A stretch of 64,000 nt of DNA from Microbispora sp. NBC_01189. GTDB taxonomy: Bacteria; Actinomycetota; Actinomycetes; Streptosporangiales; Streptosporangiaceae. Of this stretch, positions 1 to 64,000 are shown piece by piece (position 1 is the stretch's first letter; each line of letters starts with the position of its first letter). The position numbers and the translations under genes were made by a program. Where the stretch lies: positions 4,197,501-4,261,500 of the forward strand of contig NZ_CP108581.1 of assembly GCF_036010665.1 (NCBI RefSeq). The letters run 5' to 3'. The notes under the pieces were generated by a model, which was not told the origin of the DNA, searched no databases, and saw only the letters and a program-made list of their open reading frames with translations.

Positions 1-181
1 GGACGATGGTCGCGGCTTCGACCCTGCTGCCGCTTTTCCAGGACATATGGGACTTGGAACCATGCGGGAGCGGGCGGCACGCATGGGTGCCGACCTGCGT
101 ATTGTGAGCGCGGCCGGTGCCGGCACCAGCGTCATGGTCACCGCGCCGATCACGAAGCAGATGGAGACAACCAGCCGGTGA
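1..181 (+). CDS. Histidine kinase, C-terminal fragment (cut by window edge)
   Basis: The open frame begins at base 2 and gives 59 residues ending in TGA at 179-181. It starts with DDGRGFD (the G1 box of a HATPase_c domain) and continues with GHMGLGTMRERA, the G2 box typical of NarL-type sensor kinases, then a last strand before a short tail. Only the end of the ATP-binding domain is in the window, so sensor type and membrane topology are unknown. Its stop overlaps the GTG of the next response regulator by 4 nt (GTGA), so the two are very probably a co-translated two-component pair. Confidence 0.85.
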   Translation, partial: DDGRGFDPAAAFPGHMGLGTMRERAARMGADLRIVSAAGAGTSVMVTAPITKQMETTSR

Positions 182-843
182 GCACCGCAGAGAGCACGAT
201 CAAGGTGTTTCTGGTCGACGACCACCGCGTCGTTCGTACGGGCATGCGGGCCTTCCTGAACATGCTCGACGACATGGAGGTGGTCGGTGAGGCAGGAACG
301 GGAAAGGAAGCGCTCGACCGCCTGGCGGTTCTCGACCGTTCCGGCGAGCTTCCCGATGTCGTCCTGATGGACCTGATGATGCCCGTCATGGACGGCATAG
401 AGGCGACCCGAGAGCTCAAGGTCAGGTTTCCCGCCGTCGAGGTCGTGGCGGTGACCAGCTTCGTGGAGGAGAGAAAGGTCCGTGCCGCCCTGGAGGCGGG
501 AGCCGCCGGCTACCTGCTCAAGGACACCGACGCGGACGAAGTGGGGCGGGCCCTTCGTGCCGCGGTCCGCGGCGAGGTGCACCTCGACCCGGCTGCCGCT
601 CGTCAGTTGACGGCTGCGATGCGAGCACCCGCGACGGCCGCGACGAGCTTGACACCACGCGAACGAGAAGTTCTGGCCCTCATCGCCGACGGCCGGTCCA
701 ACCGGGAGATCGCTTCGGCTCTGTCGGTCAGCGAACGCACGGCACGTACCCATGTCAGCAACATCCTTGCGAAGCTGGACCTGTCCTCCCGCACCCAGGC
801 GGCCTTGTGGGCGACCCGGGAGGGCATCACTCCGTCCGGATGA
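178..843 (+). CDS. NarL/LuxR-family response regulator
   Basis: DNA-binding response regulator of about 221 residues. The receiver occupies roughly residues 9-125, with the acidic pair D14/D15, phospho-acceptor D65 in VLMDLMMP, switch T93 and K115 in GYLLKD. A LuxR-type helix-turn-helix follows from about residue 158 ([15 protein letters not shown], then SNREIA and TARTHVSNILAKL). All phosphorylation residues are present. The GTG start overlaps the stop of the upstream kinase, which should be its cognate partner. The receiver resembles the LiaR/VraR branch, but the target genes cannot be read from the sequence. Confidence 0.93.
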   Translation: MSTAESTIKVFLVDDHRVVRTGMRAFLNMLDDMEVVGEAGTGKEALDRLAVLDRSGELPDVVLMDLMMPVMDGIEATRELKVRFPAVEVVAVTSFVEERKVRAALEAGAAGYLLKDTDADEVGRALRAAVRGEVHLDPAAARQLTAAMRAPATAATSLTPREREVLALIADGRSNREIASALSVSERTARTHVSNILAKLDLSSRTQAALWATREGITPSG

Positions 844-990
844 GCCCCTGTCGTGCTCTACGTCATTCCGCCGATGAGAGCCGGTACCAACCGCCGAATC
901 GGCAACAGTCCTTCGAACGAGGTTCTCCGCCCCGTAACCGTGCAGACTTGCGTCTGTGACGCGCGCCGCCGGCTGTGGAGGGAGAGTCGC

Positions 991-1371
991 CTGTCCACCA
1001 CACCGGCCGAAACGCCGCAGCCATTGAATCTGCTGGTCGTCGACCCTGACCGCCGGGTTCGGCATGCCCTGGCGATCTTCCTTGACGCCCTGCCGCACGT
1101 CACCGTCGCGGCCGCCTGCGCGACCGGGGCCGAGGCCGAGGCACTTGCCGCGCGGTTGCGGCCTGACGCCTGCCTGATCGACCTCCACTTGCCGACCATC
1201 GAGGAGGGACTGGCCACCGCCTCCGCCCTCGCCGCCCTCGGCACGAGGGTGATCGCGGTGTGTACCGATGTCACCGTTGAGGCCGCCGCCATAACGGCCG
1301 GTGCCGCGGCCTTTCTCGGAAAGGACCGGGCCGCCGAGGCACTGCCCTCGCTCCTCGACGCCCAGCGGTGA
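991..1371 (+). CDS. Stand-alone receiver-domain protein
   Basis: A receiver (CheY-like) domain with no output domain follows the response regulator. The acidic pocket is D-P-D in LLVVDPD, the phospho-acceptor Asp is in CLIDLHLP, the switch Thr in VCTDV and the Lys in FLGKD, so phosphorylation looks possible. The start is uncertain. A strong GGAGGGAGAG lies just before an in-frame CTG at 991 (126 residues), while upstream in-frame GTGs at 940 and 853 would add sequence with no recognisable domain. It may modulate or drain phosphate from the two-component pair just upstream; that is inference from position. The end overlaps the next small frame by GTGA. Confidence 0.65.
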   Translation: MSTTPAETPQPLNLLVVDPDRRVRHALAIFLDALPHVTVAAACATGAEAEALAARLRPDACLIDLHLPTIEEGLATASALAALGTRVIAVCTDVTVEAAAITAGAAAFLGKDRAAEALPSLLDAQR

Positions 1372-1502
1372 ATCGTTCGGTGCCGGAGGTGCGGCGCCGG
1401 GTTCTGGGCGAGGAACACCCGAACACTCTCGCCACCCGGGGCGTCCTCGCGATCGTGGTGCGCAGGCTGGGACGGCCGGACGAGGCCGAGGCGCTCTCGT
1501 AG
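1368..1502 (+). pseudogene. Remnant of a TPR (kinesin-light-chain-type) protein
   Basis: A 44-codon frame starting at GTG 1368, overlapping the previous stop, reads RRVLGEEHPNTLATRGVLA then LGRPDEAEAL. This matches the consensus of the tetratricopeptide units found in actinobacterial NB-ARC/TPR proteins (LG-x-HP-x-TL-x-TR-x-NLA...LGR-x-x-EAE). Only about one repeat remains before a TAG at 1500-1502, with no N-terminal ATPase module nearby. I read it as the tail end of a lost gene. Translation as a tiny coupled protein is formally possible because of the GTGA overlap. Confidence 0.6.
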
Positions 1503-1548
1503 AGCGCCGATACGCGAGGGCGCGGGGTCCGTTACAGTCCTTGTCACC

Positions 1549-2688
1549 ATGACGATCACGGCACAGGACCTCAATCGCGCCACGCTCGCCCGGCAACTGC
1601 TGCTGCGGCGGGAGCCGGTCGGCGTCGTCGACGCGGTCCGGCGCGTGGTCGCGCTCCAGGCCCAGCAGCCCGCCTCGCCGTACATCGCGTTGTGGAACCG
1701 GCTCGCCGCCTTCGACCCGGCCGACCTCGACGTCGCCTTCGCCGGTCGGGCGCTGGTCAAGGCGACATTGATGCGGATCACGCTGCACGTGGTGCACGCC
1801 GACGATCATCTGCCCATGCACACCGCCATGCAGCCGACGCTGCGCGGCGCGAGGCTCGGCGACCGCCGCTTCACGGAGAGCGGTCTCGAGGCCGCCGACG
1901 CCGACGCCCTCCTTTCCGACCTGCTGGAGTTCGCTGACCGGCCGCGCACCAACGCCGAGATCCAGGGCTGGCTCGCCGAACGGCTCGCGGTCCCGCCGCA
2001 GGGCGTGTGGTGGGCGGTACGGTCGTTCGCGCCGCTGCGGCATGTCCCGATGGGCGGGCCGTGGTCGTTCGGCCCCCGGCCGTCGTACGTCGCGTCGGGG
2101 ACGCCGCCGACGCCGTACGACAGGGACCTGTCCGACAAGTACCTGCAGACGTTGGTCCACCGCTACCTGGAGGGATTCGGGCCCGCGTCCGTGGCGGACG
2201 TGGCGCAGTTCGCCCTGGTGCAGCGGTCCAGGGTCCGGGAGGCGCTGGGCGCGCTCTCCGCCGTACTGGAGCGACTGGAGGGGCCCGGCGGCGCGGAACT
2301 CTACGACGTGCCGGGCGCGCCGCGGCCCGCCGCCGGCACCCCCGCCCCTCCCCGGCTGATGGCCATGTGGGACAGCGTCCTGCTGGCGTACGCGGACCGG
2401 AGCCGGGTCCTCCCACCGGACTACCGCAGGCTCGTGATCCGGGCGAACGGTGACGTGCTGCCGACGCTCCTGGTCGACGGGTATGTCGCCGGTGTGTGGC
2501 GCCAGGTCGAGGGCGGAATCGAGGCGACCGCCTTCCACCCGTTGCCGGCCGGGGCGTGGGAGGGGCTCGCGGAGGAGGCCCGGGCGCTGGTGGCGCTCCT
2601 GGCCGGCCGCGACCACCGGCTCTACCGCGCTTACGACCGCTGGTGGGCCGACCTGCCCGCCGCCGAGGTGCGAGTCCTCCCCGGCTGA
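1549..2688 (+). CDS. Winged-helix DNA-binding protein, AlkZ/YcaQ-like (HTH_42)
   Basis: This 379-residue protein matches the HTH_42 family (formerly DUF1006), which contains the DNA glycosylases AlkZ and YcaQ. These unhook alkylated bases or interstrand crosslinks. The N-terminus has the family pattern VVALQAQQPASPY, with Q37-A38-Q39 in the place of the catalytic Q-x-Q motif of AlkZ. Length is usual for the family. The ATG at 1549 fits the conserved N-terminal helix. No crosslinking-antibiotic cluster is visible nearby, so a general repair role is more likely than self-resistance. A non-enzymatic DNA-binding role cannot be excluded. Confidence 0.8.
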   Translation: MTITAQDLNRATLARQLLLRREPVGVVDAVRRVVALQAQQPASPYIALWNRLAAFDPADLDVAFAGRALVKATLMRITLHVVHADDHLPMHTAMQPTLRGARLGDRRFTESGLEAADADALLSDLLEFADRPRTNAEIQGWLAERLAVPPQGVWWAVRSFAPLRHVPMGGPWSFGPRPSYVASGTPPTPYDRDLSDKYLQTLVHRYLEGFGPASVADVAQFALVQRSRVREALGALSAVLERLEGPGGAELYDVPGAPRPAAGTPAPPRLMAMWDSVLLAYADRSRVLPPDYRRLVIRANGDVLPTLLVDGYVAGVWRQVEGGIEATAFHPLPAGAWEGLAEEARALVALLAGRDHRLYRAYDRWWADLPAAEVRVLPG

Positions 2689-2743
2689 GCGATCTCTTGC
2701 CGTCTGCCCCCGAACATCCGTGACGGTGTGCGAAGATGCCGGA

Positions 2744-3691
2744 ATGCCGTACCGGGTACTCCTGGCCGCGGTCGTGACCGCCGCCCCCCTCACGATCACT
2801 CCTCATGCCGAGGCAGCGGCGGCCAAGCCGGTCATCCGCTATGCCGGGCTCAGCTCCTGCCTCCAGAGCGACGGCGGCCGGCACGCGTGCGGCCCGTTGA
2901 AGCTGTGGCTGAGCGACGGCCGGGTCGTCCCGCTCCCGGGCGCGCGCAGGACGGTGGGCGACGACGAGTACGTGGCCGCCGCCGTGGTCGCGGTCTCCCA
3001 GGACGGCGCCCGGGCGGCGTACTTCAGCGGCAAGGACGGCGTGCTCACGATCTGGACGGCCGCCACCGGCCGGGCGCGCGAGATCCCCAAGGTGACGTGG
3101 CCGGACGACCTCCAGATGAACGCGCTGACCCTTTCCCCGGGCGGCCGGTACGTCAGCATGCTCGGCGTCGACGCCTCCGAACGGGAGGTCGACCGGGTCG
3201 CCGACACCACCACCGGGAAGGTCTTCACGCTGCCCAGGGGATACCAGGCCTGGGACTTCGGCCCCGACGGCAGACGGATGATGGCGGGCAACAACCGTAC
3301 GGCGGTGCTCTACGCGACCGGCACGTGGTCGGTGAAGCTGCGGCGATCGGTCTACATGCGCGGCGACCTCGGCCCCGACGGCGTCACCGTGGCCGGCACC
3401 AAGTGGACGAAGACCGGTAAGACCGTCCGGAACATGGTCGTCACCCGCAACCTCGCCACCGGAAAGAAGAGCACGATCCCCATCCGGCTCCGTACGGGGG
3501 AGAGCCCGCTGCGGACGCGCTGGGACAAGGCCGGCCACATCGACGTCCTGACCCGCTCCGACCGCCGGGTCGGCGGGGAGGAGCGCAGGCTCCACACCTG
3601 GTATCGGCTGAACCGCGCGACGCACAAGCTGAAGCGGATCGACTCCTTCGTGATCCCGCCCTCCGTGGGAGGCTACGTTCTCCCCACCTGA
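2744..3691 (+). CDS. Secreted beta-propeller-like protein
   Basis: From ATG 2744 the product is 315 residues. Residues 1 to about 24 form a signal peptide: a short basic start, a hydrophobic stretch, and an AEA-type cleavage region before AAAKP. The mature part carries repeated units of the kind found in WD40/TolB-like propellers, such as SQDGARAAYFSG, SPGGRYVSMLG and GPDGRRMMAGN. An in-frame GTG at 2726 is an alternative start but would add polar residues before the signal peptide. No catalytic motif was seen. It probably acts outside the membrane; substrate or partner is unknown. Its position after an unrelated repair-type gene gives no functional hint. Confidence 0.7.
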   Translation: MPYRVLLAAVVTAAPLTITPHAEAAAAKPVIRYAGLSSCLQSDGGRHACGPLKLWLSDGRVVPLPGARRTVGDDEYVAAAVVAVSQDGARAAYFSGKDGVLTIWTAATGRAREIPKVTWPDDLQMNALTLSPGGRYVSMLGVDASEREVDRVADTTTGKVFTLPRGYQAWDFGPDGRRMMAGNNRTAVLYATGTWSVKLRRSVYMRGDLGPDGVTVAGTKWTKTGKTVRNMVVTRNLATGKKSTIPIRLRTGESPLRTRWDKAGHIDVLTRSDRRVGGEERRLHTWYRLNRATHKLKRIDSFVIPPSVGGYVLPT

Positions 3692-3701
3692 CCGCCTCCA
3701 A

Positions 3702-3717
3702 CGGAACCGTAGTTCCG
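3702..3717. repeat. Perfect inverted repeat CGGAAC-N4-GTTCCG
   Basis: CGGAAC at 3702-3707 and GTTCCG at 3712-3717 form a symmetrical 6-4-6 site just after the stop of the secreted protein, with a further GGGAACCATAC immediately downstream. It could be an operator left over from the degraded gene that follows, or a weak terminator. There is no run of T after it. Confidence 0.4.
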
Positions 3718-3790
3718 GGAACCATACTCCTGTAATGGCGCTCGACCGGCCGTTCTGCGCTGCGGGGACGAGCCGGGCCGAACTGGTCGT

Positions 3791-4042
3791 CCAGCCGTTG
3801 CGGCGAACGGCGGCATCGCGAGCTACATCGGACGCAGGTCCGATCAGATCACGCACCCTCTCAACGTGCTGGAAGACTGCGCGCTGGTTCGCGACCTCGT
3901 CGCCGCCAAGGGGTACGACACCCGCGCCACGACCCTGGCCTGCTACGGCGGTGCGGGGTTCACTGAGGAGTTGCGGGCCTCGGCCGCGTCCGACGCGAGC
4001 CTTCGGCTGGTCGGCCTCGACGAGATCTACGGCATCGGCTGA
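3791..4042 (+). pseudogene. Degraded AAA ATPase (ATPase + DUF234 type), C-terminal pieces
   Basis: One frame reads AVAANGGIASYIGRRSDQ then THPLNVLEDCALV, which is the winged-helix segment of archaeal-type AAA ATPases (NGGI-x-SYLGR-x-HPLNVLE). It then jumps without a linker to GYDTRATTLACYGGAGFTEE and LRLVGLDEIYGIG before TGA, the usual last 40-50 residues of the same family. The ATPase core is absent and the region between the two matching blocks is missing, so this is a gene remnant with an internal deletion. The frame is open upstream to about 3730 but that part is not recognisable. It is not expected to encode a working protein. Confidence 0.6.
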
Positions 4043-4314
4043 CGGCGATCGGTGCCCGCGCAGGGTCGTGAACGATCGGTCGCAGGCCCGGGGAATCGGC
4101 GCTCCCGCATGCCCCGGTGGCCGCACAGTCCTCGCTGATGACAATAAGAACGGGCAATCCACACCGGAGCATTGCCGGGTCATACGGTGGCTTTGCCCGC
4201 GATGCCGCATCGTTGAGGGTGCTCAGCGGTTCTCAATCCATTCCAATCCGGACAGACGGCTCTCGTGACCTGCCCTGTCCGGCGACCGGCGCGTGCTCCA
4301 CGGGCTCCCCGGGC

Positions 4315-5553
4315 GTGAGCCGTACGGCCCGGCACTTTCCGCGTCTCGTACGGGCGCTCCGCTGGCCGGCCGCGCTCGCGGCGGGAGGCCTCGCGGCCGA
4401 ACTGGTGGGGCAGCGGATCCCCGCGCCGCACCTGCTCGTGCCGATGGCGCTGGGCCTCTGCCTGGCCCTCGCCGGGGTGATGCCCGACAAGGCGCCGAGG
4501 TGGGCGAACCGGGTGGCCCAGGCGCTCCTCGGGGTCCTGCTGGGCACGCACCTGAACCCGCACGCCCTGGCGGAGTCCGCGGGTGCCGTGATGCCGCTCA
4601 CCACCGTCACGGGAGCCGCCGTCGTCATGGGCGTAGGCGCCGCGGCGATCCTCGCCCGCCGCGCCGGAGTCGACCGGGCGAGCGCGACCCTGGGCATGGT
4701 GGCGGGAGGTTCCACCGCCGTGGTCGCCTCCGCCGAGGACCTCGGCGCGGACACCCGGCTCGTCGCGTTCATGCAGTACTTACGGGTCGGCCTGGTCGCG
4801 GCCACCGCTCCCGTGGTCATCGACTGGATGGCCGGAGGTACGAGCGCGCGAGAGGCGCCGGTCACCGCCCGTGAGTGGGGACGGCTCGTCACGGGCGACC
4901 ATCAGGGGGCGGGGATCCTGGTGCTGGTGGTCACAGCGGTCCTCGGCGTGTTCCTGGGCACGAGGACGCGGCTGCCGTGCCCGGCGCTGCTCGGCCCGAT
5001 GCTCCTCACCGCTCTGGGCACGGCGCTGGTCCCCCTGACCGGCACGCTGACGGAGATCGTCCCGGTGGACGCGCCGCCGGCGTACGCCCCGGCGGGCGCG
5101 CTGAGAACGGTCCTGTTCACCCTGGTCGGCCTCGACGTGGGCCTGCGTTTCACCCGGCACACGCTGCGCCGGGTGAGGTCGCTGCTGCCGATGCTCCTCG
5201 CGCTGACGGCGGTGGTGAGCGGGGGATGCGCCGTGCTGGCGGCGGGACTGGCGCGGGTCCTGGACATCCCGTTCTCCGACGCCTATCTGGCCACCACGCC
5301 CGGCGGGATCAACGCCGTGATGACCACCGCCGTCGTCACCGACGCCGACGTGTCCCTGATCTCCGGCGTGCAGAGCCTCAGGCTTTTCATGATGGCGCTG
5401 CTCGCGCCGCTGCTGGTCCGGTTCGCCCTCTTCGTGATCCGCAGCCCCGCGCGCTCTCCCTGCCGTCCCAGCCCGGCCACCTTGGCGGAGGATGCGCCGG
5501 CTGGCGAACTGCGATCACTCAGCGGGGAAAAGCGGGCCCCGGCCCGTATCTGA
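4315..5553 (+). CDS. AbrB-family polytopic membrane protein (COG3180)
   Basis: A hydrophobic protein with the duplicated membrane domain that databases call AbrB (often mislabelled ammonia monooxygenase). Each half is a group of helices, with small-residue motifs such as LGMVAGGSTAV in the first half and ATTPGGINAVMTTA in the second. GTG 4315 gives 412 residues; earlier in-frame starts add a polar, low-similarity stretch. The family's physiological substrate is not established. The 3' end overlaps the end of the convergent gene at 5519-6835 by 35 nt. About 270 nt upstream (4043-4314) hold no gene I can recognise. Confidence 0.75.
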   Translation: MSRTARHFPRLVRALRWPAALAAGGLAAELVGQRIPAPHLLVPMALGLCLALAGVMPDKAPRWANRVAQALLGVLLGTHLNPHALAESAGAVMPLTTVTGAAVVMGVGAAAILARRAGVDRASATLGMVAGGSTAVVASAEDLGADTRLVAFMQYLRVGLVAATAPVVIDWMAGGTSAREAPVTAREWGRLVTGDHQGAGILVLVVTAVLGVFLGTRTRLPCPALLGPMLLTALGTALVPLTGTLTEIVPVDAPPAYAPAGALRTVLFTLVGLDVGLRFTRHTLRRVRSLLPMLLALTAVVSGGCAVLAAGLARVLDIPFSDAYLATTPGGINAVMTTAVVTDADVSLISGVQSLRLFMMALLAPLLVRFALFVIRSPARSPCRPSPATLAEDAPAGELRSLSGEKRAPARI

Positions 5554-6835
5554 CCCCGGTACCGCCACGCGCGTCTCCGATCTTCTCCAGGATCCGGCGT
5601 GCGCGCAGGTCGCCGAGCATGTCGCGCGCGGCGTACACCTGGATATCGAAGAGGCGCTGGATGGTGCGGTTCGTCACGAAGCCGTACTCGCGAACGTGAT
5701 CGATCACTTTCTGATCCGTGCCGTCCACGCCCCGGCGCCGGTAGGCGACCGCCCGCGACATCGCGGCCACCGTTTCGGCCCGCAGGCGATAAGTGGGGAA
5801 CGGTTTCCTGACCGTGCGTCTGGTCGGCTCCAGCAGGGCGAGCTCCTCCGCCATGCGCGAGAGCACTTCCTGGGCTTCCGCCGGAGGGCGCTGGATGACG
5901 GCGGCGAGCCGGAGCGCGTCGACCGTGCTGGTGCCGCGCAGATGCGACAGCGTCAGCAGAACGTTGACGTCGCGCCCTGCCTTCGCCGGCAACTCCCCGA
6001 CGAATCGGACGAAGGCGTCGTTTCCGAGGCCGCCCGGAAGTGTCGCGCGTACGAAGGTGCCGTTGTCCTCGATGGCCGGGGGTTCCTTACCCACGCGAAG
6101 CATCTCCCGGTAGGCCCGGTCGATGCCCTGCCCGGTGCGCTCGGCGAGTTGCAGTGTGGAGATCGCCTCGGTCAGGAGCCGGTTACGAGGCGTCGAGGGA
6201 TGCGTGAGGATGTTGTCCGGCGTGACCCCCGCGACCAGCCCGCCCGGGCTCGTGATGACGAGCCGTTCGGGAGAGTGCTCGATGTCCACCGTGCCGCCGG
6301 TCTCGAGCGACCGGTGGATGAACGCGTTCACGATCAGTTCGCGTACGGCGTCCTGGGGATAGTCGGTGAGCTGCAGTTGCACACCGCCGGAGATGGTCAA
6401 AGGGTGGATCTCCCGCCGCGTGGCCACCGCATCCGCCATGGCGTCGATCGCGGCGAGCAGAGGCTTGGTCCCTCTGGCCCTGCCCGTCGCCTCGCTGCCC
6501 AGGCTCGGGCGGAACTGGTACGAATACCCGTAGCTCGGCACGACGGTGCGCAGCACCCGCTCGTCGGCCAGCAGGAGAACCCCGGCGTTGGTGACACCAC
6601 CGTCCGGAGCGACGAGCCGCAGCGCTTCGAGCATCGCGCGGTCGGAGAGTTCGGCGATGTGATCGCGGCCGGCCGCCACCAGCAGATCACGGAGACGGGC
6701 GATCTCGACGGCGCTCAGGTCGTCGAGCCCTGCGCCGGACGTCTCGGCGGACCAGTCGATCTGGCCTCGCGCGATGCCCGCCGGCACGCCTGCGCCGAGG
6801 CTGCCGAGCACGGCGTTCAGCGCCTCCGGTTCCAT
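5519..6835 (-). CDS. ATP-binding transcriptional-regulator-like protein (COG2865 type), lacking the N-terminal AlbA_2 domain
   Basis: The 438-residue product matches the latter two thirds of Schlafen/AlbA_2-type regulators (COG2865). A segment around DGGVTNAGVLLLAD is followed by an ATPase-like HATPase_c_4 region with ELIVNAFIHRS (N box) and ERTGQGIDRAYREM (G box), then a winged-helix C-terminus around DGTDQKVIDHVREYGFVTN. Family members usually begin with an AlbA_2 DNA-binding domain, which is missing; only 111 nt separate this start from the end of the next gene. It is therefore either N-terminally truncated or a short family form. The GC-rich reading frame shows no internal stop. Its 3' end overlaps the convergent AbrB-type gene. 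Confidence 0.65.
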   Translation of the reverse strand: MEPEALNAVLGSLGAGVPAGIARGQIDWSAETSGAGLDDLSAVEIARLRDLLVAAGRDHIAELSDRAMLEALRLVAPDGGVTNAGVLLLADERVLRTVVPSYGYSYQFRPSLGSEATGRARGTKPLLAAIDAMADAVATRREIHPLTISGGVQLQLTDYPQDAVRELIVNAFIHRSLETGGTVDIEHSPERLVITSPGGLVAGVTPDNILTHPSTPRNRLLTEAISTLQLAERTGQGIDRAYREMLRVGKEPPAIEDNGTFVRATLPGGLGNDAFVRFVGELPAKAGRDVNVLLTLSHLRGTSTVDALRLAAVIQRPPAEAQEVLSRMAEELALLEPTRRTVRKPFPTYRLRAETVAAMSRAVAYRRRGVDGTDQKVIDHVREYGFVTNRTIQRLFDIQVYAARDMLGDLRARRILEKIGDARGGTGVRYGPGPAFPR

Positions 6836-6946
6836 GCGCTGACGCTAACCGAGAGCGCGTCGGTTCCGGGCGCTTTCTCATTCGGCCCTCAGTGATCTCG
6901 GCAGGGGGCGGTGGTCCGGGCCGTGTCGGGCTGACCTGGCCGGGGG

Positions 6947-8458
6947 TTACTTCTTGCAGATGTTCTGGGTCGCGGTGCGGGCCGAGGGGGTCGCCACGGG
7001 CGCGGAGGCGGGGGAACCCGTGGCGGACGCCGTGGGGGCCGCGGTCACGGTCACCTTCTTCACGTCGTGGTTCTTCTGGCCCACGACCACCTCGATGCCG
7101 GTCACGTCCGGCTGCTCGCGCAGTTCGGCGCCCGGGATGGCGGCGGCCACCGTACGGGCCGAGTCCTCGCGGCCGGACGGGTAGCGGACGACCGTGTTCG
7201 CGAAGTCGCGCCGGGCCGTGTCGCCGGGGGCCGACGGCACCATGAACCCCGCCTCGACGAGCTTGGTCTTCGTGGCCGCGCCGAGGCCGGTGACGAGCGT
7301 GCCGTTGAGCACCTTGACCGAGATCCGCGCGGGCGGGATGGTGAGCGCCCCCGGCGATGCGCTGGCCGAAGGGCTGCCCGAGGGAGACGCCGACGGCTTC
7401 GCGGACGCGGACGCCTTCGCCGGCGGCTCCACGAGGGGCTGGTCGGCGTCGAGTCGCCGGAACAGCTCACGGGCGGCCGGCTTGTCCCACAGCACCGCCG
7501 ACTCGCCCGTGGGCGAGCGGTAGTTCACGTCGGCCAGCGGCACGGTCGCGAACGACACGTCGTCGGTCGAGACGTCCCTGAACTGGCTGACCATGCCGAG
7601 CAGATCCTTCTGCAGGGCGGGGTCCACCGTGATCGTCCTGAACGTGGAGTCGAGGAACCCCGCGAGCTTGGCCGGGTTGGCGAGTGTGCCGCCGCTCAGC
7701 GCCTTGTCGAGCAGCGCCGAGATGACCTGCTGCTGCCGGTCGATGCGGTCGAGGTCGGACCGGGCCGTGGCCCTGGTGCGGGCGTACGCGAGCGCGTTGA
7801 CCCCGTCCAGGGTGTACGTCCCCGGTCGCAGGTCGAGCTTCGTCTTGGGGTCGTCGATGGCCACCGGCGTGCAGACGGTGACGCCGCCGAGCGACTCCAC
7901 CACGCCGATGAACCCGAGCACGTTCACCTCGACGTAGTTGTTGATGCGCAGCCCGGTCACCTGCTCCACCGTCTTGACGGTCAGCTTCGGCCCGCCGAAC
8001 TGGTACGCCGCGTTGATCTTGTGGTCGCCCTTGCCGGGGATCGTCGTCCAGGTGTCCCTCGGCAGGCTGACGACGGTGACCCTGCTGTGGTCCTCCGACA
8101 GGTGGAGCACCATCATCGTGTCGGTGCGCTCGCCGACGTCGCGGCCGAGGTGGAGCTGGACCTGCTGGCGCCTGCTCAGGTCGTCACGCTTGTCCACGCC
8201 GACGAGCAGGATGTTCTTCGCGCCCCGTGACGACTCGCTCGTGCCCGCGTCCACGGACTGGATGCGGCCGGAGGCGAAGTTGGGCACCGTCCACAGCACA
8301 CCCGAGCCGACCAGCACGATCCCGGAGAGCGTGCCCGAGATGACCAGGGATCGGAGGTTGCTCCCACGACGGCGGGCGCGCTGGGTCGTCAGCCGCACTC
8401 CGCCGTACCCGTCGCCCCCGATACGGACGCCGGAGTCCTCCTGATCCTCGCCGGGCAT
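6947..8458 (-). CDS. LytR-CpsA-Psr (LCP) family glycopolymer ligase with LytR_C domain
   Basis: LCP enzymes transfer lipid-linked glycopolymers (teichoic acids, arabinogalactan) to peptidoglycan outside the membrane. This 503-residue copy has a short cytoplasmic N-terminus, one membrane segment near residues 30-50, the LCP core (NILLVGVDKRDD, GERTDTMMVLHLS, VSLPRDTW, KINAAYQFGG, NYVEVNVLGF) and, after a Ser/Ala/Pro linker near residue 350, a LytR_C domain (ISVKVLNGT...). The core Arg and Asp residues used for pyrophosphate and metal binding are present. The ATG at 8458 has a clear GGAGG seven bases upstream. It is divergent from the GT2 at 8501, so promoters for both must lie in the short gap. 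Confidence 0.92.
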   Translation of the reverse strand: MPGEDQEDSGVRIGGDGYGGVRLTTQRARRRGSNLRSLVISGTLSGIVLVGSGVLWTVPNFASGRIQSVDAGTSESSRGAKNILLVGVDKRDDLSRRQQVQLHLGRDVGERTDTMMVLHLSEDHSRVTVVSLPRDTWTTIPGKGDHKINAAYQFGGPKLTVKTVEQVTGLRINNYVEVNVLGFIGVVESLGGVTVCTPVAIDDPKTKLDLRPGTYTLDGVNALAYARTRATARSDLDRIDRQQQVISALLDKALSGGTLANPAKLAGFLDSTFRTITVDPALQKDLLGMVSQFRDVSTDDVSFATVPLADVNYRSPTGESAVLWDKPAARELFRRLDADQPLVEPPAKASASAKPSASPSGSPSASASPGALTIPPARISVKVLNGTLVTGLGAATKTKLVEAGFMVPSAPGDTARRDFANTVVRYPSGREDSARTVAAAIPGAELREQPDVTGIEVVVGQKNHDVKKVTVTAAPTASATGSPASAPVATPSARTATQNICKK

Positions 8459-8500
8459 TCCCGTCCTCCGGTTGCCGTCTCCACCCCTCCGTACAGTAGC

Positions 8501-9571
8501 GTGAGCGCCGCCATGAAGCCCTTTCCCGACTCGCGACAGTCGAGCCAGAATCCCGCGCGGACCTGGCCGCCGGTATCGGTGATCATGCCGGTGCTGAACG
8601 AGGAGCGGCACCTGCGCGACGCCGTACGGCAGGTCCTCGAACAGGACTACGAGGGCCCGCTTGAGGTCGTCATCAGCGTGGGCCCGTCCCACGACCGCAC
8701 CCAGGAGGTGGCCGACGCCATCGCGGCCGAGGACCGCCGCGTCGTCGTCGTGCCGAACCCCACCGGCCGCACGCCCAACGCGCTGAACGCCGCGATCGCC
8801 GCGTCCCGCAACCCGATCATCGCGCGGGTGGACGGGCACGCGATCCTGCCCCGCGACTACCTCCGTACGGCGGTCGAGACGCTGGAGCAGACCGGCGCCG
8901 ACAACGTCGGCGGCATCATGGCCGCCGAGGGGATCACGCCGTTCGAGCAGGCGGTCGCCTGCGCCATGACCTCGAAGATCGGCGTGGGCAACGCCCGGTT
9001 CCACACGGGCGGGGAGGCCGGCCCGGCCGACACCGTCTACCTGGGCGTCTTCCGCCGCAGCGCGCTCGACCGGGTGGGCGGCTACGACGAGCACTTCCAG
9101 CGCGCGCAGGACTGGGAGATGAACCACCGCATCCGGGAGACCGGCGGGCTGGTGTGGTTCCAGCCGAGGATGCGCGTCACCTACCGTCCCCGGCCCAACG
9201 TGCGCGCCCTGGCCAAGCAGTACTTCCACTACGGCCGCTGGCGGCGGGTCGTCTCCCGCACCCACCAGGGCACGATCAACCTGCGTTATCTCGCCCCGCC
9301 CGCCGCCGTCGCGGCGATGGCGCTGGGTCTGGTGGCCTCGCCCGTGTTCTGGCCCGGCCTGCTCATCCCCGGGGGCTATCTCGCGGCGATCGTCGCGGGC
9401 TCGGTCCTCACCGGCCGCCACCTGCCGCCCGCCGCGCTCGTACGCCTCCCGGTGGTGTACGCGGCCATGCACGTCTCGTGGGGGACCGGCTTCCTGACCA
9501 GCCCCCCGAAGCTCAGCAAGCCCCGTCCCAAGCCGGAACGGGCGAGCCTAGACGACCTTTTCGAAGACTGA
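8501..9571 (+). CDS. Glycosyltransferase family 2 with C-terminal membrane segments
   Basis: A GT-A fold transferase of 356 residues. It has the nucleotide-binding start VSVIMPVLNEERHL (near residue 25), D111 in RVDGHA in the DxD position, and a late RAQDWEMNHRIRETGG acceptor/catalytic segment, followed by two or three hydrophobic helices (residues ~265-330). Similar proteins make surface polysaccharides from nucleotide sugars at the inner membrane face. GTG 8501 and ATG 8513 are both possible starts, and neither has a strong ribosome-binding site. It is divergently placed from an LCP ligase, which supports a wall-polymer role. The last 24 nt overlap the convergent Uma2 gene. Confidence 0.85.
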   Translation: MSAAMKPFPDSRQSSQNPARTWPPVSVIMPVLNEERHLRDAVRQVLEQDYEGPLEVVISVGPSHDRTQEVADAIAAEDRRVVVVPNPTGRTPNALNAAIAASRNPIIARVDGHAILPRDYLRTAVETLEQTGADNVGGIMAAEGITPFEQAVACAMTSKIGVGNARFHTGGEAGPADTVYLGVFRRSALDRVGGYDEHFQRAQDWEMNHRIRETGGLVWFQPRMRVTYRPRPNVRALAKQYFHYGRWRRVVSRTHQGTINLRYLAPPAAVAAMALGLVASPVFWPGLLIPGGYLAAIVAGSVLTGRHLPPAALVRLPVVYAAMHVSWGTGFLTSPPKLSKPRPKPERASLDDLFED

Positions 9572-10162
9572 GGTGTCCAGCGTGCAGCCGATCGGGTGGG
9601 GGACGAGGATCTCCCGCCCGAACGGCACCGTCGAGGTCACCTGGTACTGCCCCTCCTTCGGGTCGCTGTAGACCGTGACCGACGCCGGCGTCGTCAGCGG
9701 ATCCACGAGCAGGAACACCGGGACCCCACCCTTGGCGTAGATCGCCGGCTTCTTGCCCCGGTCGTCCTCCGCGCTCCCCTTCGACACCACCTCGGCCACC
9801 AGCACCAGCCCCGATGAGAGCAGCTCGCGCCGCTCCCAACGAGGGCAGTCCGACGGTGCTAGCACAAGATCGGGTACGACCGGTTCGTGCGTCCCGTCGA
9901 GGCACACGCCCACATTTCCCGCCCACGCCTGCCATCGGCGTTCGTCCTGCAGCGGCAGGAACGCCTCGAACAACAGCATCGCGGCCCTTGCGCGTTCGGG
10001 CGCGTCCCGCCGGCGCGCGACCAGCCGTCCGTCGATGACTTCGACCAGCAGGCCGGGCAGTGGGGGCAGCGCGTCGAACAGCTCCCGAGGTGTCCTGGGG
10101 AGAGGCCGGCCGGGCACTGGCGCCAGAGCGGGTGTCCCGGGGTCCGTGATGCTCACATCCAT
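9548..10162 (-). CDS. Uma2-family (DUF820) PD-(D/E)xK nuclease-like protein
   Basis: The 204-residue product matches the Uma2 family, which has a restriction-endonuclease-like fold. The candidate active-site residues are the Asp in VVPDLVLAP, the Glu in LVAEVVSKGS and the Lys pair in DDRGKKPAIYAKGGV. The segment FLLVDPLTTPASVTVY completes the core sheet. Family members are abundant in Actinobacteria and Cyanobacteria and usually have no known target, so a nuclease role is structural inference only. ATG 10162 is the likely start. It overlaps the end of the GT2 gene by 24 nt. Confidence 0.85.
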   Translation of the reverse strand: MDVSITDPGTPALAPVPGRPLPRTPRELFDALPPLPGLLVEVIDGRLVARRRDAPERARAAMLLFEAFLPLQDERRWQAWAGNVGVCLDGTHEPVVPDLVLAPSDCPRWERRELLSSGLVLVAEVVSKGSAEDDRGKKPAIYAKGGVPVFLLVDPLTTPASVTVYSDPKEGQYQVTSTVPFGREILVPHPIGCTLDTSVFEKVV

Positions 10163-10204
10163 GTGACTGAATGTAGTGACCCGGAAGCCTTCCGTGGGTG
10201 GTGT

Positions 10205-12082
10205 TCAGTCATGGGCGGACGGGGCGAGGGCTTCGAGGCCGAGGAAGCGGGCGCGTTCCCCGGCGCGGGCGGCGGCCCGCCGTACGGCCTCCTCGAAGCG
10301 GGCCAGCGGGTCCGGATGATCGGGGCCGAGCAGGTAGCCCCGCAGGGCGCGGCGGGCGCCGGCCATCTCGTCCTCTCCCGGGGCGTCCAGGCGGCGCAGG
10401 ATGCCCGGCAGCTCCGCAAGGCCGGGGCCGAGCAGATAGGCCGCCCCGGCGGCCGGGTAGCGCTCGCGGAAGCGGTCCCCCGGCAGGGCGGCCACGTTCG
10501 TCACGACGTACGGCTTGCCGCTGGCGACGAAGTCCGAAACCACGCTGGAGATGTCGGAGATCAGCACGTCGGCCTCGTTGAAGCAGTCGTACAGCGACGG
10601 CTCCCGGCCGGTCACGGCCACGTGGGGGATGCCGGTCCGCTCGCCCAGCAGCGCCATGATCCGCCGGTGGGCCGTCCGGGCCGCCGGGGAGCGGTGGCCG
10701 GTCAGCGGGTGGGGCTTGTAGATCACCCGCACCGGCTGCTCCAGCAGCGCGCGCACGATCGCGGGCCCCATCGCGTCGAGCGAGCTGTGGAACACGTCGT
10801 CGCTCCACCCCTCCCACGTCGGCGCGTACAGGACGGTCCGGTACGGCGCCGTGCCCTCGGCGTACGGGCCGGTGCGCCGGATCCCGGCGAGCTGCGGGCG
10901 GCCCACCTCCTCGACGGCCTCGTCCCGCACGCCCACCTGGGCGCGCAGGTAACGGTCGCGCCCGGCGGGCCCGGCCACCCAGACCTCGTCGTACACCTTC
11001 GTGTACGGATTGAACGACGCCTCCTTGTCGCTGTCGCCGTGGCCGATGAACACGCTGCGGACGCCCGGCACCCGCAGCATGTGGATGTTGTTGCCGACGT
11101 TGGCGGGAAACAGCGCGACCCGGACGCCGTCCAGCGCGCGGAAGTTCATGAGGTCCACCGACGAGGGGATGCACACCACCGGCAGCGTCGTCGGGCCGAG
11201 GGCCGCGGCGAGCGACCGCTCGCGCAGCACCACCAGCGTCCTCGGCCTGATCCGCTCCAGCGTGCCCAGCCACATCGTGGCCTGGTAGGCGGCTGTGGCC
11301 GGGCCGGAGAAGTACATGACGATCTCGGGCCGGTAGGCGGCGACCCACTCGTCCACGGCCGACAGGACGCGCCGCCGGTCGCCCAGGTGGGCGGCCCGCC
11401 GGGTGTGGACCAGCAGCGCGGCGGTGACGACGGCCTCCAGCGCCACGGCCGCGGCGGCGCCCGCGGCGCCCGCCCAGCCGAGGCCGGACGGCGCGAGGGC
11501 CGCCGCCGGCACGATCGCCAGCGCGTCGAGGTAGAGCGGGCGGGTGCCGCGCCAGGCGAGCAGCGCGCGGGGCGGCGCGGGCGGGATCGGCGGCGCGGCC
11601 AGACGGATGTTGCGCGTCACCACCGGCATCTGGTGGTGGACGCGGTCGAGCCGGCAGGCGAGCCAGGTCTGCGCGGCCCGCACGCCGTGGAACAGGAACA
11701 GCCCCGTCGCCAGCGCGGCGTACCACCACGGCCGTCCCGGCGCCAGCCGCGCCAGCAGCACCACGGCGGCGGTCTCCCGCGCGAGGAAGCGGACCGTCGC
11801 GCCCAGATGGGCCCGGCTCAGCGCCGCCGCCGCCCGGCCCGGCAGCGCCGCCTCCGCGGCGTACGACAGCGGCGCCAGCACCGCGAAGGTCGCGGGCAAC
11901 GGCCAGACGGCCGCCGCGAGCAGGGCCGGGTACGACGCGAGCGTCAGCGCCGTGAGCAGTCCTCTGCGTCCCCCGGCCAGCCTGCGCAGGCCCCGGCGCC
12001 CCCCGGCGGCCAGGGCCAGGCGGCGTGCGAACGGCGTGCGCCGCGCCTCGGAGGCGATGCGCCCCCTGATGTTTCCCCCCAT
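10205..12082 (-). CDS. CDP-glycerol:poly(glycerophosphate) glycerophosphotransferase-type polymerase (TagB/TagF-like) with N-terminal membrane domain
   Basis: This 625-residue enzyme should transfer glycerol- or ribitol-phosphate from its CDP form to a lipid-linked acceptor during teichoic-acid-like synthesis. Residues ~25-220 are hydrophobic helices rich in Ala/Leu. The rest is the Glyphos_transf domain, with IGHGDSDKEASFNPYTKVY (the conserved HGDS/HG-x-x-K region), VLYAPTWEGW, KPHPL and a late DISSVVSDFVASGKPY. These are the recognised family landmarks. It lies 34 nt downstream of the fused cytidylyltransferase/reductase gene on the same strand, so the donor enzyme and polymerase are probably one operon. 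Which polyol phosphate it uses cannot be read directly. Confidence 0.88.
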   Translation of the reverse strand: MGGNIRGRIASEARRTPFARRLALAAGGRRGLRRLAGGRRGLLTALTLASYPALLAAAVWPLPATFAVLAPLSYAAEAALPGRAAAALSRAHLGATVRFLARETAAVVLLARLAPGRPWWYAALATGLFLFHGVRAAQTWLACRLDRVHHQMPVVTRNIRLAAPPIPPAPPRALLAWRGTRPLYLDALAIVPAAALAPSGLGWAGAAGAAAAVALEAVVTAALLVHTRRAAHLGDRRRVLSAVDEWVAAYRPEIVMYFSGPATAAYQATMWLGTLERIRPRTLVVLRERSLAAALGPTTLPVVCIPSSVDLMNFRALDGVRVALFPANVGNNIHMLRVPGVRSVFIGHGDSDKEASFNPYTKVYDEVWVAGPAGRDRYLRAQVGVRDEAVEEVGRPQLAGIRRTGPYAEGTAPYRTVLYAPTWEGWSDDVFHSSLDAMGPAIVRALLEQPVRVIYKPHPLTGHRSPAARTAHRRIMALLGERTGIPHVAVTGREPSLYDCFNEADVLISDISSVVSDFVASGKPYVVTNVAALPGDRFRERYPAAGAAYLLGPGLAELPGILRRLDAPGEDEMAGARRALRGYLLGPDHPDPLARFEEAVRRAAARAGERARFLGLEALAPSAHD

Positions 12083-12116
12083 GGGCGAGCGCCCGTCCCT
12101 CCGTGCGTGGTTGCGG

Positions 12117-13523
12117 TCATCGGCTGAGCCGCACGTCCACGACCTGTCCCGTGAGACGGGACAGCAGCACGTCGAGGCTGGTGCGGGCGACGGCGGCGGG
12201 GGAGAGAAGCGTTCCGGCGGGTTCGTCGCCGAACGCGCGCAGCCGCATGGGGGTGGCGGTGCGCTCGGGGTTGACGCAGTTGACGCGGACGCCCTGGCAG
12301 GCCCACTCGTCGGCGAGCGCCTGGGTGAGGTTGACGACGGCGGCCTTGGTTGAGGAGTACAGGCTGTAGTCGGCGCGGCCGCGCGTGTAGGACGAGGACG
12401 TGTAGAGCAGCAGGTGGCCGTGGGTCTCCATCAGGTATTTCACCGAGGCGCGGGCGATGTTGACCGGGCCGAGGTAGTTGACGCCGATGGTCTCCTCGAT
12501 GGTGTGCTGCCCGGCCTCGCCGAGCCTGCCCATGTGCAGCACGCCCGCCGTGTTGACGACGTGGTCGATCCGGCCGGTCGCGGCGTACACGCGGGCGAGG
12601 GCGTCCTCGACGGCGGCGGCGTCCTCGACGCGCACGCCGTTCTCGCTGCGGGAGAACGAGTGGACGCTCGCGCCGTACCCCCGGGCGAGCGTGACGACGT
12701 CCGCGCCGATGCCGTAGCTACCGCCGAAGACCACGACGGTGCGGCCCTCCAGCCCGGCGCGGTACTGCTCGTCGGTCAGCGCGGGCGCGGTGTTCTCGGC
12801 GAGCTGGAAGAGCTTGTCGGCCAGGTAGACGTCGACCGGGTGAGTGACCTTCATGTTGCGCTCGCTGCCGGGCACGATGTAGATCGGCACGTCGGGCAGG
12901 TAGCGCAGCACCACGCCGCAGTCGTCGGTCGTCGGCAGGGAGGGGAACTCCGGGTCGGCCAGGGCGCGCTCGTACGCCGCCCGGATCACCGACAGCCGGA
13001 AGCACTGCGGGGTCTGCCCGCGGCGCAGCCGGGAGCGGTCGGGGATGTCACGGATGATCTCGCCGCGCGGGCCGGGGGCGGCCACGACGATCGTGTCGGA
13101 GGACGGGATCGCCACCTCGACCGCCTCGTAGCGGCCGAGGGCGGCCACGCACTCGCTGATGACGCGCGGCTCGATGAGCGGCCGGACCGCGTCGTGCAGC
13201 AGCACGTCGCACTCCCGCTCGCCCAGCGCGGACAGCGCCCGCCAGGTCGTCTCGGTGCGGCTCGCGCCTCCTTCGAGCACCCGGGAGACCTTCGCGTAGC
13301 CGCCCCGCCTGACGAGCTCCTCGGCGTCGGGGACGAAGCCGGGGGTCATCGCGACGATCACCTCGTCGATCTCCGGATGGCCGTCGAACACGTCGAGGGT
13401 GTGCTCCAGGATCGTCTTTCCGGCGATCTTCAGAAGCTGTTTCGGGGTGTTCAGCCCCACGCGCTGGCCGACGCCGCCGGCCAGCACGACCCCCACCCTG
13501 CGCAGACGCGATTCCGCGATCAT
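12117..13523 (-). CDS. Fused ribitol-5-phosphate cytidylyltransferase / ribulose-5-phosphate reductase (Bcs1/Acs1-like)
   Basis: The 468 residues contain two enzymes. Residues 1-240 are an IspD/TarI-type cytidylyltransferase (VVLAGGVGQRVG, then PKQLL, and LLHDAVRPL). Residues ~255-468 are a short-chain dehydrogenase with VVFGGSYGIGADV (cofactor loop), VVNTAGVLHMG, a catalytic Ser in YTSSSY, and YSSTKAA giving the Y-x3-K pair. The same domain order occurs in Haemophilus Bcs1/Acs1, which makes CDP-ribitol from ribulose-5-phosphate. CDP-ribitol would feed the polymerase encoded next. The ATG at 13523 follows a GGGGAGGA site. An MEP-pathway IspD role is unlikely because of the fused reductase and the neighbours. 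Confidence 0.85.
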   Translation of the reverse strand: MIAESRLRRVGVVLAGGVGQRVGLNTPKQLLKIAGKTILEHTLDVFDGHPEIDEVIVAMTPGFVPDAEELVRRGGYAKVSRVLEGGASRTETTWRALSALGERECDVLLHDAVRPLIEPRVISECVAALGRYEAVEVAIPSSDTIVVAAPGPRGEIIRDIPDRSRLRRGQTPQCFRLSVIRAAYERALADPEFPSLPTTDDCGVVLRYLPDVPIYIVPGSERNMKVTHPVDVYLADKLFQLAENTAPALTDEQYRAGLEGRTVVVFGGSYGIGADVVTLARGYGASVHSFSRSENGVRVEDAAAVEDALARVYAATGRIDHVVNTAGVLHMGRLGEAGQHTIEETIGVNYLGPVNIARASVKYLMETHGHLLLYTSSSYTRGRADYSLYSSTKAAVVNLTQALADEWACQGVRVNCVNPERTATPMRLRAFGDEPAGTLLSPAAVARTSLDVLLSRLTGQVVDVRLSR

Positions 13524-13575
13524 GATGTCCTCCCCGACAGCAGACCATACCCGTGCCGGAAGCCGCAGAAGGTGA

Positions 13576-13604
13576 TTGCCACCTAGTGATCACTCGGTTA
13601 CTTT
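13576..13604 (+). promoter_or_regulatory. Predicted promoter: TTGCCA - 17 nt - TACTTT
   Basis: TTGCCA at 13576-13581 and TACTTT at 13599-13604 are separated by exactly 17 nt. The expected transcription start falls at about 13610, on the GTG of the next gene, so a leaderless transcript is plausible. A 10-bp palindrome AGTGATCACT (13585-13594) lies inside the spacer and could be an operator. All of this is by eye. Confidence 0.45.
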
Positions 13605-13609
13605 GCGAG

Positions 13610-15259
13610 GTGAGCACGTGCGGCCAACGTGAAACGGGTTTCCATATGGGGGCGGATCCGAGCAAGCCCGGTACGTCACGGGACACACAGACGGTGGCGG
13701 TCGTCCTCGCGACCTCGCCGGCCGCCGGGCTGCCCTGCTCCGACGGCGCCAGGTCGGAGGGCAGCCTCCTGGAGCGGCTCGTCGCCCAGCTCCTCACCCT
13801 GCCGGTCCGCGAGGTGGTGATCGTGGTGAGAAGCCAGGACGGCTGGGAGGGCGAGCGAAGACAGATCGCGGCGGTCGGTCCGGGGCCGGAGGCCGCGGAC
13901 GGGCGGCGGCCGGGCCCGGCGGGCGGGCGGGAACGGGAGATCGGGAGCGGTCCGCGGCACCAGATCTGCGTGAGCGACGGCCTCGCCGAGGACCTGCGGA
14001 TCGTGGCCAAGGCGGCCCGCGCCTCGACCTCCCCGGTCGCCGTGCTGGCCGCCGACGTCGTCGCGCACACCGACGCGCTGGCCCTGCTGCTCGAACATCC
14101 CGCCCGCCCGACCGGCGCGATCGTCGCCGGCGGCGACCCGGCCCCGCTGCGGCCGCCCGTGCGGACGGAGTGGGGCCGTATCGTGTCGGCCGGCACCTCC
14201 TTCCACGAGGTCGAATGGGCCAACGGCACCTTCCGCGGCGTCCTCCAGGTCGGGGAGGCGCACCTCGCCGGGCTCGCCGACCTGGCCGAGGAGCTGGCCG
14301 ACCTCGCCCAGCGCCGCCACCTCGGGCGGGTGGGCGACACCGAGGTGCCCGAGCTGCTGCTCACCGGGCTCACCCGGGCGGGCGTCCCGGTGCACGCCGT
14401 CACACTGGGCGCGCTGCACTGCGGGCGGGTCGCGACCCGCCCGGCCGCCGAGCGGGCGGTGCGCGAGCTCGCCGACGTCGACGAGCCGCGGGCCCGGCTG
14501 GAGGCCGCCGTGAAGAGCGGAGACGGTTGCTTCACGACCTTCTGCGTCAGCTCGTGGTCCCGCCACCTGATCCGGCCGGCCGTACGGCTCGGCCTGACGC
14601 CCAACTCGATCACCGGCATCTCGGTCGCGTTCGCGCTCATCGCGGCCGTCTGGTTCTCCGACGGGCACCGGGCGGGGCTCGTCGTGGGGGCCGTCGCGTT
14701 CTACCTGTCGTTCGTGCTCGACTGCCTGGACGGCCAGGTCGCGCGGTACACGCGCCGGTTCTCCCCGCTCGGCGGCTGGCTCGACGCCATCTGCGACCGG
14801 ATCAAGGAGTACGTGGTCTACGTCGGGCTGGTGCTCGGCTACACCTCCGGCCCCGGGGAGTCCTGGCGGATCTGGGCCCTGGCCGTGGCCGCGCTGGTCC
14901 TGCAGACGATCCGGCACATGGTCGACTTCGCGTACGCCGGAGCGCTGGCCGACCGGGCGCGGGCGGCGAGCCTGCGGGCGGCGGCCCCGCGTTCGATGGC
15001 GGTGCCCTGGGACGAGGCCCCGGCGGCCGCCGCGGCCTCGGGCACCGGGTCGGTGCTGGCGCTGGCGCGGCGGCTCGACCGGGGTGTGGCCTACTGGCTG
15101 AAGAAGACGATCGTCCTGCCGATCGGGGAGCGGACCGCCCTGATCTGTGTCACGGCGGCGCTGTTCGACGCGCGGGTGACGTTCCTCGCGCTGCTCGGCT
15201 GGGGCGGGGTGGCGCTCGCCTACACGGCCGCCGGGCGGATGGCCAGGTCCTTCGCATGA
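13610..15259 (+). CDS. Nucleotidyltransferase-like domain fused to CDP-alcohol phosphotransferase
   Basis: A two-part protein of 549 residues from GTG 13610 (ATG 13646 is the alternative). Residues ~25-290 resemble a nucleotidyltransferase fold but lack the G-x-G-x-R loop, so that part may be inactive. Residues ~310-540 are a polytopic CDP-alcohol phosphotransferase with the full motif D-x2-DG-x2-AR-x8-G-x3-D-x3-D (D371, D374, G375, A378, R379, G388, D392, D396). It should move a phospho-alcohol from a CDP donor to an acceptor alcohol in the membrane. The layout recalls archaeal IPCT/DIPPS fusions, which make inositol phosphodiesters. It overlaps the next gene by ATGA, opening a six-gene operon. 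Confidence 0.78.
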   Translation: MSTCGQRETGFHMGADPSKPGTSRDTQTVAVVLATSPAAGLPCSDGARSEGSLLERLVAQLLTLPVREVVIVVRSQDGWEGERRQIAAVGPGPEAADGRRPGPAGGREREIGSGPRHQICVSDGLAEDLRIVAKAARASTSPVAVLAADVVAHTDALALLLEHPARPTGAIVAGGDPAPLRPPVRTEWGRIVSAGTSFHEVEWANGTFRGVLQVGEAHLAGLADLAEELADLAQRRHLGRVGDTEVPELLLTGLTRAGVPVHAVTLGALHCGRVATRPAAERAVRELADVDEPRARLEAAVKSGDGCFTTFCVSSWSRHLIRPAVRLGLTPNSITGISVAFALIAAVWFSDGHRAGLVVGAVAFYLSFVLDCLDGQVARYTRRFSPLGGWLDAICDRIKEYVVYVGLVLGYTSGPGESWRIWALAVAALVLQTIRHMVDFAYAGALADRARAASLRAAAPRSMAVPWDEAPAAAAASGTGSVLALARRLDRGVAYWLKKTIVLPIGERTALICVTAALFDARVTFLALLGWGGVALAYTAAGRMARSFA

Positions 15260-15945
15260 GCCGCCCCGCCCATGACGCCGCCCGCGACACTGCCCACGAC
15301 GCCGCTCGGGAGGGCTCCGACGTGATCTCCGTCCACATGACCCCGGTGCCGCGCAGCGTCGTGGTCGCCCAGCGCGACGACGGCCCGCTGTCGCGGGCGA
15401 TGGGGCTGCTCGTCGCCGGGCAGCTGCCGCCCCTGCCGCCCGCGCTCGCCGGAGCGTTCGTGACCGCCGTGCTGCTGGTCCTCGGCATCGCCGGGGCCGA
15501 CGACTTCGCGGTCTTCGCGCCCGCGATCGCCCTGCTGCTCGCCGGGGCGGGCAGCGCGCACCGGCACGACGGGCGGCTCGACTGGCTGGCGCCCCCGATC
15601 CTGCGCCTGACGGAGTACGGCTTCGTCGCCTCCGCCGGGTTCGCCCGCTCGGTGCCGCCCGTGATCACCTTCGCGCTGCTCGGCGCGATGGCCTTCCACC
15701 ACTACGACATCGTCTACCGGGTGCGTCAGCACGTGTATCCACCGCCGTGGCTGGCCACGGCGGGGCTCGGCTGGGACGGCCGAATGCTCGTCGTCGCCCT
15801 GGCCGGCCTGCTCGATATGGTGGCTCCCGCGTTCGTCCTGCTCGCGCTCTACCTGTGGGGACTGTTCGGCTGGGAGAGCCTGACCTGCTGGCTGGCCGCC
15901 CCCCGCACACCCGACCAGGCGGTGGAACCGGCTCCCCAGGATTAA
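15256..15945 (+). CDS. DUF5941-like polytopic membrane protein
   Basis: The 229-residue product has a short polar N-terminus, then hydrophobic helices near residues 60-105 and 130-215, including VPPVITFALLGAMAFHHYD and a YRVRQHVYPPPWLA loop. I associate this sequence type with DUF5941, which in Streptomyces accompanies or is fused to CDP-alcohol phosphotransferases; that assignment is from memory and not certain. The ATG overlaps the upstream stop (ATGA), so the two proteins should be made in equal amounts and probably work together in the membrane. No catalytic motif was identified. Confidence 0.65.
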   Translation: MSRPAHDAARDTAHDAAREGSDVISVHMTPVPRSVVVAQRDDGPLSRAMGLLVAGQLPPLPPALAGAFVTAVLLVLGIAGADDFAVFAPAIALLLAGAGSAHRHDGRLDWLAPPILRLTEYGFVASAGFARSVPPVITFALLGAMAFHHYDIVYRVRQHVYPPPWLATAGLGWDGRMLVVALAGLLDMVAPAFVLLALYLWGLFGWESLTCWLAAPRTPDQAVEPAPQD

Positions 15946-16038
15946 CGTCAGACCAACGGCGGATTACCCAAGTGCGGCCCCGGGCCAACTAACCTTTGGG
16001 TTTACTGTCTGACGCTCGACCTCAAGGAGTGCGGGAAA

Positions 16039-16770
16039 TTGCTCGGAATGGTGCTGGCCGCCGGAGCCGGACGTCGCCTGCGGCCGTACACCGACACGCT
16101 GCCCAAGGCGCTGGTGCCGGTCGACGGTGAGACCACGATCCTCGACATCGCCCTGCGCAACCTGGCGGCCGTGGACCTGCGCGAGGTCGTCGTCATCGTC
16201 GGCTACCAGGCCCAGGCCGTACGGGAGCGCCAGGCCGACCTGGAGCGCCGCCACGGCGTGTCGCTGACGCTGGTGCACAACGACAAGGCCGAGGAGTGGA
16301 ACAACGCCTACTCGCTGTGGTGCGCGCGTGACCACTTCTCGCGGGGCGCGCTGCTGGTCAACGGCGACACCGTCCACCCGGAGTCGGTGGAGCGGACCCT
16401 GCTGGCCGCCGAGGACACCTCCGACATCCTGCTCGCCGTGGACGACGTGAAGTCCCTGGCCGAGGAGGAGATGAAGGTCACACTGGAGGACGGCCGGCTG
16501 AAGCGGATCACCAAGCTGATGGACCCCGCCGAGGCGTACGGCGAGTACATCGGCGCCACGCTGATCCGGCCCGGCGCGGCCGAGCGGCTGGCCGACGCGT
16601 TGCGGGCCACCTTCGAGCGGGACCCGCAGCTCTACTACGAGGACGGCTACCAGGAGATGGTCCGGCGCGGCGAGACCATCTCCGTGGCGCCGATCGGGAA
16701 GGTCGACTGGGTCGAGGTGGACAACCACGACGACCTCGCGAAGGCCCGTGAGATCGCGTGCCGTTACTGA
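16039..16770 (+). CDS. Nucleotidyltransferase (LicC / inositol-phosphate cytidylyltransferase-like)
   Basis: The 243-residue protein has an intact nucleotidyltransferase signature, MVLAAGAGRRLRPYT followed by LPKALVPV, and a metal-site Asp in LLVNGDTVH. The segment EEWNNAYSLW matches the N-x-YSL motif of choline-phosphate (LicC) and inositol-phosphate cytidylyltransferases rather than hexose-1-phosphate enzymes. It therefore probably activates a small phospho-alcohol with CTP. TTG 16039 has AAGGAG ten bases upstream; ATG 16048 is an alternative. The next gene makes glycerol-1-phosphate, so sn-glycerol-1-phosphate is a reasonable candidate substrate (inference). Confidence 0.8.
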   Translation: MLGMVLAAGAGRRLRPYTDTLPKALVPVDGETTILDIALRNLAAVDLREVVVIVGYQAQAVRERQADLERRHGVSLTLVHNDKAEEWNNAYSLWCARDHFSRGALLVNGDTVHPESVERTLLAAEDTSDILLAVDDVKSLAEEEMKVTLEDGRLKRITKLMDPAEAYGEYIGATLIRPGAAERLADALRATFERDPQLYYEDGYQEMVRRGETISVAPIGKVDWVEVDNHDDLAKAREIACRY

Positions 16771-16796
16771 TTTCCGTGGCCTTCTGAGGAGTTCGC

Positions 16797-17855
16797 ATGC
16801 CGATTCTGGCAAGGATGCTCCCCGCCCCCCTCACGATGGAGGTGCGGCGGGGCGCGATCGCGCAACTCGGCACCCTGCTGGCCGACAGCCGGGTGGCCAC
16901 CTCCGGGCAGGTCGCGGTCGCGGTCGGCCCGAACCAGGGGGACCGGATCACCGAGGTCATCACGCCGTCGCTCGGTGACGCCAAGGTCTTCCGGGTCGCC
17001 GATGGAACGGTCGACGCGGCCATCGCGCTCGGCGCCGACCTGCGCAAGGGCGCGTTCGAGGCGGTCGTCGGGATCGGCGGCGGCAAGACGATCGACGCCA
17101 CCAAGTACGCCGCCTCGCTCGCCGGGATCCCGATGGTCGCGGTGGCCACCAACCTCTCGCACGACGGCATCTGCTCGCCGGTGGCCTCCCTCGTCCACGA
17201 CGGGGGCAAGCCGTCGTTCGGCGTGCCGATGCCGCTGGCGATCATGGTGGACCTCGACTTCGTCCACGACGCGCCGCCGTCCCTGGTGAGCGCCGGGGTC
17301 GGCGACGTGGTGAGCAACCTGTCGGCGATCGAGGACTGGCAGCTGAGCCGGGCCGAGCGCGGCGAACCCGTCGACGGGGTGGCGGTCGCCATGGCCCGTA
17401 CGGCGGCGGAGGCGGTGCTGGGCAGGTCGGACTCCATCGAGTCGGACGCGTTCCTGACCGTGCTCGCCGAGGCGCTGATCCTGTCGGGCATGTCGATGGT
17501 CATCGCGGGGTCGAGCCGTCCGGCGAGTGGCGGAGATCATGAGATCATGCATGCCGTGGACCAGCTCTTCCCCGGGACCGCCAATCACGGCGAGCTGGCC
17601 GGCGTCGGCGCGGCCTTCTGCTTCTTCCTCCGGGAGGACTCCCACCGGCTCGGCCAGATCACCGGCTGCCTGCGGCAGCACCGGCTGCCCGTCACACCGG
17701 GCGACGTCGGCCTGACGCACGAGCAGTTCACCGAGGCCGTCCTGCTGGCCCCGAGCACGCGGCCCGGCCGCTACACCATCCTTGAGCACCTCCGGCTGTC
17801 GGAGCCCGAGGTCCGCGCGAGAGTTGAGGACTATGTCCGCGCCGTCGGTAGCTGA
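16797..17855 (+). CDS. sn-Glycerol-1-phosphate dehydrogenase (EgsA/AraM-like)
   Basis: This 352-residue enzyme belongs to the iron/zinc-dependent alcohol-dehydrogenase superfamily. It carries the features of NAD(P)-dependent glycerol-1-phosphate dehydrogenase: VGIGGGKTIDATKYAA (nucleotide binding, G94-K97), NLSHDGICSP, and metal ligands D170 (GVGD), H248 (SGGDHEIMHA) and H264 (NHGELAG). The reaction is dihydroxyacetone phosphate to sn-glycerol-1-phosphate, the stereoisomer used in archaeal lipids. Bacillus AraM is the best known bacterial example. ATG 16797 follows GAGGAG. It is flanked by a nucleotidyltransferase and a CDP-alcohol transferase whose start overlaps it by 23 nt, so it most likely supplies their substrate. 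Confidence 0.85.
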   Translation: MPILARMLPAPLTMEVRRGAIAQLGTLLADSRVATSGQVAVAVGPNQGDRITEVITPSLGDAKVFRVADGTVDAAIALGADLRKGAFEAVVGIGGGKTIDATKYAASLAGIPMVAVATNLSHDGICSPVASLVHDGGKPSFGVPMPLAIMVDLDFVHDAPPSLVSAGVGDVVSNLSAIEDWQLSRAERGEPVDGVAVAMARTAAEAVLGRSDSIESDAFLTVLAEALILSGMSMVIAGSSRPASGGDHEIMHAVDQLFPGTANHGELAGVGAAFCFFLREDSHRLGQITGCLRQHRLPVTPGDVGLTHEQFTEAVLLAPSTRPGRYTILEHLRLSEPEVRARVEDYVRAVGS

Positions 17856-18591
17856 GCTTCGCGCGGTCGCCCAGCCGCAGACCACCATGGACCGCCGCAG
17901 CGGCGAGCACTGGGCAGGCCTGCTGTACATGCGGCGGCTGTCCATCTACGCCACCTGGCTGCTGGCCAAGACGCCCGTCACCCCCAACCAGGTCACCGGC
18001 CTGATGATTCTTTGCGGGGTGGCGGCGGGCGCCGTCCTCGCCCTGCCCGGGCTCTGGGCGGCGCTGGCCGCGGCCCTGCTGATCCAGGTCTACCTGCTGC
18101 TCGACTGCTCGGACGGCGAGCTGGCCCGCTGGACCGGCCGCACCTCGATCACCGGGGTCTACCTCGACCGGGTCGGGCACTACTTCGCCGAGGCGGCGCT
18201 GCTGATCGGCCTGGGCTTCCGGGCGTCGGAGACGCTGCCCGACTGGTACACGGTCATGGGCGTGGCGGCGGCGCTGGGCGCGATCCTGATCAAGGCGGAG
18301 ACCGACCTGGTCGACGTGGCCCGCGCGCGGTCCGGCCTGGTCGCGACCACCGAGGCGGCGGCGCAGCAGTTCGCCTCACCGCGGCTCGCGCTGGCCCGCC
18401 GGGCGGCGGCGGCGCTGCGGTTCCACCGGGTGATCCAGGCCGTCGAGCTGTCGCTGATCGTCGTGGCCGCGGCGGTGCTGGACAACTGGTTCTCCGCCAC
18501 CCGGATCCTCATGGTCGCCTGCGTCGTCATCGCCGTGGTCCAGCTCGTGCTGCACCTGGTCAGCATCCTCGCCTCCCGGCGGCTGTCGTGA
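17833..18591 (+). CDS. CDP-alcohol phosphotransferase with His replacing the fourth motif Asp
   Basis: The 252-residue membrane protein has the family motif at residues 91-116: D91, D94, G95, A98, R99, G108 and D112 are in exact register, but the position of the last Asp, usually the catalytic base, is H116 (LDRVGHY). About six hydrophobic helices follow the family pattern. ATG 17833 lies inside the dehydrogenase gene behind GAGGA. It should transfer a phospho-alcohol from CDP, but the Asp-to-His change means altered chemistry, altered metal use or loss of activity. Location right after the glycerol-1-phosphate dehydrogenase suggests a glycerol-phosphate donor. Confidence 0.8.
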   Translation: MSAPSVAELRAVAQPQTTMDRRSGEHWAGLLYMRRLSIYATWLLAKTPVTPNQVTGLMILCGVAAGAVLALPGLWAALAAALLIQVYLLLDCSDGELARWTGRTSITGVYLDRVGHYFAEAALLIGLGFRASETLPDWYTVMGVAAALGAILIKAETDLVDVARARSGLVATTEAAAQQFASPRLALARRAAAALRFHRVIQAVELSLIVVAAAVLDNWFSATRILMVACVVIAVVQLVLHLVSILASRRLS

Positions 18592-18765
18592 CGGGGGCGG
18601 CGCGGCGTGCCGATCGCTCGTACATCCGCGGTTGGGTGGGGGTTTGGTGGCAGTTCCGATACCCTTGTGCCACGGTAAACCAGGCAGCTCCCGGATCGCC
18701 CGGCCATACAGACTCGGTGAACATGAAGTCGTGTGCAGTGCGCCCCGCGTCGAGGCGATGACGCG

Positions 18766-19647
18766 GTGAAGATCTCCTGTGTCATCCTCACCATGGGCAA
18801 CAGGATCGCCGAGCTCGACCGGGCGGTGGAGTCCGCGCTCACGCAGACCGACGGCGACATCGAGGTGGTCGTCGTCGGGAACGGCGCCGACGTCCCGGAG
18901 CTGACCGCCGCGCCGCCGCCGGGCACCTCGGCGACGATCAAGACCGTCCGGCTGGAGCACAACGCGGGCATTCCCGAGGGGCGCAACCGGGGCGTGCAGG
19001 AGTGCTCCGGCGACATCGTCCTGTTCCTCGACGACGACGGCTGGTACGCCAACTCCAAGGTGGCCGCGCACGTCCGCGAGCGGTTCACGCACGAGCCCGA
19101 CCTCGCGGTGATCTCCTTCCGGGTGATGGACCCCGAGGGCGGCCTGGTGCAGCGGCGCCACGTTCCCCGCCTGCGGGCCGGAGACCCCGAGCGCTCCTCT
19201 CCGGTGACGACCTTCCTGGGCGGCGCCTGCGCCATCCGCAAGTCGGCGTTCCTCCAGGTCGGCGGGTTGCCCGAGCGGTTCTTCTACGCCCACGAGGAGA
19301 CCGACCTGGCCTGGCGGCTACTCGGCGAGGGCTACCGCATCGAGTACGACGCCGAGACGGTGATGTACCACCCGCTGGTGCTGCCGAGCCGGCACACGCA
19401 CTTCTACCGCCTGAACGCCCGCAACCGGGTGTGGCTGGCCCGCCGCAACCTGCCGTGGCCGCTCGCCACGCTCTACCTGCTCAACTGGATGGTGCTCACG
19501 CTCGTGCGGGAGCGGTCGCTGCCCGCCGTCAGGGCGTGGTTCGGCGGGTTCGTGGAAGGGGTGCGTGAGCCGGCGGGCGAGCGCCGCCCGATGGCCTGGC
19601 GCACCGCCTGGCGCATGCTCCGCCTCGGCCGCCCTCCCATCGTCTGA
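18766..19647 (+). CDS. Glycosyltransferase family 2
   Basis: The 293-residue GT-A enzyme starts with ISCVILTMGNR and contains EHNAGIPEGRNRG, a metal-binding DDD (89-91), GGACAIRKSAFLQVGG and HEETDLAWRL (the ED-type acceptor motif). The layout is that of rhamnosyl- or galactofuranosyl-like transferases acting on lipid-linked acceptors. GTG 18766 is chosen because it opens directly into the conserved first strand. A 174-nt gap separates it from the CDP-alcohol transferase, so it may have its own promoter, but the common strand suggests it decorates the product of that operon. A single hydrophobic segment near the end may anchor it. Confidence 0.85.
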   Translation: MKISCVILTMGNRIAELDRAVESALTQTDGDIEVVVVGNGADVPELTAAPPPGTSATIKTVRLEHNAGIPEGRNRGVQECSGDIVLFLDDDGWYANSKVAAHVRERFTHEPDLAVISFRVMDPEGGLVQRRHVPRLRAGDPERSSPVTTFLGGACAIRKSAFLQVGGLPERFFYAHEETDLAWRLLGEGYRIEYDAETVMYHPLVLPSRHTHFYRLNARNRVWLARRNLPWPLATLYLLNWMVLTLVRERSLPAVRAWFGGFVEGVREPAGERRPMAWRTAWRMLRLGRPPIV

Positions 19648-19797
19648 CGCCGCGCTCACGACCACTCCGTACGGGCGGCCTGGTGATCGTGCGCACCGTC
19701 GGCCCACCGGCCGGGACGGGACATATAGCCACCGGAACCACATGCAGCCGCGAACTATAGGATTTCGGGCGATTGTTGTCGTCTGAATGCCTGGGGT

Positions 19798-20772
19798 GTG
19801 GGATTGCCGGCTCATCGCGAACGACTCCGCGTCCTCGTCGAAACGCCGGCCTTCCAACGGGTGGTCATCGCGGTCATCGCGCTGAACGCGGTGACGCTCG
19901 GGCTGGAGACGTCGCCCGAACTGGCCGACCGCCACGCCACGGCCTTCCTCGTGGTCGACCGGGTCATCATCGCGATCTTCGTCGTCGAGCTCCTCGCCCG
20001 GATCTCCGCGCACGGGAAGGCCTTCTTCCGCGACCCCTGGAACTGGTTCGACCTGATCATCGTGGGCGCCGCGCTCGTGCCGGCCTCGGAGTCGCTGTCG
20101 ATCCTGCGGCTCTTCCGGTTCCTGCGCGTCCTGCGGCTGATCTCCGTGGTGCCGGGCATGCGGCGGGTCGTCTCCGCGCTGTTCACCGCGATTCCGGGTC
20201 TGGCCTCGGCGCTGGTCCTCCTGCTGCTGTCGCTCTACATGGCGGCCGTGATCGGCGAACAGCTCTTCCGCGAGGCGGCCCCGAAGTACTTCGGAGATCT
20301 CGGGACGTCGCTGTTCACCATGTTCACGGTGCTCACGGTCGAGAACTGGCCACAGATCGCCGAGGACGTGATGGTCAAGGAGCCGATGGCCTGGATCTTC
20401 TTCGCCACCTTCATCGTGATCACGGCGTTCTTCGTCCTCAACCTCCTCATCGGCGTGATCGTCTCCGCGATGGAGGCGGAGGTCAACGCCGCGCGGTGGG
20501 AGGAGGACCAGGCGCTGGAGCTGGAGCAGCACACGGCGGTGATGAACGAGATCCGGGCGCTGAACGAGAGGATCGACCGGCTGACGGCCGCCCTGCCCGC
20601 CTCCGCCGCCGCCCGCGCGGCCCCCGGTGACGCTCCTCGCGCGGGACCCGGCGAGGGCCCTCATGCGGCGGCCGCCGACGCCCCTCGCGGCGCGCTCGCC
20701 ACCGAGCCCGAGGCCGTGGAACCCGGCGACCCACCGGAAGAGGAGCTCTGCTCCTACCACCGGGACTCATGA
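19798..20772 (+). CDS. Voltage-gated ion channel, NavBac-like single-domain
   Basis: A 324-residue six-helix channel subunit that should form homotetramers. The S4 voltage sensor shows arginines every third residue (R104, R107, R110, R113 in ILRLFRFLRVLRL). The pore helix and filter read FTVLTVENWPQ, in register with TLESW of NavBac sodium channels but with V181 and N183. S6 is IVITAFFVLNLLIGVIV, followed by an acidic coiled-coil-like segment (EEDQALELEQH) and a Pro/Ala-rich tail. The GTG at 19798 is the likely start. Ion selectivity is probably sodium, judged from the Glu at 182, but this is not certain for this filter. Confidence 0.85.
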   Translation: MGLPAHRERLRVLVETPAFQRVVIAVIALNAVTLGLETSPELADRHATAFLVVDRVIIAIFVVELLARISAHGKAFFRDPWNWFDLIIVGAALVPASESLSILRLFRFLRVLRLISVVPGMRRVVSALFTAIPGLASALVLLLLSLYMAAVIGEQLFREAAPKYFGDLGTSLFTMFTVLTVENWPQIAEDVMVKEPMAWIFFATFIVITAFFVLNLLIGVIVSAMEAEVNAARWEEDQALELEQHTAVMNEIRALNERIDRLTAALPASAAARAAPGDAPRAGPGEGPHAAAADAPRGALATEPEAVEPGDPPEEELCSYHRDS

Positions 20773-20794
20773 CGCGCCGATCCCCGGCCGGGTG

Positions 20795-21544
20795 TCACGC
20801 CTGCCGCGGCTCCTCGAACGTCATCGACACGCGTTCGGCGGTGACCGTCAGCAGAGCCCGCCGGGGCAGCCCCAGCTCGCTCAGCTCCTTGGCGATCGGA
20901 TGGTTGCCGAGCCGGACGAGCGCGCCGCCCGGCCGCCACCGGATCCCCCTGGCCCGGGCGCCCCAGGAGACCCGCCGGGTCACCCCGTCCAGATGGGTGT
21001 AGGCGTCCGGCACCGGAACGGACCCGCCGACCGGCGGTGCCGGGGCGGCCGGCATCCCGGGCCTGATCAGCAGGTCGACGACCATCCGGCCGTCCCTGCG
21101 CAGCACGCACCGCTTGTACGGCGAGCCGAGCCGCAGATCGACGTCGGCCAGCTCCTTCGGGAAACCCCAGATGCTCCTGCCCGCCTCCAGCGTGAAGCCC
21201 TGGTCGACCGGGAGCCAGTGGACGAAGGCGCCCGATCCCGCCCCGCGCAGGTCCTTCAGGCCGGCGAGCAGCCCACGCCTCGGCGGGGCGCCCGCGCCGG
21301 CCGGCCGTACGAGGAACATCACGCCGAACTCGTCGTAGGAGCCGAGGTCGGAGTCGCGGTAGCGGACGAACGCCAGCATGCACAGGGCCTTGCCGGGCAG
21401 CACCTCGGTGACGTCCATCCCGGAGTACGCGAGGACCGCACGGGCGGCGTCGGCCCGCACCAGATACGCGGCGAGGCACATCGAGGCGTCGCGGACTTCC
21501 ACCGGCATCTCGACCCGGCGCCCCTGCACGACATGGCTTGCCAT
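20795..21544 (-). CDS. Acetoacetate decarboxylase family protein
   Basis: The 249-residue protein matches the ADC superfamily, with core features such as GSYDEFGVMFLV and SIWGFPKELADVDL and the conserved glycine-proline turn of the beta-cone fold. The active-site Lys of true decarboxylases could not be placed with confidence, so substrate and reaction are open. ATG 21544 is preferred because it begins a normal-looking N-terminus; upstream in-frame sequence is open but unlike the family. It is convergent with the ion channel gene (22 nt between stops) and is followed upstream by a separate two-component system. Confidence 0.75.
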   Translation of the reverse strand: MASHVVQGRRVEMPVEVRDASMCLAAYLVRADAARAVLAYSGMDVTEVLPGKALCMLAFVRYRDSDLGSYDEFGVMFLVRPAGAGAPPRRGLLAGLKDLRGAGSGAFVHWLPVDQGFTLEAGRSIWGFPKELADVDLRLGSPYKRCVLRRDGRMVVDLLIRPGMPAAPAPPVGGSVPVPDAYTHLDGVTRRVSWGARARGIRWRPGGALVRLGNHPIAKELSELGLPRRALLTVTAERVSMTFEEPRQA

Positions 21545-21638
21545 GGTTCCAGTACAGCAAGCCCGGCCGCCGGAGGACAGTCGTACGGCGGCAAGGTTGT
21601 CCCAGACCTCGCTGTTCCACCCCGGACCCCCGCCCGCG

Positions 21639-22289
21639 TCAGCTCCGCGCACGGTTGAGGTAGAGCAGGACGGCCAGCACGCGGCGGTGGTCCTCCTCCG
21701 AGCCGGGCAGGCCGAGCTTGGCGAGGATCGAGCTGACGTGGGTCTCCACCGTACGGTCGGTCAGGTAGAGCCGCCGGGCGATGCCGACGTTCGTACGGCC
21801 CTCGGCCATCAGCGCGAGCACCTCGCGCTCACGCGCGCTGAGTGACGCGAGGGGGTCGGCGGCCCGGCGTACGCCGATGAGCCGCGAGACGACCTCGGGG
21901 TCGAGGGCGGAGCCGCCGGCCGCCACCCGGCGCAGCGTGTCGAGGAAGTCGTCGACGTCGAAGACCCGGTCCTTGAGCAGGTAGCCGAACCCGCCGCGGG
22001 ACACCAGCTCGACGGAGTGCCGGGTCTCGACGTGCTGGGAGAGCAGGACGATGCCGAGGCCGGGGTGGGCGTCGCGGATCCGCCGGGCCGCCCGCGCGCC
22101 GTCGTCGGTGTGGTCGGGCGGCATCCGGATGTCGGCGATGACCAGGTCGGGATCGGCGGCGGCGTCGACGGCGGCGACGAGCCCGGGGGCGTCCTGGGCC
22201 TTGGCCACGACGTCGTGCCCGGCGTCGGCGAGCAGCCGGGCCAGCCCCTCCCTGAACAGGGCGGAGTCCTCACCGATCACGACGCGCAC
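21639..22289 (-). CDS. NarL/LuxR-family response regulator
   Basis: The 216-residue regulator has a receiver with the acidic pair in [10 protein letters not shown], a phospho-acceptor Asp in VIADIRMPP, a Lys in GYLLKDRV, and a C-terminal LuxR helix-turn-helix ([38 protein letters not shown]). The GTG start at 22289 overlaps the end of the kinase gene upstream by 13 nt, so they are co-translated and almost certainly cognate. Target genes are not evident. The next gene downstream on the same strand, the ADC-family protein, begins 95 nt away and could be in the same transcript. Confidence 0.93.
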
Positions 22290-24271
22290 GGCAGCACCGC
22301 CTCCACCGTCGTTCCGCCGCCCTCCGGGCTGGACAGCCGCAGCGCGCCGCCGGCCGCCCGGACCCGGTCGGCCAGGCCCGCCAGCCCGGCGCCCGGCCGC
22401 ATCTCGGCACCGCCCCGCCCGTCGTCGCTGATCCGTACGGTGACGTGGTCGCCGGCCCGGCTGACGCGGACGCCGATGGCGGCGGGGGCGGCGTGCTTGA
22501 CCGCGTTCGTCATCGCCTCGCTCGCCACGTAGTAGGCGGTCGTCGCCACGTCGTCGGGCAGGTCGTCGGCCGACACGTCGAGCGCCACGGGCACCGGGAC
22601 CTTGCCCGCCAGCGTGACCAGCGCGTTGCCGAGGCCGTCGTCGAGGCTGCTCGGCCGCAGGCCGTGCGCGATCTGCCGCAGCTCGGTGACCGCGACGGCC
22701 AGCTCGGCCACCCACGCGTCCAGCAGGGCGCCGACGTCGGCCGTGCCGTCGCCGAGGTGGCGCTGGGCGAGCCGGATCGCCATGCCGAGGGACACCAGGC
22801 GCTGCTGGGCGCCGTCGTGCAGGTCGCGTTCGAGCCGCCGCCGCTCCTCGTAACCCGCGTGCAGCAGCCGGGTCCGGCTGGCCTCGGCCTCCGCGAGCGC
22901 CCGGCTCACCTCGATCCGCAGCCGGACCACCTCGATGAGCAGCGCGCTCGCGTCGGCCGCCTCGCGCAGCAGCTCCCGGCTCCCGGCCCGGCCGCGTACG
23001 ATCGCGCCGATCTCATGGCCGCCGAGCCGTACGGGCGTCACGCGGGCGTCGCCGGGATCGACGGGAGCGCCGGTCGCGTCGACCAGACCGGTGGCGCCCG
23101 GGACCCGGTAGCCGACGCGCAGCGCCGGGTCGCGTAGCGCGCCGCGCAGCGCCGCCTCCAGTTCCTCCGGCCGCGCCTGTCTGGCGTGCACACGGTCACG
23201 CAGGCGCGCGATGGCGGTCAGCACGGCCTGCCGGGCCGGGTAGAGCCGGCGGTCCACCCGGCGCTGGAGCCGGACCCGCAGCGGGGCCAGTGCGGCGGCG
23301 CAGACGGCGGTGGCGGCGGCCGCCGCGACGGGTGAGTCGCGCCCGGCGCCGAGGCCGACGAGGAACGAGGCGGCCGTGTAGAAGCCCAGCAGGACCGCGG
23401 TCACCATGCCGTAGGTGACCGCCGCGCTGATCGCCCGGTCGACGTCGTAGAGATCGTGGCGCAGCATCGCGATCGCGGTCGCCACCGGGATCGACACGTC
23501 CGTCGCCGCCAGGCCGAACACCGCCAGGTCGGGATTGCCGAGGAACAGGTAACCGGCCCAGCACAACAGCAGCGTGAGCGGCAGGAAACCGGCCCCGAGG
23601 GTGAACCACTTCAGCTGCGCCCGGCCGACCTCGTCGGCCGCCCGCCGGTAGCGGATGACCATCGCCGCCGCCGATGCGACCAGCAGCCCGAGGAAGACCG
23701 GCAGCAGCGCCACTCCCGCGATCCCCAGCACCGGCAGGTACGCCTCCGGCGGCCGCAGCAGGTGTGGCGTGCTCTCGAACGGCGGCTCGTACGAATCGGT
23801 GACGCATGCCGCGATCAGCATGAACAGCACGGGCACGACCAGCAGCCCGGCGACCGTCCAGCGCCATCGCCGCCCCGGCAGGCGTCCGTCGGGAAAGACG
23901 AGCGTGAGCAGCGCCGCCGGCACATACAGGAGCATCCAGTCGCCCTGCGACAGCGCCGCGTAGAGCTTTACGAACAGCAGCCCCGAGTGCCGCGCGGCCA
24001 GGCGCGCGTACGACTCGCCCACCGCCAGATGCACGGTCGCCGCGCCGGCCAGCACCAGCAGCAGGCCCACCACGTTGCGCGGACGCCGGGTGGCGACCAG
24101 CACGCCGAGCATGACGGAGGGCAGGGCGAGCGCGATGCCGATCGCGAGCGTCGTGCCGTCCTGCGCCGCCGCGCCGTGGCCGTCGACCGCGAGCACGACT
24201 CCGGCGCCCGTCAGCACGCACACCAGCATCACGGCGGCGTACGCGAGCAGACGGGGGAGTGCCACGAGCAC
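22277..24271 (-). CDS. Sensor histidine kinase, HisKA_3 type, with multi-helix membrane region
   Basis: About 664 residues from GTG 24271 (GTG 24265 is two codons shorter). The N-terminal ~330 residues are mostly hydrophobic with eight or more helices and no extracellular sensor domain. A GAF-like region follows, then the HisKA_3 dimerisation helix with the phospho-accepting His in [12 protein letters not shown], and a HATPase_c domain with [11 protein letters not shown] (N box), ISDDGRGG and [10 protein letters not shown] (G boxes). It should autophosphorylate and pass phosphate to the response regulator whose gene overlaps its end. The signal may be sensed within the membrane. Divergent small membrane-protein genes begin at 24404. 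Confidence 0.9.
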
Positions 24272-24403
24272 ACCGTAGGCCGCGGGGCGGCCGGGGTGAA
24301 TACGTGCCAGCACGGAGACCGGTCCAGGGGCGGCCCGGATCCGCCGGTGGGGCCGGCGCGCCCACACTGCGGATGTCGGCATCCCGCAGCTCAGGAGAAG
24401 CGC

Positions 24404-24754
24404 ATGAAACGCTCCGTTCCCCTCATCATCGGCCTGGTCCTGGCCGGCCTGTTCGGTCTCAGCGACGTGATCTCGGTGCCGTTGGGCGACGGTGAGCACC
24501 CGCCGTTCGCGGTGGCCCTCGCCGACGGCGTACTCGGCCTGATCACCATCGTCGGCGTCGTGCTGGCCTGGCGCGGCAGCCGCGCCGGGGTGGTGGCCGT
24601 GATCGTCACCAGGTTGCTGTCGGCGCTCACCGCTGTGCCGGCGTTCTTCGCCGACGGGGTCCCGGCGCCGGCGATCGCGGTGGCCGCGGCCGGCATCGTG
24701 CTCACCCTCGCCTGCGTCGCGCTGGTCGCCCCGGCGCTGCGCTCCCACGCCTGA
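24404..24754 (+). CDS. Small membrane protein of unknown function (4 helices)
   Basis: The 116-residue product is almost entirely hydrophobic, with four predicted helices and a basic N-terminus (MKRSVPLI). ATG 24404 has AGGAGAAG just upstream. No family was recognised. It is the first of two membrane-protein genes, separated by 26 nt and each preceded by a good ribosome-binding site, placed divergently from a histidine kinase. In actinobacterial kinase systems such divergent membrane proteins are often regulated targets; that is inference from arrangement. Confidence 0.7.
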   Translation: MKRSVPLIIGLVLAGLFGLSDVISVPLGDGEHPPFAVALADGVLGLITIVGVVLAWRGSRAGVVAVIVTRLLSALTAVPAFFADGVPAPAIAVAAAGIVLTLACVALVAPALRSHA

Positions 24755-24780
24755 CCTTTCCCTCCGGTTGAGGAGAGTCC

Positions 24781-25488
24781 ATGGAAACGTCCGTAACGTC
24801 TTCCGGCACCCACGCGGCGGCTCCGCCGCGCGCTCGTCATGTGCCGCTCGCCTTGGCGCTGTTCACCGCGCCGTGGGGGTTCGTCGTCGCCAACGGCGCC
24901 TACGCCTGGGCCACCCGCGCCGGAGGAGACGACAGCACCGGGGCGAACACGCTCGCCCTCGTGGCGGCCCATCCCGGCCTGTATCGCCTCAGCACCGTCG
25001 CCGCCATGCTGGGAAGCCTGCTCATGGTGCCGGCCGCCCTCGGCGCCAGGCGCCTCATCGACGACCGGAGCCGCAGGCTCGGGGCCCTCGGCGCGACCCT
25101 CATGGCAGGCGGGTACATCTGCTACTTCGCGGTCGCGTTCGCGGGGATCACCGACATCGCCATGGCGGAACGTGGAGGCCCTGTCGCCGACTACGCGGCG
25201 GTCATCGACGGCGCCCAGAGCGACCCGACGGGCATCTGGGTGTTCCTGCTCTTCGCGCTCGGCAACCTCGTCGGCACGCTGCTGCTCGGGCTGGCCCTGC
25301 TCCGCGCCCGTGTGGTGCCGCTGTGGGCCGCCGCCGGGGTCATCGCGTGGCCGCCGCTGCACGTGATCGGGCTCGTGGCCGGCACCGAGTGGTTCGAGGT
25401 GGCGGGCGCGATCACCCAGGCCGTCGGCCTGGCCGTCACCGGTACGCGCCTGCTGGCCGCACCCTCCGTGCCCGCCGGGGAGGACTGA
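24781..25488 (+). CDS. Membrane protein of unknown function (about 6-7 helices)
   Basis: The 235-residue protein has a polar N-terminal 20 residues followed by hydrophobic segments, with the pattern ALFTAPWGFVVANGAYAW, LSTVAAMLGSLLMVPAALGA, GGYICYFAVAFAG, VFLLFALGNLVGTLLLGLAL and a final pair. The architecture resembles small multi-pass proteins of the DUF4386 sort, but I could not confirm a family. ATG 24781 follows GAGGAG. It lies 26 nt after another small membrane protein and is probably co-transcribed with it. Confidence 0.7.
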   Translation: METSVTSSGTHAAAPPRARHVPLALALFTAPWGFVVANGAYAWATRAGGDDSTGANTLALVAAHPGLYRLSTVAAMLGSLLMVPAALGARRLIDDRSRRLGALGATLMAGGYICYFAVAFAGITDIAMAERGGPVADYAAVIDGAQSDPTGIWVFLLFALGNLVGTLLLGLALLRARVVPLWAAAGVIAWPPLHVIGLVAGTEWFEVAGAITQAVGLAVTGTRLLAAPSVPAGED

Positions 25489-25511
25489 GAGCCCCGGCCC
25501 CGAAGGGATGC

Positions 25512-27059
25512 GTGGTGGCAAGGCCTTGGTCGGAATTCGATCCCCTCGCGTGGCGACGAAACTTCAGGAGAGATCGCTACACTGGGCCCGATTTGCCATC
25601 ACCGCATCTCGCCCTCGGCACAAGCCGTGGTCCGACCCCCAGGAGCACGATCGTGGGTCATGTCGATGTCCGCCCCGCCCTCCCGGCGGAGGACCTACCG
25701 GCACCGCCTCGCAATGCCCCCAGGTGGCGAGCATGGCTCTGGGTTGTCCTGTCCGGGGTGGTCGGCGTCGTTGCCGGCGGCGCCACGTTCGCGGTGGGGG
25801 GCTACGTCAAGCTCTCCGGCAACGTGAGGCACGAGCAGGTGACCAAGCAGGAGCTCGGACCGCGGCCCGCGAAGATCAGCAAGGCGCTCAATGTCCTGGT
25901 GGTCGGCTCCGACCAGCGAGACGGGGCGAACGCCAAGTACGGCAAAGTGCCCGGGGAACGGACTGACACCATCATCCTCACGCACATCTCTCCCGCGCGG
26001 GACGGAGCCCTGCTGATCAGCTTTCCGCGCGACTCGCTCGTTCAGCTGCCGGCCTGCCCGGCCAAAGGCGGGCTCCCCGGCCAGCAGGCGCATGTCGGCA
26101 TGATCAACGAGTCGTTCAACTTCGGCGGTATGGCATGCACGTGGCGGACCATCGAGTCGCTGACCGGTATCCACATCGACCATTTCGTGAAGGTCGACTT
26201 CACCGGGTTCAAGGCGATGGTGAACGCCCTGGACGGTGTGCCGGTCTGTTTATCCGAGCCGGTCGATGACAAGAAGGCGCTTCTGAAGCTTCCCGCGGGC
26301 AGGCAGCTCCTCGACGGGGAGAAGGCGCTTGGCTATGTGCGGGCGCGATACAAATTCGGTGACGGGTCGGACATCGGGCGGATCCAGAGACAGCAGATGT
26401 TCCTCGCCTCGATGGCCAAGCAGGCGATGAGCGGGGAGACACTGACCAACCCCCAGAAGCTGTTCCACTTCCTCGACGCCGCGACCAGATCGATCACCAC
26501 CGACCCCGAGCTCACCATGGGAGTCCTGAAAGACCTTGTGACGAGTGCCGAGGGCATCACGGCAGGGCAGATCCGGTTCGTGACCACGCCCTGGCGCTAC
26601 TCGGTCACCAATCCGGGCCGGGTGGAGTGGGTGCACCCGCAGGCGGATCGCCTGTTCAAGATGGTCGCGGCCGACCGGATCAGCAAGAACGTCAAGACCG
26701 GTGAGCAGAAGATTCCCAAGTCCCAGATCCATATCGTCGTCCAGAACGGCAGCGGCCGACAGGGCCTCGGCGGCGAGGTCGCGGCCGAGCTGGAGCAGCG
26801 CGGCTATCACATCGTCAAGATCCTTGCCGCGCGCAAGCCGTACGCGCGGACGGTGATCAAGTATTCTCCCAACGGGAAGAGCCGGGCACCGCGCCTGTTC
26901 CGTGAACTCAAGAAGACGACGAGCCACCCAGTCGAGAACGCGCGAACCCAGACGCTCGTACTGGTCCTCGGCGCCGACTGGCAGGGGATGAAGCCTCCGA
27001 GGACGCTGGACGACGTGGAGGGCTTTGACGCTACCCAGGACAGCTGCACCGCGTCCTGA
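25512..27059 (+). CDS. LytR-CpsA-Psr (LCP) family protein with LytR_C domain
   Basis: A second LCP ligase of 515 residues from GTG 25512 (GAAGGGA upstream; GTG 25515 also possible). It has a ~75-residue cytoplasmic N-terminus, a membrane helix near residues 77-100, the LCP core (LNVLVVGSDQR, PGERTDTIILTHIS, ISFPRDSLV, HVGMINESFNFGG, VDFTGFKAMVNAL) and a C-terminal LytR_C domain (IHIVVQNGSGRQG). A Cys-containing insertion (LPACPAK and MACTW) resembles that of the LCP protein at 30891-32960 and could form a disulfide. It should attach a glycopolymer to peptidoglycan. It is separated from the preceding membrane proteins by only 23 nt. Confidence 0.9.
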   Translation: MVARPWSEFDPLAWRRNFRRDRYTGPDLPSPHLALGTSRGPTPRSTIVGHVDVRPALPAEDLPAPPRNAPRWRAWLWVVLSGVVGVVAGGATFAVGGYVKLSGNVRHEQVTKQELGPRPAKISKALNVLVVGSDQRDGANAKYGKVPGERTDTIILTHISPARDGALLISFPRDSLVQLPACPAKGGLPGQQAHVGMINESFNFGGMACTWRTIESLTGIHIDHFVKVDFTGFKAMVNALDGVPVCLSEPVDDKKALLKLPAGRQLLDGEKALGYVRARYKFGDGSDIGRIQRQQMFLASMAKQAMSGETLTNPQKLFHFLDAATRSITTDPELTMGVLKDLVTSAEGITAGQIRFVTTPWRYSVTNPGRVEWVHPQADRLFKMVAADRISKNVKTGEQKIPKSQIHIVVQNGSGRQGLGGEVAAELEQRGYHIVKILAARKPYARTVIKYSPNGKSRAPRLFRELKKTTSHPVENARTQTLVLVLGADWQGMKPPRTLDDVEGFDATQDSCTAS

Positions 27060-27101
27060 AGCGAAGCGGCTCCGCCCCTCGAACCAGGGTGAACGCGGCG
27101 G

Positions 27102-28262
27102 CTAAATGACGGCGACGCGAGGGACGGCGATCCGATCGGGGGCCTCGGCCCACTGCTCCAGCCGGGCGACGAACTCCCCGGCCACCGCGGGCCAGTGGTA
27201 GTGGTTGAGCGCCTCGGCGTATCCCCGGGTGCCCATCGCGGCACGTCGCTCGGGGTCGTCGCGTAGGCGCAGCACCGCCCGTACGACCGCCTCGGCCACC
27301 GTGTCGGACGCCGACCCGTACGGGCCGGTGACCGGCTCCGCCTCGCCGAAGGGGACGATCGTGCCGCAGTCGACCCGTCCGACCAGGGACGCGGCGTTCG
27401 GCAGCGGGGTCGTCACGACGGGGATGCCGCGCGCCATGTACTCGATGATCTTCGTGGGCGTCGACTGCCGGTAGTTCGGCAGGTCGTGCAGGAGGGACAG
27501 CCCGGCCAGGGCGCCCTCGGCCATTCGCAGGGCGTGCCGGTTGGGGACGTACCCGAACCAGTCGAGCACGCCCTCGCGCTGCGCGTCGCGCAGCATCGGG
27601 CGGACCGCGGCGTCGGCCGGCCCGATCAGGTCCAGGCGGATGCCGTACGGGCGCAGCCGCCGGGCCACCTCGATCATCTCGGCGGCGCCCCGCGCCGCGG
27701 AGATGTGCCCGACGTAGACGACGCGGGAGTCGCCGGGCGGCGGAGGCGGCGCCGGCGGCACGTACGTGTGGTTGGGCACGACGGGGTGCGGGCCGGGGAA
27801 GCGCGCCCGGTAGGCCTCCTCGGCGAGGATCAGGTGCAGGCGGCGCTCGGCCCGGGTCTCGATCGCCCGGATCAGCGGCGTCAGGACGCCGCGCAGCGGC
27901 CCCGGCAGGTACGACTTCGTGTCCAGCGCGGCGATCGTGTCCTCGTGGACGTCCCAGACCGTGGGCGGCCTTCTGCGCGGCAGGGTGAGCAGCAGTTCGA
28001 TGTCGTGCACGAGCAGCAGGTCGGCGTCCCGCGACGCCCTGCGCAGGGCCGAGGAGGACGCCCGCAGCGCCCTGCTCCGGTGCAGGCCCACCGCCCGGGG
28101 CACGTCGACGGCCCGGATCCCCTGTGACGGAGTCACGTTGCAGTGGGTGAACGGCGCGACGAAGGTCACCTCGTGTCCCGCGTCGAGCAGCGCCCGGATC
28201 TGCCGGTGGGTGATCCGCGCGTCCTCCGGGTGATGCACGGTCGTGGCGACACATACCCTCAT
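27102..28262 (-). CDS. Glycosyltransferase family 4
   Basis: The 386-residue GT-B enzyme has an N-terminal acceptor domain (MRVCVATTVHHPEDARI, then TVWDVHEDTIAALD) and a C-terminal donor domain with VVYVGHISAARG, a phosphate-binding region around YRQSTPTKIIEYMARGIPVV and late acidic residues. It should transfer a sugar from a nucleotide donor to a lipid- or polysaccharide-linked acceptor at the cytoplasmic face. ATG 28262 is a clean start. It follows the acyltransferase gene by 86 nt on the same strand, so glycosylation and acylation of one envelope glycan are probably linked. It is convergent with the LCP gene ending at 27059. Confidence 0.88.
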   Translation of the reverse strand: MRVCVATTVHHPEDARITHRQIRALLDAGHEVTFVAPFTHCNVTPSQGIRAVDVPRAVGLHRSRALRASSSALRRASRDADLLLVHDIELLLTLPRRRPPTVWDVHEDTIAALDTKSYLPGPLRGVLTPLIRAIETRAERRLHLILAEEAYRARFPGPHPVVPNHTYVPPAPPPPPGDSRVVYVGHISAARGAAEMIEVARRLRPYGIRLDLIGPADAAVRPMLRDAQREGVLDWFGYVPNRHALRMAEGALAGLSLLHDLPNYRQSTPTKIIEYMARGIPVVTTPLPNAASLVGRVDCGTIVPFGEAEPVTGPYGSASDTVAEAVVRAVLRLRDDPERRAAMGTRGYAEALNHYHWPAVAGEFVARLEQWAEAPDRIAVPRVAVI

Positions 28263-28348
28263 ACAGGGAGGCTGGCCGCGCAGTCCGAAATGACCGGATG
28301 CCTCGGGTGAATGCTCCCCGAAATGCGGTTGAACTTCCCGTGCGGGCG

Positions 28349-30649
28349 CTACTTCGTCGCCTGGACGCTCGGCCTACGGTAGAGCCAGATGAGCCGGGGC
28401 TCCAGCAGCCACTTGAATGCGGTGCGGGTCACCGGCAGGCACAGCACGATGGCCAGGGCGAAGCACGAGCACGCGATGGCCGCCACCCCGAGGGGGCCGT
28501 ACAGCCAGGGCACGTTGAGCCAGCCCATCTCCTTGGCGATCATGACGGGCACGCCGTGCAGCAGGTAGCAGTAGAGCGTGCGGGTGCCGAGGTCGGTGAA
28601 CCACGTCTGCCGCCGGGGGACCAGCGACATCACGGCCGCCGACATCGCCAGCGCGGCCACGAGCAGGCCCGCGCGCAGGGCCATGCCCTTCCACCACACC
28701 AGGTGGAGGTCCTTGAAGCTGTTCTTGTAGTAGATCGGGCCGAGCTTGATGGAGTAGTTCGTCACGAGGAAGACGGCCACGGCCGCCGCGCCGAGCAGGA
28801 CGACCACCGACAGCGCCCGCACCCAGCGCTGCTTGAGGAAGTCGAAGACCTCCGGCTTGAGCACGAGGCCGAGCACGAAGAACGGCAGCAGGCCGAAGAA
28901 CCGGTCCATGCTGAAGTCACCGGTCAGTTCGGAGAACCCGGCGAAGAGATACACCGCGATCGAGATGACGAACGGATAGCGCATGCGCTTCCACACGGGT
29001 GTGGACAGCCGCCAGAACAGCAGCGCCAGCAGATACCAGTTCAGCCACGCCGGGTCCATGATCGTGATGCTGAGCTTGTGCCCGAAGGCGGTGCGCAGCA
29101 GGGCGTAGCCCACCTCGACGATCACGTACGGCACGAGGAACGTGTCGACCAGTTTGTTGGTCTTGGCGTTGGAGTTCCAGAAGTTCCTCGACAGGTAGCC
29201 GCTGATGATGACGAACAGCGGCATGTGGAAGACGTAGATGAACAGGTACGCCGCCCGGGACGAGTCGGCCGCGAGCGTCGGGACCAGCGCGTGCCCGATC
29301 GGCACCAGGGCGATGCCGACGAACTTCACGTTGTCCAGGTAGGGATCGCGCGGCTTCCTGGCCCGGGGCGCTGGCTCCTGTTCGGACTCGCCGCCCTCCA
29401 TCCCGTCCTGCCGGTCCGTACGCCGGGCGAACGGATCGGCGGACGGATCGGCGGACGGATCGGCGGACCGGCTGGGCGCCTCGGCCCAGGCGGGCAGCGG
29501 AGCGCGCAGCGGCCTGCCGAGCGGGCCCGTCGGACGGGAGTCCGGCACGCCGTCGTCCTGGGCGCGCCGCCAGGGGTCCCAGTGGCCGGGGTCGCCCTCC
29601 GGGCCGGGCCACGCGGGGGCCGCCGGGGCCTCCGGCACGGGTGCGGCCTGGAAGGCGCCGGGCGAAGCCTGGGAGGCCGCGCCTCCGAGGGGCGGGGGAG
29701 GGGCCTGGAAGTCGGTGATCGGCGCCTGGAAGGCGGTGGGCGGGTCGTCGTCCGGGAACGGCTGTTCGCCGCGACCACCGGACGCGGTCCGCTGCGGGTA
29801 GGGCGGGGCGCCGAAGGGATCGTCCGCCGGCGAGGAGAGCGCGGCGGTGCCGGTCGGCGGGGTGTCCAGGAACGGGTTCACGGACAGGTCGGGGCCGGCC
29901 TCGGGGCCGCCGAAGGCCGGAGTGGGGAAGGCGGGCGGTGGGCCGGCGGGAGCCGGCGGCGTCCCGAAGACATCGGTTCCGCCGCCGCCGAATGCCGGTG
30001 CCGGGAAGGACGGGGGTGGGGCGACGGGGTTCGGTGGCGTCCCGAAGACATCGGTTTCGCCGCCGCCGAAGGCCGGTGCGGGGAAGGCGGGGATGTCGCC
30101 GGGGACGGGCGTGGGGGCGTCCGGGCCGGACGCCGGAGGCCGCCTTCCCGGCCCGTTCGGTCCCCGGCCGGGACCGGTCTGCCCCCGCCCGGCGGAGAAG
30201 TAGTCGAATCCCGGGGGGGAGGGCGCGGACTCGGGCGGCGCGCCCAGCCGGGCGGCCCCCGGCCTGCGCGGCGTGCGTACGGGCAGGGGCTGCCTCTCGT
30301 ACGGCGCCTGGCCCGGGGGAGCCGCCCCGCCTGCCGGGGCCTGCGGCGTCGCCTCGCCCGGCCGGCCGTCCTCGTGGCGTCCGCGCACGGGCAGACCGGG
30401 GCCGTCCTCCGGGGCCGAACCCGGAAGGCCGCCCTCGTGGCGGCCGTGAACCGGAGCGCCGGGCTGGTCCGCGTGGGGTTCCCGCACCGGAGCGCCCGTG
30501 GCCGGCGGCTCCCGGCGGGCCGGGCCGCCGTCCGGAGCGGGCCAGTCTCCGGTGATGCGGCCTATCACTCCGGTGGGGGCCTCTTCGGCGTCGGCGTCGA
30601 CGCCTGGCGGGGAACCGGGAACCGGGGGATGACGGCGGGTGTCACTCAC
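28349..30649 (-). CDS. Acyltransferase 3 family membrane protein with long disordered N-terminus
   Basis: The C-terminal ~335 residues are an Acyl_transf_3 (OafA-like) domain of about ten helices. It opens with RDPYLDNVKFVGIALVPIGH, where R and H are the usual catalytic-region residues, followed by FHMPLFVIISGYL. These enzymes O-acylate sugars. The first ~430 residues are low-complexity, rich in Pro, Gly and Ala, with repeated units such as FPAPAFGGG-x-TDVFGTPP and SADPSADPSADP. The usual family length is 350-400 residues, so the tail is an unusual addition and should be cytoplasmic. The GTG at 30649 is the start implied by the open frame, but a shorter start near the membrane domain is possible. 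Confidence 0.8.
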   Translation of the reverse strand: MSDTRRHPPVPGSPPGVDADAEEAPTGVIGRITGDWPAPDGGPARREPPATGAPVREPHADQPGAPVHGRHEGGLPGSAPEDGPGLPVRGRHEDGRPGEATPQAPAGGAAPPGQAPYERQPLPVRTPRRPGAARLGAPPESAPSPPGFDYFSAGRGQTGPGRGPNGPGRRPPASGPDAPTPVPGDIPAFPAPAFGGGETDVFGTPPNPVAPPPSFPAPAFGGGGTDVFGTPPAPAGPPPAFPTPAFGGPEAGPDLSVNPFLDTPPTGTAALSSPADDPFGAPPYPQRTASGGRGEQPFPDDDPPTAFQAPITDFQAPPPPLGGAASQASPGAFQAAPVPEAPAAPAWPGPEGDPGHWDPWRRAQDDGVPDSRPTGPLGRPLRAPLPAWAEAPSRSADPSADPSADPFARRTDRQDGMEGGESEQEPAPRARKPRDPYLDNVKFVGIALVPIGHALVPTLAADSSRAAYLFIYVFHMPLFVIISGYLSRNFWNSNAKTNKLVDTFLVPYVIVEVGYALLRTAFGHKLSITIMDPAWLNWYLLALLFWRLSTPVWKRMRYPFVISIAVYLFAGFSELTGDFSMDRFFGLLPFFVLGLVLKPEVFDFLKQRWVRALSVVVLLGAAAVAVFLVTNYSIKLGPIYYKNSFKDLHLVWWKGMALRAGLLVAALAMSAAVMSLVPRRQTWFTDLGTRTLYCYLLHGVPVMIAKEMGWLNVPWLYGPLGVAAIACSCFALAIVLCLPVTRTAFKWLLEPRLIWLYRRPSVQATK

Positions 30650-30836
30650 GGGAGAAACGCTCAGCTATCTGTCGGGGGAGGCTCGGGGGGACGGCCACGC
30701 TCCAGGGGCACCCGAGGCGTGTCACCGCGTCCTTTCGGACACTAGCGAAGGCGCCCCGGCGCATCAGCCGAACGGGCGAACAAGGGCGCGTTCGCCAGAT
30801 CACCACCCTAACGTTCTTGGACACCTCTGTCGCCTC

Positions 30837-30880
30837 GGGGGCCGGACGTAACCCAGGTGTATCTGTCCCGTCCGGCCCCC
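30837..30880 (-). terminator. Strong inverted repeat, probable terminator of the LCP gene
   Basis: GGGGGCCGGACG (30837-30848) pairs perfectly with CGTCCGGCCCCC (30869-30880). Flanking GTCGCC and GGCGAC extend the stem after a two-base bulge. It lies 10 nt after the stop of the minus-strand LCP gene. There is no U-tract, as is common in high-GC Actinobacteria. Confidence 0.6.
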
Positions 30881-30890
30881 GGCGACGTGT

Positions 30891-32960
30891 CTAGCTGGAG
30901 CAGATGTCGGTCTCGGAGGTGACCGCGTTGTCCCCGACCTGGAGGGGAATCCGCACGCCCTTCCAGTCGGCGCCGATCACCAGCTGCACGATCGGCCCGC
31001 GCACCCGGCCCTTGGGCGCGTCCGGCGGCGGCGACGCCGGGGTGAACGGCTGGATCGGACCGGTCGCCGCCTTGCCCGTCTCCGGGGAGACGGGGTTGAG
31101 CAGCTTGCTGATCAGGATCTTCGAGTAGTTCCAGCCCTGGCCGGTGTAGCGGACCATGGTCTTGGGCTGGTCGCTGCCGTCGGGCTTCTTCGCGTCGCCG
31201 ACCCCGACGACGTTGAAGCCGAGCGCGGTGAGCTCCTCGGCGACCTCCTTGGCCCGGCCGTCTGCGTTGGTGCCGTTGAACACCTGCACCTTGACCTGCT
31301 GCGGCTTGGTGACCACCGGGCCGCTCGGCGAGGCGGCGGCGGACGCGGCCGGGCTCGCGGAGGCGGTTGGGGTCACCTCGGTGTCGTTCGCGATGGCCCG
31401 GAACAGGTTGCCGGCGGCCGGCTGCTTCCACTGCACGCGGTTCTTGTCGGCGGTGTACGGCTCCCACGGGACCGTGGTGGCCTTGAAGCCCTTGGCCGAG
31501 AGCTTCTGGGCACTCGTCGCGATCTTGATGAGCTCCTCGGTGTTGAGCGCGTCGTCCATCGTGACGGACCGGGCCGCGGCCGCGATGAACTTCTGCAGCT
31601 TGCCGACGTCCGTGAGCAGCGCGCTGCTGGTCGCCTTCTTCACCACCTGGGAGATGAAGACCTGCTGGCGCTTGATCCGGGAGATGTCGCTGCCGTCGCC
31701 GATGTGGCGCAGCCGTACGTAGCCCAGCGCGGCCTCGCCCATCACGACCTGCTTGCCGGCGGGGAGCGTGAGCTTCGAGTTCTTGTCGTTGACGGCCTGC
31801 GGCAGGCAGATCTGGATCCCGCCGAGCGCGTTCACGATGTTCTTGAAGCCGGTGAAGTCCACCTTCATGAAGTGGTCGATGCGGATGTTCGTGAGGCTCT
31901 CGATCGTGCGGCGGGTGCAGATCATCCCGCCGTCGGAGAACGCGGAGTTGATCATGCCGGTGTGCGCGGGGACCAGCGTCTTGTTGTGGGAGTAGCAGGC
32001 GGGGATCAGCACCATCGAGTCGCGGGGGAAGCTCAGCAGCGTCGCCGTGTCCCGGTTGGGCGACACGTGCAGCAGCATGATCGTGTCGGTGCGCTCGCCG
32101 TCGTTGACCAGGTGCTGGCCGTACTTCTTGTTGTCGCCCGCACGGGTGTCCGAGCCGACGAGCAGCACGTTGATCGCGCCGGTCGGGCTCACGGGACGGT
32201 CCTTGTCGAGTTCGTCGGTGGACGCGCCCCGGTTGATCAGGCCGAGCGTGCTCCGGTAGACCTTGTAGGCCGTCAGCGTGCCGATCACCAGCACGCAGGT
32301 CAGCGCGATGCTGATCCAGCCGCCGACGCTCAGGCGCGACCGGCCGCCGCCCGACCCGCGCCGGGAGGGCGGCTCGTCGTCCGGAGGCAGGCCGTCGCCG
32401 CCATCCGACGCGCGAGGTCCCCGCTCGTCGCCGGGCTCGCCGCGCCGCCGACGACCGGCGGGTTCGCCGGGTCCGCCCGGCCCGGCGGGGGAGGCGCCGT
32501 ACGCGGTCTCCTCGTCGCCGCGTCTGCGGCCCCGCCGCCGGGGCGGCTCGCTCTCGTGGCCGTCGCCGGCCGGGCGGCGGGCCTCGCGGGTCGGTTCGAA
32601 ACGGGCCTCGTCACCATGCCCATAACCCGGCCCATAATCTGGCCCGTAACCCGGGTCATGGCCGGGGCCGTGACCCGGCTCGGGGTGCTGGCCGGAGCGG
32701 CGGCGTCCCCGGCCGCCCTCCTGCGGGCCGGGAGGAAGGTCGCCCTGCTGCCTCCGTCCGCGCGGCATGTCCGCGTAGCCCGCGGGGTCGGCCGGCAGGT
32801 CGGCGTACCCGGCGGGCACGGGGGCCGCCCTTCGGCCGTCACGCGACGGCGGCTGGAAGGCGCCGCCGTACGAGCCGTCGTCGGAGTGCCCCCAGACCCT
32901 CTGGTCGGCGGAGGCGGGAGGAGGCCCGGCGGGCGGGGTGACGCGCCTGCGCTCGCTCAC
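30891..32960 (-). CDS. LytR-CpsA-Psr (LCP) family protein with disordered N-terminus and LytR_C domain
   Basis: The third LCP ligase, 689 residues. Residues 1 to ~210 are low-complexity and charged (Gly/Arg/Pro/Asp, with YGPDYGPGYGHG repeats). A membrane helix follows around 213-233, then the LCP core (INVLLVGSDTRAG, NDGERTDTIMLLHVS, LSFPRDSMVLIP, TGMINSAFSDGG, VDFTGFKNIVNAL), a Ser/Ala linker and LytR_C (VKVQVFNGTNADG). Its core is closer to the protein at 25512 than to the one at 6947, including the Cys-bearing insertion. The GTG at 32960 has only a weak site of its own but overlaps a short upstream frame by GTGA, suggesting coupled translation. A strong hairpin follows the stop. Confidence 0.9.
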   Translation of the reverse strand: MSERRRVTPPAGPPPASADQRVWGHSDDGSYGGAFQPPSRDGRRAAPVPAGYADLPADPAGYADMPRGRRQQGDLPPGPQEGGRGRRRSGQHPEPGHGPGHDPGYGPDYGPGYGHGDEARFEPTREARRPAGDGHESEPPRRRGRRRGDEETAYGASPAGPGGPGEPAGRRRRGEPGDERGPRASDGGDGLPPDDEPPSRRGSGGGRSRLSVGGWISIALTCVLVIGTLTAYKVYRSTLGLINRGASTDELDKDRPVSPTGAINVLLVGSDTRAGDNKKYGQHLVNDGERTDTIMLLHVSPNRDTATLLSFPRDSMVLIPACYSHNKTLVPAHTGMINSAFSDGGMICTRRTIESLTNIRIDHFMKVDFTGFKNIVNALGGIQICLPQAVNDKNSKLTLPAGKQVVMGEAALGYVRLRHIGDGSDISRIKRQQVFISQVVKKATSSALLTDVGKLQKFIAAAARSVTMDDALNTEELIKIATSAQKLSAKGFKATTVPWEPYTADKNRVQWKQPAAGNLFRAIANDTEVTPTASASPAASAAASPSGPVVTKPQQVKVQVFNGTNADGRAKEVAEELTALGFNVVGVGDAKKPDGSDQPKTMVRYTGQGWNYSKILISKLLNPVSPETGKAATGPIQPFTPASPPPDAPKGRVRGPIVQLVIGADWKGVRIPLQVGDNAVTSETDICSS

Positions 32961-33031
32961 CGCGGGCCCGCCCAGGAAGCGGCCGGACGAGTGGGCGAGA
33001 GGCGGCCAGGATCAACGTTTCGCTCGCACAC
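32957..33031 (-). CDS. Possible 24-residue leader peptide coupled to the LCP gene
   Basis: GTG at 33031 lies directly behind AAGGAGG (spacing 4-5), the best ribosome-binding site in this intergenic region. It opens a frame of 24 codons (VCERNVDPGRLSPTRPAASW...) whose TGA overlaps the GTG of the LCP gene by 4 nt. The main gene's own site is weak, and its frame has a stop at 33012-33014, so the leader probably delivers ribosomes. No peptide function is proposed. Confidence 0.4.
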   Translation of the reverse strand: MCERNVDPGRLSPTRPAASWAGPR

Positions 33032-33205
33032 TTGTCCTCCTTGCCTGGCGATCACTGGGCGCGCTCCGAGCGTAGGTCACGGGAGCGCCTGAGGGCGCCA
33101 CGATTGGGAGGATCCAGGCCCGGCATGCGCCGTACCCATGCCCCCCTGATCCAGGGCCAGAGCATACTAAACACCGACATTTTGGGTATGAGAATCAGTT
33201 TGTCT

Positions 33206-34873
33206 TTACCCTGAATTTGTGTTCTCCATGCCATTCGTCCAGGTCACATCACGTGACGGTGCGACGGCCAGCGCGGCGGCCAGGCAGGCGAGCGGCACCG
33301 CGGGCAGCGTGTAGCGGTAGTCGAACTGCGCCGTCGCGGCGGGAACGAGCAGCAGTGCCCAGGCCGTCGTCCAGCCGAGCCTCCAGCCGCCGGGCGCCGG
33401 CGTTCCCGGCGCCCTCCGGGCCGCTGTCATCCGCCTCGCCGCCCACGCGGCGGGCGGCACCAGGAGGAGGGCCAGCAGGGCCGCCCCGGGCAGCCACGCC
33501 ACCCGCTGGTAGCCCCGCATCCAGCCCGCGAACGGCTCGGCGACGCGGACCGTGATCGGCCCCTGCTCGTAGCGCCGGGCGAACTCCTTGCCCACCAGGG
33601 CGGGGTACCGGCCGGGCGGCGGCGGCACGGTCGCGGGGAAACGGTAGTAGCCGTAGGTGTCGGCGTCCGGGTAGACGGGCCGCCCCGGCGTGAACGACCG
33701 GCCCAGCTCGGTCAGGGTCGTACGGAGGTAGTCGAGCGGCTGGCTGCGGATCGCGAGCGAGGCGAACCTCCCGGCCAGCGTGTCGGTCTCCTTCGTGAAC
33801 GTGATGCCGGGCAGCCGGACCAGGGGCGACGCGTCGTCCCAGATGTACTCCTGGGACACCGGGCGGGCCGCGGGCGGCCGGGGATCGCACAGCACGGCGA
33901 GGTCGGCCGGCGGGCTCATCACCGCGCAGTCGGCGAACGACATCGTCCGGGCGTAGAGGAAGACGCCGTTCGAGCCGATGATGCCGAACCGCTGGTGGGT
34001 CGCGTAGAACCAGCCGGCGTACGCGGCGACCGGCACGAGCGCGGTCACCAGGAAGGGCAGGACGATCGCGGCCACCACCCTGCCCGGCCGTACCGTGCTC
34101 GACTGCGCCGTGCTCGACTGCGCCTTGCCTCCGGTCCCCGCCGTCGTTTCGGCCGGGCTTTGAGCCGGGCTTTCAGCTGTGCTTTCCGCCATGGCGCCCG
34201 CTCGCCGCATGCCGTACGCGAGCAGGAACAACGCGAAGACGGCGATCAGCGGGAGTCCGATGGTCCTGGTCAGCGTGGCGGCGGCCAGCAGGAGGCCGAG
34301 CGCGGCGGACGCACGCGCCGTCAGCGGCCGGCGCATCGCCAGGCACACCGCCGCGACGAGCAGGAACGTGAACAGCGAGTCGGAGACGAGCAGGTGCTCC
34401 AGCTCGACCTGGTAGGCGTCGAGCAGCACCGGCGCACCGGCCAGGACGGCGGCCCACACGCGGCCTCCGCGCCGCAGGACGGTCACGTAGACCATCACGC
34501 CGACGAGCAGCCCGAGCACGTGCTGTACGGCCGCCACCAGAGCGAAGCTGTGGAACGCCTCGAACAGCCGCAGGAACATCGAGTAGCCCGCCGGGCGGAC
34601 GAGGTCCGGCCTCGGCCGCATGGCGGTGACCACGTACGTGTAGGAGTCGGGGAACCACAGCGCGGGCCGGTAGCCGAGCACGGTCACCAGCCGCAGCAGC
34701 GCCCCCAGCCCGAGGACCCCGAGAAACCACCGGTGCCGGCGCGCCCATCCCGGAAGGTCCTCGCTCGCCCATGCCCCCGGACGCACCGGATTCCGAGGAG
34801 CCAACCGGCCCCGCCCCCAGCGCCGGAGCCGCCCACTCGCGGGAGTCCCGCCCCCGCTGTCCGACACCCGCAC
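33206..34873 (-). CDS. GT-C-like polytopic membrane glycosyltransferase (ArnT/PMT type)
   Basis: About 555 residues from GTG 34873 (GTG 34867 two codons on). A polar N-terminus of ~50 residues is followed by many hydrophobic segments. The first loop has LWFPDSYTYVVTAM, with the acidic residue after helix 1 that GT-C enzymes use, then RPAGYSMFLRLFE. A large extracytoplasmic loop lies between ~255 and 450. These enzymes take sugars from polyprenyl-phosphate carriers outside the membrane. It is divergent from a second GT-C-like protein, 66 nt away. Substrate is unknown. A role in wall-polymer glycosylation is inferred from the many envelope genes around. Confidence 0.7.
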   Translation of the reverse strand: MRVSDSGGGTPASGRLRRWGRGRLAPRNPVRPGAWASEDLPGWARRHRWFLGVLGLGALLRLVTVLGYRPALWFPDSYTYVVTAMRPRPDLVRPAGYSMFLRLFEAFHSFALVAAVQHVLGLLVGVMVYVTVLRRGGRVWAAVLAGAPVLLDAYQVELEHLLVSDSLFTFLLVAAVCLAMRRPLTARASAALGLLLAAATLTRTIGLPLIAVFALFLLAYGMRRAGAMAESTAESPAQSPAETTAGTGGKAQSSTAQSSTVRPGRVVAAIVLPFLVTALVPVAAYAGWFYATHQRFGIIGSNGVFLYARTMSFADCAVMSPPADLAVLCDPRPPAARPVSQEYIWDDASPLVRLPGITFTKETDTLAGRFASLAIRSQPLDYLRTTLTELGRSFTPGRPVYPDADTYGYYRFPATVPPPPGRYPALVGKEFARRYEQGPITVRVAEPFAGWMRGYQRVAWLPGAALLALLLVPPAAWAARRMTAARRAPGTPAPGGWRLGWTTAWALLLVPAATAQFDYRYTLPAVPLACLAAALAVAPSRDVTWTNGMENTNSG

Positions 34874-34939
34874 TCGCCCCCCTGCCCGCTTTCCGGCGTA
34901 CGCTACCGGCTCCGTAACCTCCTCTGCGCGCGTCGCTGC

Positions 34940-37309
34940 GTGTCTGTGGACGACGGCGACGCGTGGGGTGGGGAACGGCCGGGGGCGACCGATAGTCTCG
35001 GCTGCATTCCAGCGAACAGTCGTGGGCGTACGCGGCTGCCGACCGGTGGCCCCTCGAACGGGGCGGCGGGCGAGGCGGCCGACGGGGCGGCGGGCACACC
35101 GATGGGCAGGGTGGCGGGCACACCAATGGGCAGGGTGCTCGCGGCCGTCTCCGTCGTGCCCGCCCTCGCGCTGAGCGGATGGCTGCTCGCCGGGCTGCCG
35201 CTGCTGCTGCTCGGCTGGTTCCGGCCGCTGCCGATGACGCTGCTCGGCGGCGGGGCTGCCGTCCTGCTGTGCGCGTACGGCGTGCGTCGCCTCCCCGGGG
35301 TCGCGGCGACGCACCGGTGGGCGACGGCGGCGGTCCTCGCCGTGGCGCTCGGGTCGGGGGTCCTCAACGGGCTCCTGCACGGCGAGCAGCTGATCGTCCG
35401 GCGTGACCCGGCGACGTACGCGCAGTACGCCGTCTGGCTGGCCCGGCACGGGTCGCTGCCCATCCCGGTGGGCGACTTCGGCGGCGCCGATCCCGCTCTG
35501 CGTTTCGACAGCATGGGCTTCTACCTGGTCGACGGCGGGATCGTCCCCCAGTTCATGGCCGGGCCGCCCATGATCCACGCCATCGGCCAGTGGCTGGGCG
35601 GCGTGCCCGGCCTGCTGCTCGTGCCGCCCGTGCTGGGCGTGCTCGCGGTGCTCACCGTCGCGGGGACCGCGGCGCGGCTCGCGGGCCCGCGCTCGGCGCC
35701 CCTGGCCGCCCTCGTCTTCGCGGTCGGCCTGCCGGTCCTCTACGCGTCCCGGACGACCTTCAGTGAGATCCCGTCCCTGATCCTGCTGTTCGGCGGGATG
35801 AACCTGCTGCTCGACGCGCGGACCCGGCTCCGGGCCACGCCGTCCCGCCCAGAACCGGACCCGGGAGCCGGGCCGGGCTCGGCGCATGGCCCAGAGCCGG
35901 AGCCGGGCACGCTCGCGAAACGGCCGAACTCGGGCTTCGTGCCCGCCGCGCTCGCGGGGCTGTCGTTCGGGCTGGCGCTGCTGGTCCGCATCGACGGCCT
36001 GCGTGACGTGCTGCCCGTCCTGATCCTCGCCGGGGTGCTGATCGCGCTCGCCAGGATCACCCGGAACCGGAAGGCGGAGGGCCGGCTCGGCGTACCCCTC
36101 CTGCTGGGCCTGGCCGTCGGCGCGACGTGGGGCTTCACCGACGGCTACGTCCTCGCCCGGCCCTATCTCGCCTATCTGTCCGGTTCGCTCAAGCCCCTCC
36201 TGGCGATCTGCGGTGTCGTCGTGGTCCTCACGGCCGCCGGCGCCGCTCTCGCTCCGTGGCTCGCGTCGCGTACGCGGTCGTCCGTCCCTCGTGTCCGGTG
36301 GCTGCCCGAGGCCGCGGCGGCTCTCGTCGTGCTGGTCATGGCGGGCTTCGCCGTACGGCCGTGGGTGCAGACCGTGCGGCGGGTCGCGGTCACGCCCGAG
36401 GACCGGCTCACGTCGGAGTTCATCGAGAAGACGCAGATCGCCAACGGCCTGACGCCCGACGGCACCCGGCTGTACTACGAGCACTCGCTGGACTGGCTGT
36501 TCTGGTACGTCGGCGTTCCCGTCGTCGTGCTCGCGACCGTCGCGGCGGCGGTGCTCGCCCACCGCCTGGCCAGGGGGCGTGAGTTCGCCTGGCTGCTGCC
36601 CTTCGCCGTGATCGGATGGACGACGGTGACGACGTTCTGGCGTCCCGCGATCACACCCGACCATCCCTTCGCCTCCCGCAGGCTGGTGCCGGTCGTCATC
36701 CCCGGGCTGGTGCTGCTGGCCGTCTGGGGGCTCCGCTGGCTCTCCGGACGGCTGCGGGAGCGGCTCGCCGCCCGCGCCGCCGGAAGCAGCGCCGCCGGGC
36801 CGTTCGGGTGGTTCACCTGGTTCGCCGGTCGGCCGTGGCGCTCGCGGGCGGCCGCCGGGGCGGGAGCGCTGCTGCTGGTCGTGCCTCCCGCGATCACCTC
36901 GATCGGGACGGCGTTCACGCCGGTCAACCGGGGCGAGGCCGCGGCGGTGGCGGGACTGTGCGGCGCGCTGCCGGAGGACGCCTCGGTGCTGATCGTGGAA
37001 CGAGTCACCGGCGACCGCCTCACGCAGGTCGTGCGGGGTCAGTGCCTACTGCCGGCGGCCCGGGTCGTCTATCCCAAGGGCGCCGACGTGCCGCGCTCCG
37101 CCGACGTGCTGCGCCTGGCGGGAGCCGTCCGGCGGACCGGCCGCGTGCCCGTGCTGCTCGCGGCCGAGCCCGAACAGCTCATGGCGTACGGCCCGGCGAG
37201 CCGGGTGATGAGCCTGCACACCCGGCAGGACGAGCGGTCGCTGGCCGACGCGCCCAACGGCACCTGGTCGCTGAGCATCGACGTCTGGATGACCGTTCTC
37301 ACCGGTTGA
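34940..37309 (+). CDS. Large polytopic membrane protein, GT-C-like, with IS element abutting its stop
   Basis: Up to 789 residues from GTG 34940; ATG 35102 (735 residues) or ATG 35126 are equally likely because the first hydrophobic helix begins there. It has about 12 helices with the early loop RRDPATYAQYAVWLARHG (acidic residue after helix 2-3, GT-C-like) and a hydrophilic C-terminal domain (VLIVERVTGDRL...). I cannot name a substrate. The TGA stop (37307-37309) lies within TTGAA, the end of the decayed TnpB element at 37306, so the original C-terminus may have been cut by the insertion. It is divergent from the gene at 33206-34873. Confidence 0.65.
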   Translation: MSVDDGDAWGGERPGATDSLGCIPANSRGRTRLPTGGPSNGAAGEAADGAAGTPMGRVAGTPMGRVLAAVSVVPALALSGWLLAGLPLLLLGWFRPLPMTLLGGGAAVLLCAYGVRRLPGVAATHRWATAAVLAVALGSGVLNGLLHGEQLIVRRDPATYAQYAVWLARHGSLPIPVGDFGGADPALRFDSMGFYLVDGGIVPQFMAGPPMIHAIGQWLGGVPGLLLVPPVLGVLAVLTVAGTAARLAGPRSAPLAALVFAVGLPVLYASRTTFSEIPSLILLFGGMNLLLDARTRLRATPSRPEPDPGAGPGSAHGPEPEPGTLAKRPNSGFVPAALAGLSFGLALLVRIDGLRDVLPVLILAGVLIALARITRNRKAEGRLGVPLLLGLAVGATWGFTDGYVLARPYLAYLSGSLKPLLAICGVVVVLTAAGAALAPWLASRTRSSVPRVRWLPEAAAALVVLVMAGFAVRPWVQTVRRVAVTPEDRLTSEFIEKTQIANGLTPDGTRLYYEHSLDWLFWYVGVPVVVLATVAAAVLAHRLARGREFAWLLPFAVIGWTTVTTFWRPAITPDHPFASRRLVPVVIPGLVLLAVWGLRWLSGRLRERLAARAAGSSAAGPFGWFTWFAGRPWRSRAAAGAGALLLVVPPAITSIGTAFTPVNRGEAAAVAGLCGALPEDASVLIVERVTGDRLTQVVRGQCLLPAARVVYPKGADVPRSADVLRLAGAVRRTGRVPVLLAAEPEQLMAYGPASRVMSLHTRQDERSLADAPNGTWSLSIDVWMTVLTG

Positions 37310-38106
37310 ACTCCTCCCCGGCCTGAAGGCCGGAGATTCTCCCGTCGCGTCGCGGTCAGGCGGCGCGCGGGGGTTGACGCTTCGCGGACCGGGCAGCCCC
37401 GAGGTCTCCACGTCCTGACACCGCGGTTCCTGTGGCGTCGCGTATGTTGATCGCGGCGTTGGTGTCGGCATGCCCGGCCCACCCGCACGCGGGATTGGCG
37501 CATGAGTACCGGGTGCCGTCGCGGGAGGCCGGGTCGCGGTGGCCGCATTGGTGGCAGGTCTGTGACGTGCCCGGGGCGGGGACCTTCACCACCAGGCCGC
37601 GGCGGGCACCTTCACCACCAGCCCGCCGCGATCACGGGTCTTGTACTCCAGCAGGGTGACCGTGCGGCCCCACGCCTGCCCGGCGATGGCGCGGTTCAGC
37701 CCCGCCTTCTGCCGCACGTTCCGGCCCGGGCGCTCGACCGTGCCCGTGGCAGTGCGGACCATGTTCGTGATCGTCAGGTCTTCCACCACGACCACGCCGA
37801 AGGCGCGCACGAGTTCGGAGCCGGCGCAGGCGTTGTTTCTCGCCGTCGCGCAGCCAGGGCCCGTGCTCGCGCATGGTGCCGTCCGACAGGGCCAGGGCGA
37901 CGGTGATCCCCCGATCGATCCCGACCACAGGGCCGGGGTGCACGGCCGGGGCAGGCACTCGGCGTTCGGTCCGGAACGCGCCTGCCTGGCCACCTCCACG
38001 CCCGGATCGTATCCCCCGGGTTTACGCCACCGTGACGGAATCCGCACACTGAGTGACCCCGATCCTCGCACCGGACGCCAACGCACTGAAGGGCGTCTCG
38101 GAGCGG
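37306..38106 (-). mobile_element. Decayed IS200/IS605-type TnpB element
   Basis: Bounds come from comparison with the intact copy at 51158-52580. The right ends share the hairpin CCGGCCTGAAGGCCGG (37318-37333 here) and terminal TTCAA (TTGAA on this strand, 37306-37310). The left ends share about 100 bp before the tnpB start, diverging near 38106, including a conserved TACGAT box before the GTG. The element has lost about half its length by internal deletion and has no TnpA. Confidence 0.75.
37356..37999 (-). pseudogene. tnpB: tnpB pseudogene with two deletions and a tandem duplication
   Basis: Relative to the 1266-nt intact gene, this copy keeps about 644 nt. After eight N-terminal codons (VEVARQAR) it jumps about 510 nt to the region of GIDRGITVALALSDG. 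A further deletion of about 140 nt removes the segment between EKQRLRRL and RTFGV. A ~25-nt tandem duplication around 37585-37630 shifts the frame just before the zinc finger (CHQCGHRD...CGWAGHADTNAA). The three RuvC blocks survive in pieces but not in one frame. It cannot make active TnpB; its right-end hairpin could still yield guide-like RNA. Confidence 0.8.
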
Positions 38107-38409
38107 ATGAGATGAGCGTCTCCCGCCAGAGCTTGACCAATGAGCCGACCTGTTCACGGACGGAAGGCCAGGGCACGCTCGAGTGGGCCTTCACCCCCGG
38201 CGCGAACGCCGGAGCACTGGCCCACAGGTCGATAGACCGACAGATCCGGCAGCGCGCCGTTGATGCCGGTGCCGCGTGAGGTCAAGCGAGCACTGCGCGG
38301 CGCGGACGGGGTGCTCGTGGTGGGAGCGGTCGACGCGACCACGAAGGGGAATCGGCTGTGAGGGCGGCGCCCGCGAAGTGAGACCGGCACTTGGCCGGGG
38401 AGAGTACCC
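38107..38409. other. Intergenic region without a recognisable gene
   Basis: About 300 nt lie between the decayed TnpB element and the GT2 gene. I saw no frame with a known family on either strand. The last part (GGGGAGAG near 38397) is the ribosome-binding site for the next gene. Confidence 0.5.
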
Positions 38410-39357
38410 TTGCCGGACGTGACCACGCCCGAGACCTCTGGAAGCGCCGTGACTCCCGCACAGACACCGTACGTCACGATCGTCCTGCCCTGTTACAACG
38501 AGCAGGACCACGTCGTCGACGAGGTCGAGCGCATCTCCGCGGCGATGGACGCCAGCGGTTACACGTACGAACTGATGGCGGTGGACGACTGCTCCACGGA
38601 CGAGACGCTCGCGCGCCTGCAGGAGGCCGCGCCGCGCTTCCCGAACATGCGGATCAGGGCGTTCCACCGCAACGGCGGGTCGGGCACCGTACGGCGGATC
38701 GGCAGCCAGGAGGCGCGCGGCGAGATCGTCGTGTGGACCGACGCCGACATGAGCTACCCGAACGAGCGCATCCCGGAGCTGGTCCAGATCCTGGAGAAGG
38801 ACCCGACGATCGACCAGGTCGTGGGCGCGCGGACCACCGAGGAGGGCTCGCACAAGCTCCTGCGGGTGCCCGCGAAGTGGTTCATCCGCAAGGTCGCCGA
38901 GCGGCTGGCCGGGCAGAAGATCCCCGACCTCAACTCCGGGCTGCGGGCCTTCCGCAGGTCGGTGGCGAGGCCGTACCTGCGGCTGCTGCCCCCCGGCTTC
39001 TCCTGCGTCACGACGATCACGCTGGCGTTCATGTCCAACCAGCACGACGTCTACTACCTGCCCATCGATTATGCGAAGCGGGCGGGAAAGTCGAAGTTCA
39101 GCTTCGTCTCCGACGCCTACCGCTACATCCTGCAGGTGCTGCGGATGATCATGTACTTCAACCCGCTCAAGGTGCTGATGCCGCCCGCGCTCTGGCTGGT
39201 CGGCTTCGGCCTGGTCAAGGGTGTGTACGACGTGATCAGCCACGGGATCGAGTTCTATTTCACCAGCAACACCGTCGTTATCTTCCTGACCGGAATGATC
39301 ATCGGCTCGCTCGCGCTGCTCGCGGACCTGATCGTGCGATCCAGGGGTGACGTTTGA
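38410..39357 (+). CDS. Polyprenyl-phosphate glycosyltransferase (DPM1/GtrB-like GT2)
   Basis: The ~315-residue enzyme has a GT2 domain like dolichyl-phosphate mannose synthase: VTIVLPCYNEQDHV, MAVDDCSTDET, the DxD in WTDADMSYP, RNGGSGTVRRIG, and a late LNSGLRAFRR. Two hydrophobic helices close the protein (residues ~250-310). It should load a sugar onto polyprenyl phosphate for use outside the membrane, fitting donors for the GT-C-like proteins next door. TTG 38410 sits behind GGGGAGAG; GTG 38419 is an alternative. Its stop overlaps the TTG of the next GT4 gene, making a coupled pair. Confidence 0.85.
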   Translation: MPDVTTPETSGSAVTPAQTPYVTIVLPCYNEQDHVVDEVERISAAMDASGYTYELMAVDDCSTDETLARLQEAAPRFPNMRIRAFHRNGGSGTVRRIGSQEARGEIVVWTDADMSYPNERIPELVQILEKDPTIDQVVGARTTEEGSHKLLRVPAKWFIRKVAERLAGQKIPDLNSGLRAFRRSVARPYLRLLPPGFSCVTTITLAFMSNQHDVYYLPIDYAKRAGKSKFSFVSDAYRYILQVLRMIMYFNPLKVLMPPALWLVGFGLVKGVYDVISHGIEFYFTSNTVVIFLTGMIIGSLALLADLIVRSRGDV

Positions 39358-40439
39358 GGATCGCGATCGTCGGCCCGACGTATCCGTACAAGGGCGGCGG
39401 GGCGCAGCACACCACCGAGCTGGCCCACCGGCTGCGGGCGGCCGGGCACGACGTCGTCATCGAGTCGTGGCGGGCGCAGTATCCGTCGTTCCTGTATCCC
39501 GGGCAGCAGACGATCGACAGCCCGGAGGGCGAGCCCTACCCCGGCACCCGCCGTGACCTCGACTGGCGCAGGCCGGACGGCTGGGTCGCCTGCGGGCGGC
39601 GGCTGCGCGGGGCCGACCTCGTCGTGCTCGCCGTGCTCAGCCCGGTCCAGGTGCCTTCCTACCTGGGGATCCTGTACGGCCTGCGCCGCCGGGCCCGGGT
39701 CGTCGCGCTGTGTCACAACGTGCTGCCGCACGAGACCAAGCCGTACGACCGGCCGTTGATGAAGGCGCTGCTGCGCCGGGTGGACGGCGTGCTCGCGCAT
39801 TCGGAGCAGCAGGCGGAACTCGCCCGCGGACTCGGCGCGGCGCCGGTGCGGGTGGCCGCGCTCGCGCCGCACCTGCCCGCGCGCGGCGCCCGGGCCGTCG
39901 AGGGCCGCGAGCCGTACGGCAGGCTGCTCTTCTTCGGTATCGTCCGGCCGTACAAGGGGCTCGACCTGCTGCTGGAGGCGCTCGCGCAGGTGCCGGACGT
40001 ACGGCTGACCGTCGCGGGCGAGTTCTGGGGCGGGCTGGAGGAGACGCGCGCCCTGATCGGCCGCCTCGGCCTGGCCGGCCGGGTCGGCCTGCGGCCGGGG
40101 TACGTCGCGGCCGGCGACGTGCCGGGGCTGTTCGCCGAGGCCGACGCGCTGGTGCTGCCCTACCGTTCGGCGACGGCCAGCCAGAACGTCTGGCTCGGGC
40201 ACGAGCACGGAGTGCCGGTGATCGCCACCCGGGTCGGGGCGCTGCCCGACAACGTGCGCGACGGCGTGGACGGCCTGCTCGTGGAGCCGGGCTCGGCCGG
40301 GGCGCTGGCCGAGGCGATCAAGAGGTTCTACGAGCCCGGGACTCCGGAACGGCTGCGGGCGGGCGTCGCGCCCGTCGATCCCGGGCCGCATTGGGCCGCC
40401 TACCTGGACACCCTGCTCGCCACCGCCCCGCCGGCCTGA
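39354..40439 (+). CDS. Glycosyltransferase family 4
   Basis: The 361-residue GT-B enzyme has N-terminal MRIAIVGPTYPYKGGGAQHT, VVALCHNVLPHE and LAHSEQQAELARGLG, and a C-terminal donor domain with LLFFGIVRPYKGLDLLLEAL, VLPYRSATASQNVWLG and GVPVIATRVGALPD. All the usual family landmarks are present. The TTG start at 39354 overlaps the upstream stop (TTGA), so it is translated with the GT2 and probably acts on the same glycan. It is convergent with the flippase-like gene, five bases between stops. Confidence 0.88.
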   Translation: MRIAIVGPTYPYKGGGAQHTTELAHRLRAAGHDVVIESWRAQYPSFLYPGQQTIDSPEGEPYPGTRRDLDWRRPDGWVACGRRLRGADLVVLAVLSPVQVPSYLGILYGLRRRARVVALCHNVLPHETKPYDRPLMKALLRRVDGVLAHSEQQAELARGLGAAPVRVAALAPHLPARGARAVEGREPYGRLLFFGIVRPYKGLDLLLEALAQVPDVRLTVAGEFWGGLEETRALIGRLGLAGRVGLRPGYVAAGDVPGLFAEADALVLPYRSATASQNVWLGHEHGVPVIATRVGALPDNVRDGVDGLLVEPGSAGALAEAIKRFYEPGTPERLRAGVAPVDPGPHWAAYLDTLLATAPPA

Positions 40440-40444
40440 GCGGT

Positions 40445-41482
40445 TCAGCGGGGCCGGGGGGCGAGGTCGCCCGGTGCTTCGGCGCGGACGCCGCGGGCGA
40501 GGAGGAAGCCGAGGCCGGCCCAGGTGACGTCGGCGAGGGTGAACATCACCCGGGACACCACGGCGACCACCAGGGCGCTGGGCGTGTCGAGCAGCGGGGC
40601 GAGGGCCACGACCATCGCGCCCTCCCGCACACCGATCCCGGCCGGGACCACGACCGTGAGGATGCCGGTGGACCAGGCCAGCGCGTACGCCCCGGCCGCG
40701 ATCGCGTAGAGGGACACCCCGCCGGGCCGCAGACCGCCGACCAGCGCCCACAGGTGCACGCCGTACACGAGCCAGCCCGCCATCGTCCAGGCGGCGGCCC
40801 TGGTCATGTCCGCCCCGCTCGGCACCCGGTCGAGCGGGTCCCGGCGGGCGACGCGGAGGGCGAGGCCCAGGCCCCAGGCCAGCACGCGCGGGTGGAGACC
40901 GACGAGGATGAGCGGGACCAGCGCGAGCAGCCACCACGCCTCGCGCGCGATCTGCCCCGACAGCGTCGCCGCCGTGAGGGCGAGCGCGCAGCCCAGCGAG
41001 GTCACCAGCCCGAGGGCGGTGGCGCCGAACGTCCGCCTGGGCGGCGCCCCGTGCTGGCGGGCGAGCTCCATCATCGCGGCGAACGCCCAGACCGCGCCGG
41101 GGATGTACTTCCCGAGCTGGCCGACGAACAGCACCCGCGCGGCCACGCGCAGCGGCAGCGGGGAGCCGAGCCCGGCGAGGATGTCGCGCCAGGCGACCAG
41201 CATGAACGCCAGCCCGGCGAGCACGGCCAGGAACGAGACCCCGAGCGACCACCACGACAGCCGCTCCAGGGCGGCCCAGGTCTCCGTCCCGTTCCGGGCG
41301 AGGCCGTACGCCAGGAAGGCGAGGGCGGCGAGGGCGAGCAGCACGCGCGGCAGCGGGCCGGAGCGCAGGCGGTTCGGCAGGCCCTTCGGCAGGCGGTTCG
41401 GCAGGCCCTTTGGCAGGCGCGGCACGGGCACAGGGTACGGCCTGACGCTACCTGCCGGTAGGTCCGGCGCGCGGCTGTCCAC
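40445..41482 (-). CDS. UPF0104/flippase-like membrane protein (LPG synthase TM-region family), paralog A
   Basis: A 345-residue polytopic protein of the lysylphosphatidylglycerol-synthase transmembrane-region family, often annotated as flippase-like. Signature pieces are FVGQLGKYIPGAVW in the third helix region and VVVPAGIGVREGAMVVALAPLL near the C-terminus. The first ~45 residues are basic and contain a tandem LPKGLPNR repeat encoded by near-identical DNA. It is a paralog of the protein at 42423-43349 (same two motifs, same length and topology). Such proteins sit in polysaccharide clusters and may move lipid-linked intermediates, but the transport role is unproven. GTG 41482 is the start. 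Confidence 0.82.
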   Translation of the reverse strand: MDSRAPDLPAGSVRPYPVPVPRLPKGLPNRLPKGLPNRLRSGPLPRVLLALAALAFLAYGLARNGTETWAALERLSWWSLGVSFLAVLAGLAFMLVAWRDILAGLGSPLPLRVAARVLFVGQLGKYIPGAVWAFAAMMELARQHGAPPRRTFGATALGLVTSLGCALALTAATLSGQIAREAWWLLALVPLILVGLHPRVLAWGLGLALRVARRDPLDRVPSGADMTRAAAWTMAGWLVYGVHLWALVGGLRPGGVSLYAIAAGAYALAWSTGILTVVVPAGIGVREGAMVVALAPLLDTPSALVVAVVSRVMFTLADVTWAGLGFLLARGVRAEAPGDLAPRPR

Positions 41483-41571
41483 AGGGTCGGTTGATCGGCG
41501 CCGGGGGTGGGGCGGGCACGGGTAGTGTTGGGCCGCGTGGACGACCGTCAGGACGCGAGGGTGATCGACCG

Positions 41572-42426
41572 GTGAGCGGGGAACGCGCGGCCCAGCTGGA
41601 ATACTCCGAGCTCCAGGCCGCGATGCTCGACGAGGAGAAGCGCCGCCGCAAGGCCGCCAAGATCATCGCGGTGCTCGCGCACTTCCTGGGCAGGGACGCC
41701 GGCAAGCCCGCCGAGGCGCTCTCCGGGCTGACCGTCGGCGACGTGGGGTGCTCGGCCGGGTTCATCGCCGACGAGCTGGCCGCCGCGGGCGCCCGCCGCA
41801 CGCTCGGGCTCGACATCGACGTCCCCGGCCTGCGCAGGGCGGCCGACCGCTTCGGGGCCCGGGTCGGGTTCGTCTGCGCGGACGGCTCCCGGCTGCCGCT
41901 GCCGGACGGGTCGGTCGACGTGCTGGTCTTCAACCACATCTACGAGCACGTCGTGGACCCCGACGCCGTGATCGCCGACATGCACCGGGTGCTGTCCGAC
42001 GACGGCGTGCTCTACCTGGGGCTGGGCAACCGGCTCGGGGTGATGGAGCCGCACTACAAGCTGCCCTTCCTGTCCTACCTGCCGCCCGCCGCGGCCGACC
42101 GTTACGTGCGCGCGTCCGGCCGGGCCGACCACTACTACGAGCGCTTCCGCACCCGCCCCGGCCTGCGGCGGATGCTCGCGGACTTCCACGTATGGGACTA
42201 CACGTTCCCGGTGCTGGCCGCGCCCGAGCGGTTCGCGGGGGGCGAGTTGTTCCCCGGCGCCGTGGGCCGGGTCGCCAGGGCCACGCTGGAGCGCACCCCG
42301 CGCCCGGCGCTGCGGGCGCTGCTGCCGGTCGTGCCCACCTATCTGTGGGTGGCCACCAAGACGCCCCGCCGTCCGCTCGGCGCGGCGCTGCCGCAGCCGC
42401 CGGAGCCGGTGCGCACGTCGCGATGA
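41572..42426 (+). CDS. SAM-dependent methyltransferase (class I)
   Basis: The 284-residue enzyme has a Rossmann-type methyltransferase core: VGDVGCSAGFIADEL (motif I), LGLDIDVPGLRRA, VCADGSRLPLPDGSVDV (motifs II/III) and HIYEHVVDPDAVI. This is the Methyltransf_11 pattern seen in sugar or lipid methylation. A C-terminal third rich in Tyr/Arg is specific to this subgroup. The GTG at 41572 overlaps by GTGA a 12-codon frame starting at GTG 41537, so translation may be coupled to a tiny leader. The stop overlaps the ATG of flippase-like paralog B. The substrate is probably the lipid-linked glycan handled by the neighbours (inference). Confidence 0.85.
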   Translation: MSGERAAQLEYSELQAAMLDEEKRRRKAAKIIAVLAHFLGRDAGKPAEALSGLTVGDVGCSAGFIADELAAAGARRTLGLDIDVPGLRRAADRFGARVGFVCADGSRLPLPDGSVDVLVFNHIYEHVVDPDAVIADMHRVLSDDGVLYLGLGNRLGVMEPHYKLPFLSYLPPAAADRYVRASGRADHYYERFRTRPGLRRMLADFHVWDYTFPVLAAPERFAGGELFPGAVGRVARATLERTPRPALRALLPVVPTYLWVATKTPRRPLGAALPQPPEPVRTSR

Positions 42427-43349
42427 ACCGCCGCAAGCTTGTACGCACGCTGTTCCTGCTGGTCGCCCTCGGCTTCGGGATCTGGGCCGTCGCGGGCAAG
42501 TGGAGCGACGTGGCGGACGGCTTCGCCCGGCTGTCGTGGGCGGAGCTCGCCGGCTCGCTGGCGGCGGTGCTCGGCGCGCTGCTCGCGGGGATGCTGATGT
42601 GGCGGGCGCTGCTCGCCGACCTCGGCTCGCCGCTCGCGTTCACCGACGCGGCGAAGATCTTCTTCGTGGGTCAGCTCGGCAAGTACATCCCCGGGTCGGT
42701 GTGGCCGATGATCGCGCAGATGGAGATGGGCCGCGACCACGGCGTGCCCCGCTCCCGGAGCGCGGCCGCCTTCTTCCTCACCTATCCGGTCTATCTGGGC
42801 ACCGGCCTGCTGGTGTCCGCCGTCACGCTGCCGGTGCTCGCCGGGCAGTCCGTCGCCCGATATGCCTGGCTCCTGCTGCTCGTGCCCGTGCTCGTCGCCG
42901 CCCTGCATCCCGCCGTGGTCAACCGGATCATCGCCTTCGGACTGCGCAAACTGCGCAGGGAGCCGCTCGAACGGCCCCTCACCCGCCGCGGCCTGCTCGT
43001 CGCGTGCGGCTGGGCTCTGGCCGGCTGGGCCGCGTACGGCGTGCACCTGGCGCTGATCGTGCACGGCCTCGGGGCCGGTGGGCCCTCGGCGATGATCCTG
43101 AGCGTCGGCGCGTTCGCGCTCGCCTGGTGCCTGGGGTTCGTCTTCATCGTGGCGCCGGCCGGCGTTGGTGTGCGCGAGGCCGCGATTATCGCGGCGCTCG
43201 CGCCCGTGCTCGACCAGCCCGGCGCCTGGGCCGCCGCGCTGTGCTCCCGGCTGATCGTGTCCCTCGGCGACCTCGTGTGCGCCGGAGTCGCCGGGCTCGC
43301 CGCCCGACGGACCACCCGTACGCGGGAGGAACCCGTCATCCGGGCCTGA
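42423..43349 (+). CDS. UPF0104/flippase-like membrane protein, paralog B
   Basis: The 308-residue polytopic protein carries the same landmarks as the protein at 40445-41482: FVGQLGKYIPGSVWPMIAQ and FIVAPAGVGVREAAIIAALA, with seven or eight helices. It lacks the basic N-terminal extension. ATG 42423 overlaps the methyltransferase stop (ATGA). The two paralogs flank the methyltransferase on opposite strands, consistent with duplication followed by inversion, or with two subunits for related lipid-linked substrates. No catalytic aminoacyl-transferase domain is attached, so it is not a full LPG synthase. Confidence 0.82.
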   Translation: MNRRKLVRTLFLLVALGFGIWAVAGKWSDVADGFARLSWAELAGSLAAVLGALLAGMLMWRALLADLGSPLAFTDAAKIFFVGQLGKYIPGSVWPMIAQMEMGRDHGVPRSRSAAAFFLTYPVYLGTGLLVSAVTLPVLAGQSVARYAWLLLLVPVLVAALHPAVVNRIIAFGLRKLRREPLERPLTRRGLLVACGWALAGWAAYGVHLALIVHGLGAGGPSAMILSVGAFALAWCLGFVFIVAPAGVGVREAAIIAALAPVLDQPGAWAAALCSRLIVSLGDLVCAGVAGLAARRTTRTREEPVIRA

Positions 43350-43573
43350 TTCCGTTGATTGACCGCGCATTGCGCATCCTGGGAGACAACCCCCATGTGA
43401 TAACCCTCACGTTTCGGGGGACGCCGGAAATAGAGTGACAAGGGAGGGATGCTGGGCAGGCGTCCGTGTGTGGCGGGGGCCCCAGGTCCCTGCCGGACCA
43501 CCTGCCGGAACAGCGGGACCGCGAGGACGGGGGGAGCTCCGCCGGAGCGGGCCCAGTGAGGGGAGCGATTCAC

Positions 43574-44701
43574 TTGACACCCCGAGTGCTCGTCGACGCC
43601 GCCGCCGTTCCCGCCGACCGCGGCGCCCTCATCAGGTATGTCGATGGCCTGGTCGCGGCCCTGCACGAGACGGGCGCCGATCTCGCCCTGGTATGCCAGC
43701 GCGCGGACGCCGAGCGGTACGCGGCGCTGGCCCCCACGGCCCGGATCCTCTCCGGGCCGCCCGCGATCACTAACCGCGACAAGCGGCTCGCCTGGGAGCA
43801 GACGGGCCTGCCCGTCCTCGCCCGGCAGGCCGGGGCCCAGGTGATCCACGCCCCCTACTACTCCATCCCGCTGGGCTGCGGCCTGCCCACGGTGGTCACC
43901 GTCCACGACGCCACCTCGTTCACCGACCCCGACCTGCACGACCCCGTCAGGGCCTCGTTCTTCCGGTCGGCCACCCGTACGGCCGTCCGCCACGCCAACC
44001 GGGTGATCGTGCCGTCCAAGGCCACCCGGGACGAGCTGGTGCGGGTGCTCGCCGCCGACCCGACCCGGGTGGACGTCGCCTATCACGGGGTCGACTCCGC
44101 GCTGTTCCACCCGCCGGCGCCCGAGGACGTGCGCCGGGTGGCGGGCCGCATCGGCCTGCACGGCCGGCCGTACGTCGCCTATCTGGGCGCGCTGGAGCCG
44201 CGCAAGAACGTGCCGAACCTGGTGACCGGCTTCGGCCGGGCGGTCGCCCACCTGTCGGACCCGCCCGCGCTTGTGCTGGCGGGCGGCCCGGCCTGGGACG
44301 AGGAGGTCGACGCCGCGGTGGCGGCGCTGCCGCCCCGGGTGAAGGTCGTGCGCCCCGGCTACCTGCCCTTCGCCGACCTGCCGGGCTTCCTCGGCGGGGC
44401 GCTCGCGGTCGCCTCGCCGTCACGGTGCGAGGGGTTCGGGCTGCCGGTGCTGGAGGCGATGGCCTGCGGGGCGCCCGTGCTGACCACCCACCGCGCTTCG
44501 CTGCCGGAGGTGGGCGGCGACGCCGTGGTCTACACCGAGCCCGACGCCGACGCCATCGCGCGGGCGCTGCGTGCCCTGCTGGAGTCACCGGAACGGCGTG
44601 CGTCCCTGGCCGCGGCCGGGGTCACCCGTTCGCGCGAGTTCACCTGGCAGCACTCCGCCGAGGCCCACCTCGTCGCCTACCAACGCGCCGTCGAAGGTTA
44701 G
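43574..44701 (+). CDS. Glycosyltransferase family 4 (mannosyltransferase-like)
   Basis: The 375-residue GT-B enzyme has an N-terminal domain with VIHAPYYSIPLGCGLPTVVT and VHDATSF, and a donor domain with YVAYLGALEPRKNVPNLV, ASPSRCEGFGLPVLEAMA (the E-x7-E motif) and GAPVLTTHRASLPEVGGDA. This pattern is common among GDP-mannose-using GT4 enzymes, which fits the GDP-mannose pyrophosphorylase encoded next. TTG 43574 sits about ten bases after GAGGGGAG; GTG 43556 is also in frame. A 224-nt upstream region separates it from the flippase-like gene, so it probably has its own promoter. Confidence 0.85.
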   Translation: MTPRVLVDAAAVPADRGALIRYVDGLVAALHETGADLALVCQRADAERYAALAPTARILSGPPAITNRDKRLAWEQTGLPVLARQAGAQVIHAPYYSIPLGCGLPTVVTVHDATSFTDPDLHDPVRASFFRSATRTAVRHANRVIVPSKATRDELVRVLAADPTRVDVAYHGVDSALFHPPAPEDVRRVAGRIGLHGRPYVAYLGALEPRKNVPNLVTGFGRAVAHLSDPPALVLAGGPAWDEEVDAAVAALPPRVKVVRPGYLPFADLPGFLGGALAVASPSRCEGFGLPVLEAMACGAPVLTTHRASLPEVGGDAVVYTEPDADAIARALRALLESPERRASLAAAGVTRSREFTWQHSAEAHLVAYQRAVEG

Positions 44702-45176
44702 CGGCGCCGTGAATACTTTGGCCGCGCCGACACATGTAATGTGCCGGTTAAGTGGTATGGCACACCGCATTGTGCTGATTGTTACCCCGGTACGGGTGTG
44801 ACGGATTTGCGCAGCTTCGTCGTTTCCCGTCATGACCAGCAGCGATGCGCTGATGTCTGCGCGACTGGCAAGGGATCGGGAACCCGCGGCAGGTTAGGGC
44901 TGTATGTCCGATCGGATACGCCGCCAAGCCGCCGCGAGTGAGAGAAAAATCGTGCCGGAACTCCGGGATCCGGGATACGGCCGAGGATGCGGTCGAGGAT
45001 ACGGCCGACAAAAAGGGAATTATGGTGGGTTCGTTTTCGGGTGTCCGTTTTTGTCTATATGTGACACCCGGTTCAAGAGTTCGGGGACGGAAATAGCGCG
45101 CCTGCCAGGAAATATCCGGACAGCTGTCTGTGGCGGGACGCCATACGAAGGTTCTGTCTAGGCTACTCTCGCGGCT
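44702..45176. other. 475-nt intergenic region with AT-richer patches and a 12-bp triplicate repeat
   Basis: No convincing gene on either strand. The region has local drops in GC (for example around 45030-45065) and three tandem copies of a 12-mer, GGATACGGCCGA / GGATGCGGTCGA / GGATACGGCCGA (44973-45008). Near its end TAGGCT (45159-45164) or TACTCT (45164-45169) could be a -10 box placing transcription at or just before the GTG at 45177, with no ribosome-binding site in between, so a leaderless message is possible. The region is a likely regulatory segment for the mannose-1-phosphate guanylyltransferase gene. Confidence 0.5.
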
Positions 45177-46280
45177 GTGAGGGACACTTCTGTGCGGTCG
45201 CCGGACGGTCTTGAGGCGATCCTTCTCGTGGGCGGCCAGGGCACGCGTCTCCGGCCACTGACACTCAGCACGCCGAAGCCGCTGCTGCCGACGGCGGGGG
45301 TGCCCTTCCTCGCGCACCAGCTGGCCAAGGCGCGGGCGTACGGGGTGCGCCGGGTGGTCTTCGCGACGTCCTACCGGGCCTCGATGTTCGCCGAGGCGTT
45401 CGGCGACGGCGCGGGGCTCGGCCTGGAGATCGTGTATGTGACCGAGGACACTCCGCTCGGCACCGGCGGCGCGATCCGCAACGCCGCACAAGCCCTGACC
45501 TGCCCGCCCGATGCGCCGGTGCTCGTGCTGAACGGCGACATCCTGTCGGGCCACGACATCGCCGCGCAGGTGGACCTGCACATCTCCCGCGACGCCGCGG
45601 TGACCCTGCATCTCACGGAGGTGGACGACCCGTCGAGGTTCGGCTGCGTGCCGACCGATGATGACGGCCGGGTCACCGCCTTCCTGGAGAAGACGCCCAA
45701 TCCGGTGACGAACCGGATCAACGCCGGCTGTTACGTGTTCCGGCGCTCGGTCATCGACACGATCCCCGAGGGCCAGGTGGTCTCGGTGGAACGGGAGACC
45801 TTCCCCGGCCTGATCGCGGCAGGTGAGCCGGTGCTGGGCTTCGCCGACGCGTCGTACTGGCTCGACGTGGGCACGCCCGCGGCGTTCGTGCAGGGCTCGG
45901 CCGATCTGGTGCTGGGCAAGCTCGGCTCGCCCGCGCTGCCCGGCCCGGCCGGTGAGCGTCTCCTGCTGGACGGGTCCGTCGTGTCGCCCGAGGCCAAGGT
46001 CACCGGCGGCACGGTCGTCGGCCCTCGGGCCACCGTCGAGGCAGGCGCGAGCGTGCGCGGCAGCGTGCTCTCCGAGGGCTGCCACGTCGCGTCCGGCGCG
46101 ACCGTGGTGGACTCGGTCGTCGGCGTGGGCGCCCGCGTCGCCTCCGGCGCCGTGCTGCGTCAGGTCGTGGTCGGCGACGGCGCGTCCATCGGCCCCGGCA
46201 ACGAGCTCACGGCCGGCATGCGCGTGTGGCCCGGGGTCACCCTGCCCGAGTGCGCCGTCCGCTTCTCCAGCGACGTGTGA
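45177..46280 (+). CDS. manB: Mannose-1-phosphate guanylyltransferase-type NDP-sugar pyrophosphorylase
   Basis: The 367-residue enzyme should make GDP-mannose from mannose-1-phosphate and GTP. Residues ~12-240 form the nucleotidyltransferase domain: LLVGGQGTRLRPLT, KPLLPTAGVPF, GTGGAIRNA, LVLNGDIL and DVGTPAAFVQGSADL. Residues ~260-360 are a left-handed beta-helix of hexapeptide repeats (ATVEAGASVRGSV...). In Mycobacterium and Streptomyces the orthologue lies near whiB and the fbi genes, as here. Orthologues are called manB, ManC or RmlA2, so the symbol is by position and similarity. Another hexose-1-phosphate substrate remains possible. GTG 45177 may be leaderless. Confidence 0.82.
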   Translation: MRDTSVRSPDGLEAILLVGGQGTRLRPLTLSTPKPLLPTAGVPFLAHQLAKARAYGVRRVVFATSYRASMFAEAFGDGAGLGLEIVYVTEDTPLGTGGAIRNAAQALTCPPDAPVLVLNGDILSGHDIAAQVDLHISRDAAVTLHLTEVDDPSRFGCVPTDDDGRVTAFLEKTPNPVTNRINAGCYVFRRSVIDTIPEGQVVSVERETFPGLIAAGEPVLGFADASYWLDVGTPAAFVQGSADLVLGKLGSPALPGPAGERLLLDGSVVSPEAKVTGGTVVGPRATVEAGASVRGSVLSEGCHVASGATVVDSVVGVGARVASGAVLRQVVVGDGASIGPGNELTAGMRVWPGVTLPECAVRFSSDV

Positions 46281-46329
46281 CACCGGTCCCGCGCCCACCC
46301 GTCATCGGGGGGAGCGGCAGACTGGGCGG

Positions 46330-47439
46330 GTGGAGGCGAGCCGAATGCCCAGATCGTCCGCGCCCGGCGGCGGTCGCGGCCCGGGGGCGCAGGTGCGTGA
46401 GCGGCGGTGGCGCCCGGCCGCGCCGGTCGACGTGGCGCTGACGCTGTCGCCGCACCGGCGCGGGGGAGGCGACCCGGCCTGGCGCCGTACGCCGGACGGC
46501 GCGTTCTGGCGCACCTCGCGCACCCCCGAAGGCCCCGGCACCCTGCGCGTGACGGGGAGCAGTGACGGCGAGATCCTCGGACAGGCGTGGGGCCCGGGGG
46601 CCGGGTGGCTCCTGGAGATGCTTCCCTGCCTGCTGGGCGCCGACGACGACGTGGCCGGTTTCGCCGCGTTGCTCGCGCGGCTCGCCCGTTCCGGGGATTC
46701 GCGGCAGGTCCGCACCGCCGCGTTCGTCGCCGGTCTGGCCGGACGCGCCGGCGGGCTGCGGATCGGGCGCAGCCTGCGGGTCTTCGAGGCGCTCGCGCCC
46801 GCGGTGCTGGAGCAGAAGGTGGTCGGCAGGGAGGCGTGGCGGGCCTGGCGGTTCCTGCTGCGCCGGTACGGCGAGCCCGCTCCCGGCCCGGCTCCCGAGG
46901 GCATGTACGTCGTCCCGTCGCCGGAGGTGTGGTGCGTGGTCCCGTCGTGGGACTGGCACCGGGCCGGGGCGGAGGCCGTACGGGCCAGGACGATCGTCAA
47001 CGCCGCACGCCACGCGGCGAAACTGGAACGCACGACAGGCCCGGTCGGCTCGGCGGATCCGCTGGATTCGCCGGACCCGGCGCGGCAACCTGACGCAGCG
47101 CAGGTCGTGGCCGACGTGGATAGCGTGACGGGGATCGAAGGCTCGGCGGAGGCGGACCGGCTGCTGCGGGCGCTGCCGGGGATCGGCGTCTGGACCTCCG
47201 CCGAGGTGCGCCAGCGCGCGCACGGCGACCCGGACGCGCCGAGCGTGGGCGACTTCCACCTGCCCGGCCTCGTCGGCTACGCCCTGACCGGCCGGAAGAC
47301 CGACGACGACGGCATGCTCGAACTGCTGGAGCCGTTCCGCGGCCACCGCCACCGGGTGGTCAGGTTGATCGAGCTCAGCGGGCTCAGGCCGCCGGCCCGC
47401 GGTCCCCGCATGGCCGCCCGCGACTACCGCTCCTTCTGA
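46330..47439 (+). CDS. HhH-GPD DNA glycosylase (3-methyladenine glycosylase 2-like)
   Basis: The C-terminal part has the helix-hairpin-helix LPGIGVWTSAEVRQ, followed by a catalytic-type Asp in SVGDFHLPGLVGYAL, as in AlkA/MutY-fold glycosylases. VGREAWRAWRFLLRRYGE lies on the first helical bundle. The enzyme excises alkylated bases from DNA. The segment TTGPVGSADPLDSPDPARQ is a Pro/Asp-rich insertion absent from typical members. GTG 46330 (369 residues) or ATG 46345 may be the start. It follows the guanylyltransferase gene by 49 nt on the same strand, and its last 16 nt overlap the convergent gene at 47424. Confidence 0.8.
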   Translation: MEASRMPRSSAPGGGRGPGAQVRERRWRPAAPVDVALTLSPHRRGGGDPAWRRTPDGAFWRTSRTPEGPGTLRVTGSSDGEILGQAWGPGAGWLLEMLPCLLGADDDVAGFAALLARLARSGDSRQVRTAAFVAGLAGRAGGLRIGRSLRVFEALAPAVLEQKVVGREAWRAWRFLLRRYGEPAPGPAPEGMYVVPSPEVWCVVPSWDWHRAGAEAVRARTIVNAARHAAKLERTTGPVGSADPLDSPDPARQPDAAQVVADVDSVTGIEGSAEADRLLRALPGIGVWTSAEVRQRAHGDPDAPSVGDFHLPGLVGYALTGRKTDDDGMLELLEPFRGHRHRVVRLIELSGLRPPARGPRMAARDYRSF

Positions 47440-48032
47440 GCGCCCCGCCCGGCGCCGCCCGCCGGACCGGAACGCAGGGTCTGGTTGATCCCGCAGTGGG
47501 CCACCGCCGGCAGGCATCCGCCGTTCAGGGTGTTGAAGAAGACGCTGTCGCCCGCCACCTGCTGCAGGCCGGTGACGGCGGCGCCGCTGTTGCCGCCGGG
47601 AGCGTTCACGTTGCGCCTGCCCGTGGACACCTGCCGGACGGGGCTTCCGATCTGCGGCGAGTTCGCCGATCGCACGCCGCTCGTGACCTGCCAGGCGCCG
47701 CCGCGCTCGCCGCCCTGCCCGCCGCCCCGACCACCGCGCCCACGCCCCGCCTGCCGCACCTCCCGTGCCTGCCCAGTCCCTCGGGCGTGCCCCGCCTCCC
47801 TGGCTCGCCGCGCCCGCGCGGTGTCTCCGGCGGGACGGCCATACCCGCCATACCCGCCATGCCCGCCGTGGCCCGGACGGTCGGCGTGGCCGGCGTGGTC
47901 GGTCACCGGAATGGGCCGGGGGTCCGGTGCCGCGAACGCCTGGGCGGTCGGTGGTCCCGGCGTATTCAGGACGAGCGTCACGATGACCAGTCGCGCTACT
48001 GATCGGAAGTACACGACCGGCTGATACCCCAT
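47424..48032 (-). CDS. Secreted Gly/Arg-rich protein of unknown function
   Basis: The 202-residue product starts with a basic N-region and hydrophobic stretch ([15 protein letters not shown]) with a likely signal-peptidase site after AQAFA. The mature part has a Gly/His/Arg-rich low-complexity middle ([12 protein letters not shown]) and an ordered-looking C-terminus with two Cys in [15 protein letters not shown], spaced eight apart and probably bonded. I do not recognise a family. It is on the opposite strand to the fbi-region genes and overlaps the glycosylase gene end by 16 nt. GC-rich codon positions support real coding, but expression is unproven. Confidence 0.5.
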
Positions 48033-48120
48033 CGCCCGGCCCGGCCGCGCCGTCCGTGATCCAAAAGTTGGCCCGGAGGTGGCCGCGCCGTCCGTACGCA
48101 GGGCTCATAGGCTGCGGGCT

Positions 48121-50868
48121 ATGACGGCGCAGCGACCTCCGGACCCCGACGGCACCCCTTCGACCTCGGCATCCACCGGTCCGGCCACCGCCGGCTCGAA
48201 CGCCGGCCCGGCCTCCGGCGGCGGGACACGCCGGGCGCTCGCGCGGGCCCGGGACGGCAAGACGCTCGATCTCGCCGAGACGGCGGTCCTGCTGCGCGCT
48301 CGCGGCGCCGACCTGGACGCGCTGCTCGGGTACGCCTCGCGGGTCCGGGACGCGGGCCTGGAGGCAGCCGGACGGCCCGGCGTCGTCACCTACAGCCGCA
48401 AGGTGTTCATCCCGCTGACGCGGCTGTGCCGGGACAGGTGCGGCTACTGCACGTTCGCCACCGCCCCCCACCGGCTGCCGGCCCCCTTCCTGTCGCCGGA
48501 CGAGGTGCTGGAGATCGCCCGCCAGGGCGCGGCGATGGGCTGCAAGGAAGCCCTGTTCACGCTCGGCGACCGCCCCGAGGACCGGTGGCACCAGGCACGC
48601 GAGTGGCTCGACGCGCACGGCTACGACGACACCCTCTCGTACGTCCGGGCGATGGCGATCCGGGTGCTGGAGGAGACCGGGCTGCTGCCGCACCTGAACC
48701 CCGGCGTGCTGACCTGGCGGGATCTCCAGCGGCTCAAGCCGGTCGCGCCGTCGATGGGCATGATGCTGGAGACCACCTCGCGGCGGCTGTTCACCGAGAA
48801 GGGCGAGGCCCACCACGGCTCCCCGGACAAGGACCCCGCCGTACGGCTGCGCGTGCTGGAGGACGCCGGCCGCTCCAGCGTGCCGTTCACGACGGGCCTG
48901 CTGATCGGCATCGGCGAGACGATCGAGGAACGGGCCGAGTCGGTCTTCGCGATCCGCCGGGTGGCGCGGGAGTACGGCGGCGTCCAGGAGGTCATCGTCC
49001 AGAACTTCCGCGCCAAGCCCGACACGGCCATGCGCGGCATGCCCGACGCCGACCTGCACGAACTGGCCGCGACGATCGCGGTGACGCGGCTGGTGCTCGG
49101 GCCGAAGGTCCGCGTGCAGGCGCCGCCCAACCTCATCGGCGAGGAGTATGCCCTCATGCTGCGGGCGGGCATCGACGACTGGGGCGGCGTCTCCCCGCTG
49201 ACCCCCGACCACGTCAACCCCGAGCGGCCGTGGCCGCAGATCGACGACCTCGCCGCCAGGACCGCCGCCGCCGGGTTCACGCTGCGCGAGCGCCTGACGA
49301 TCTATCCGGAGTATGTGCTCGCCGGGGAGCCCTGGCTCGATCCCCGGCTCGCCGGGCACGTCGCGGCGCTGGCCGACCCCGCCACCGGGCTCGCCCGGGA
49401 GGGCGCCGTGCCGCGCGGCCGTCCCTGGCAGGAGCCCGACGGCGGCCTGGGGGGTCTCGTCACCGGCGGACGCGCCGACCTGCACACCGCCGTAGACGCC
49501 GAGGGCCGCGCGAGCGACCGCCGCGACGACTTCGACAGCGTGTACGGCGACTGGGACGCGCTGCGCGAGCGCCTGCCCGGCGGCGGGCACACGACCGATG
49601 GCTCATCCAGCGGTCACCCGTACGGCAGGGTGGACGGCGGCGTGCGGGAGGCGCTGCGGCGGGCGGAGGCGGACCCGGCGCGGCTGACCGACGAGCAGGC
49701 GGTGGCGCTGCTCGGCCTCGCCGGAGACCAGACGGGCGCGGGCTCCGACGACGCGGGCCTGGACGAGCTGTGCCGGATCGCGGACGGGCTGCGCCGCGAG
49801 GCGGTGGGCGACGACGTGACCTACGTCGTCAACCGGAACATCAACTTCACCAACGTCTGCTACACCGGCTGCCGGTTCTGCGCGTTCGCCCAGCGGCGCA
49901 CCGACGCCGACGCGTACACGCTGTCGCTGGGCGAGGTGGCCGACCGGGCGCGGGAGGCGTGGGACGCCGGGGCGACGGAGGTGTGCATGCAGGGCGGCAT
50001 TCACCCCGACCTGCCGGGCACGGCCTACTTCGACATCGCCCGCGCCGTCAAGGAACGCTGTCCCGAGATCCACGTGCACGCGTTCTCGCCGATGGAGGTC
50101 GTCAACGGCGCGAGCCGGGCGAACCTGTCCGTCGAGGAGTGGCTGCACGCCGCGCGGGAGGCGGGGGTCGACTCGCTGCCCGGCACGGCGGCCGAGATCC
50201 TCGACGACGACGTCCGGTGGGTGCTGACGAAGGGCAAGCTGCCCACCCGGGAGTGGGTCGAGGTCATCACGACCGCCCACCGGGTCGGCATCCCGACGAC
50301 CTCGACCATGATGTACGGCCACGTGGACACCCATGAGCACTGGGTGCGCCACATCCGGTTGATCCGGTCGATCCAGGAGGAGACGGGCGGGTTCAGCGAG
50401 TTCGTGCCGCTGCCGTTCGTCCACCACAGCGCCCCGATCTACCTGGCCGGGATCGCCCGGCCGGGGCCGACCGCGCGGGAGAACCGGGCCGTCCACGCGC
50501 TGGCGCGGATCATGCTGCACGGTGCGATCCGCAACATCCAGTGCTCCTGGGTGAAGCTGCGCGACGACCTGTGCCGGGACGTGCTCGCCGGCGGCGTGAA
50601 CGACCTCGGCGGCACGCTCATGGAGGAGACGATCAGCAGGATGGCCGGCTCGGAGAACGGGTCCTACAAGACGATCAGTGAGATCGCGGCCATGGTCGCG
50701 CCGACCGGCCGTCCGCTGCGCCAGCGCACCACCGCGTACGGCCGGCCGGGCGAGGAGCGGGCCGAGGCGGCCCGGCGCAGCGACGGGGTGTGCCGGTCGG
50801 TCCGCCGTGCCCGGTTCATCGAGACGCCCATCGAGACACCTCAGACCGGGCGGCAGCCGATCGTGTAG
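48121..50868 (+). CDS. fbiC: 7,8-didemethyl-8-hydroxy-5-deazariboflavin synthase, CofG-CofH fusion
   Basis: FbiC makes the deazaflavin core (FO) of coenzyme F420 from tyrosine and a pyrimidine precursor using two radical-SAM domains. The product has 915 residues. The CofG half has its cluster-binding Cys triad C103-x3-C107-x2-C110 in [11 protein letters not shown]. The CofH half has C580-x3-C584-x2-C587 in [11 protein letters not shown]. Both halves end in normal SPASM-free radical-SAM barrels, and there is no interruption. ATG 48121 follows the upstream region at a suitable distance; GTG 48079 is less likely. It converges on fbiB with a TnpB element and an intron scrap between them. Confidence 0.95.
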
Positions 50869-50962
50869 CCCGGCCCGTCGCGCCGCACGTCGCCTCCAAG
50901 CCGGGTGCAAGATCATGATCTGGCAGTTCGTAAAGCCGTGACCCGCAGCGACTGGATGATGG

Positions 50963-51034
50963 GAGCCGTGTAAACCGAGAGGTTTACGCACGGTTCTGCG
51001 AGGGCCGGGGGCTGAGATGTCCCCGGCTACTCAC
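50963..51034 (+). mobile_element. Group II intron 3' end: domains V and VI only
   Basis: Bases 50963-50996 fold as a 34-nt domain V: GAGCCGTG pairs with CACGGTTC, then TAAACC with GGTTTA, with a GAGA (GNRA) loop and a CG bulge, and with the AGC catalytic triad at the 5' side. Next, GCCGGGG (51004-51010) and CCCCGGC (51021-51027) form a domain VI stem, and the sequence ends in CTACTCAC, like known bacterial intron 3' ends. No reverse transcriptase or domains I-IV exist in the 94 nt back to the fbiC stop, so this is an inactive remnant. The 123 nt between it and the TnpB element hold nothing I recognise. Confidence 0.75.
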
Positions 51035-51264
51035 CGATGGAGTGCTTGAGGACCGTGAGCGGTGTGTTGCCCACGCTTGTGCCGAGGTGGCGGCCGGGAC
51101 CAGATGTGGCCGCTCCACGGGTACCAGCGGACGGGAGCACTGTATATCTCGCTGGGATCCGCCCGAGACACCCTTCAGTGCGGTTGGCCGCCCACGCCGC
51201 AGATCGGGTCACTCACAGTGTGGATTCCGTCACGGTGGCGTAAACCCGGGGGTACGATCAGGGC

Positions 51265-52530
51265 GTGGAGGTGGCCAGGCAGGCGCGTGCGCATGTGGCG
51301 CGGCTCGACCTCAGCGCCGCCCAGGTGGCGGTGCTGGACGGTCAGGCGCACACCGCCCGCGCGCTGTGGAACCTGCTGCACGAGTACTGCACCTTCCGGC
51401 AGGGCCGGTTGGCGACGGTCAAGGACTGCGACGCGGCGATCCGGCAGGCCCGCCGCGAGATCGACTGGATGGGGCGGCTGCCCGCCCAGGCGGCCCAAGC
51501 GGTGCTCAGAACCTACCGGCAGGCGTGGGCGAACTTCTTCAACCCCGCCCATCCCGCCGGACGGCCCACGTTCAAGAGCCGGTCCCGGTCCCGGCCGGCG
51601 GTGGATGTGCCGCAGGCCCGCGACCTGAACATCACGCGGCTGAATCGGCGGTGGGGCGCGGTCAACCTGCCCAAGGTCGGGCGGGTCCGGTTCCGGTGGA
51701 CGAGGGATCTTCCCGGCGTCACCAGGGGCGGCCCTGCCGGGCGCATCACCGGCGCGCGCCTGGTCAAGGACGCCTTCGGGTGGCAGATCGTGTTCCGGGC
51801 CGAACGTCAGGTGCCTGCCCCGGCCGCCCACCCCGGCCCTGGGGTGGGGGTCGACCGGGGGGTCACCGTCGCCCTGGCGTTGTCGGACGGCACCATGCGC
51901 GAGCACGGGCCCTGGCTGCGCGACGGCGAGAAACAACGCCTGCGCCGGCTGGAGAAGACGTCCGCCCGCCGGCGCCGCACTCGCGTTCCCGGCCGGCCTG
52001 CGTCCAGACGGCTGGCCCGCACCTATGACCGGATCGCCCGGCTCCGCGCGACAGCCAAGCGCCGAGCCGTCGACTGGCAGCACCAGACCACCACCGAACT
52101 CGCGCGCACCTTCGGCGTGATCGTGGTGGAAGACCTGACGATCACGACCATGGTCCGCTCCGCGACCGGCACGGTCGAACAACCCGGCCGGAACGTGCGG
52201 CAGAAGGCCGGGCTGAACCGCGCCATCACCGGGCAGGCGTGGGGCCGCACGGTCACCCTGCTGGAGTACAAGACCCGTGATCGCGGCGGGGTGGTGGTGA
52301 AGGTGCCCGCCCCGGGCACGTCGCAGACCTGCCACCAATGCGGCCACCGCGATCCGGCGGCCCGGGACAAGATCAGGTACGCCTGTGTCAATCCCGCGTG
52401 CGGGTGGGCCGGGCATGCCGACACCAACGCCGCGATCAACATTCGCAACGCCGCAGGAACTGCGGTGTCAGGACGTGGAGACCTCGGGGCTGCCCGGTCC
52501 GCGAAGCGTCAACCCCCGCGCGCCGCCTGA
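51265..52530 (+). CDS. tnpB: RNA-guided endonuclease TnpB (IS605 OrfB-like), intact
   Basis: The 421-residue protein has the full RuvC active site: D197 (GVGVDRGVTVALALSDG), E289 (VIVVEDLTIT) and D386 (GHADTNAAINIR). A four-Cys zinc ribbon (C356, C359, C374, C379) lies between the last two. The N-terminal helix-turn-helix-like region (TARALWNLLHEYC, TYRQAWANFF) is intact. TnpB proteins are known guide-RNA-directed DNA nucleases that help retain IS copies. GTG 51265 is preceded by TACGAT (51253-51258), which is conserved in the decayed copy, suggesting a near-leaderless message. Length matches active homologues. Confidence 0.9.
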   Translation: MEVARQARAHVARLDLSAAQVAVLDGQAHTARALWNLLHEYCTFRQGRLATVKDCDAAIRQARREIDWMGRLPAQAAQAVLRTYRQAWANFFNPAHPAGRPTFKSRSRSRPAVDVPQARDLNITRLNRRWGAVNLPKVGRVRFRWTRDLPGVTRGGPAGRITGARLVKDAFGWQIVFRAERQVPAPAAHPGPGVGVDRGVTVALALSDGTMREHGPWLRDGEKQRLRRLEKTSARRRRTRVPGRPASRRLARTYDRIARLRATAKRRAVDWQHQTTTELARTFGVIVVEDLTITTMVRSATGTVEQPGRNVRQKAGLNRAITGQAWGRTVTLLEYKTRDRGGVVVKVPAPGTSQTCHQCGHRDPAARDKIRYACVNPACGWAGHADTNAAINIRNAAGTAVSGRGDLGAARSAKRQPPRAA

Positions 52531-52550
52531 CCGCGACGCGACGGGAGAAT

Positions 52551-52570
52551 CTCCGGCCTTCAGGCCGGAG
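52551..52570 (+). ncRNA. Right-end hairpin; probable core of the TnpB guide RNA
   Basis: CTCCGGCC-TTCA-GGCCGGAG-type perfect stem-loop located 20 nt after the tnpB stop and 6 nt before the element end. In studied TnpB elements the guide RNA spans the 3' end of tnpB and the right end, with about 16-20 nt of flanking DNA as guide. Here that would be TGGATCGAGTTGGAGC and on. The RNA's limits are not visible from sequence alone. Confidence 0.4.
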
Positions 52571-52666
52571 AGGAGTTCAATGGATCGAGTTGGAGCTCGG
52601 GCTCTCACAGGGGTGACGCGGACGGGCCCGGCGGCGGTCGTGATCGGACCCGCTGTATACGCCAAG

Positions 52667-54088
52667 TCACCTGGTGACGTAGAAGTCGGCCGGGTCGCGC
52701 GGCGGCCGGTCCTTCGGCGGCGCGGCGGGATGGCCGACGGCCACGGCGCCCATGGGGTCCCAGTTCTGGGGCAGGTCGAGCACCTCGCGGACCACCTCGC
52801 GGCAGAACATCGTGGACGACACCCACGCCGAGCCAAGCCCCTGCACGGCGAGCTGGACGAGGAAGTTCTGCACGCCGGCGCCGGTGGCCACCACGAACAT
52901 CTCCCGCTCGGCGGCGTTCCGGCGCTCGTCCCGGTAGGTGTGCGAGCCGTCCATCACCAGGCACGGCACCGCCAGGTAGGGCGCGTTTCTCAGCACGTCT
53001 CCGCGCCGGATCCGGCGGGTGATCGACTCCTCGGAGAAGCCGTCGGAGCGCAGGTCGGCGATCCAGGCGTCCCGCATCGCGTCGAGCAGTTCCGTACGCG
53101 CCCGCGGGGTCTCCAGCAGCACGAACCGCCACGGGGTGGTGTGGTGCGGGGCGGGCGCGGCGATCGCGGCGGCCACGGCCCGCCGCACCGCCGCCGGGTC
53201 GACCTCCCGGCCGGAGAACTCGCGGATCGTGCGGCGGGCGAAGACGACGTCGGCCGAGCCGTAGCGGAACAGGTCCTCGTCGGCGGGCCGGACCAGCGCC
53301 CGTCCGCCAGGCCCGTCCTCCTCGGTCACCAGGCCGGCCAGCCCGCGCACGACCGCGACCGGCACGCCGGACAACTTGCCCTTCGCGAGGTCGCCCGCCG
53401 CCGCGATCTCGTCGGCCAGCGCGACCACCGTGGCGTTGAGCGGGTTGCCGTAGGCGTCGGCTCCGCCGCGCAGGTCCTCCAGGGGCCGTACGCCGGACGC
53501 GCCGATGGCGACGTCGGTGAGGCCGTGCCGCCAGGGCCGGCCGAACGTGTCGGAGACGACCACCCCGACCCGTACGCCGAGCCGCTCGCGCAGCCCGCGA
53601 CGGATCCGGCTCGCCGACGCGTCCGGGTCCTCGGGGAGCAGCAGCACGGTGCCGGGGGCGGTGTTGGAGGCGTCCACGCCGGCCGCGGCCATGACAAAGC
53701 CGTGCCGCGTCTGCGCGATCACCGTGTCACCGCGCCGCGCGACCACGCGCTGTGTCTCCTCCTCGATCGCGGCCGTACGGCTGTCGCGCGGGGGCGCTCC
53801 GCGTCCGGCCGCCGTCGCGCCTGGTGCGTGCGGCTGCGGCTGCGGCTGCGGCTGCGGGTGCGGCTGCGGGTGCGGGTGTGGGTGCGGTGGCGCTCCGCCG
53901 CCGTCTCGCGCCTCGCCGGCGTCGCTGTGGCGGATCCGGCCCTCGGCCTTGCTCACGATCTTGGAGGTCACGACCAGGATGTCGCCGTCCTCCAGGACCG
54001 GCGCGGCCTCGGCCACGAGCAGCGCGATGTCGTCGCCGGGCGCGACCTCGGGCACGCCGGTGACGCCGATTACGGTGATGTGGGTCAT
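52667..54088 (-). CDS. fbiB: Coenzyme F420:L-glutamate ligase / nitroreductase fusion, with low-complexity insert
   Basis: FbiB adds the gamma-glutamate tail to F420 and reduces its dehydro precursor. Residues 1-~255 are the CofE ligase domain ([42 protein letters not shown]). Residues ~280-473 are an FMN-binding nitroreductase domain ([36 protein letters not shown]). Between residues ~53 and 101, where other CofE proteins pass directly to the RTAAIEEET region, lies an insert with alternating His-Pro and Gln-Pro. ATG 54088 gives 473 residues. It lies 57 nt after fbiA on the same strand, so fbiA-fbiB form an operon. Confidence 0.93.
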
Positions 54089-54145
54089 GGACTGCCTCGA
54101 TGCGTCGTGGAAGGGGATCAACGGAGGGACGTCACCGCAGGGCTG

Positions 54146-55081
54146 TCACCGCAAAGACTGGGCCAGGGCGAGGGCCGCGGCGGCGAGGTCCCTCGTCGCA
54201 CCGGGGTCGCTCATCAGCAGCGGACGCGCCTCCACCGTCACGCCGTCGAGCGCCACGCCCTTGTCCTCCTCCGCGACGAGCCAGCCGTCGACCAGAGCCG
54301 GTCCGTACAGTTCGAGGACGGCCTGGGCGCTCGTCTCGACGCCGATCGCCGTCAGGCAGGCGTCGGCCATGCCGCGCACCGGAGCGCCGCCGATGATGGG
54401 GGAGACGCCGACGACCGTCTTGTCCTCCAGCGCCGTCCGGATGCCCGGGATCTGCAGGATCGTGCCGATGCTGACGACCGGGTTGGACGGCGGGAGGATC
54501 ACGTGGTCGGCGTCGCGGATCGCGTCGAGCACGCCGGGGGCCGGGCGGGCCTCGTCGGCGCCGACGAGCACGATCTGCTCGGCCGGCACGGACGCGCGCA
54601 GCCGCACCCACCACTCCTGGAAGTGGACGGCCCGCCGGCCCGCGTCGTCGGCGACGACGACATGGGTCTCGGTGCGGTCGTCCGACATGGGCAGCAGCCG
54701 CACCCCGGGCCGCCAGCGGTCGCACAGCGCCTCGGTCACCTGGGAGAGGGGATATCCGGCGGCGAGCATCTGGGTGCGGATGATGTGGGTGGCGAAGTCG
54801 CGGTCGCCGAGGCCGAACCACTGCGGCTCCATGCCGTACGCGGCGAGCTCCTCCTTGACCGTGAACGTTTCGCCGTCCCGGCCCCAGCCCTGCTCCTCGT
54901 TGATGCCGCCGCCCAGCGTGTACATGACGGTGTCGAGATCGGGACACACCCGTAGCCCGAAAAGAGTGATGTCGTCGCCGGTGTTGCCGATGACGGTGAT
55001 CTCCGAATCGGGCGCCGCGGCCTTGAGACCTCGGAGGAAGCGGGCGCCGCCGATACCTCCGGCGAGGGACACGATGCGCAT
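54146..55081 (-). CDS. fbiA: F420 phospholactate/PEP transferase (CofD family)
   Basis: The 311-residue enzyme joins FO to the phospho-acid moiety to give F420-0 or its dehydro form. It begins RIVSLAGGIGGARFLRGL and contains VIGNTGDDITLFGL, CPDLDTVMYTLGG, ILPPSNPVVSIGTILQIPG and VSPIIGGAPVRGMAD, all signature CofD segments. Length is normal. ATG 55081 is clear. It is the promoter-proximal gene of the fbiA-fbiB pair, 171 nt from the divergent membrane-protein gene at 55253. Whether PEP or phospholactate is the donor cannot be read from sequence. The guanylyltransferase CofC/FbiD is not in this window. Confidence 0.95.
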   Translation of the reverse strand: MRIVSLAGGIGGARFLRGLKAAAPDSEITVIGNTGDDITLFGLRVCPDLDTVMYTLGGGINEEQGWGRDGETFTVKEELAAYGMEPQWFGLGDRDFATHIIRTQMLAAGYPLSQVTEALCDRWRPGVRLLPMSDDRTETHVVVADDAGRRAVHFQEWWVRLRASVPAEQIVLVGADEARPAPGVLDAIRDADHVILPPSNPVVSIGTILQIPGIRTALEDKTVVGVSPIIGGAPVRGMADACLTAIGVETSAQAVLELYGPALVDGWLVAEEDKGVALDGVTVEARPLLMSDPGATRDLAAAALALAQSLR

Positions 55082-55252
55082 GCCGCCAAGTCTTCCACCG
55101 GGCGGCGGGCGGGCCGCCCACCCACCCCGCCTAACGCGTTAACCAGGGAAATGTAGGGTGTGTCGGGCCTGTGAGGTTCTTGGGACTGCCGACACTTAAG
55201 TCCGGCATGTGCGAAACTTCCCCGAGGGCCATCTGGACCGTTGGGGGTAGCC

Positions 55253-57682
55253 GTGCTGAAGGTCGATACCGACCGGCTCAGAGAGCCGGCCGCGTGGACG
55301 ATGCTCGCGGTGGTGATCACAAGCGTTCTTGTGGGCATCGCACGGTTACTCATCGGCTCCTCCGCGCTCGGCGGCACGTTCGGCCTACGCGCGGCCACGA
55401 GCCTGCACACTCTCGCATCCCCCCTCTCGACCGCGCTCGCGGCCGGCGCGGTGCTGCTCGTGGCCAAGGCGGGCGCCCCGACGCCCCGGGCCCGACTGGT
55501 GGCGCTGGGTGCGGCCGGGTCGCTCGGCCTCGGCGCCGTCTTCGGCGTGATCGGCGTGCTGGGCGTCCTCGTGGGCGACCTGCCGAGCTTCCGCGACCGC
55601 TTCGAGTCCCTGATCACCGGCCTGCCGATGCTCGCTCTCGCCGTCTTCGGGGCGCTGTTCGCGATGAGCACGGCCGCCGCGCTCCAGTCCGGGCAGCGGC
55701 CCGCGGGTGACTTCTTCGGCCGGCGCGACGACGCCTATCCGTCCCGGCCGAACGTCCCGGCACTGCCACAGGGGTACGGCGACGCCCAGGGCCGCCCATC
55801 CTCCTACGGCCAGCAGCAGAGCCAGCCGCAGAGTCCGTCACAGGGCGTCCCGGTCGCCAACGGCATGGCTCCGAACGGCATGGCTCCGAACGGCATGGCT
55901 CCGAACGGCGCGGTTCCGAACGGCATGGCTCCGAACGGCGCGGTTCCGAACGGCGCGGTCCTCAATGGGCCGGGCCACGAGGGGCAGAGCCGGCAACCCG
56001 TCAGCCACGACTTCCACGGCGAGCCCGACCAGGGCCGGCAGAACGGCTCGCAGAACCTCCACCACACCGGTCAGCCCCCCTTCGGTGAGCACGCTGCCCA
56101 GCACGCGGGTCAGCCCGCCGGGATGTCCGCGCCGGGCGCCGGTCCCGTCCAGGCACCGGCGTACGGCGATCCGCAGTCGCAGCAGGCCCAGCACGCCCAG
56201 CACGCGCCGGCGCAGCAGGGTCAGGCCCAGGGTGCTCCCGCATATCCCCAGCCCGCGATGGCCGCCGAGCAGCAGCACGGCCAGGAGGCCTACGCTCCGC
56301 AGGACCGGTCGCACGCGCCCTACTCCCAGGAACGCGGCCAGGGTGCCTTCGGACAGGAGCGGCCCCAGGACGTCTACGGCCAGGACCAGCCGCGTGAGCC
56401 GTACGGCGGCGCGGCTCCCGGGCAGGGTGACGCCTACGAGCCGCAGGGGGGCTACACCCCCGCCTCCACCGCCCCGCAGCCTCCGCTGTTCGGGCAGCCC
56501 GGCACGCCAGGCCACCCCCAGGCACAGGAGCAGGCACCGGGACAGGCACAGGGGCAGCAGCCGTGGCAGGCCGAGCAGCAGGGCCGGTCGTCGATGCAGG
56601 ATGTCCAGACCGGCGCGCACTACTCCGACTACGGCGCGCCCGGCTACCAGCAGGAGCCTGCCTCGGGTGGTCAGCACGCGGGGCAGCCGGAGAGCGGACG
56701 GTACGGCGGTCAGCCGGAGGCCGCCCCCTATGGTCAGCAGCCGGGCCATGCCTCCTACGGTCAGCAGCTCTCCGGTGCCTCCTACGGACAGCAGCCCGAG
56801 GGCGGCTCCTACGGCCGGCACAGTGACAACGGCGGCTATGGACAGCAGGGCGACAACGGTGCCTATGGTCAGCCCGCCACTGCTTCCTACGGCCAGCAGC
56901 CCGCCGGCGCTTCCTACGGTCACCAGCCCGAGGGCGGCTCGCACGCCGGCCAGGGTGACAACGGCGCCTATGGCCGGCAGGGCGACAGCGGTTCGTACGG
57001 CGGTCAGGGCGACAGCGGCGCCTACGGCAGGCAGCCGGAGGCCCTTCCCGCCCACCAGCGTTCCGAGTACCCCGCCCCGCCGCAGGGCCCGGTGTTCGAC
57101 CAGTACGGCTACGCCGGCCAGCAGAGCGAGAACGGCGGCTACGGCCGCTTCCCCAACCCGCCCGAAGTGCCCGGCTTCCCCCCGGCCGGCGCCGAGGGCA
57201 GGCCGTACGAGCAGGAGCAGCCGTACGGCCACTCCGGATACCCCGGCTCAGAGCCCGCGGCGGGCGGCCCGGCCTACGACGCTCCCCCCGCGTACGAGAG
57301 CCCGGCCGACCCGAGGGAACAGCAGCTCGCGCAGGCCTACCAGCAGGCGCAGAGCTACCAGAAGATCGTCCTGCCGGACCACCCCACCGGTCCGCAGGAC
57401 CTGCCCGAGTACTACGACAACCCGCTCGGCCACCCCCAGAGCTCCGAGCCCGCGCCGTTCCAGGCCCCGCCGCCGGGACCCGGCGAGCAGACCCTGCGCT
57501 TCGACCCCTCCGGCTACCGCGGCGACCCGCTCACCGACCCGCTGCGGCGGGAGGAGCCCATCGATCCGACGGCGATCTACACCCCGGACAGGTCGCAGGC
57601 AAAGTATGAGGAAGGTTCCGCCCCCGATCAGGCAGGCCGCGGAACCGACCCCAACCTCCCTTGGTATGGTTCCGAACGCTGA
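55253..57682 (+). CDS. Membrane protein with very long Gln/Gly/Tyr/Pro-rich repetitive tail
   Basis: Residues ~15-140 hold four hydrophobic helices of a small integral-membrane domain. The remaining ~665 residues of 809 are low-complexity, dominated by Q, G, Y, P, S, A and N. They include a seven-unit NG-x-x-P repeat (DNA repeats at 55861-55965), then many YGQQP, SYGGQGDSG and AYGRQ units that look like the SYGQ-rich domains of FUS-type proteins. Folding is not expected; self-association is plausible but untested. GTG 55253 lies behind GGGGGTAG. The gene sits between fbiA and whiB in the conserved locus. I know of no characterised function, and no enzyme motif is visible. Confidence 0.7.
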   Translation: MLKVDTDRLREPAAWTMLAVVITSVLVGIARLLIGSSALGGTFGLRAATSLHTLASPLSTALAAGAVLLVAKAGAPTPRARLVALGAAGSLGLGAVFGVIGVLGVLVGDLPSFRDRFESLITGLPMLALAVFGALFAMSTAAALQSGQRPAGDFFGRRDDAYPSRPNVPALPQGYGDAQGRPSSYGQQQSQPQSPSQGVPVANGMAPNGMAPNGMAPNGAVPNGMAPNGAVPNGAVLNGPGHEGQSRQPVSHDFHGEPDQGRQNGSQNLHHTGQPPFGEHAAQHAGQPAGMSAPGAGPVQAPAYGDPQSQQAQHAQHAPAQQGQAQGAPAYPQPAMAAEQQHGQEAYAPQDRSHAPYSQERGQGAFGQERPQDVYGQDQPREPYGGAAPGQGDAYEPQGGYTPASTAPQPPLFGQPGTPGHPQAQEQAPGQAQGQQPWQAEQQGRSSMQDVQTGAHYSDYGAPGYQQEPASGGQHAGQPESGRYGGQPEAAPYGQQPGHASYGQQLSGASYGQQPEGGSYGRHSDNGGYGQQGDNGAYGQPATASYGQQPAGASYGHQPEGGSHAGQGDNGAYGRQGDSGSYGGQGDSGAYGRQPEALPAHQRSEYPAPPQGPVFDQYGYAGQQSENGGYGRFPNPPEVPGFPPAGAEGRPYEQEQPYGHSGYPGSEPAAGGPAYDAPPAYESPADPREQQLAQAYQQAQSYQKIVLPDHPTGPQDLPEYYDNPLGHPQSSEPAPFQAPPPGPGEQTLRFDPSGYRGDPLTDPLRREEPIDPTAIYTPDRSQAKYEEGSAPDQAGRGTDPNLPWYGSER
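55861..55965 (+). repeat. Seven tandem 15-nt units within the tail gene
   Basis: Units CGGCATGGCTCCGAA and CGGCGCGGTTCCGAA alternate, seven in a row, encoding NGMAP and NGAVP. Near-identity of the DNA units, beyond amino-acid conservation, suggests recent slippage and probable length variation among strains. Confidence 0.85.
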
Positions 57683-57756
57683 CAGGACCGAACAACGGGG
57701 CATACGAACCGGGGCAAGCAGGTCTTTCCCCGGGTATCGTTATGCCGCTTGACGCC

Positions 57757-57775
57757 ACACGCGCCACGCGCGTGT
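57757..57775. repeat. Inverted repeat ACACGCG-N5-CGCGTGT upstream of whiB
   Basis: A perfect 7-bp palindrome with a 5-nt spacer, followed by TAATTACAGACAT, about 100 nt before the whiB start. The spacing suits a regulator site in the whiB promoter region or a weak terminator of the preceding gene. Which regulator binds, if any, is not known. Confidence 0.4.
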
Positions 57776-57874
57776 AATTACAGACATGTTGTTACGCCTT
57801 CCCGACGGTGGGTATGGGGCAGGCGTTTTTATGGGGGGCCTCATGTGGGCGGGCGAGCGACAGGGAGGTGTGCA

Positions 57875-58132
57875 GTGACCGAGCTGGTCATGGCACAGGC
57901 GCTCGATGGTGAAGATCTTGGGTGGCAGGAACGCGCCCTGTGCGCGCAGACCGATCCTGAGGCGTTCTTTCCTGAGAAGGGCGGCTCCACCAGGGAAGCC
58001 AAGAAGGTGTGCCGTTCGTGCGAGGTTCGTGCGGAGTGCCTTGAGTACGCACTTCAGCATGACGAACGTTTCGGCATCTGGGGCGGTCTGTCCGAGCGCG
58101 AGCGACGCAAGATGAAGCGCCAGGCCGTCTGA
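57875..58132 (+). CDS. whiB: WhiB-family iron-sulfur transcription factor (WhiB/WhiB2 type)
   Basis: The 85-residue protein has the four cluster-binding cysteines C23, C46, C49 and C55 (C...C-x2-C-x5-C), the family turn GIWGG followed by LSERERRKMKRQ for DNA contact, and no extension. In Streptomyces the gene at this position is whiB, needed for sporulation septation, and in Mycobacterium whiB2/whmD, needed for division; orthology here is inferred from sequence and context. GTG 57875 sits 7 nt after GGGAGG. It is expressed separately from the tail-protein gene upstream, with a strong terminator hairpin directly downstream. Confidence 0.92.
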   Translation: MTELVMAQALDGEDLGWQERALCAQTDPEAFFPEKGGSTREAKKVCRSCEVRAECLEYALQHDERFGIWGGLSERERRKMKRQAV

Positions 58133-58141
58133 CGACGCGAA

Positions 58142-58170
58142 CGGGGCCGTGCGCTCGGCGCGCGGCCCCG
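58142..58170 (+). terminator. Rho-independent-type hairpin after whiB
   Basis: CGGGGCCG (58142-58149) and CGGCCCCG (58163-58170) form a GC-rich stem 10 nt after the whiB stop, with inner bases able to extend pairing. There is no T-run, as is common in this GC range. Confidence 0.65.
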
Positions 58171-58336
58171 CGTCATGTCCGGCGGGGTTCGGGTGCGGTG
58201 GTTCGTCCGGGGAGCCGCGTCGGGGAGTGCCCTCGAAGTCTGTGCTGACATCCTGTTTCGCCTGGATGTGATCGGGTGAGTCCGGGTTGCCGTATCGTGG
58301 TCGGCGCTCAGCCGTACGACCCCCTTAGGACTCGAC

Positions 58337-61315
58337 GTGCACTCGGTGACCGCGATCGTCGTCGCTCACGACGGCGCCCGCTGGCTCAAGGAGACGCTGG
58401 CGGCGCTGCCGCGCCAGACCCGGCCTCTCGACCGTGTCGTCGGTGTCGACAACGGCAGCCGTGACGGCAGTGCGAAGCTGCTGACCGAGGCGTTCGGCTC
58501 GCACAACGTGCTGACCATGCCGAGGTCCACCGGATTCGGCGAGGCCGTCCACGAGGTGCTGCGGCGGCTGCCTCCCGCGCCCGGCCAGGAGTGGGTCTGG
58601 CTGCTCCACGACGACTGCGCTCCCGACGCGGGCGCGCTGCAGGCCCTGCTGTGGGCCGCCGAGCAGGACCCCAAGGCCGCGATCCTCGGCCCCAAGCTGC
58701 GCGACTGGCTCGACCGGCGGGTGCTGCTGGAGATGGGCGTGACCGTCAGCAGGTCCGGACGGCGCGACACCGGCCTGGAGCCGAGGGAGTACGACCAGGG
58801 CCAGCACGACGAGCTCGCCGACGTCCTGTCGGTCTCCACGGCGGGCATGCTCATCCGCAGGGACGTCTGGGACGAGCTGTCCGGCCTCGACACCGGTCTG
58901 CCGCTGTTCCGCGACGACCTCGATCTGTGCTGGCGCGCCCGCGCGGCGGGCCATCGCGTGCTCAACGTGAGCGACGCGGTGGCCTGGCACGCCGAGGCGT
59001 CCGCGCGGCGCCGCCGCCGCATCTCCACGAGTGAGGAGCACCCGCGCAGGCTCGACCGGCGCAACGGCCTGTTCGTCCTGATGGCGAACCTCCCGTTCGG
59101 CGCGTTCGCGCGGTCCGTGCTGCGCAACGTCTTCGGGTCGGCGCTCCGGGCCCTGCTGTTCCTGCTGGCCAAACAGCCGGCCAACGCCCTGGACGAAGTG
59201 GCCGCGCTCGGCTCGGTCCTCGGCCGTCCGTGGCGTCTGCTGCGGGCCCGCAAGGCGCGCCGGAACGGCAGGAAGCAGAGCTGGCCCGCGATCAGGCGCA
59301 AGCTCACCCCGCCCGGCGCCGCGCTGCGCCGTCTCGCCGACATGGTGCAGGGCTTCCTGGCCGGGACGGGCCCGGTCGACTCGGCGGGCCGCCACCACGC
59401 CGCCGCCGAGACCGGCGAGGAGGACGGCGACGAACTGCTCACCGATTCCGGCGGAGTCCAGCGCCTGCTGAGCAGCCCCGGAGTGGTGCTCTGCCTGATC
59501 CTCGCCGCGATCACGCTGGCCGCCGAACGGACACTGCTGCCGGACGGCCTGCTCGGCGGCGGCGCGCTGGTGCCCGTCACCGGGAGCGCGGCCGACCTCT
59601 GGCGGCTCTACGTCGAGGACCACCACGCCGCCGGGCTCGGCTCCGGCACCTGGGCCCCGCCGTACGTCGCCGTGCTGGCCGGGCTGTCGGCGCTCGCGCT
59701 GGGCAAGACCTGGCTGGTCGTCGGCGTGCTGCTGCTCGGCTGCGTGCCGCTGGCCGGGTTCTCGGCGTACGCCGCGACGAAGCGGATGATCCCCTACACG
59801 CCGGCGCGGGTCTGGCTGGCCGCCACCTACGCGCTGCTTCCGGTGACGACGGGCGCGGTGGCCGGCGGACGGCTCGGCACCGCGATCGTGATCGTGTTGC
59901 TGCCGGTCTACGCGGCGCTCGCCATCCGGGTGACGGCCGGGTCTAGCCGGGCCGCCTGGGGGTTCGGCCTGCTCCTGGCCGTGGGCACGGCGTTCGTCCC
60001 GCTCGTGTACGTGCTGGTGGTGATCCTCGGCGGCCTCGCCGCGGTGTCGTTCGGCGGCGTCCGCAGGGGAGCCACGAGGTCGATCGCGATCGGTCTCGGC
60101 ACCCCGGTCGTCCTGCTGTTCCCGTGGCTGGTCCAGATCGCTCAGGAGCCGGGGCGCATCCTGCTGGAGTCCGGCCTGCACGACCCCCGGCTCTCCGACC
60201 CCCGGCTCGCCGCGGAGTCGCTGCTCATGCTGAGTCCCGGCGGCCCGGGGGTGCCGCCCGTGTGGACGACGGCCGGCCTGGTCGCGGTGGCACTGGCCGC
60301 CCTGCTGCTGCGGCGGCACCAGATGGTCGTCGCCATCGGCTGGGGCGTGATGCTCTTCGGCCTGCTGGTGGCGATCGTGGTCAGCCGGATCACCGTCCAC
60401 GTGGGCGGAGCGATCGGGGAGGCCGCCGGGGGAGCCGTCCCCGTATGGCCCGGCGTGCCGCTGGCGTTCGCGGCGACCGGCCTGCTGGTCGCGGCCGCGC
60501 ATCCCGCGCACCGGATCACCGAGTTCCGCGCCGCCCGCGGGCTGCGCCGCCTGGGCGCGATGCTCATCGTCGTGGTCGCCTTCGCCACGCCGCTGGCCGC
60601 CGCTGGGCTGTGGGTCGCCAGGAGCGCGGACGGCCCGCTGCGGCACGACGTGGCCGATCCCGTGCCGCTGCTCGCCGCGGTCGAGTCGGCACCGGGAGAG
60701 GGCACGCTGCTGCTGCGCTCCAGGGACGGCGAGATCGGCTACACGCTGCTGCGCGGCCGGGGGCCGCTGATCGGCGAGTCCGACCTGGAACCGCCGGGCG
60801 AGGCGAGCACCGGTTTCGGTGCGGCGGTCGCCGGGCTCGCCTCCGGGCGGGGCGGCGAGTACGCGCGGACGCTCGCGTCGTCCGGAGTCCGCTTCGTGTC
60901 GGTGCCCGCCCCGGTCGATCCGGCGTTGCAACGGGCGCTCGACTCCGAGCCCGCCCTGGCCAGGATGAGCCTGTCGGAGGCGGGTGGCCTGTGGCGCATG
61001 TCGGGCCAGGTCACGGTGCCGCCGCCCGCCGCGCCCGCGAGCGCGCTGCACCGCGGGTGGCTGTGGGCGCAGGGCGCGCTGCTCGTGCTCGTCCTCGTGC
61101 TGGCCTCGCCCGGCGCCCGTACGGCGGATGCCGACGGCGGCTCCGCCGACGGTCCGGCCGAGGAGGGGCCGCGGGGCCGCCGCCGAGGCCGGGACGACAG
61201 GGCCCGGAACGACAAGGGCCGGAACGACAAGGGCCGGGAAGGCGGGGGCCGCGGCAGAGGCGGCGAAGGCAGGGGCGGCGACGACAGGGGCAGGGAAGAA
61301 ACGGTGCCCGCGTGA
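58337..61315 (+). CDS. Large GT2 glycosyltransferase with polytopic membrane C-terminal half
   Basis: The 992-residue protein combines an N-terminal GT2 domain (VTAIVVAHDGARWL, VVGVDNGSRDGS, LLHDDCAPDAG in the DxD position, STAGMLIRRDVWDELSG, FRDDLDLCWRARAAGH) with about ten to twelve helices between residues ~385 and 780 and a charged Arg/Gly/Lys tail. Similar fusions lie near whiB in other actinomycetes, where wbbL-type rhamnosyltransferases or related wall enzymes are found; exact sugar is unknown. GTG 58337 opens the conserved first strand. The stop overlaps the next gene by GTGA, indicating coupled synthesis with the DUF5719-like protein. Confidence 0.85.
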   Translation: MHSVTAIVVAHDGARWLKETLAALPRQTRPLDRVVGVDNGSRDGSAKLLTEAFGSHNVLTMPRSTGFGEAVHEVLRRLPPAPGQEWVWLLHDDCAPDAGALQALLWAAEQDPKAAILGPKLRDWLDRRVLLEMGVTVSRSGRRDTGLEPREYDQGQHDELADVLSVSTAGMLIRRDVWDELSGLDTGLPLFRDDLDLCWRARAAGHRVLNVSDAVAWHAEASARRRRRISTSEEHPRRLDRRNGLFVLMANLPFGAFARSVLRNVFGSALRALLFLLAKQPANALDEVAALGSVLGRPWRLLRARKARRNGRKQSWPAIRRKLTPPGAALRRLADMVQGFLAGTGPVDSAGRHHAAAETGEEDGDELLTDSGGVQRLLSSPGVVLCLILAAITLAAERTLLPDGLLGGGALVPVTGSAADLWRLYVEDHHAAGLGSGTWAPPYVAVLAGLSALALGKTWLVVGVLLLGCVPLAGFSAYAATKRMIPYTPARVWLAATYALLPVTTGAVAGGRLGTAIVIVLLPVYAALAIRVTAGSSRAAWGFGLLLAVGTAFVPLVYVLVVILGGLAAVSFGGVRRGATRSIAIGLGTPVVLLFPWLVQIAQEPGRILLESGLHDPRLSDPRLAAESLLMLSPGGPGVPPVWTTAGLVAVALAALLLRRHQMVVAIGWGVMLFGLLVAIVVSRITVHVGGAIGEAAGGAVPVWPGVPLAFAATGLLVAAAHPAHRITEFRAARGLRRLGAMLIVVVAFATPLAAAGLWVARSADGPLRHDVADPVPLLAAVESAPGEGTLLLRSRDGEIGYTLLRGRGPLIGESDLEPPGEASTGFGAAVAGLASGRGGEYARTLASSGVRFVSVPAPVDPALQRALDSEPALARMSLSEAGGLWRMSGQVTVPPPAAPASALHRGWLWAQGALLVLVLVLASPGARTADADGGSADGPAEEGPRGRRRGRDDRARNDKGRNDKGREGGGRGRGGEGRGGDDRGREETVPA

Positions 61316-62799
61316 GAAGACTGATCGAGAACCGCTTCGGCCTGCTCGCCCTCGTGCTGATCGCGTCGGGCGCGCTCTTCGGCGTGGCCTTCGTCAGCAG
61401 GCCCGCCCCGGCGACCCAGGTGCGGCCGCAGGCCGTCCGAGCGCTCGTCGAGTCGGTGACGGCCGTGTGCCCGGCGCCGGCGGGCAGCAGGGTGAGCGTG
61501 GTCACCCCGCCCGGCGCCGGTGGACCGGGGAGCGCCACCGTGTCGGCGATCGCCGCCCCGGACGCGAAGGGCACGGACAAGAAGGGCACGGACAAGAAGG
61601 CAGGCGAGGACCCGGGGGAGAAAGACGCCGTCATCGACCGGCCGGGTCTGCTGTGGCAGCGGGAGATCGCCTCCGGAGGCGGTCCTCTCATGGTCGACGC
61701 CACCGGCTCGATGGCCGCCGGGCTGGAGAGCGCGCAGACCGCCAGGGAGACCTCCGGCGCCCAGCGGGGCCTCGCCGGGGTGCGCTGCGTCGAGCCGGGC
61801 GCCGACACCTGGTTCGTCGGGCCGGGACCCGCCGCGGCCGAGATGACCCTCTATCTCGCCAACCCCGACTCCGCCCCGGCCGACATCACGTTCATGGTCT
61901 ACTCGGGCGAGGGCCCGGTGCTGAGCGAGCGCGGCAACGGGGCGGTCGTCAAGCCCGGGGAGCACCGCGTGATCAGGCTGCGCGACCTCGCGCCGTCACC
62001 GCTGATCATGGCCTTACGGGTGAGCACCCGCAGCGGCCGGGTGGCCGCCGCCGTCAAGGCCGTGCTCGGGGAGGGCCGGGGCGCCGACTGGCTGCCCGTC
62101 GCCGCCGCCCCCGCCACCCGGGTCGTCGTCCCCGGCATCCCGGGCACCGCGGGGAAGCGCGAGCTGTACGTCGCCGCACCCGGGGAGACCGACACGGTCG
62201 TACGGATCAAGGCGGTGCTGGAGGACGGCTCCTACGCGCTGAAGAACAAGGAGACGATCGAGGTCCCGGCCGGCTCGACGGCCTCACTCGACCTGTCCAC
62301 CGGCATCGGCGGGCAGCCCGCCGCGCTGGTGCTGGAGTCCGACGTGCCGATCGTGGCGGGTCTGAAGATCACCGGAACCGGCGCCCGGCAGGACGTCGCC
62401 TTCACGGCCGGCGCCGACTCCATCGATCTCGGCAGCGTCGTCGCGGACGCCCAGGCGACGGGAGGCAAGCAGGTCTCGCGGCTGGTGCTGTCGGCGCCCT
62501 TCGCCCCGGCCACGGTGGAGGTGCGGCTGCTGCCCGCCAAGGGGGAGGCGCCGGCCCCCGTCGAGGTCAAGCTGGCCGCCGCCCACACCCAGGAGATCAG
62601 GCTCACGCCGCGCGGAGGCAAGGACGCCTTCAGCGTCGTCGTGCGCCCGCTGCCCGGTTCCGGCCAGGTGTACGGCGGCCGGGTCCTGGACGAGACGACC
62701 AAGGACGGCCAGCTCGTCACCGCGCAGCCGCTGGCCGTGGGCCGGATCTGGGCCCTGGTGCCCCCGGCCGTCGACGCACCGGGCGTCGTCCTCCCCTGA
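61312..62799 (+). CDS. DUF5719-like secreted or membrane-anchored protein
   Basis: The 495-residue product has one N-terminal membrane helix (residues ~8-30, LLALVLIASGALFGVAFV), then a short Lys/Asp repeat (KGTDKKGTDKKAGED) and a large beta-rich extracytoplasmic region, with GPAAAEMTLYLANPDSAPAD and FMVYSGEGPVLSE resembling Ig-like folds. I associate this sequence and position with DUF5719, whose function is unknown. GTG 61312 overlaps the upstream stop. Co-translation with the GT2 membrane protein suggests a partner or accessory role in the same envelope process. Confidence 0.7.
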   Translation: MRRLIENRFGLLALVLIASGALFGVAFVSRPAPATQVRPQAVRALVESVTAVCPAPAGSRVSVVTPPGAGGPGSATVSAIAAPDAKGTDKKGTDKKAGEDPGEKDAVIDRPGLLWQREIASGGGPLMVDATGSMAAGLESAQTARETSGAQRGLAGVRCVEPGADTWFVGPGPAAAEMTLYLANPDSAPADITFMVYSGEGPVLSERGNGAVVKPGEHRVIRLRDLAPSPLIMALRVSTRSGRVAAAVKAVLGEGRGADWLPVAAAPATRVVVPGIPGTAGKRELYVAAPGETDTVVRIKAVLEDGSYALKNKETIEVPAGSTASLDLSTGIGGQPAALVLESDVPIVAGLKITGTGARQDVAFTAGADSIDLGSVVADAQATGGKQVSRLVLSAPFAPATVEVRLLPAKGEAPAPVEVKLAAAHTQEIRLTPRGGKDAFSVVVRPLPGSGQVYGGRVLDETTKDGQLVTAQPLAVGRIWALVPPAVDAPGVVLP

Positions 62800-62848
62800 A
62801 CGGCTGGACCCGGCTCCCGCGCCAGGGCGTGGTATCGGGAGCGTGGTC

Positions 62849-63316
62849 TCAGTGACGGTCGTCGTAGCCGGGGTCGATCGTCTCCGGGGTGAGGCCCAGC
62901 AGGCTCGCCACCTGCTCGACCACCACGTCCAGCACCAGCGTGCCGAGCGTGTCCCGGTCGCGGGCCCGCGCCTCGAGCGGCCGGCGATACAGCACGACGG
63001 TCGCGGGGTCGTCCCCGGCGGCCGACTCCGCCCGTCCCAGCGGGATCGGGTCCGACGACAACCGGGCCGGGCCGTCCACCAGCTCGTCGGCCGGCGGCAC
63101 CTCCTCGACGGCGAACTCGACGGCGGCGAGCTGGGCGCCCCACCGGGGCTTGAGCCGGTCGACCGCGTCGAGCACCAGGTCGTCGAAACGCTCCCCGCGG
63201 GACTTGGCGATGGGGACGTGCGAGGGCGCGAGCGGGCCACGCATCCCGCGACCGTGCCGGTCGCGCCGGCGCACCCGCCGCCGGGGGTCCGGCCCGTCAC
63301 CGCTCCGATCGCTCAC
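62849..63316 (-). CDS. Metallopeptidase-family (zincin-like) protein lacking HExxH
   Basis: The 155-residue protein matches the minimal zincin-like metallopeptidase family found beside DUF3499 in actinomycetes: FDDLVLDAVDRLKPRW, VEFAVEEVPPAD, then VVLYRRPLEARARD. At the place where family members carry HExxH followed by G-x-D-x2-H, this one reads LDVVVEQVASLLGL, so the zinc-binding His residues are absent. It is probably not a working metalloprotease. GTG 63316 is the likely start. It is divergent from the DUF3499 gene and convergent with the DUF5719-like gene. Confidence 0.7.
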   Translation of the reverse strand: MSDRSGDGPDPRRRVRRRDRHGRGMRGPLAPSHVPIAKSRGERFDDLVLDAVDRLKPRWGAQLAAVEFAVEEVPPADELVDGPARLSSDPIPLGRAESAAGDDPATVVLYRRPLEARARDRDTLGTLVLDVVVEQVASLLGLTPETIDPGYDDRH

Positions 63317-63516
63317 GCAGTCAGCTTAGGGCGTGCCGGCGTGATCCGCCGGACACCGCCTGAGCCGCTTCCGCGGGTACGACGGACCGCGTGGCGTTGT
63401 GTCCGCTTTGCCCGACAATCTCATGAGGACTTCTCAGAACGCTGAATTGTGGCGACACGCTCGATAAGAGCGGCGGGGTGGTGGCAATGTGAACGCGGAC
63501 CGGATACGGTCCCTCC

Positions 63517-63882
63517 GTGAGCCCCGTCCGCAGCTGTTCCCGTACCGCCTGCAGGCAGCCTGCCGTCTTCACACTCACGTATGTCTACGCCGACTCGACC
63601 GCCGTACTCGGCCCTCTGGCGACGTACGTCGAGCCCCATTGCTACGACCTGTGCGCGGAGCACGCGGAACGGCTCACCGCGCCCAGAGGCTGGGAGGTCG
63701 TGCGCCTTCCGTCCGAGTCCGTGTCCCCGAGCGGAGACGACCTGGAGGCGCTGGCGAACGCGGTCCGCGAGGCCGCCCGCCCCGCCCCCGCGGCGGGAGA
63801 GCCGGTCGGTCAGGCGGTCGAGGTGGGGCGCCGGGGTCATCTGCGCGTGCTCAAGTCGGCGCAGCCCAATCGGGAGCGCTGA
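63517..63882 (+). CDS. DUF3499 family protein
   Basis: The 121-residue protein has a Cys-bearing N-terminus (SCSRTACRQPA), a YADSTAVLGPLA segment and HCYDLCAEHAERL. These Cys/His pairs probably bind zinc. I recognise the pattern as DUF3499, conserved in actinomycetes in this neighbourhood and of unknown function. GTG 63517 lies 8 nt after a GATACG box (63503-63508), so translation may be nearly leaderless. It is divergent from the metallopeptidase-like gene. Confidence 0.85.
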   Translation: MSPVRSCSRTACRQPAVFTLTYVYADSTAVLGPLATYVEPHCYDLCAEHAERLTAPRGWEVVRLPSESVSPSGDDLEALANAVREAARPAPAAGEPVGQAVEVGRRGHLRVLKSAQPNRER

Positions 63883-64000
63883 AGCGTTCAGGCTCCGCGC
63901 GACGAGATCGCGCGCACCGCGTTGGATCGCCCGTTGTGGGGGCAATCAGGCGCTATAGGCTCAGGTGCGAAGACTTAACGACTTTTTAGGGGCTGCAGTG
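63883..64000. other. Window end; possible start of the next gene at 63998
   Basis: A spacer with no gene of its own. The last three bases are GTG (63998-64000) behind AGGGGCTGCA, so a plus-strand gene may begin here. In related genomes a phosphomannomutase gene follows DUF3499; this cannot be checked from one codon. Confidence 0.3.

What the first reader, a model, noticed from the sequence alone, without database searches (positions are those of the whole stretch)
13610..19647. Operon pairing archaeal-type glycerol-1-phosphate dehydrogenase with a cytidylyltransferase and two CDP-alcohol transferases
Seen: six plus-strand genes with overlaps or short gaps encode a CDP-alcohol transferase fusion, a DUF5941-like protein, a LicC/IPCT-like nucleotidyltransferase, a G1P dehydrogenase, a second CDP-alcohol transferase and a GT2. 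Known: G1P dehydrogenase makes the archaeal stereoisomer of glycerol phosphate, and IPCT/DIPPS enzymes make phosphodiesters through CDP-alcohols. Inferred: dihydroxyacetone phosphate to sn-glycerol-1-phosphate to a CDP-activated form to a membrane-linked phosphodiester, a glycerol-1-phosphate-based wall polymer or lipid headgroup not described to my knowledge.
Basis: partly seen in the sequence, partly recalled or inferred. Interest (0 to 1): 0.85.

Follow-up and report, generated by a model that had tools for sequence, protein, structure and literature searches.

The report
Bacterial mirror-image CDP-glycerol pathway
Streptomyces-like bacteria carry an almost inseparable gene pair that probably makes CDP-glycerol of the mirror-image form typical of archaea, and its neighbours suggest that it is built into the cell wall, although this form of CDP-glycerol has been thought absent from bacteria.

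Summary
The six plus-strand genes are real. The block CAT1 - DUF5941 - nucleotidyltransferase (NTP) - G1P dehydrogenase (G1PDH) - CAT2 - GT2 keeps order and strand in 80 of 80 named loci. Its core is NTP-G1PDH: among 393 genomes of the class, G1PDH orthologues occur in 105, NTP orthologues in 104 of those and in no others; 105 of 106 NTP genes lie directly upstream of G1PDH. NTP resembles cytidylyltransferases of small phospho-alcohols. DHAP -> G1P -> CDP-1-glycerol is the best reading. TagF-like genes and TagGH exporters near the pair in other families point to a wall polymer. Strong TagD is in 0 of 105 pair-bearing genomes, PcrB over cut-off in 0 of 40 tested. A 2021 paper calls CDP-1-glycerol likely absent from bacteria. 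CAT2 never has its family's fourth motif aspartate (0 of 101). Synteny in Streptomyces is partly in print; I found no proposed pathway. Stereochemistry, nucleotide, acceptors and polymer are unproven, and TagGH homologues lie near the operon in 0 of 80 loci of the window's own relatives.

The parts
13610..15259 (+). CAT1: ~290-aa N-terminal domain plus CDP-alcohol phosphotransferase domain (alternative start ATG 13646)
   Evidence: PF01066 5.8e-12 at residues 320-429 of the reading that begins at 13640; CDP-AP motif with fourth Asp in 92 of 93 homologues in which the motif was found, 95 examined
15256..15945 (+). DUF5941 protein; one gene with the CAT1 domain in Streptomyces-type loci
   Evidence: PF19365 3.5e-25; single reading frame L131:7462-9264 covers both matches; one annotated gene directly upstream of the cytidylyltransferase in S. 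fungicidicus p1
16039..16770 (+). NTP: LicC/PntC/IPCT-type nucleotidyltransferase, proposed CTP:sn-glycerol-1-phosphate cytidylyltransferase (TTG start)
   Evidence: PF00483 and PF12804; best PDB profile hits LicC 1jyk 3.1e-19, 4jd0 5.3e-17 (IPCT of T. maritima by its title), PntC 6pd1 2.6e-14; model pLDDT 94.8, first five Foldseek rows all cytidylyltransferases
16797..17855 (+). G1PDH: glycerol-1-phosphate dehydrogenase (EgsA/AraM family)
   Evidence: PRK00843 2e-72; PDB hits 3ce9 (labelled glycerol dehydrogenase) 6e-43, then G1PDH chains 4rgq, 4rfl, 5fb3; D170, H248, H264 in 112, 113 and 113 of 113 homologues
17833..18591 (+). CAT2: CDP-alcohol phosphotransferase-like protein lacking the fourth motif aspartate
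   Evidence: PF01066 3.4e-8; closest solved AF2299 4o6m, profile E 4.4e-19; fourth position H in 71, A in 30, D in 0 of 101
18766..19647 (+). GT2 glycosyltransferase (alternative start 18733)
   Evidence: PF00535 1.3e-17; present in 80 of 80 named loci
12117..13523 (-). Divergent neighbour: TarI/IspD-type cytidylyltransferase fused to an SDR reductase, likely CDP-ribitol synthesis
   Evidence: PF01128 8e-46 and PF00106 7.8e-29; best PDB hit ribitol-5-phosphate cytidylyltransferase 1, 6xhp, 7.3e-27; divergent and upstream of CAT1 in 78 of the 78 loci that hold it, of 80
10205..12082 (-). Neighbour: TagF-like CDP-polyol phosphotransferase (weak PF04464)
   Evidence: PF04464 6e-10, 39 bits; a homologue found in 50 of 80 named loci
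8501..9571 (+). Neighbour: GT2 glycosyltransferase, in 77 of 80 named loci
   Evidence: PF00535 4.5e-22

Best explanation
G1PDH reduces dihydroxyacetone phosphate to sn-glycerol-1-phosphate. The paired LicC-like enzyme activates it with CTP to CDP-1-glycerol, the mirror image of ordinary CDP-glycerol. Phospho-alcohol transferases (here CAT1 and CAT2 with DUF5941; in other lineages TagF-like, perhaps LicD-like enzymes) move glycerol-1-phosphate onto a membrane-bound acceptor, GT2 adds sugar, and the product becomes part of a TagGH-exported wall glycopolymer (teichoic-acid-like). Shown: gene content, families, tight pairing, genomic company. Inferred: stereochemistry, CTP, acceptors, final polymer.
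For: Co-occurrence: 104 of 105 genomes with the G1PDH orthologue hold the NTP orthologue, and no NTP orthologue occurs without it in 393 genomes; 105 of 106 NTP genes are directly upstream on the same strand, 93 with the same overlap. In other classes of the phylum three genomes with NTP at 58-60% identity also hold G1PDH. NTP structure and profile point to LicC, PntC and IPCT. Partners near the pair that use CDP-alcohol donors: CDP-alcohol transferases; TagF-like genes (PF04464 2.1e-100 in L118, 5e-13 in L126); a weak, partial LicD match in L124. TagH and TagG homologues in 17 and 15 of 32 chosen regions. Strong PF04464 in 98 of 105 pair-bearing genomes against 52 of 288 others; strong TagD in 0 of 105. 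Own genome: the best TagD match is an HldE-like gene; it holds two strong PF04464 matches and a TagG-TagH pair. PcrB over cut-off in 0 of 40 pair-bearing genomes while the controls ring.
Against: No assay. G1PDH scores 244 bits, under PRK00843's cut-off of 413, and its top PDB hit is labelled glycerol dehydrogenase. TagG/TagH homologues lie within the flanks of 0 of 80 loci of the window's relatives. 32 of 150 strong-TagF genomes hold neither the pair nor strong TagD, so the TagD exclusion is not a clean swap; no count is corrected for ancestry. 60-70-bit TagD-like matches occur in f20 genomes; the one examined is as near HldE domain II as TagD, so a source of CDP-3-glycerol there is not excluded. 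Pairing is not absolute: L125 (NTP about 10 kb away), L137 (none near), G520 (about 15 kb apart), and G429 with an NTP-like gene at 33% identity but no G1PDH. UDP- and dTDP-sugar enzymes follow closely in the fold ranking.
Confidence: 0.62

Rival explanations
1. The pair makes CDP-1-glycerol, but the CDP-alcohol transferases use it for a lipid headgroup or small phosphodiester (archaetidyl- or glycerophosphoinositol-like), not for a wall polymer.
For: CAT1 scores against archaetidylinositol- and phosphatidylinositol-phosphate synthase models and IPCT/DIPPS; CAT2 is nearest AF2299; among the window's relatives no TagGH homologue was found near the operon (0 of 80).
Against: CAT1 scores 64-67 bits against cut-offs of 170-180. 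In L118 and L126 the pair sits with TagF-like genes and in L124 with GlfT2-type and weakly LicD-like genes, with no CAT1 or CAT2 match in those stretches; TagGH is frequent elsewhere.
Confidence: 0.2
2. The dehydrogenase reduces a different ketone and NTP activates that other alcohol phosphate; the G1P assignment is a family-level guess.
For: PRK00843 cut-off not met; top PDB hit 3ce9 is labelled glycerol dehydrogenase; the passages I saw name only B. subtilis AraM as a characterised bacterial case (PMC13400652).
Against: G1PDH model 244 bits against 55 for glycerol dehydrogenase and under 47 for the other listed models; 226-250 against 54-88 bits in four distant orthologues; metal ligands and the GGGxxxD stretch kept in 112-113 of 113 homologues.
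Confidence: 0.13
3. NTP is a phosphocholine cytidylyltransferase, as NCBI labels it, unconnected with the dehydrogenase's product.
For: Label 'phosphocholine cytidylyltransferase family protein'; LicC is the best solved relative by E-value.
Against: In 393 genomes its orthologues occur only with G1PDH and nearly always next to it; by TM-score the fold is nearer IPCT, 0.84 against 0.74 for LicC.
Confidence: 0.03
4. G1P feeds archaeal-type ether lipids through PcrB/GGGPS.
For: This is the use of G1P described for B. subtilis (PMC13400652, passages); Coleman et al. report Streptomyces species with all three archaeal-type genes and suggest they may make archaeal-like lipids (PMC6431249, passages).
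Against: PcrB over cut-off in 0 of 40 pair-bearing genomes, 11 of them from the Streptomyces-like family f20; controls ring in 7 of 14, over cut-off in 5.
Confidence: 0.02

Closest known systems
TagD/TagF wall teichoic acid pathway (CDP-3-glycerol)
   Same: CDP-glycerol donor, TagF-like transferases, TagGH exporter beside the pair in many relatives
   Different: Donor made by G1PDH plus a LicC-fold enzyme instead of GpsA plus TagD; expected opposite enantiomer; strong TagD in 0 of 105 pair-bearing genomes
Archaeoglobus glycerophosphoinositol synthesis (A. fulgidus G1P-preferring cytidylyltransferase; IPCT/DIPPS; AF2299)
   Same: CTP + G1P activation and a CDP-alcohol phosphotransferase step
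   Different: The A. fulgidus enzyme is called as-yet-unidentified (PMC8262930, Discussion); here a candidate gene, paired with G1PDH, in bacteria and often in wall-gene company
Bacillus AraM/PcrB
   Same: Bacterial G1P dehydrogenase of one family
   Different: Bacillus uses G1P for an ether lipid; no PcrB over cut-off in the 40 genomes tested here
LicC / PntC / IPCT cytidylyltransferases
   Same: Fold and sequence family, small phospho-alcohol or phosphonate substrates
   Different: Near-obligate partner is G1PDH
Acs1/Bcs1 and TarI-TarJ CDP-ribitol synthesis (names recalled)
   Same: The divergent neighbour 12117-13523 has TarI-like plus SDR architecture
   Different: Separate enzyme for a second CDP-polyol, next to the G1P operon

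Membership tests
Glycerol-1-phosphate dehydrogenase (EgsA/AraM) | Best family model and near full-length similarity | tested here: met
   PRK00843 2e-72, residues 11-336 of 352; in PDB 3ce9 (labelled glycerol dehydrogenase) is first by a hair, then G1PDH chains
Glycerol-1-phosphate dehydrogenase (EgsA/AraM) | Curated NCBIfam equivalog cut-off (413 bits) | tested here: not met
   244 bits; 226-250 bits in four distant orthologues
Glycerol-1-phosphate dehydrogenase (EgsA/AraM) | Metal ligands Asp, His, His (roles recalled) | tested here: met
   D170 112, H248 113, H264 113 of 113
Glycerol-1-phosphate dehydrogenase (EgsA/AraM) | Product is sn-glycerol-1-phosphate | not testable with these tools
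   needs an enzyme assay
LicC/PntC/IPCT cytidylyltransferases | Fold and GxGxR...PK signature | tested here: met
   signature in 111 of 111; fold match
LicC/PntC/IPCT cytidylyltransferases | CTP as nucleotide | not testable with these tools
   inferred from nearest solved relatives only
CDP-alcohol phosphotransferases | DxxDGxxAR...GxxxDxxxD motif (roles recalled): CAT1 | tested here: met
   fourth Asp in 92 of 93 with the motif found; 2 of 95 without it
CDP-alcohol phosphotransferases | Same motif, fourth Asp: CAT2 | tested here: not met
   H 71, A 30, D 0 of 101; H in three further from other classes; PF01066 gathering score is met
TagD-dependent teichoic acid pathway | TagD (TIGR01518) present | tested here: not met
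   own genome's best match, 40 bits, is HldE-like; 0 of 105 pair-bearing genomes at E <= 1e-30
TagD-dependent teichoic acid pathway | TagF-like polymerase and TagGH in the window's genome | tested here: met
AraM/PcrB ether lipid pathway | PcrB/GGGPS present | tested here: not met
   0 of 40 over cut-off, own genome included

The most novel reading that the evidence does not exclude
Streptomyces-like actinomycetes make CDP-1-glycerol with a dedicated G1PDH-cytidylyltransferase pair and build wall polymers of mirror-image glycerol phosphate. CAT2, a CDP-alcohol phosphotransferase without the catalytic base, passes glycerol-1-phosphate to an acceptor that needs no deprotonation, such as a polyprenyl phosphate, giving a glycerol-diphospho-lipid starter.
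Probability: 0.17. Interest if true: 0.9.

Novelty: new variant of a known kind. Interest (0 to 1): 0.74.

Why it matters
A 2021 study (PMC8262930, Discussion) reasons that CDP-1-glycerol is likely absent from bacteria and that the archaeal enzyme making it is as yet unidentified. This pair is a concrete gene candidate for such an enzyme. NTP orthologues occur in 104 of 393 sampled genomes of the class, 43 of them in the Streptomyces-like family f20 (f20 genomes without a match may be among the unlisted ones). It gives the 'archaeal' glycerophosphate enantiomer a possible use in bacteria other than ether lipids. It makes the stereochemistry of actinomycete wall polymers directly testable; loss of a TagG exporter impairs sporulation and osmotic behaviour in S. 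roseosporus (PMC10269677, passages). It also offers a CDP-alcohol transferase family without the usual base.

Tried and rejected
Ether-lipid use of G1P: rejected for the 40 genomes tested. Phosphocholine reading of NTP: disfavoured by its linkage to G1PDH. CAT1 as phosphatidylinositol- or archaetidylinositol-phosphate synthase: far below cut-offs. A nucleotidyltransferase fold for the CAT1 N-terminal domain: a profile search of PDB gave only chance-level matches, best E 0.009. Fold of the CAT1-DUF5941 fusion: mean pLDDT 44, not used. TagGH beside the operon among the window's relatives: 0 of 80. The simple gene caller miscalled some genes and called none in L126; it served only to find neighbours, some of which were then checked by Pfam. 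NTP-like genes at 33-39% identity in other classes: G465 and G427 also hold G1PDH, G429 does not, so beyond close orthologues the link is looser. Rows dropped before counts: homologues under 150 bits (CAT1), 120 (CAT2) or 200 (NTP, G1PDH); G1PDH matches above E 1e-90.
Full report
Observation. The six genes are present on the plus strand at the stated coordinates. Order: CAT1 (CDP-alcohol phosphotransferase domain behind a long N-terminal domain), DUF5941, NTP (nucleotidyltransferase), G1PDH, CAT2 (second CDP-alcohol phosphotransferase), GT2. CAT1/DUF5941 overlap by 4 bp and G1PDH/CAT2 by 23 bp; NTP and G1PDH are 26 bp apart in the window (coordinates). NTP starts with TTG. On the minus strand, divergent from CAT1, lies a TarI/IspD-type cytidylyltransferase fused to a short-chain reductase; its best solved relative is ribitol-5-phosphate cytidylyltransferase 1 (6xhp, 7.3e-27), so CDP-ribitol synthesis is likely. 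Next to it is a weak TagF-like gene.

Setting. The window lies in a 7.37-Mb single-contig genome. By G1PDH identity its closest named relatives are Sphaerimonospora and Microbispora. G1PDH matches were found in 41 of 60 relatives, one of them distant. A scan of named genomes kept the best 80 of 138 confirmed places. In all 80 the six genes are on one strand in the same order; one locus, L089, has a 3.2-kb insert. The TarI-SDR gene was found in 78 of 80, always divergent and upstream; a TagF-like homologue in 50 of 80 (some loci are cut by contig ends).

The core is a pair. Across 393 genomes of the class (at least 90% complete), G1PDH orthologues (best E <= 1e-90; weaker matches set aside) occur in 105 and NTP orthologues (E <= 1e-30; all were <= 1.7e-81) in 104. 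The sets are identical but for G112, whose G1PDH starts at base 119 of a contig. Of 106 NTP places 105 are directly upstream of G1PDH on the same strand, 93 of them with one identical overlap. NTP is the better conserved in many, for example 76% against 59% in L121, but not in all (60% against 63% in L116). Exceptions: in L125 the NTP lies about 10 kb away and in L137 none is near. In a sample of 256 genomes of the phylum, three genomes of other classes hold NTP at 58-60% identity, all with G1PDH, one of them about 15 kb away; of three with NTP at 33-39%, two hold G1PDH and one does not.

What the two enzymes are. G1PDH belongs to the EgsA/AraM family by score (244 bits; glycerol dehydrogenase 55 bits) although below the curated cut-off of 413; the top PDB hit is labelled glycerol dehydrogenase, at nearly the same E-value as G1PDH chains. 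Metal ligands are kept in 112, 113 and 113 of 113 homologues. NTP's nearest solved structures by profile are LicC, T. maritima IPCT and PntC (4jd0 named). A confident model (pLDDT 94.8) finds the same enzymes in the first five Foldseek rows, with the best TM-score among the listed rows for IPCT (0.84), followed closely by UDP- and dTDP-sugar enzymes. Activation of the dehydrogenase's product with CTP is therefore the most likely reaction; the nucleotide and the stereochemistry are inferred.

Where the CDP-alcohol goes. Among 32 chosen regions around distant members (12 of them from f20), the pair keeps different company. CAT2 homologues over 120 bits lie in 20 of the 32. L121 has another CDP-alcohol transferase. 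L118 has TagF-like genes (PF04464 2.1e-100 in a GT2 fusion), a glycerophosphodiesterase, a UDP-galactopyranose mutase and LCP-like matches; L126 has a weaker TagF-like gene; L124 a GlfT2-like gene and a weak, partial LicD match. What these transferase families share is a CDP-alcohol type of donor (established knowledge). TagH homologues lie in 17 and TagG in 15 of the 32 regions, but in 0 of the 80 loci of the window's relatives. The window's genome has a TagG-TagH pair elsewhere, and two loci with strong PF04464 proteins, one of them with GT2 domains. A named Streptomyces replicon shows the operon followed by an ABC permease and ATPase.

Tests of alternatives. Strong TagD (TIGR01518, E <= 1e-30) occurs in 33 of 393 genomes and in 0 of the 105 pair-bearing ones (8.8 expected if independent); strong PF04464 (E <= 1e-60) in 98 of 105 against 52 of 288 others. 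32 strong-TagF genomes have neither source. In family f26 (33 genomes seen in the listings) three have the pair and 24 have TagD, none both. None of this is corrected for ancestry. The window genome's best TagD match is HldE-like; a 68-bit match in an f20 genome is equally near HldE and TagD, so a second source there is not excluded. PcrB, the ether-lipid enzyme, is over cut-off in 0 of 40 pair-bearing genomes, 11 of them f20; a paper reports all three archaeal-type genes in some Streptomyces (PMC6431249, passages).

CAT2 is odd. The CDP-alcohol phosphotransferase motif ends in an aspartate thought to be the catalytic base (recalled from work on AF2299, which is CAT2's nearest solved relative). 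CAT2 has His in 71 and Ala in 30 of 101 sequences, never Asp, and His in three from other classes. Ala occurs in the Nonomuraea loci and in eight f20 loci; a ninth f20 locus, L140, has His. CAT1 keeps Asp in 92 of 93. Either CAT2 uses an acceptor that needs no base, such as a lipid phosphate, or it is a non-catalytic partner, or another residue serves; the data do not decide.

Literature. PMC13118837 (passages and part of section 21) reports that in Streptomyces a CDP-alcohol phosphatidyltransferase, a GT2 and a nucleotidyltransferase are syntenic with araM, tagG, tagH and crtB; the parts I read propose no pathway. PMC8262930 (passages and part of the Discussion) calls CDP-1-glycerol likely absent in bacteria and the A. 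fulgidus enzyme as yet unidentified. PMC8587909 (passages) reports that fukutin, of the LicD kind (recalled), accepts CDP-1-glycerol. PMC11666461 (passages) mentions CDP-1-glycerol only as the enantiomer that its polymerase does not use. PMC10269677 (passages) links tagG to wall phenotypes in S. roseosporus. PMC6431249 (passages) and PMC5059525 (passages) treat actinobacterial G1PDH in a lipid context. In the listings of searches and the passages read I saw no paper proposing CDP-1-glycerol synthesis by this pair; the library holds open-licence papers only.

Verdict. Novelty: a new variant of CDP-glycerol supply, with a possibly new kind of transferase step.

Noticed in passing
window 12117-13523 (-): TarI/IspD-type cytidylyltransferase fused to an SDR, likely CDP-ribitol synthase (Acs1/Bcs1 architecture, recalled), divergent from the G1P operon in 78 of 80 loci.
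   Followed up: partly
L135, L137, L139: A further G1PDH copy (with NTP in L135 and L139) in some f20 genomes, beside genes that in L139 match RNase E, ribosomal protein L21 and Obg (same clusters in L135 and L137), instead of the CAT/TagGH operon.
   Followed up: partly
L131 12.8-16.7 kb; L151: In S. fungicidicus p1 the operon plus ABC exporter genes lies directly upstream of hpnC, hpnD, hpnE and shc; L131 shows the same start of that order.
   Followed up: no
L151 12001-12753: NCBI names the NTP 'phosphocholine cytidylyltransferase family protein', probably misleading given its linkage to G1PDH.
   Followed up: yes
L124 4516-14111: GlfT2-like galactofuranosyltransferase and a gene with a weak, partial LicD match near the pair, suggesting a galactofuranose-containing polymer in family f26.
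   Followed up: no
window 19798-20772 (+): Ion-transport-type channel (PF00520 5e-47) directly after the operon; a homologue in only 5 of 80 named loci within the fetched flanks.
   Followed up: no
L157 6317-7039: NTP-like gene at about 33% identity in a small genome without a G1PDH match, probably a paralogue with another substrate.
   Followed up: partly
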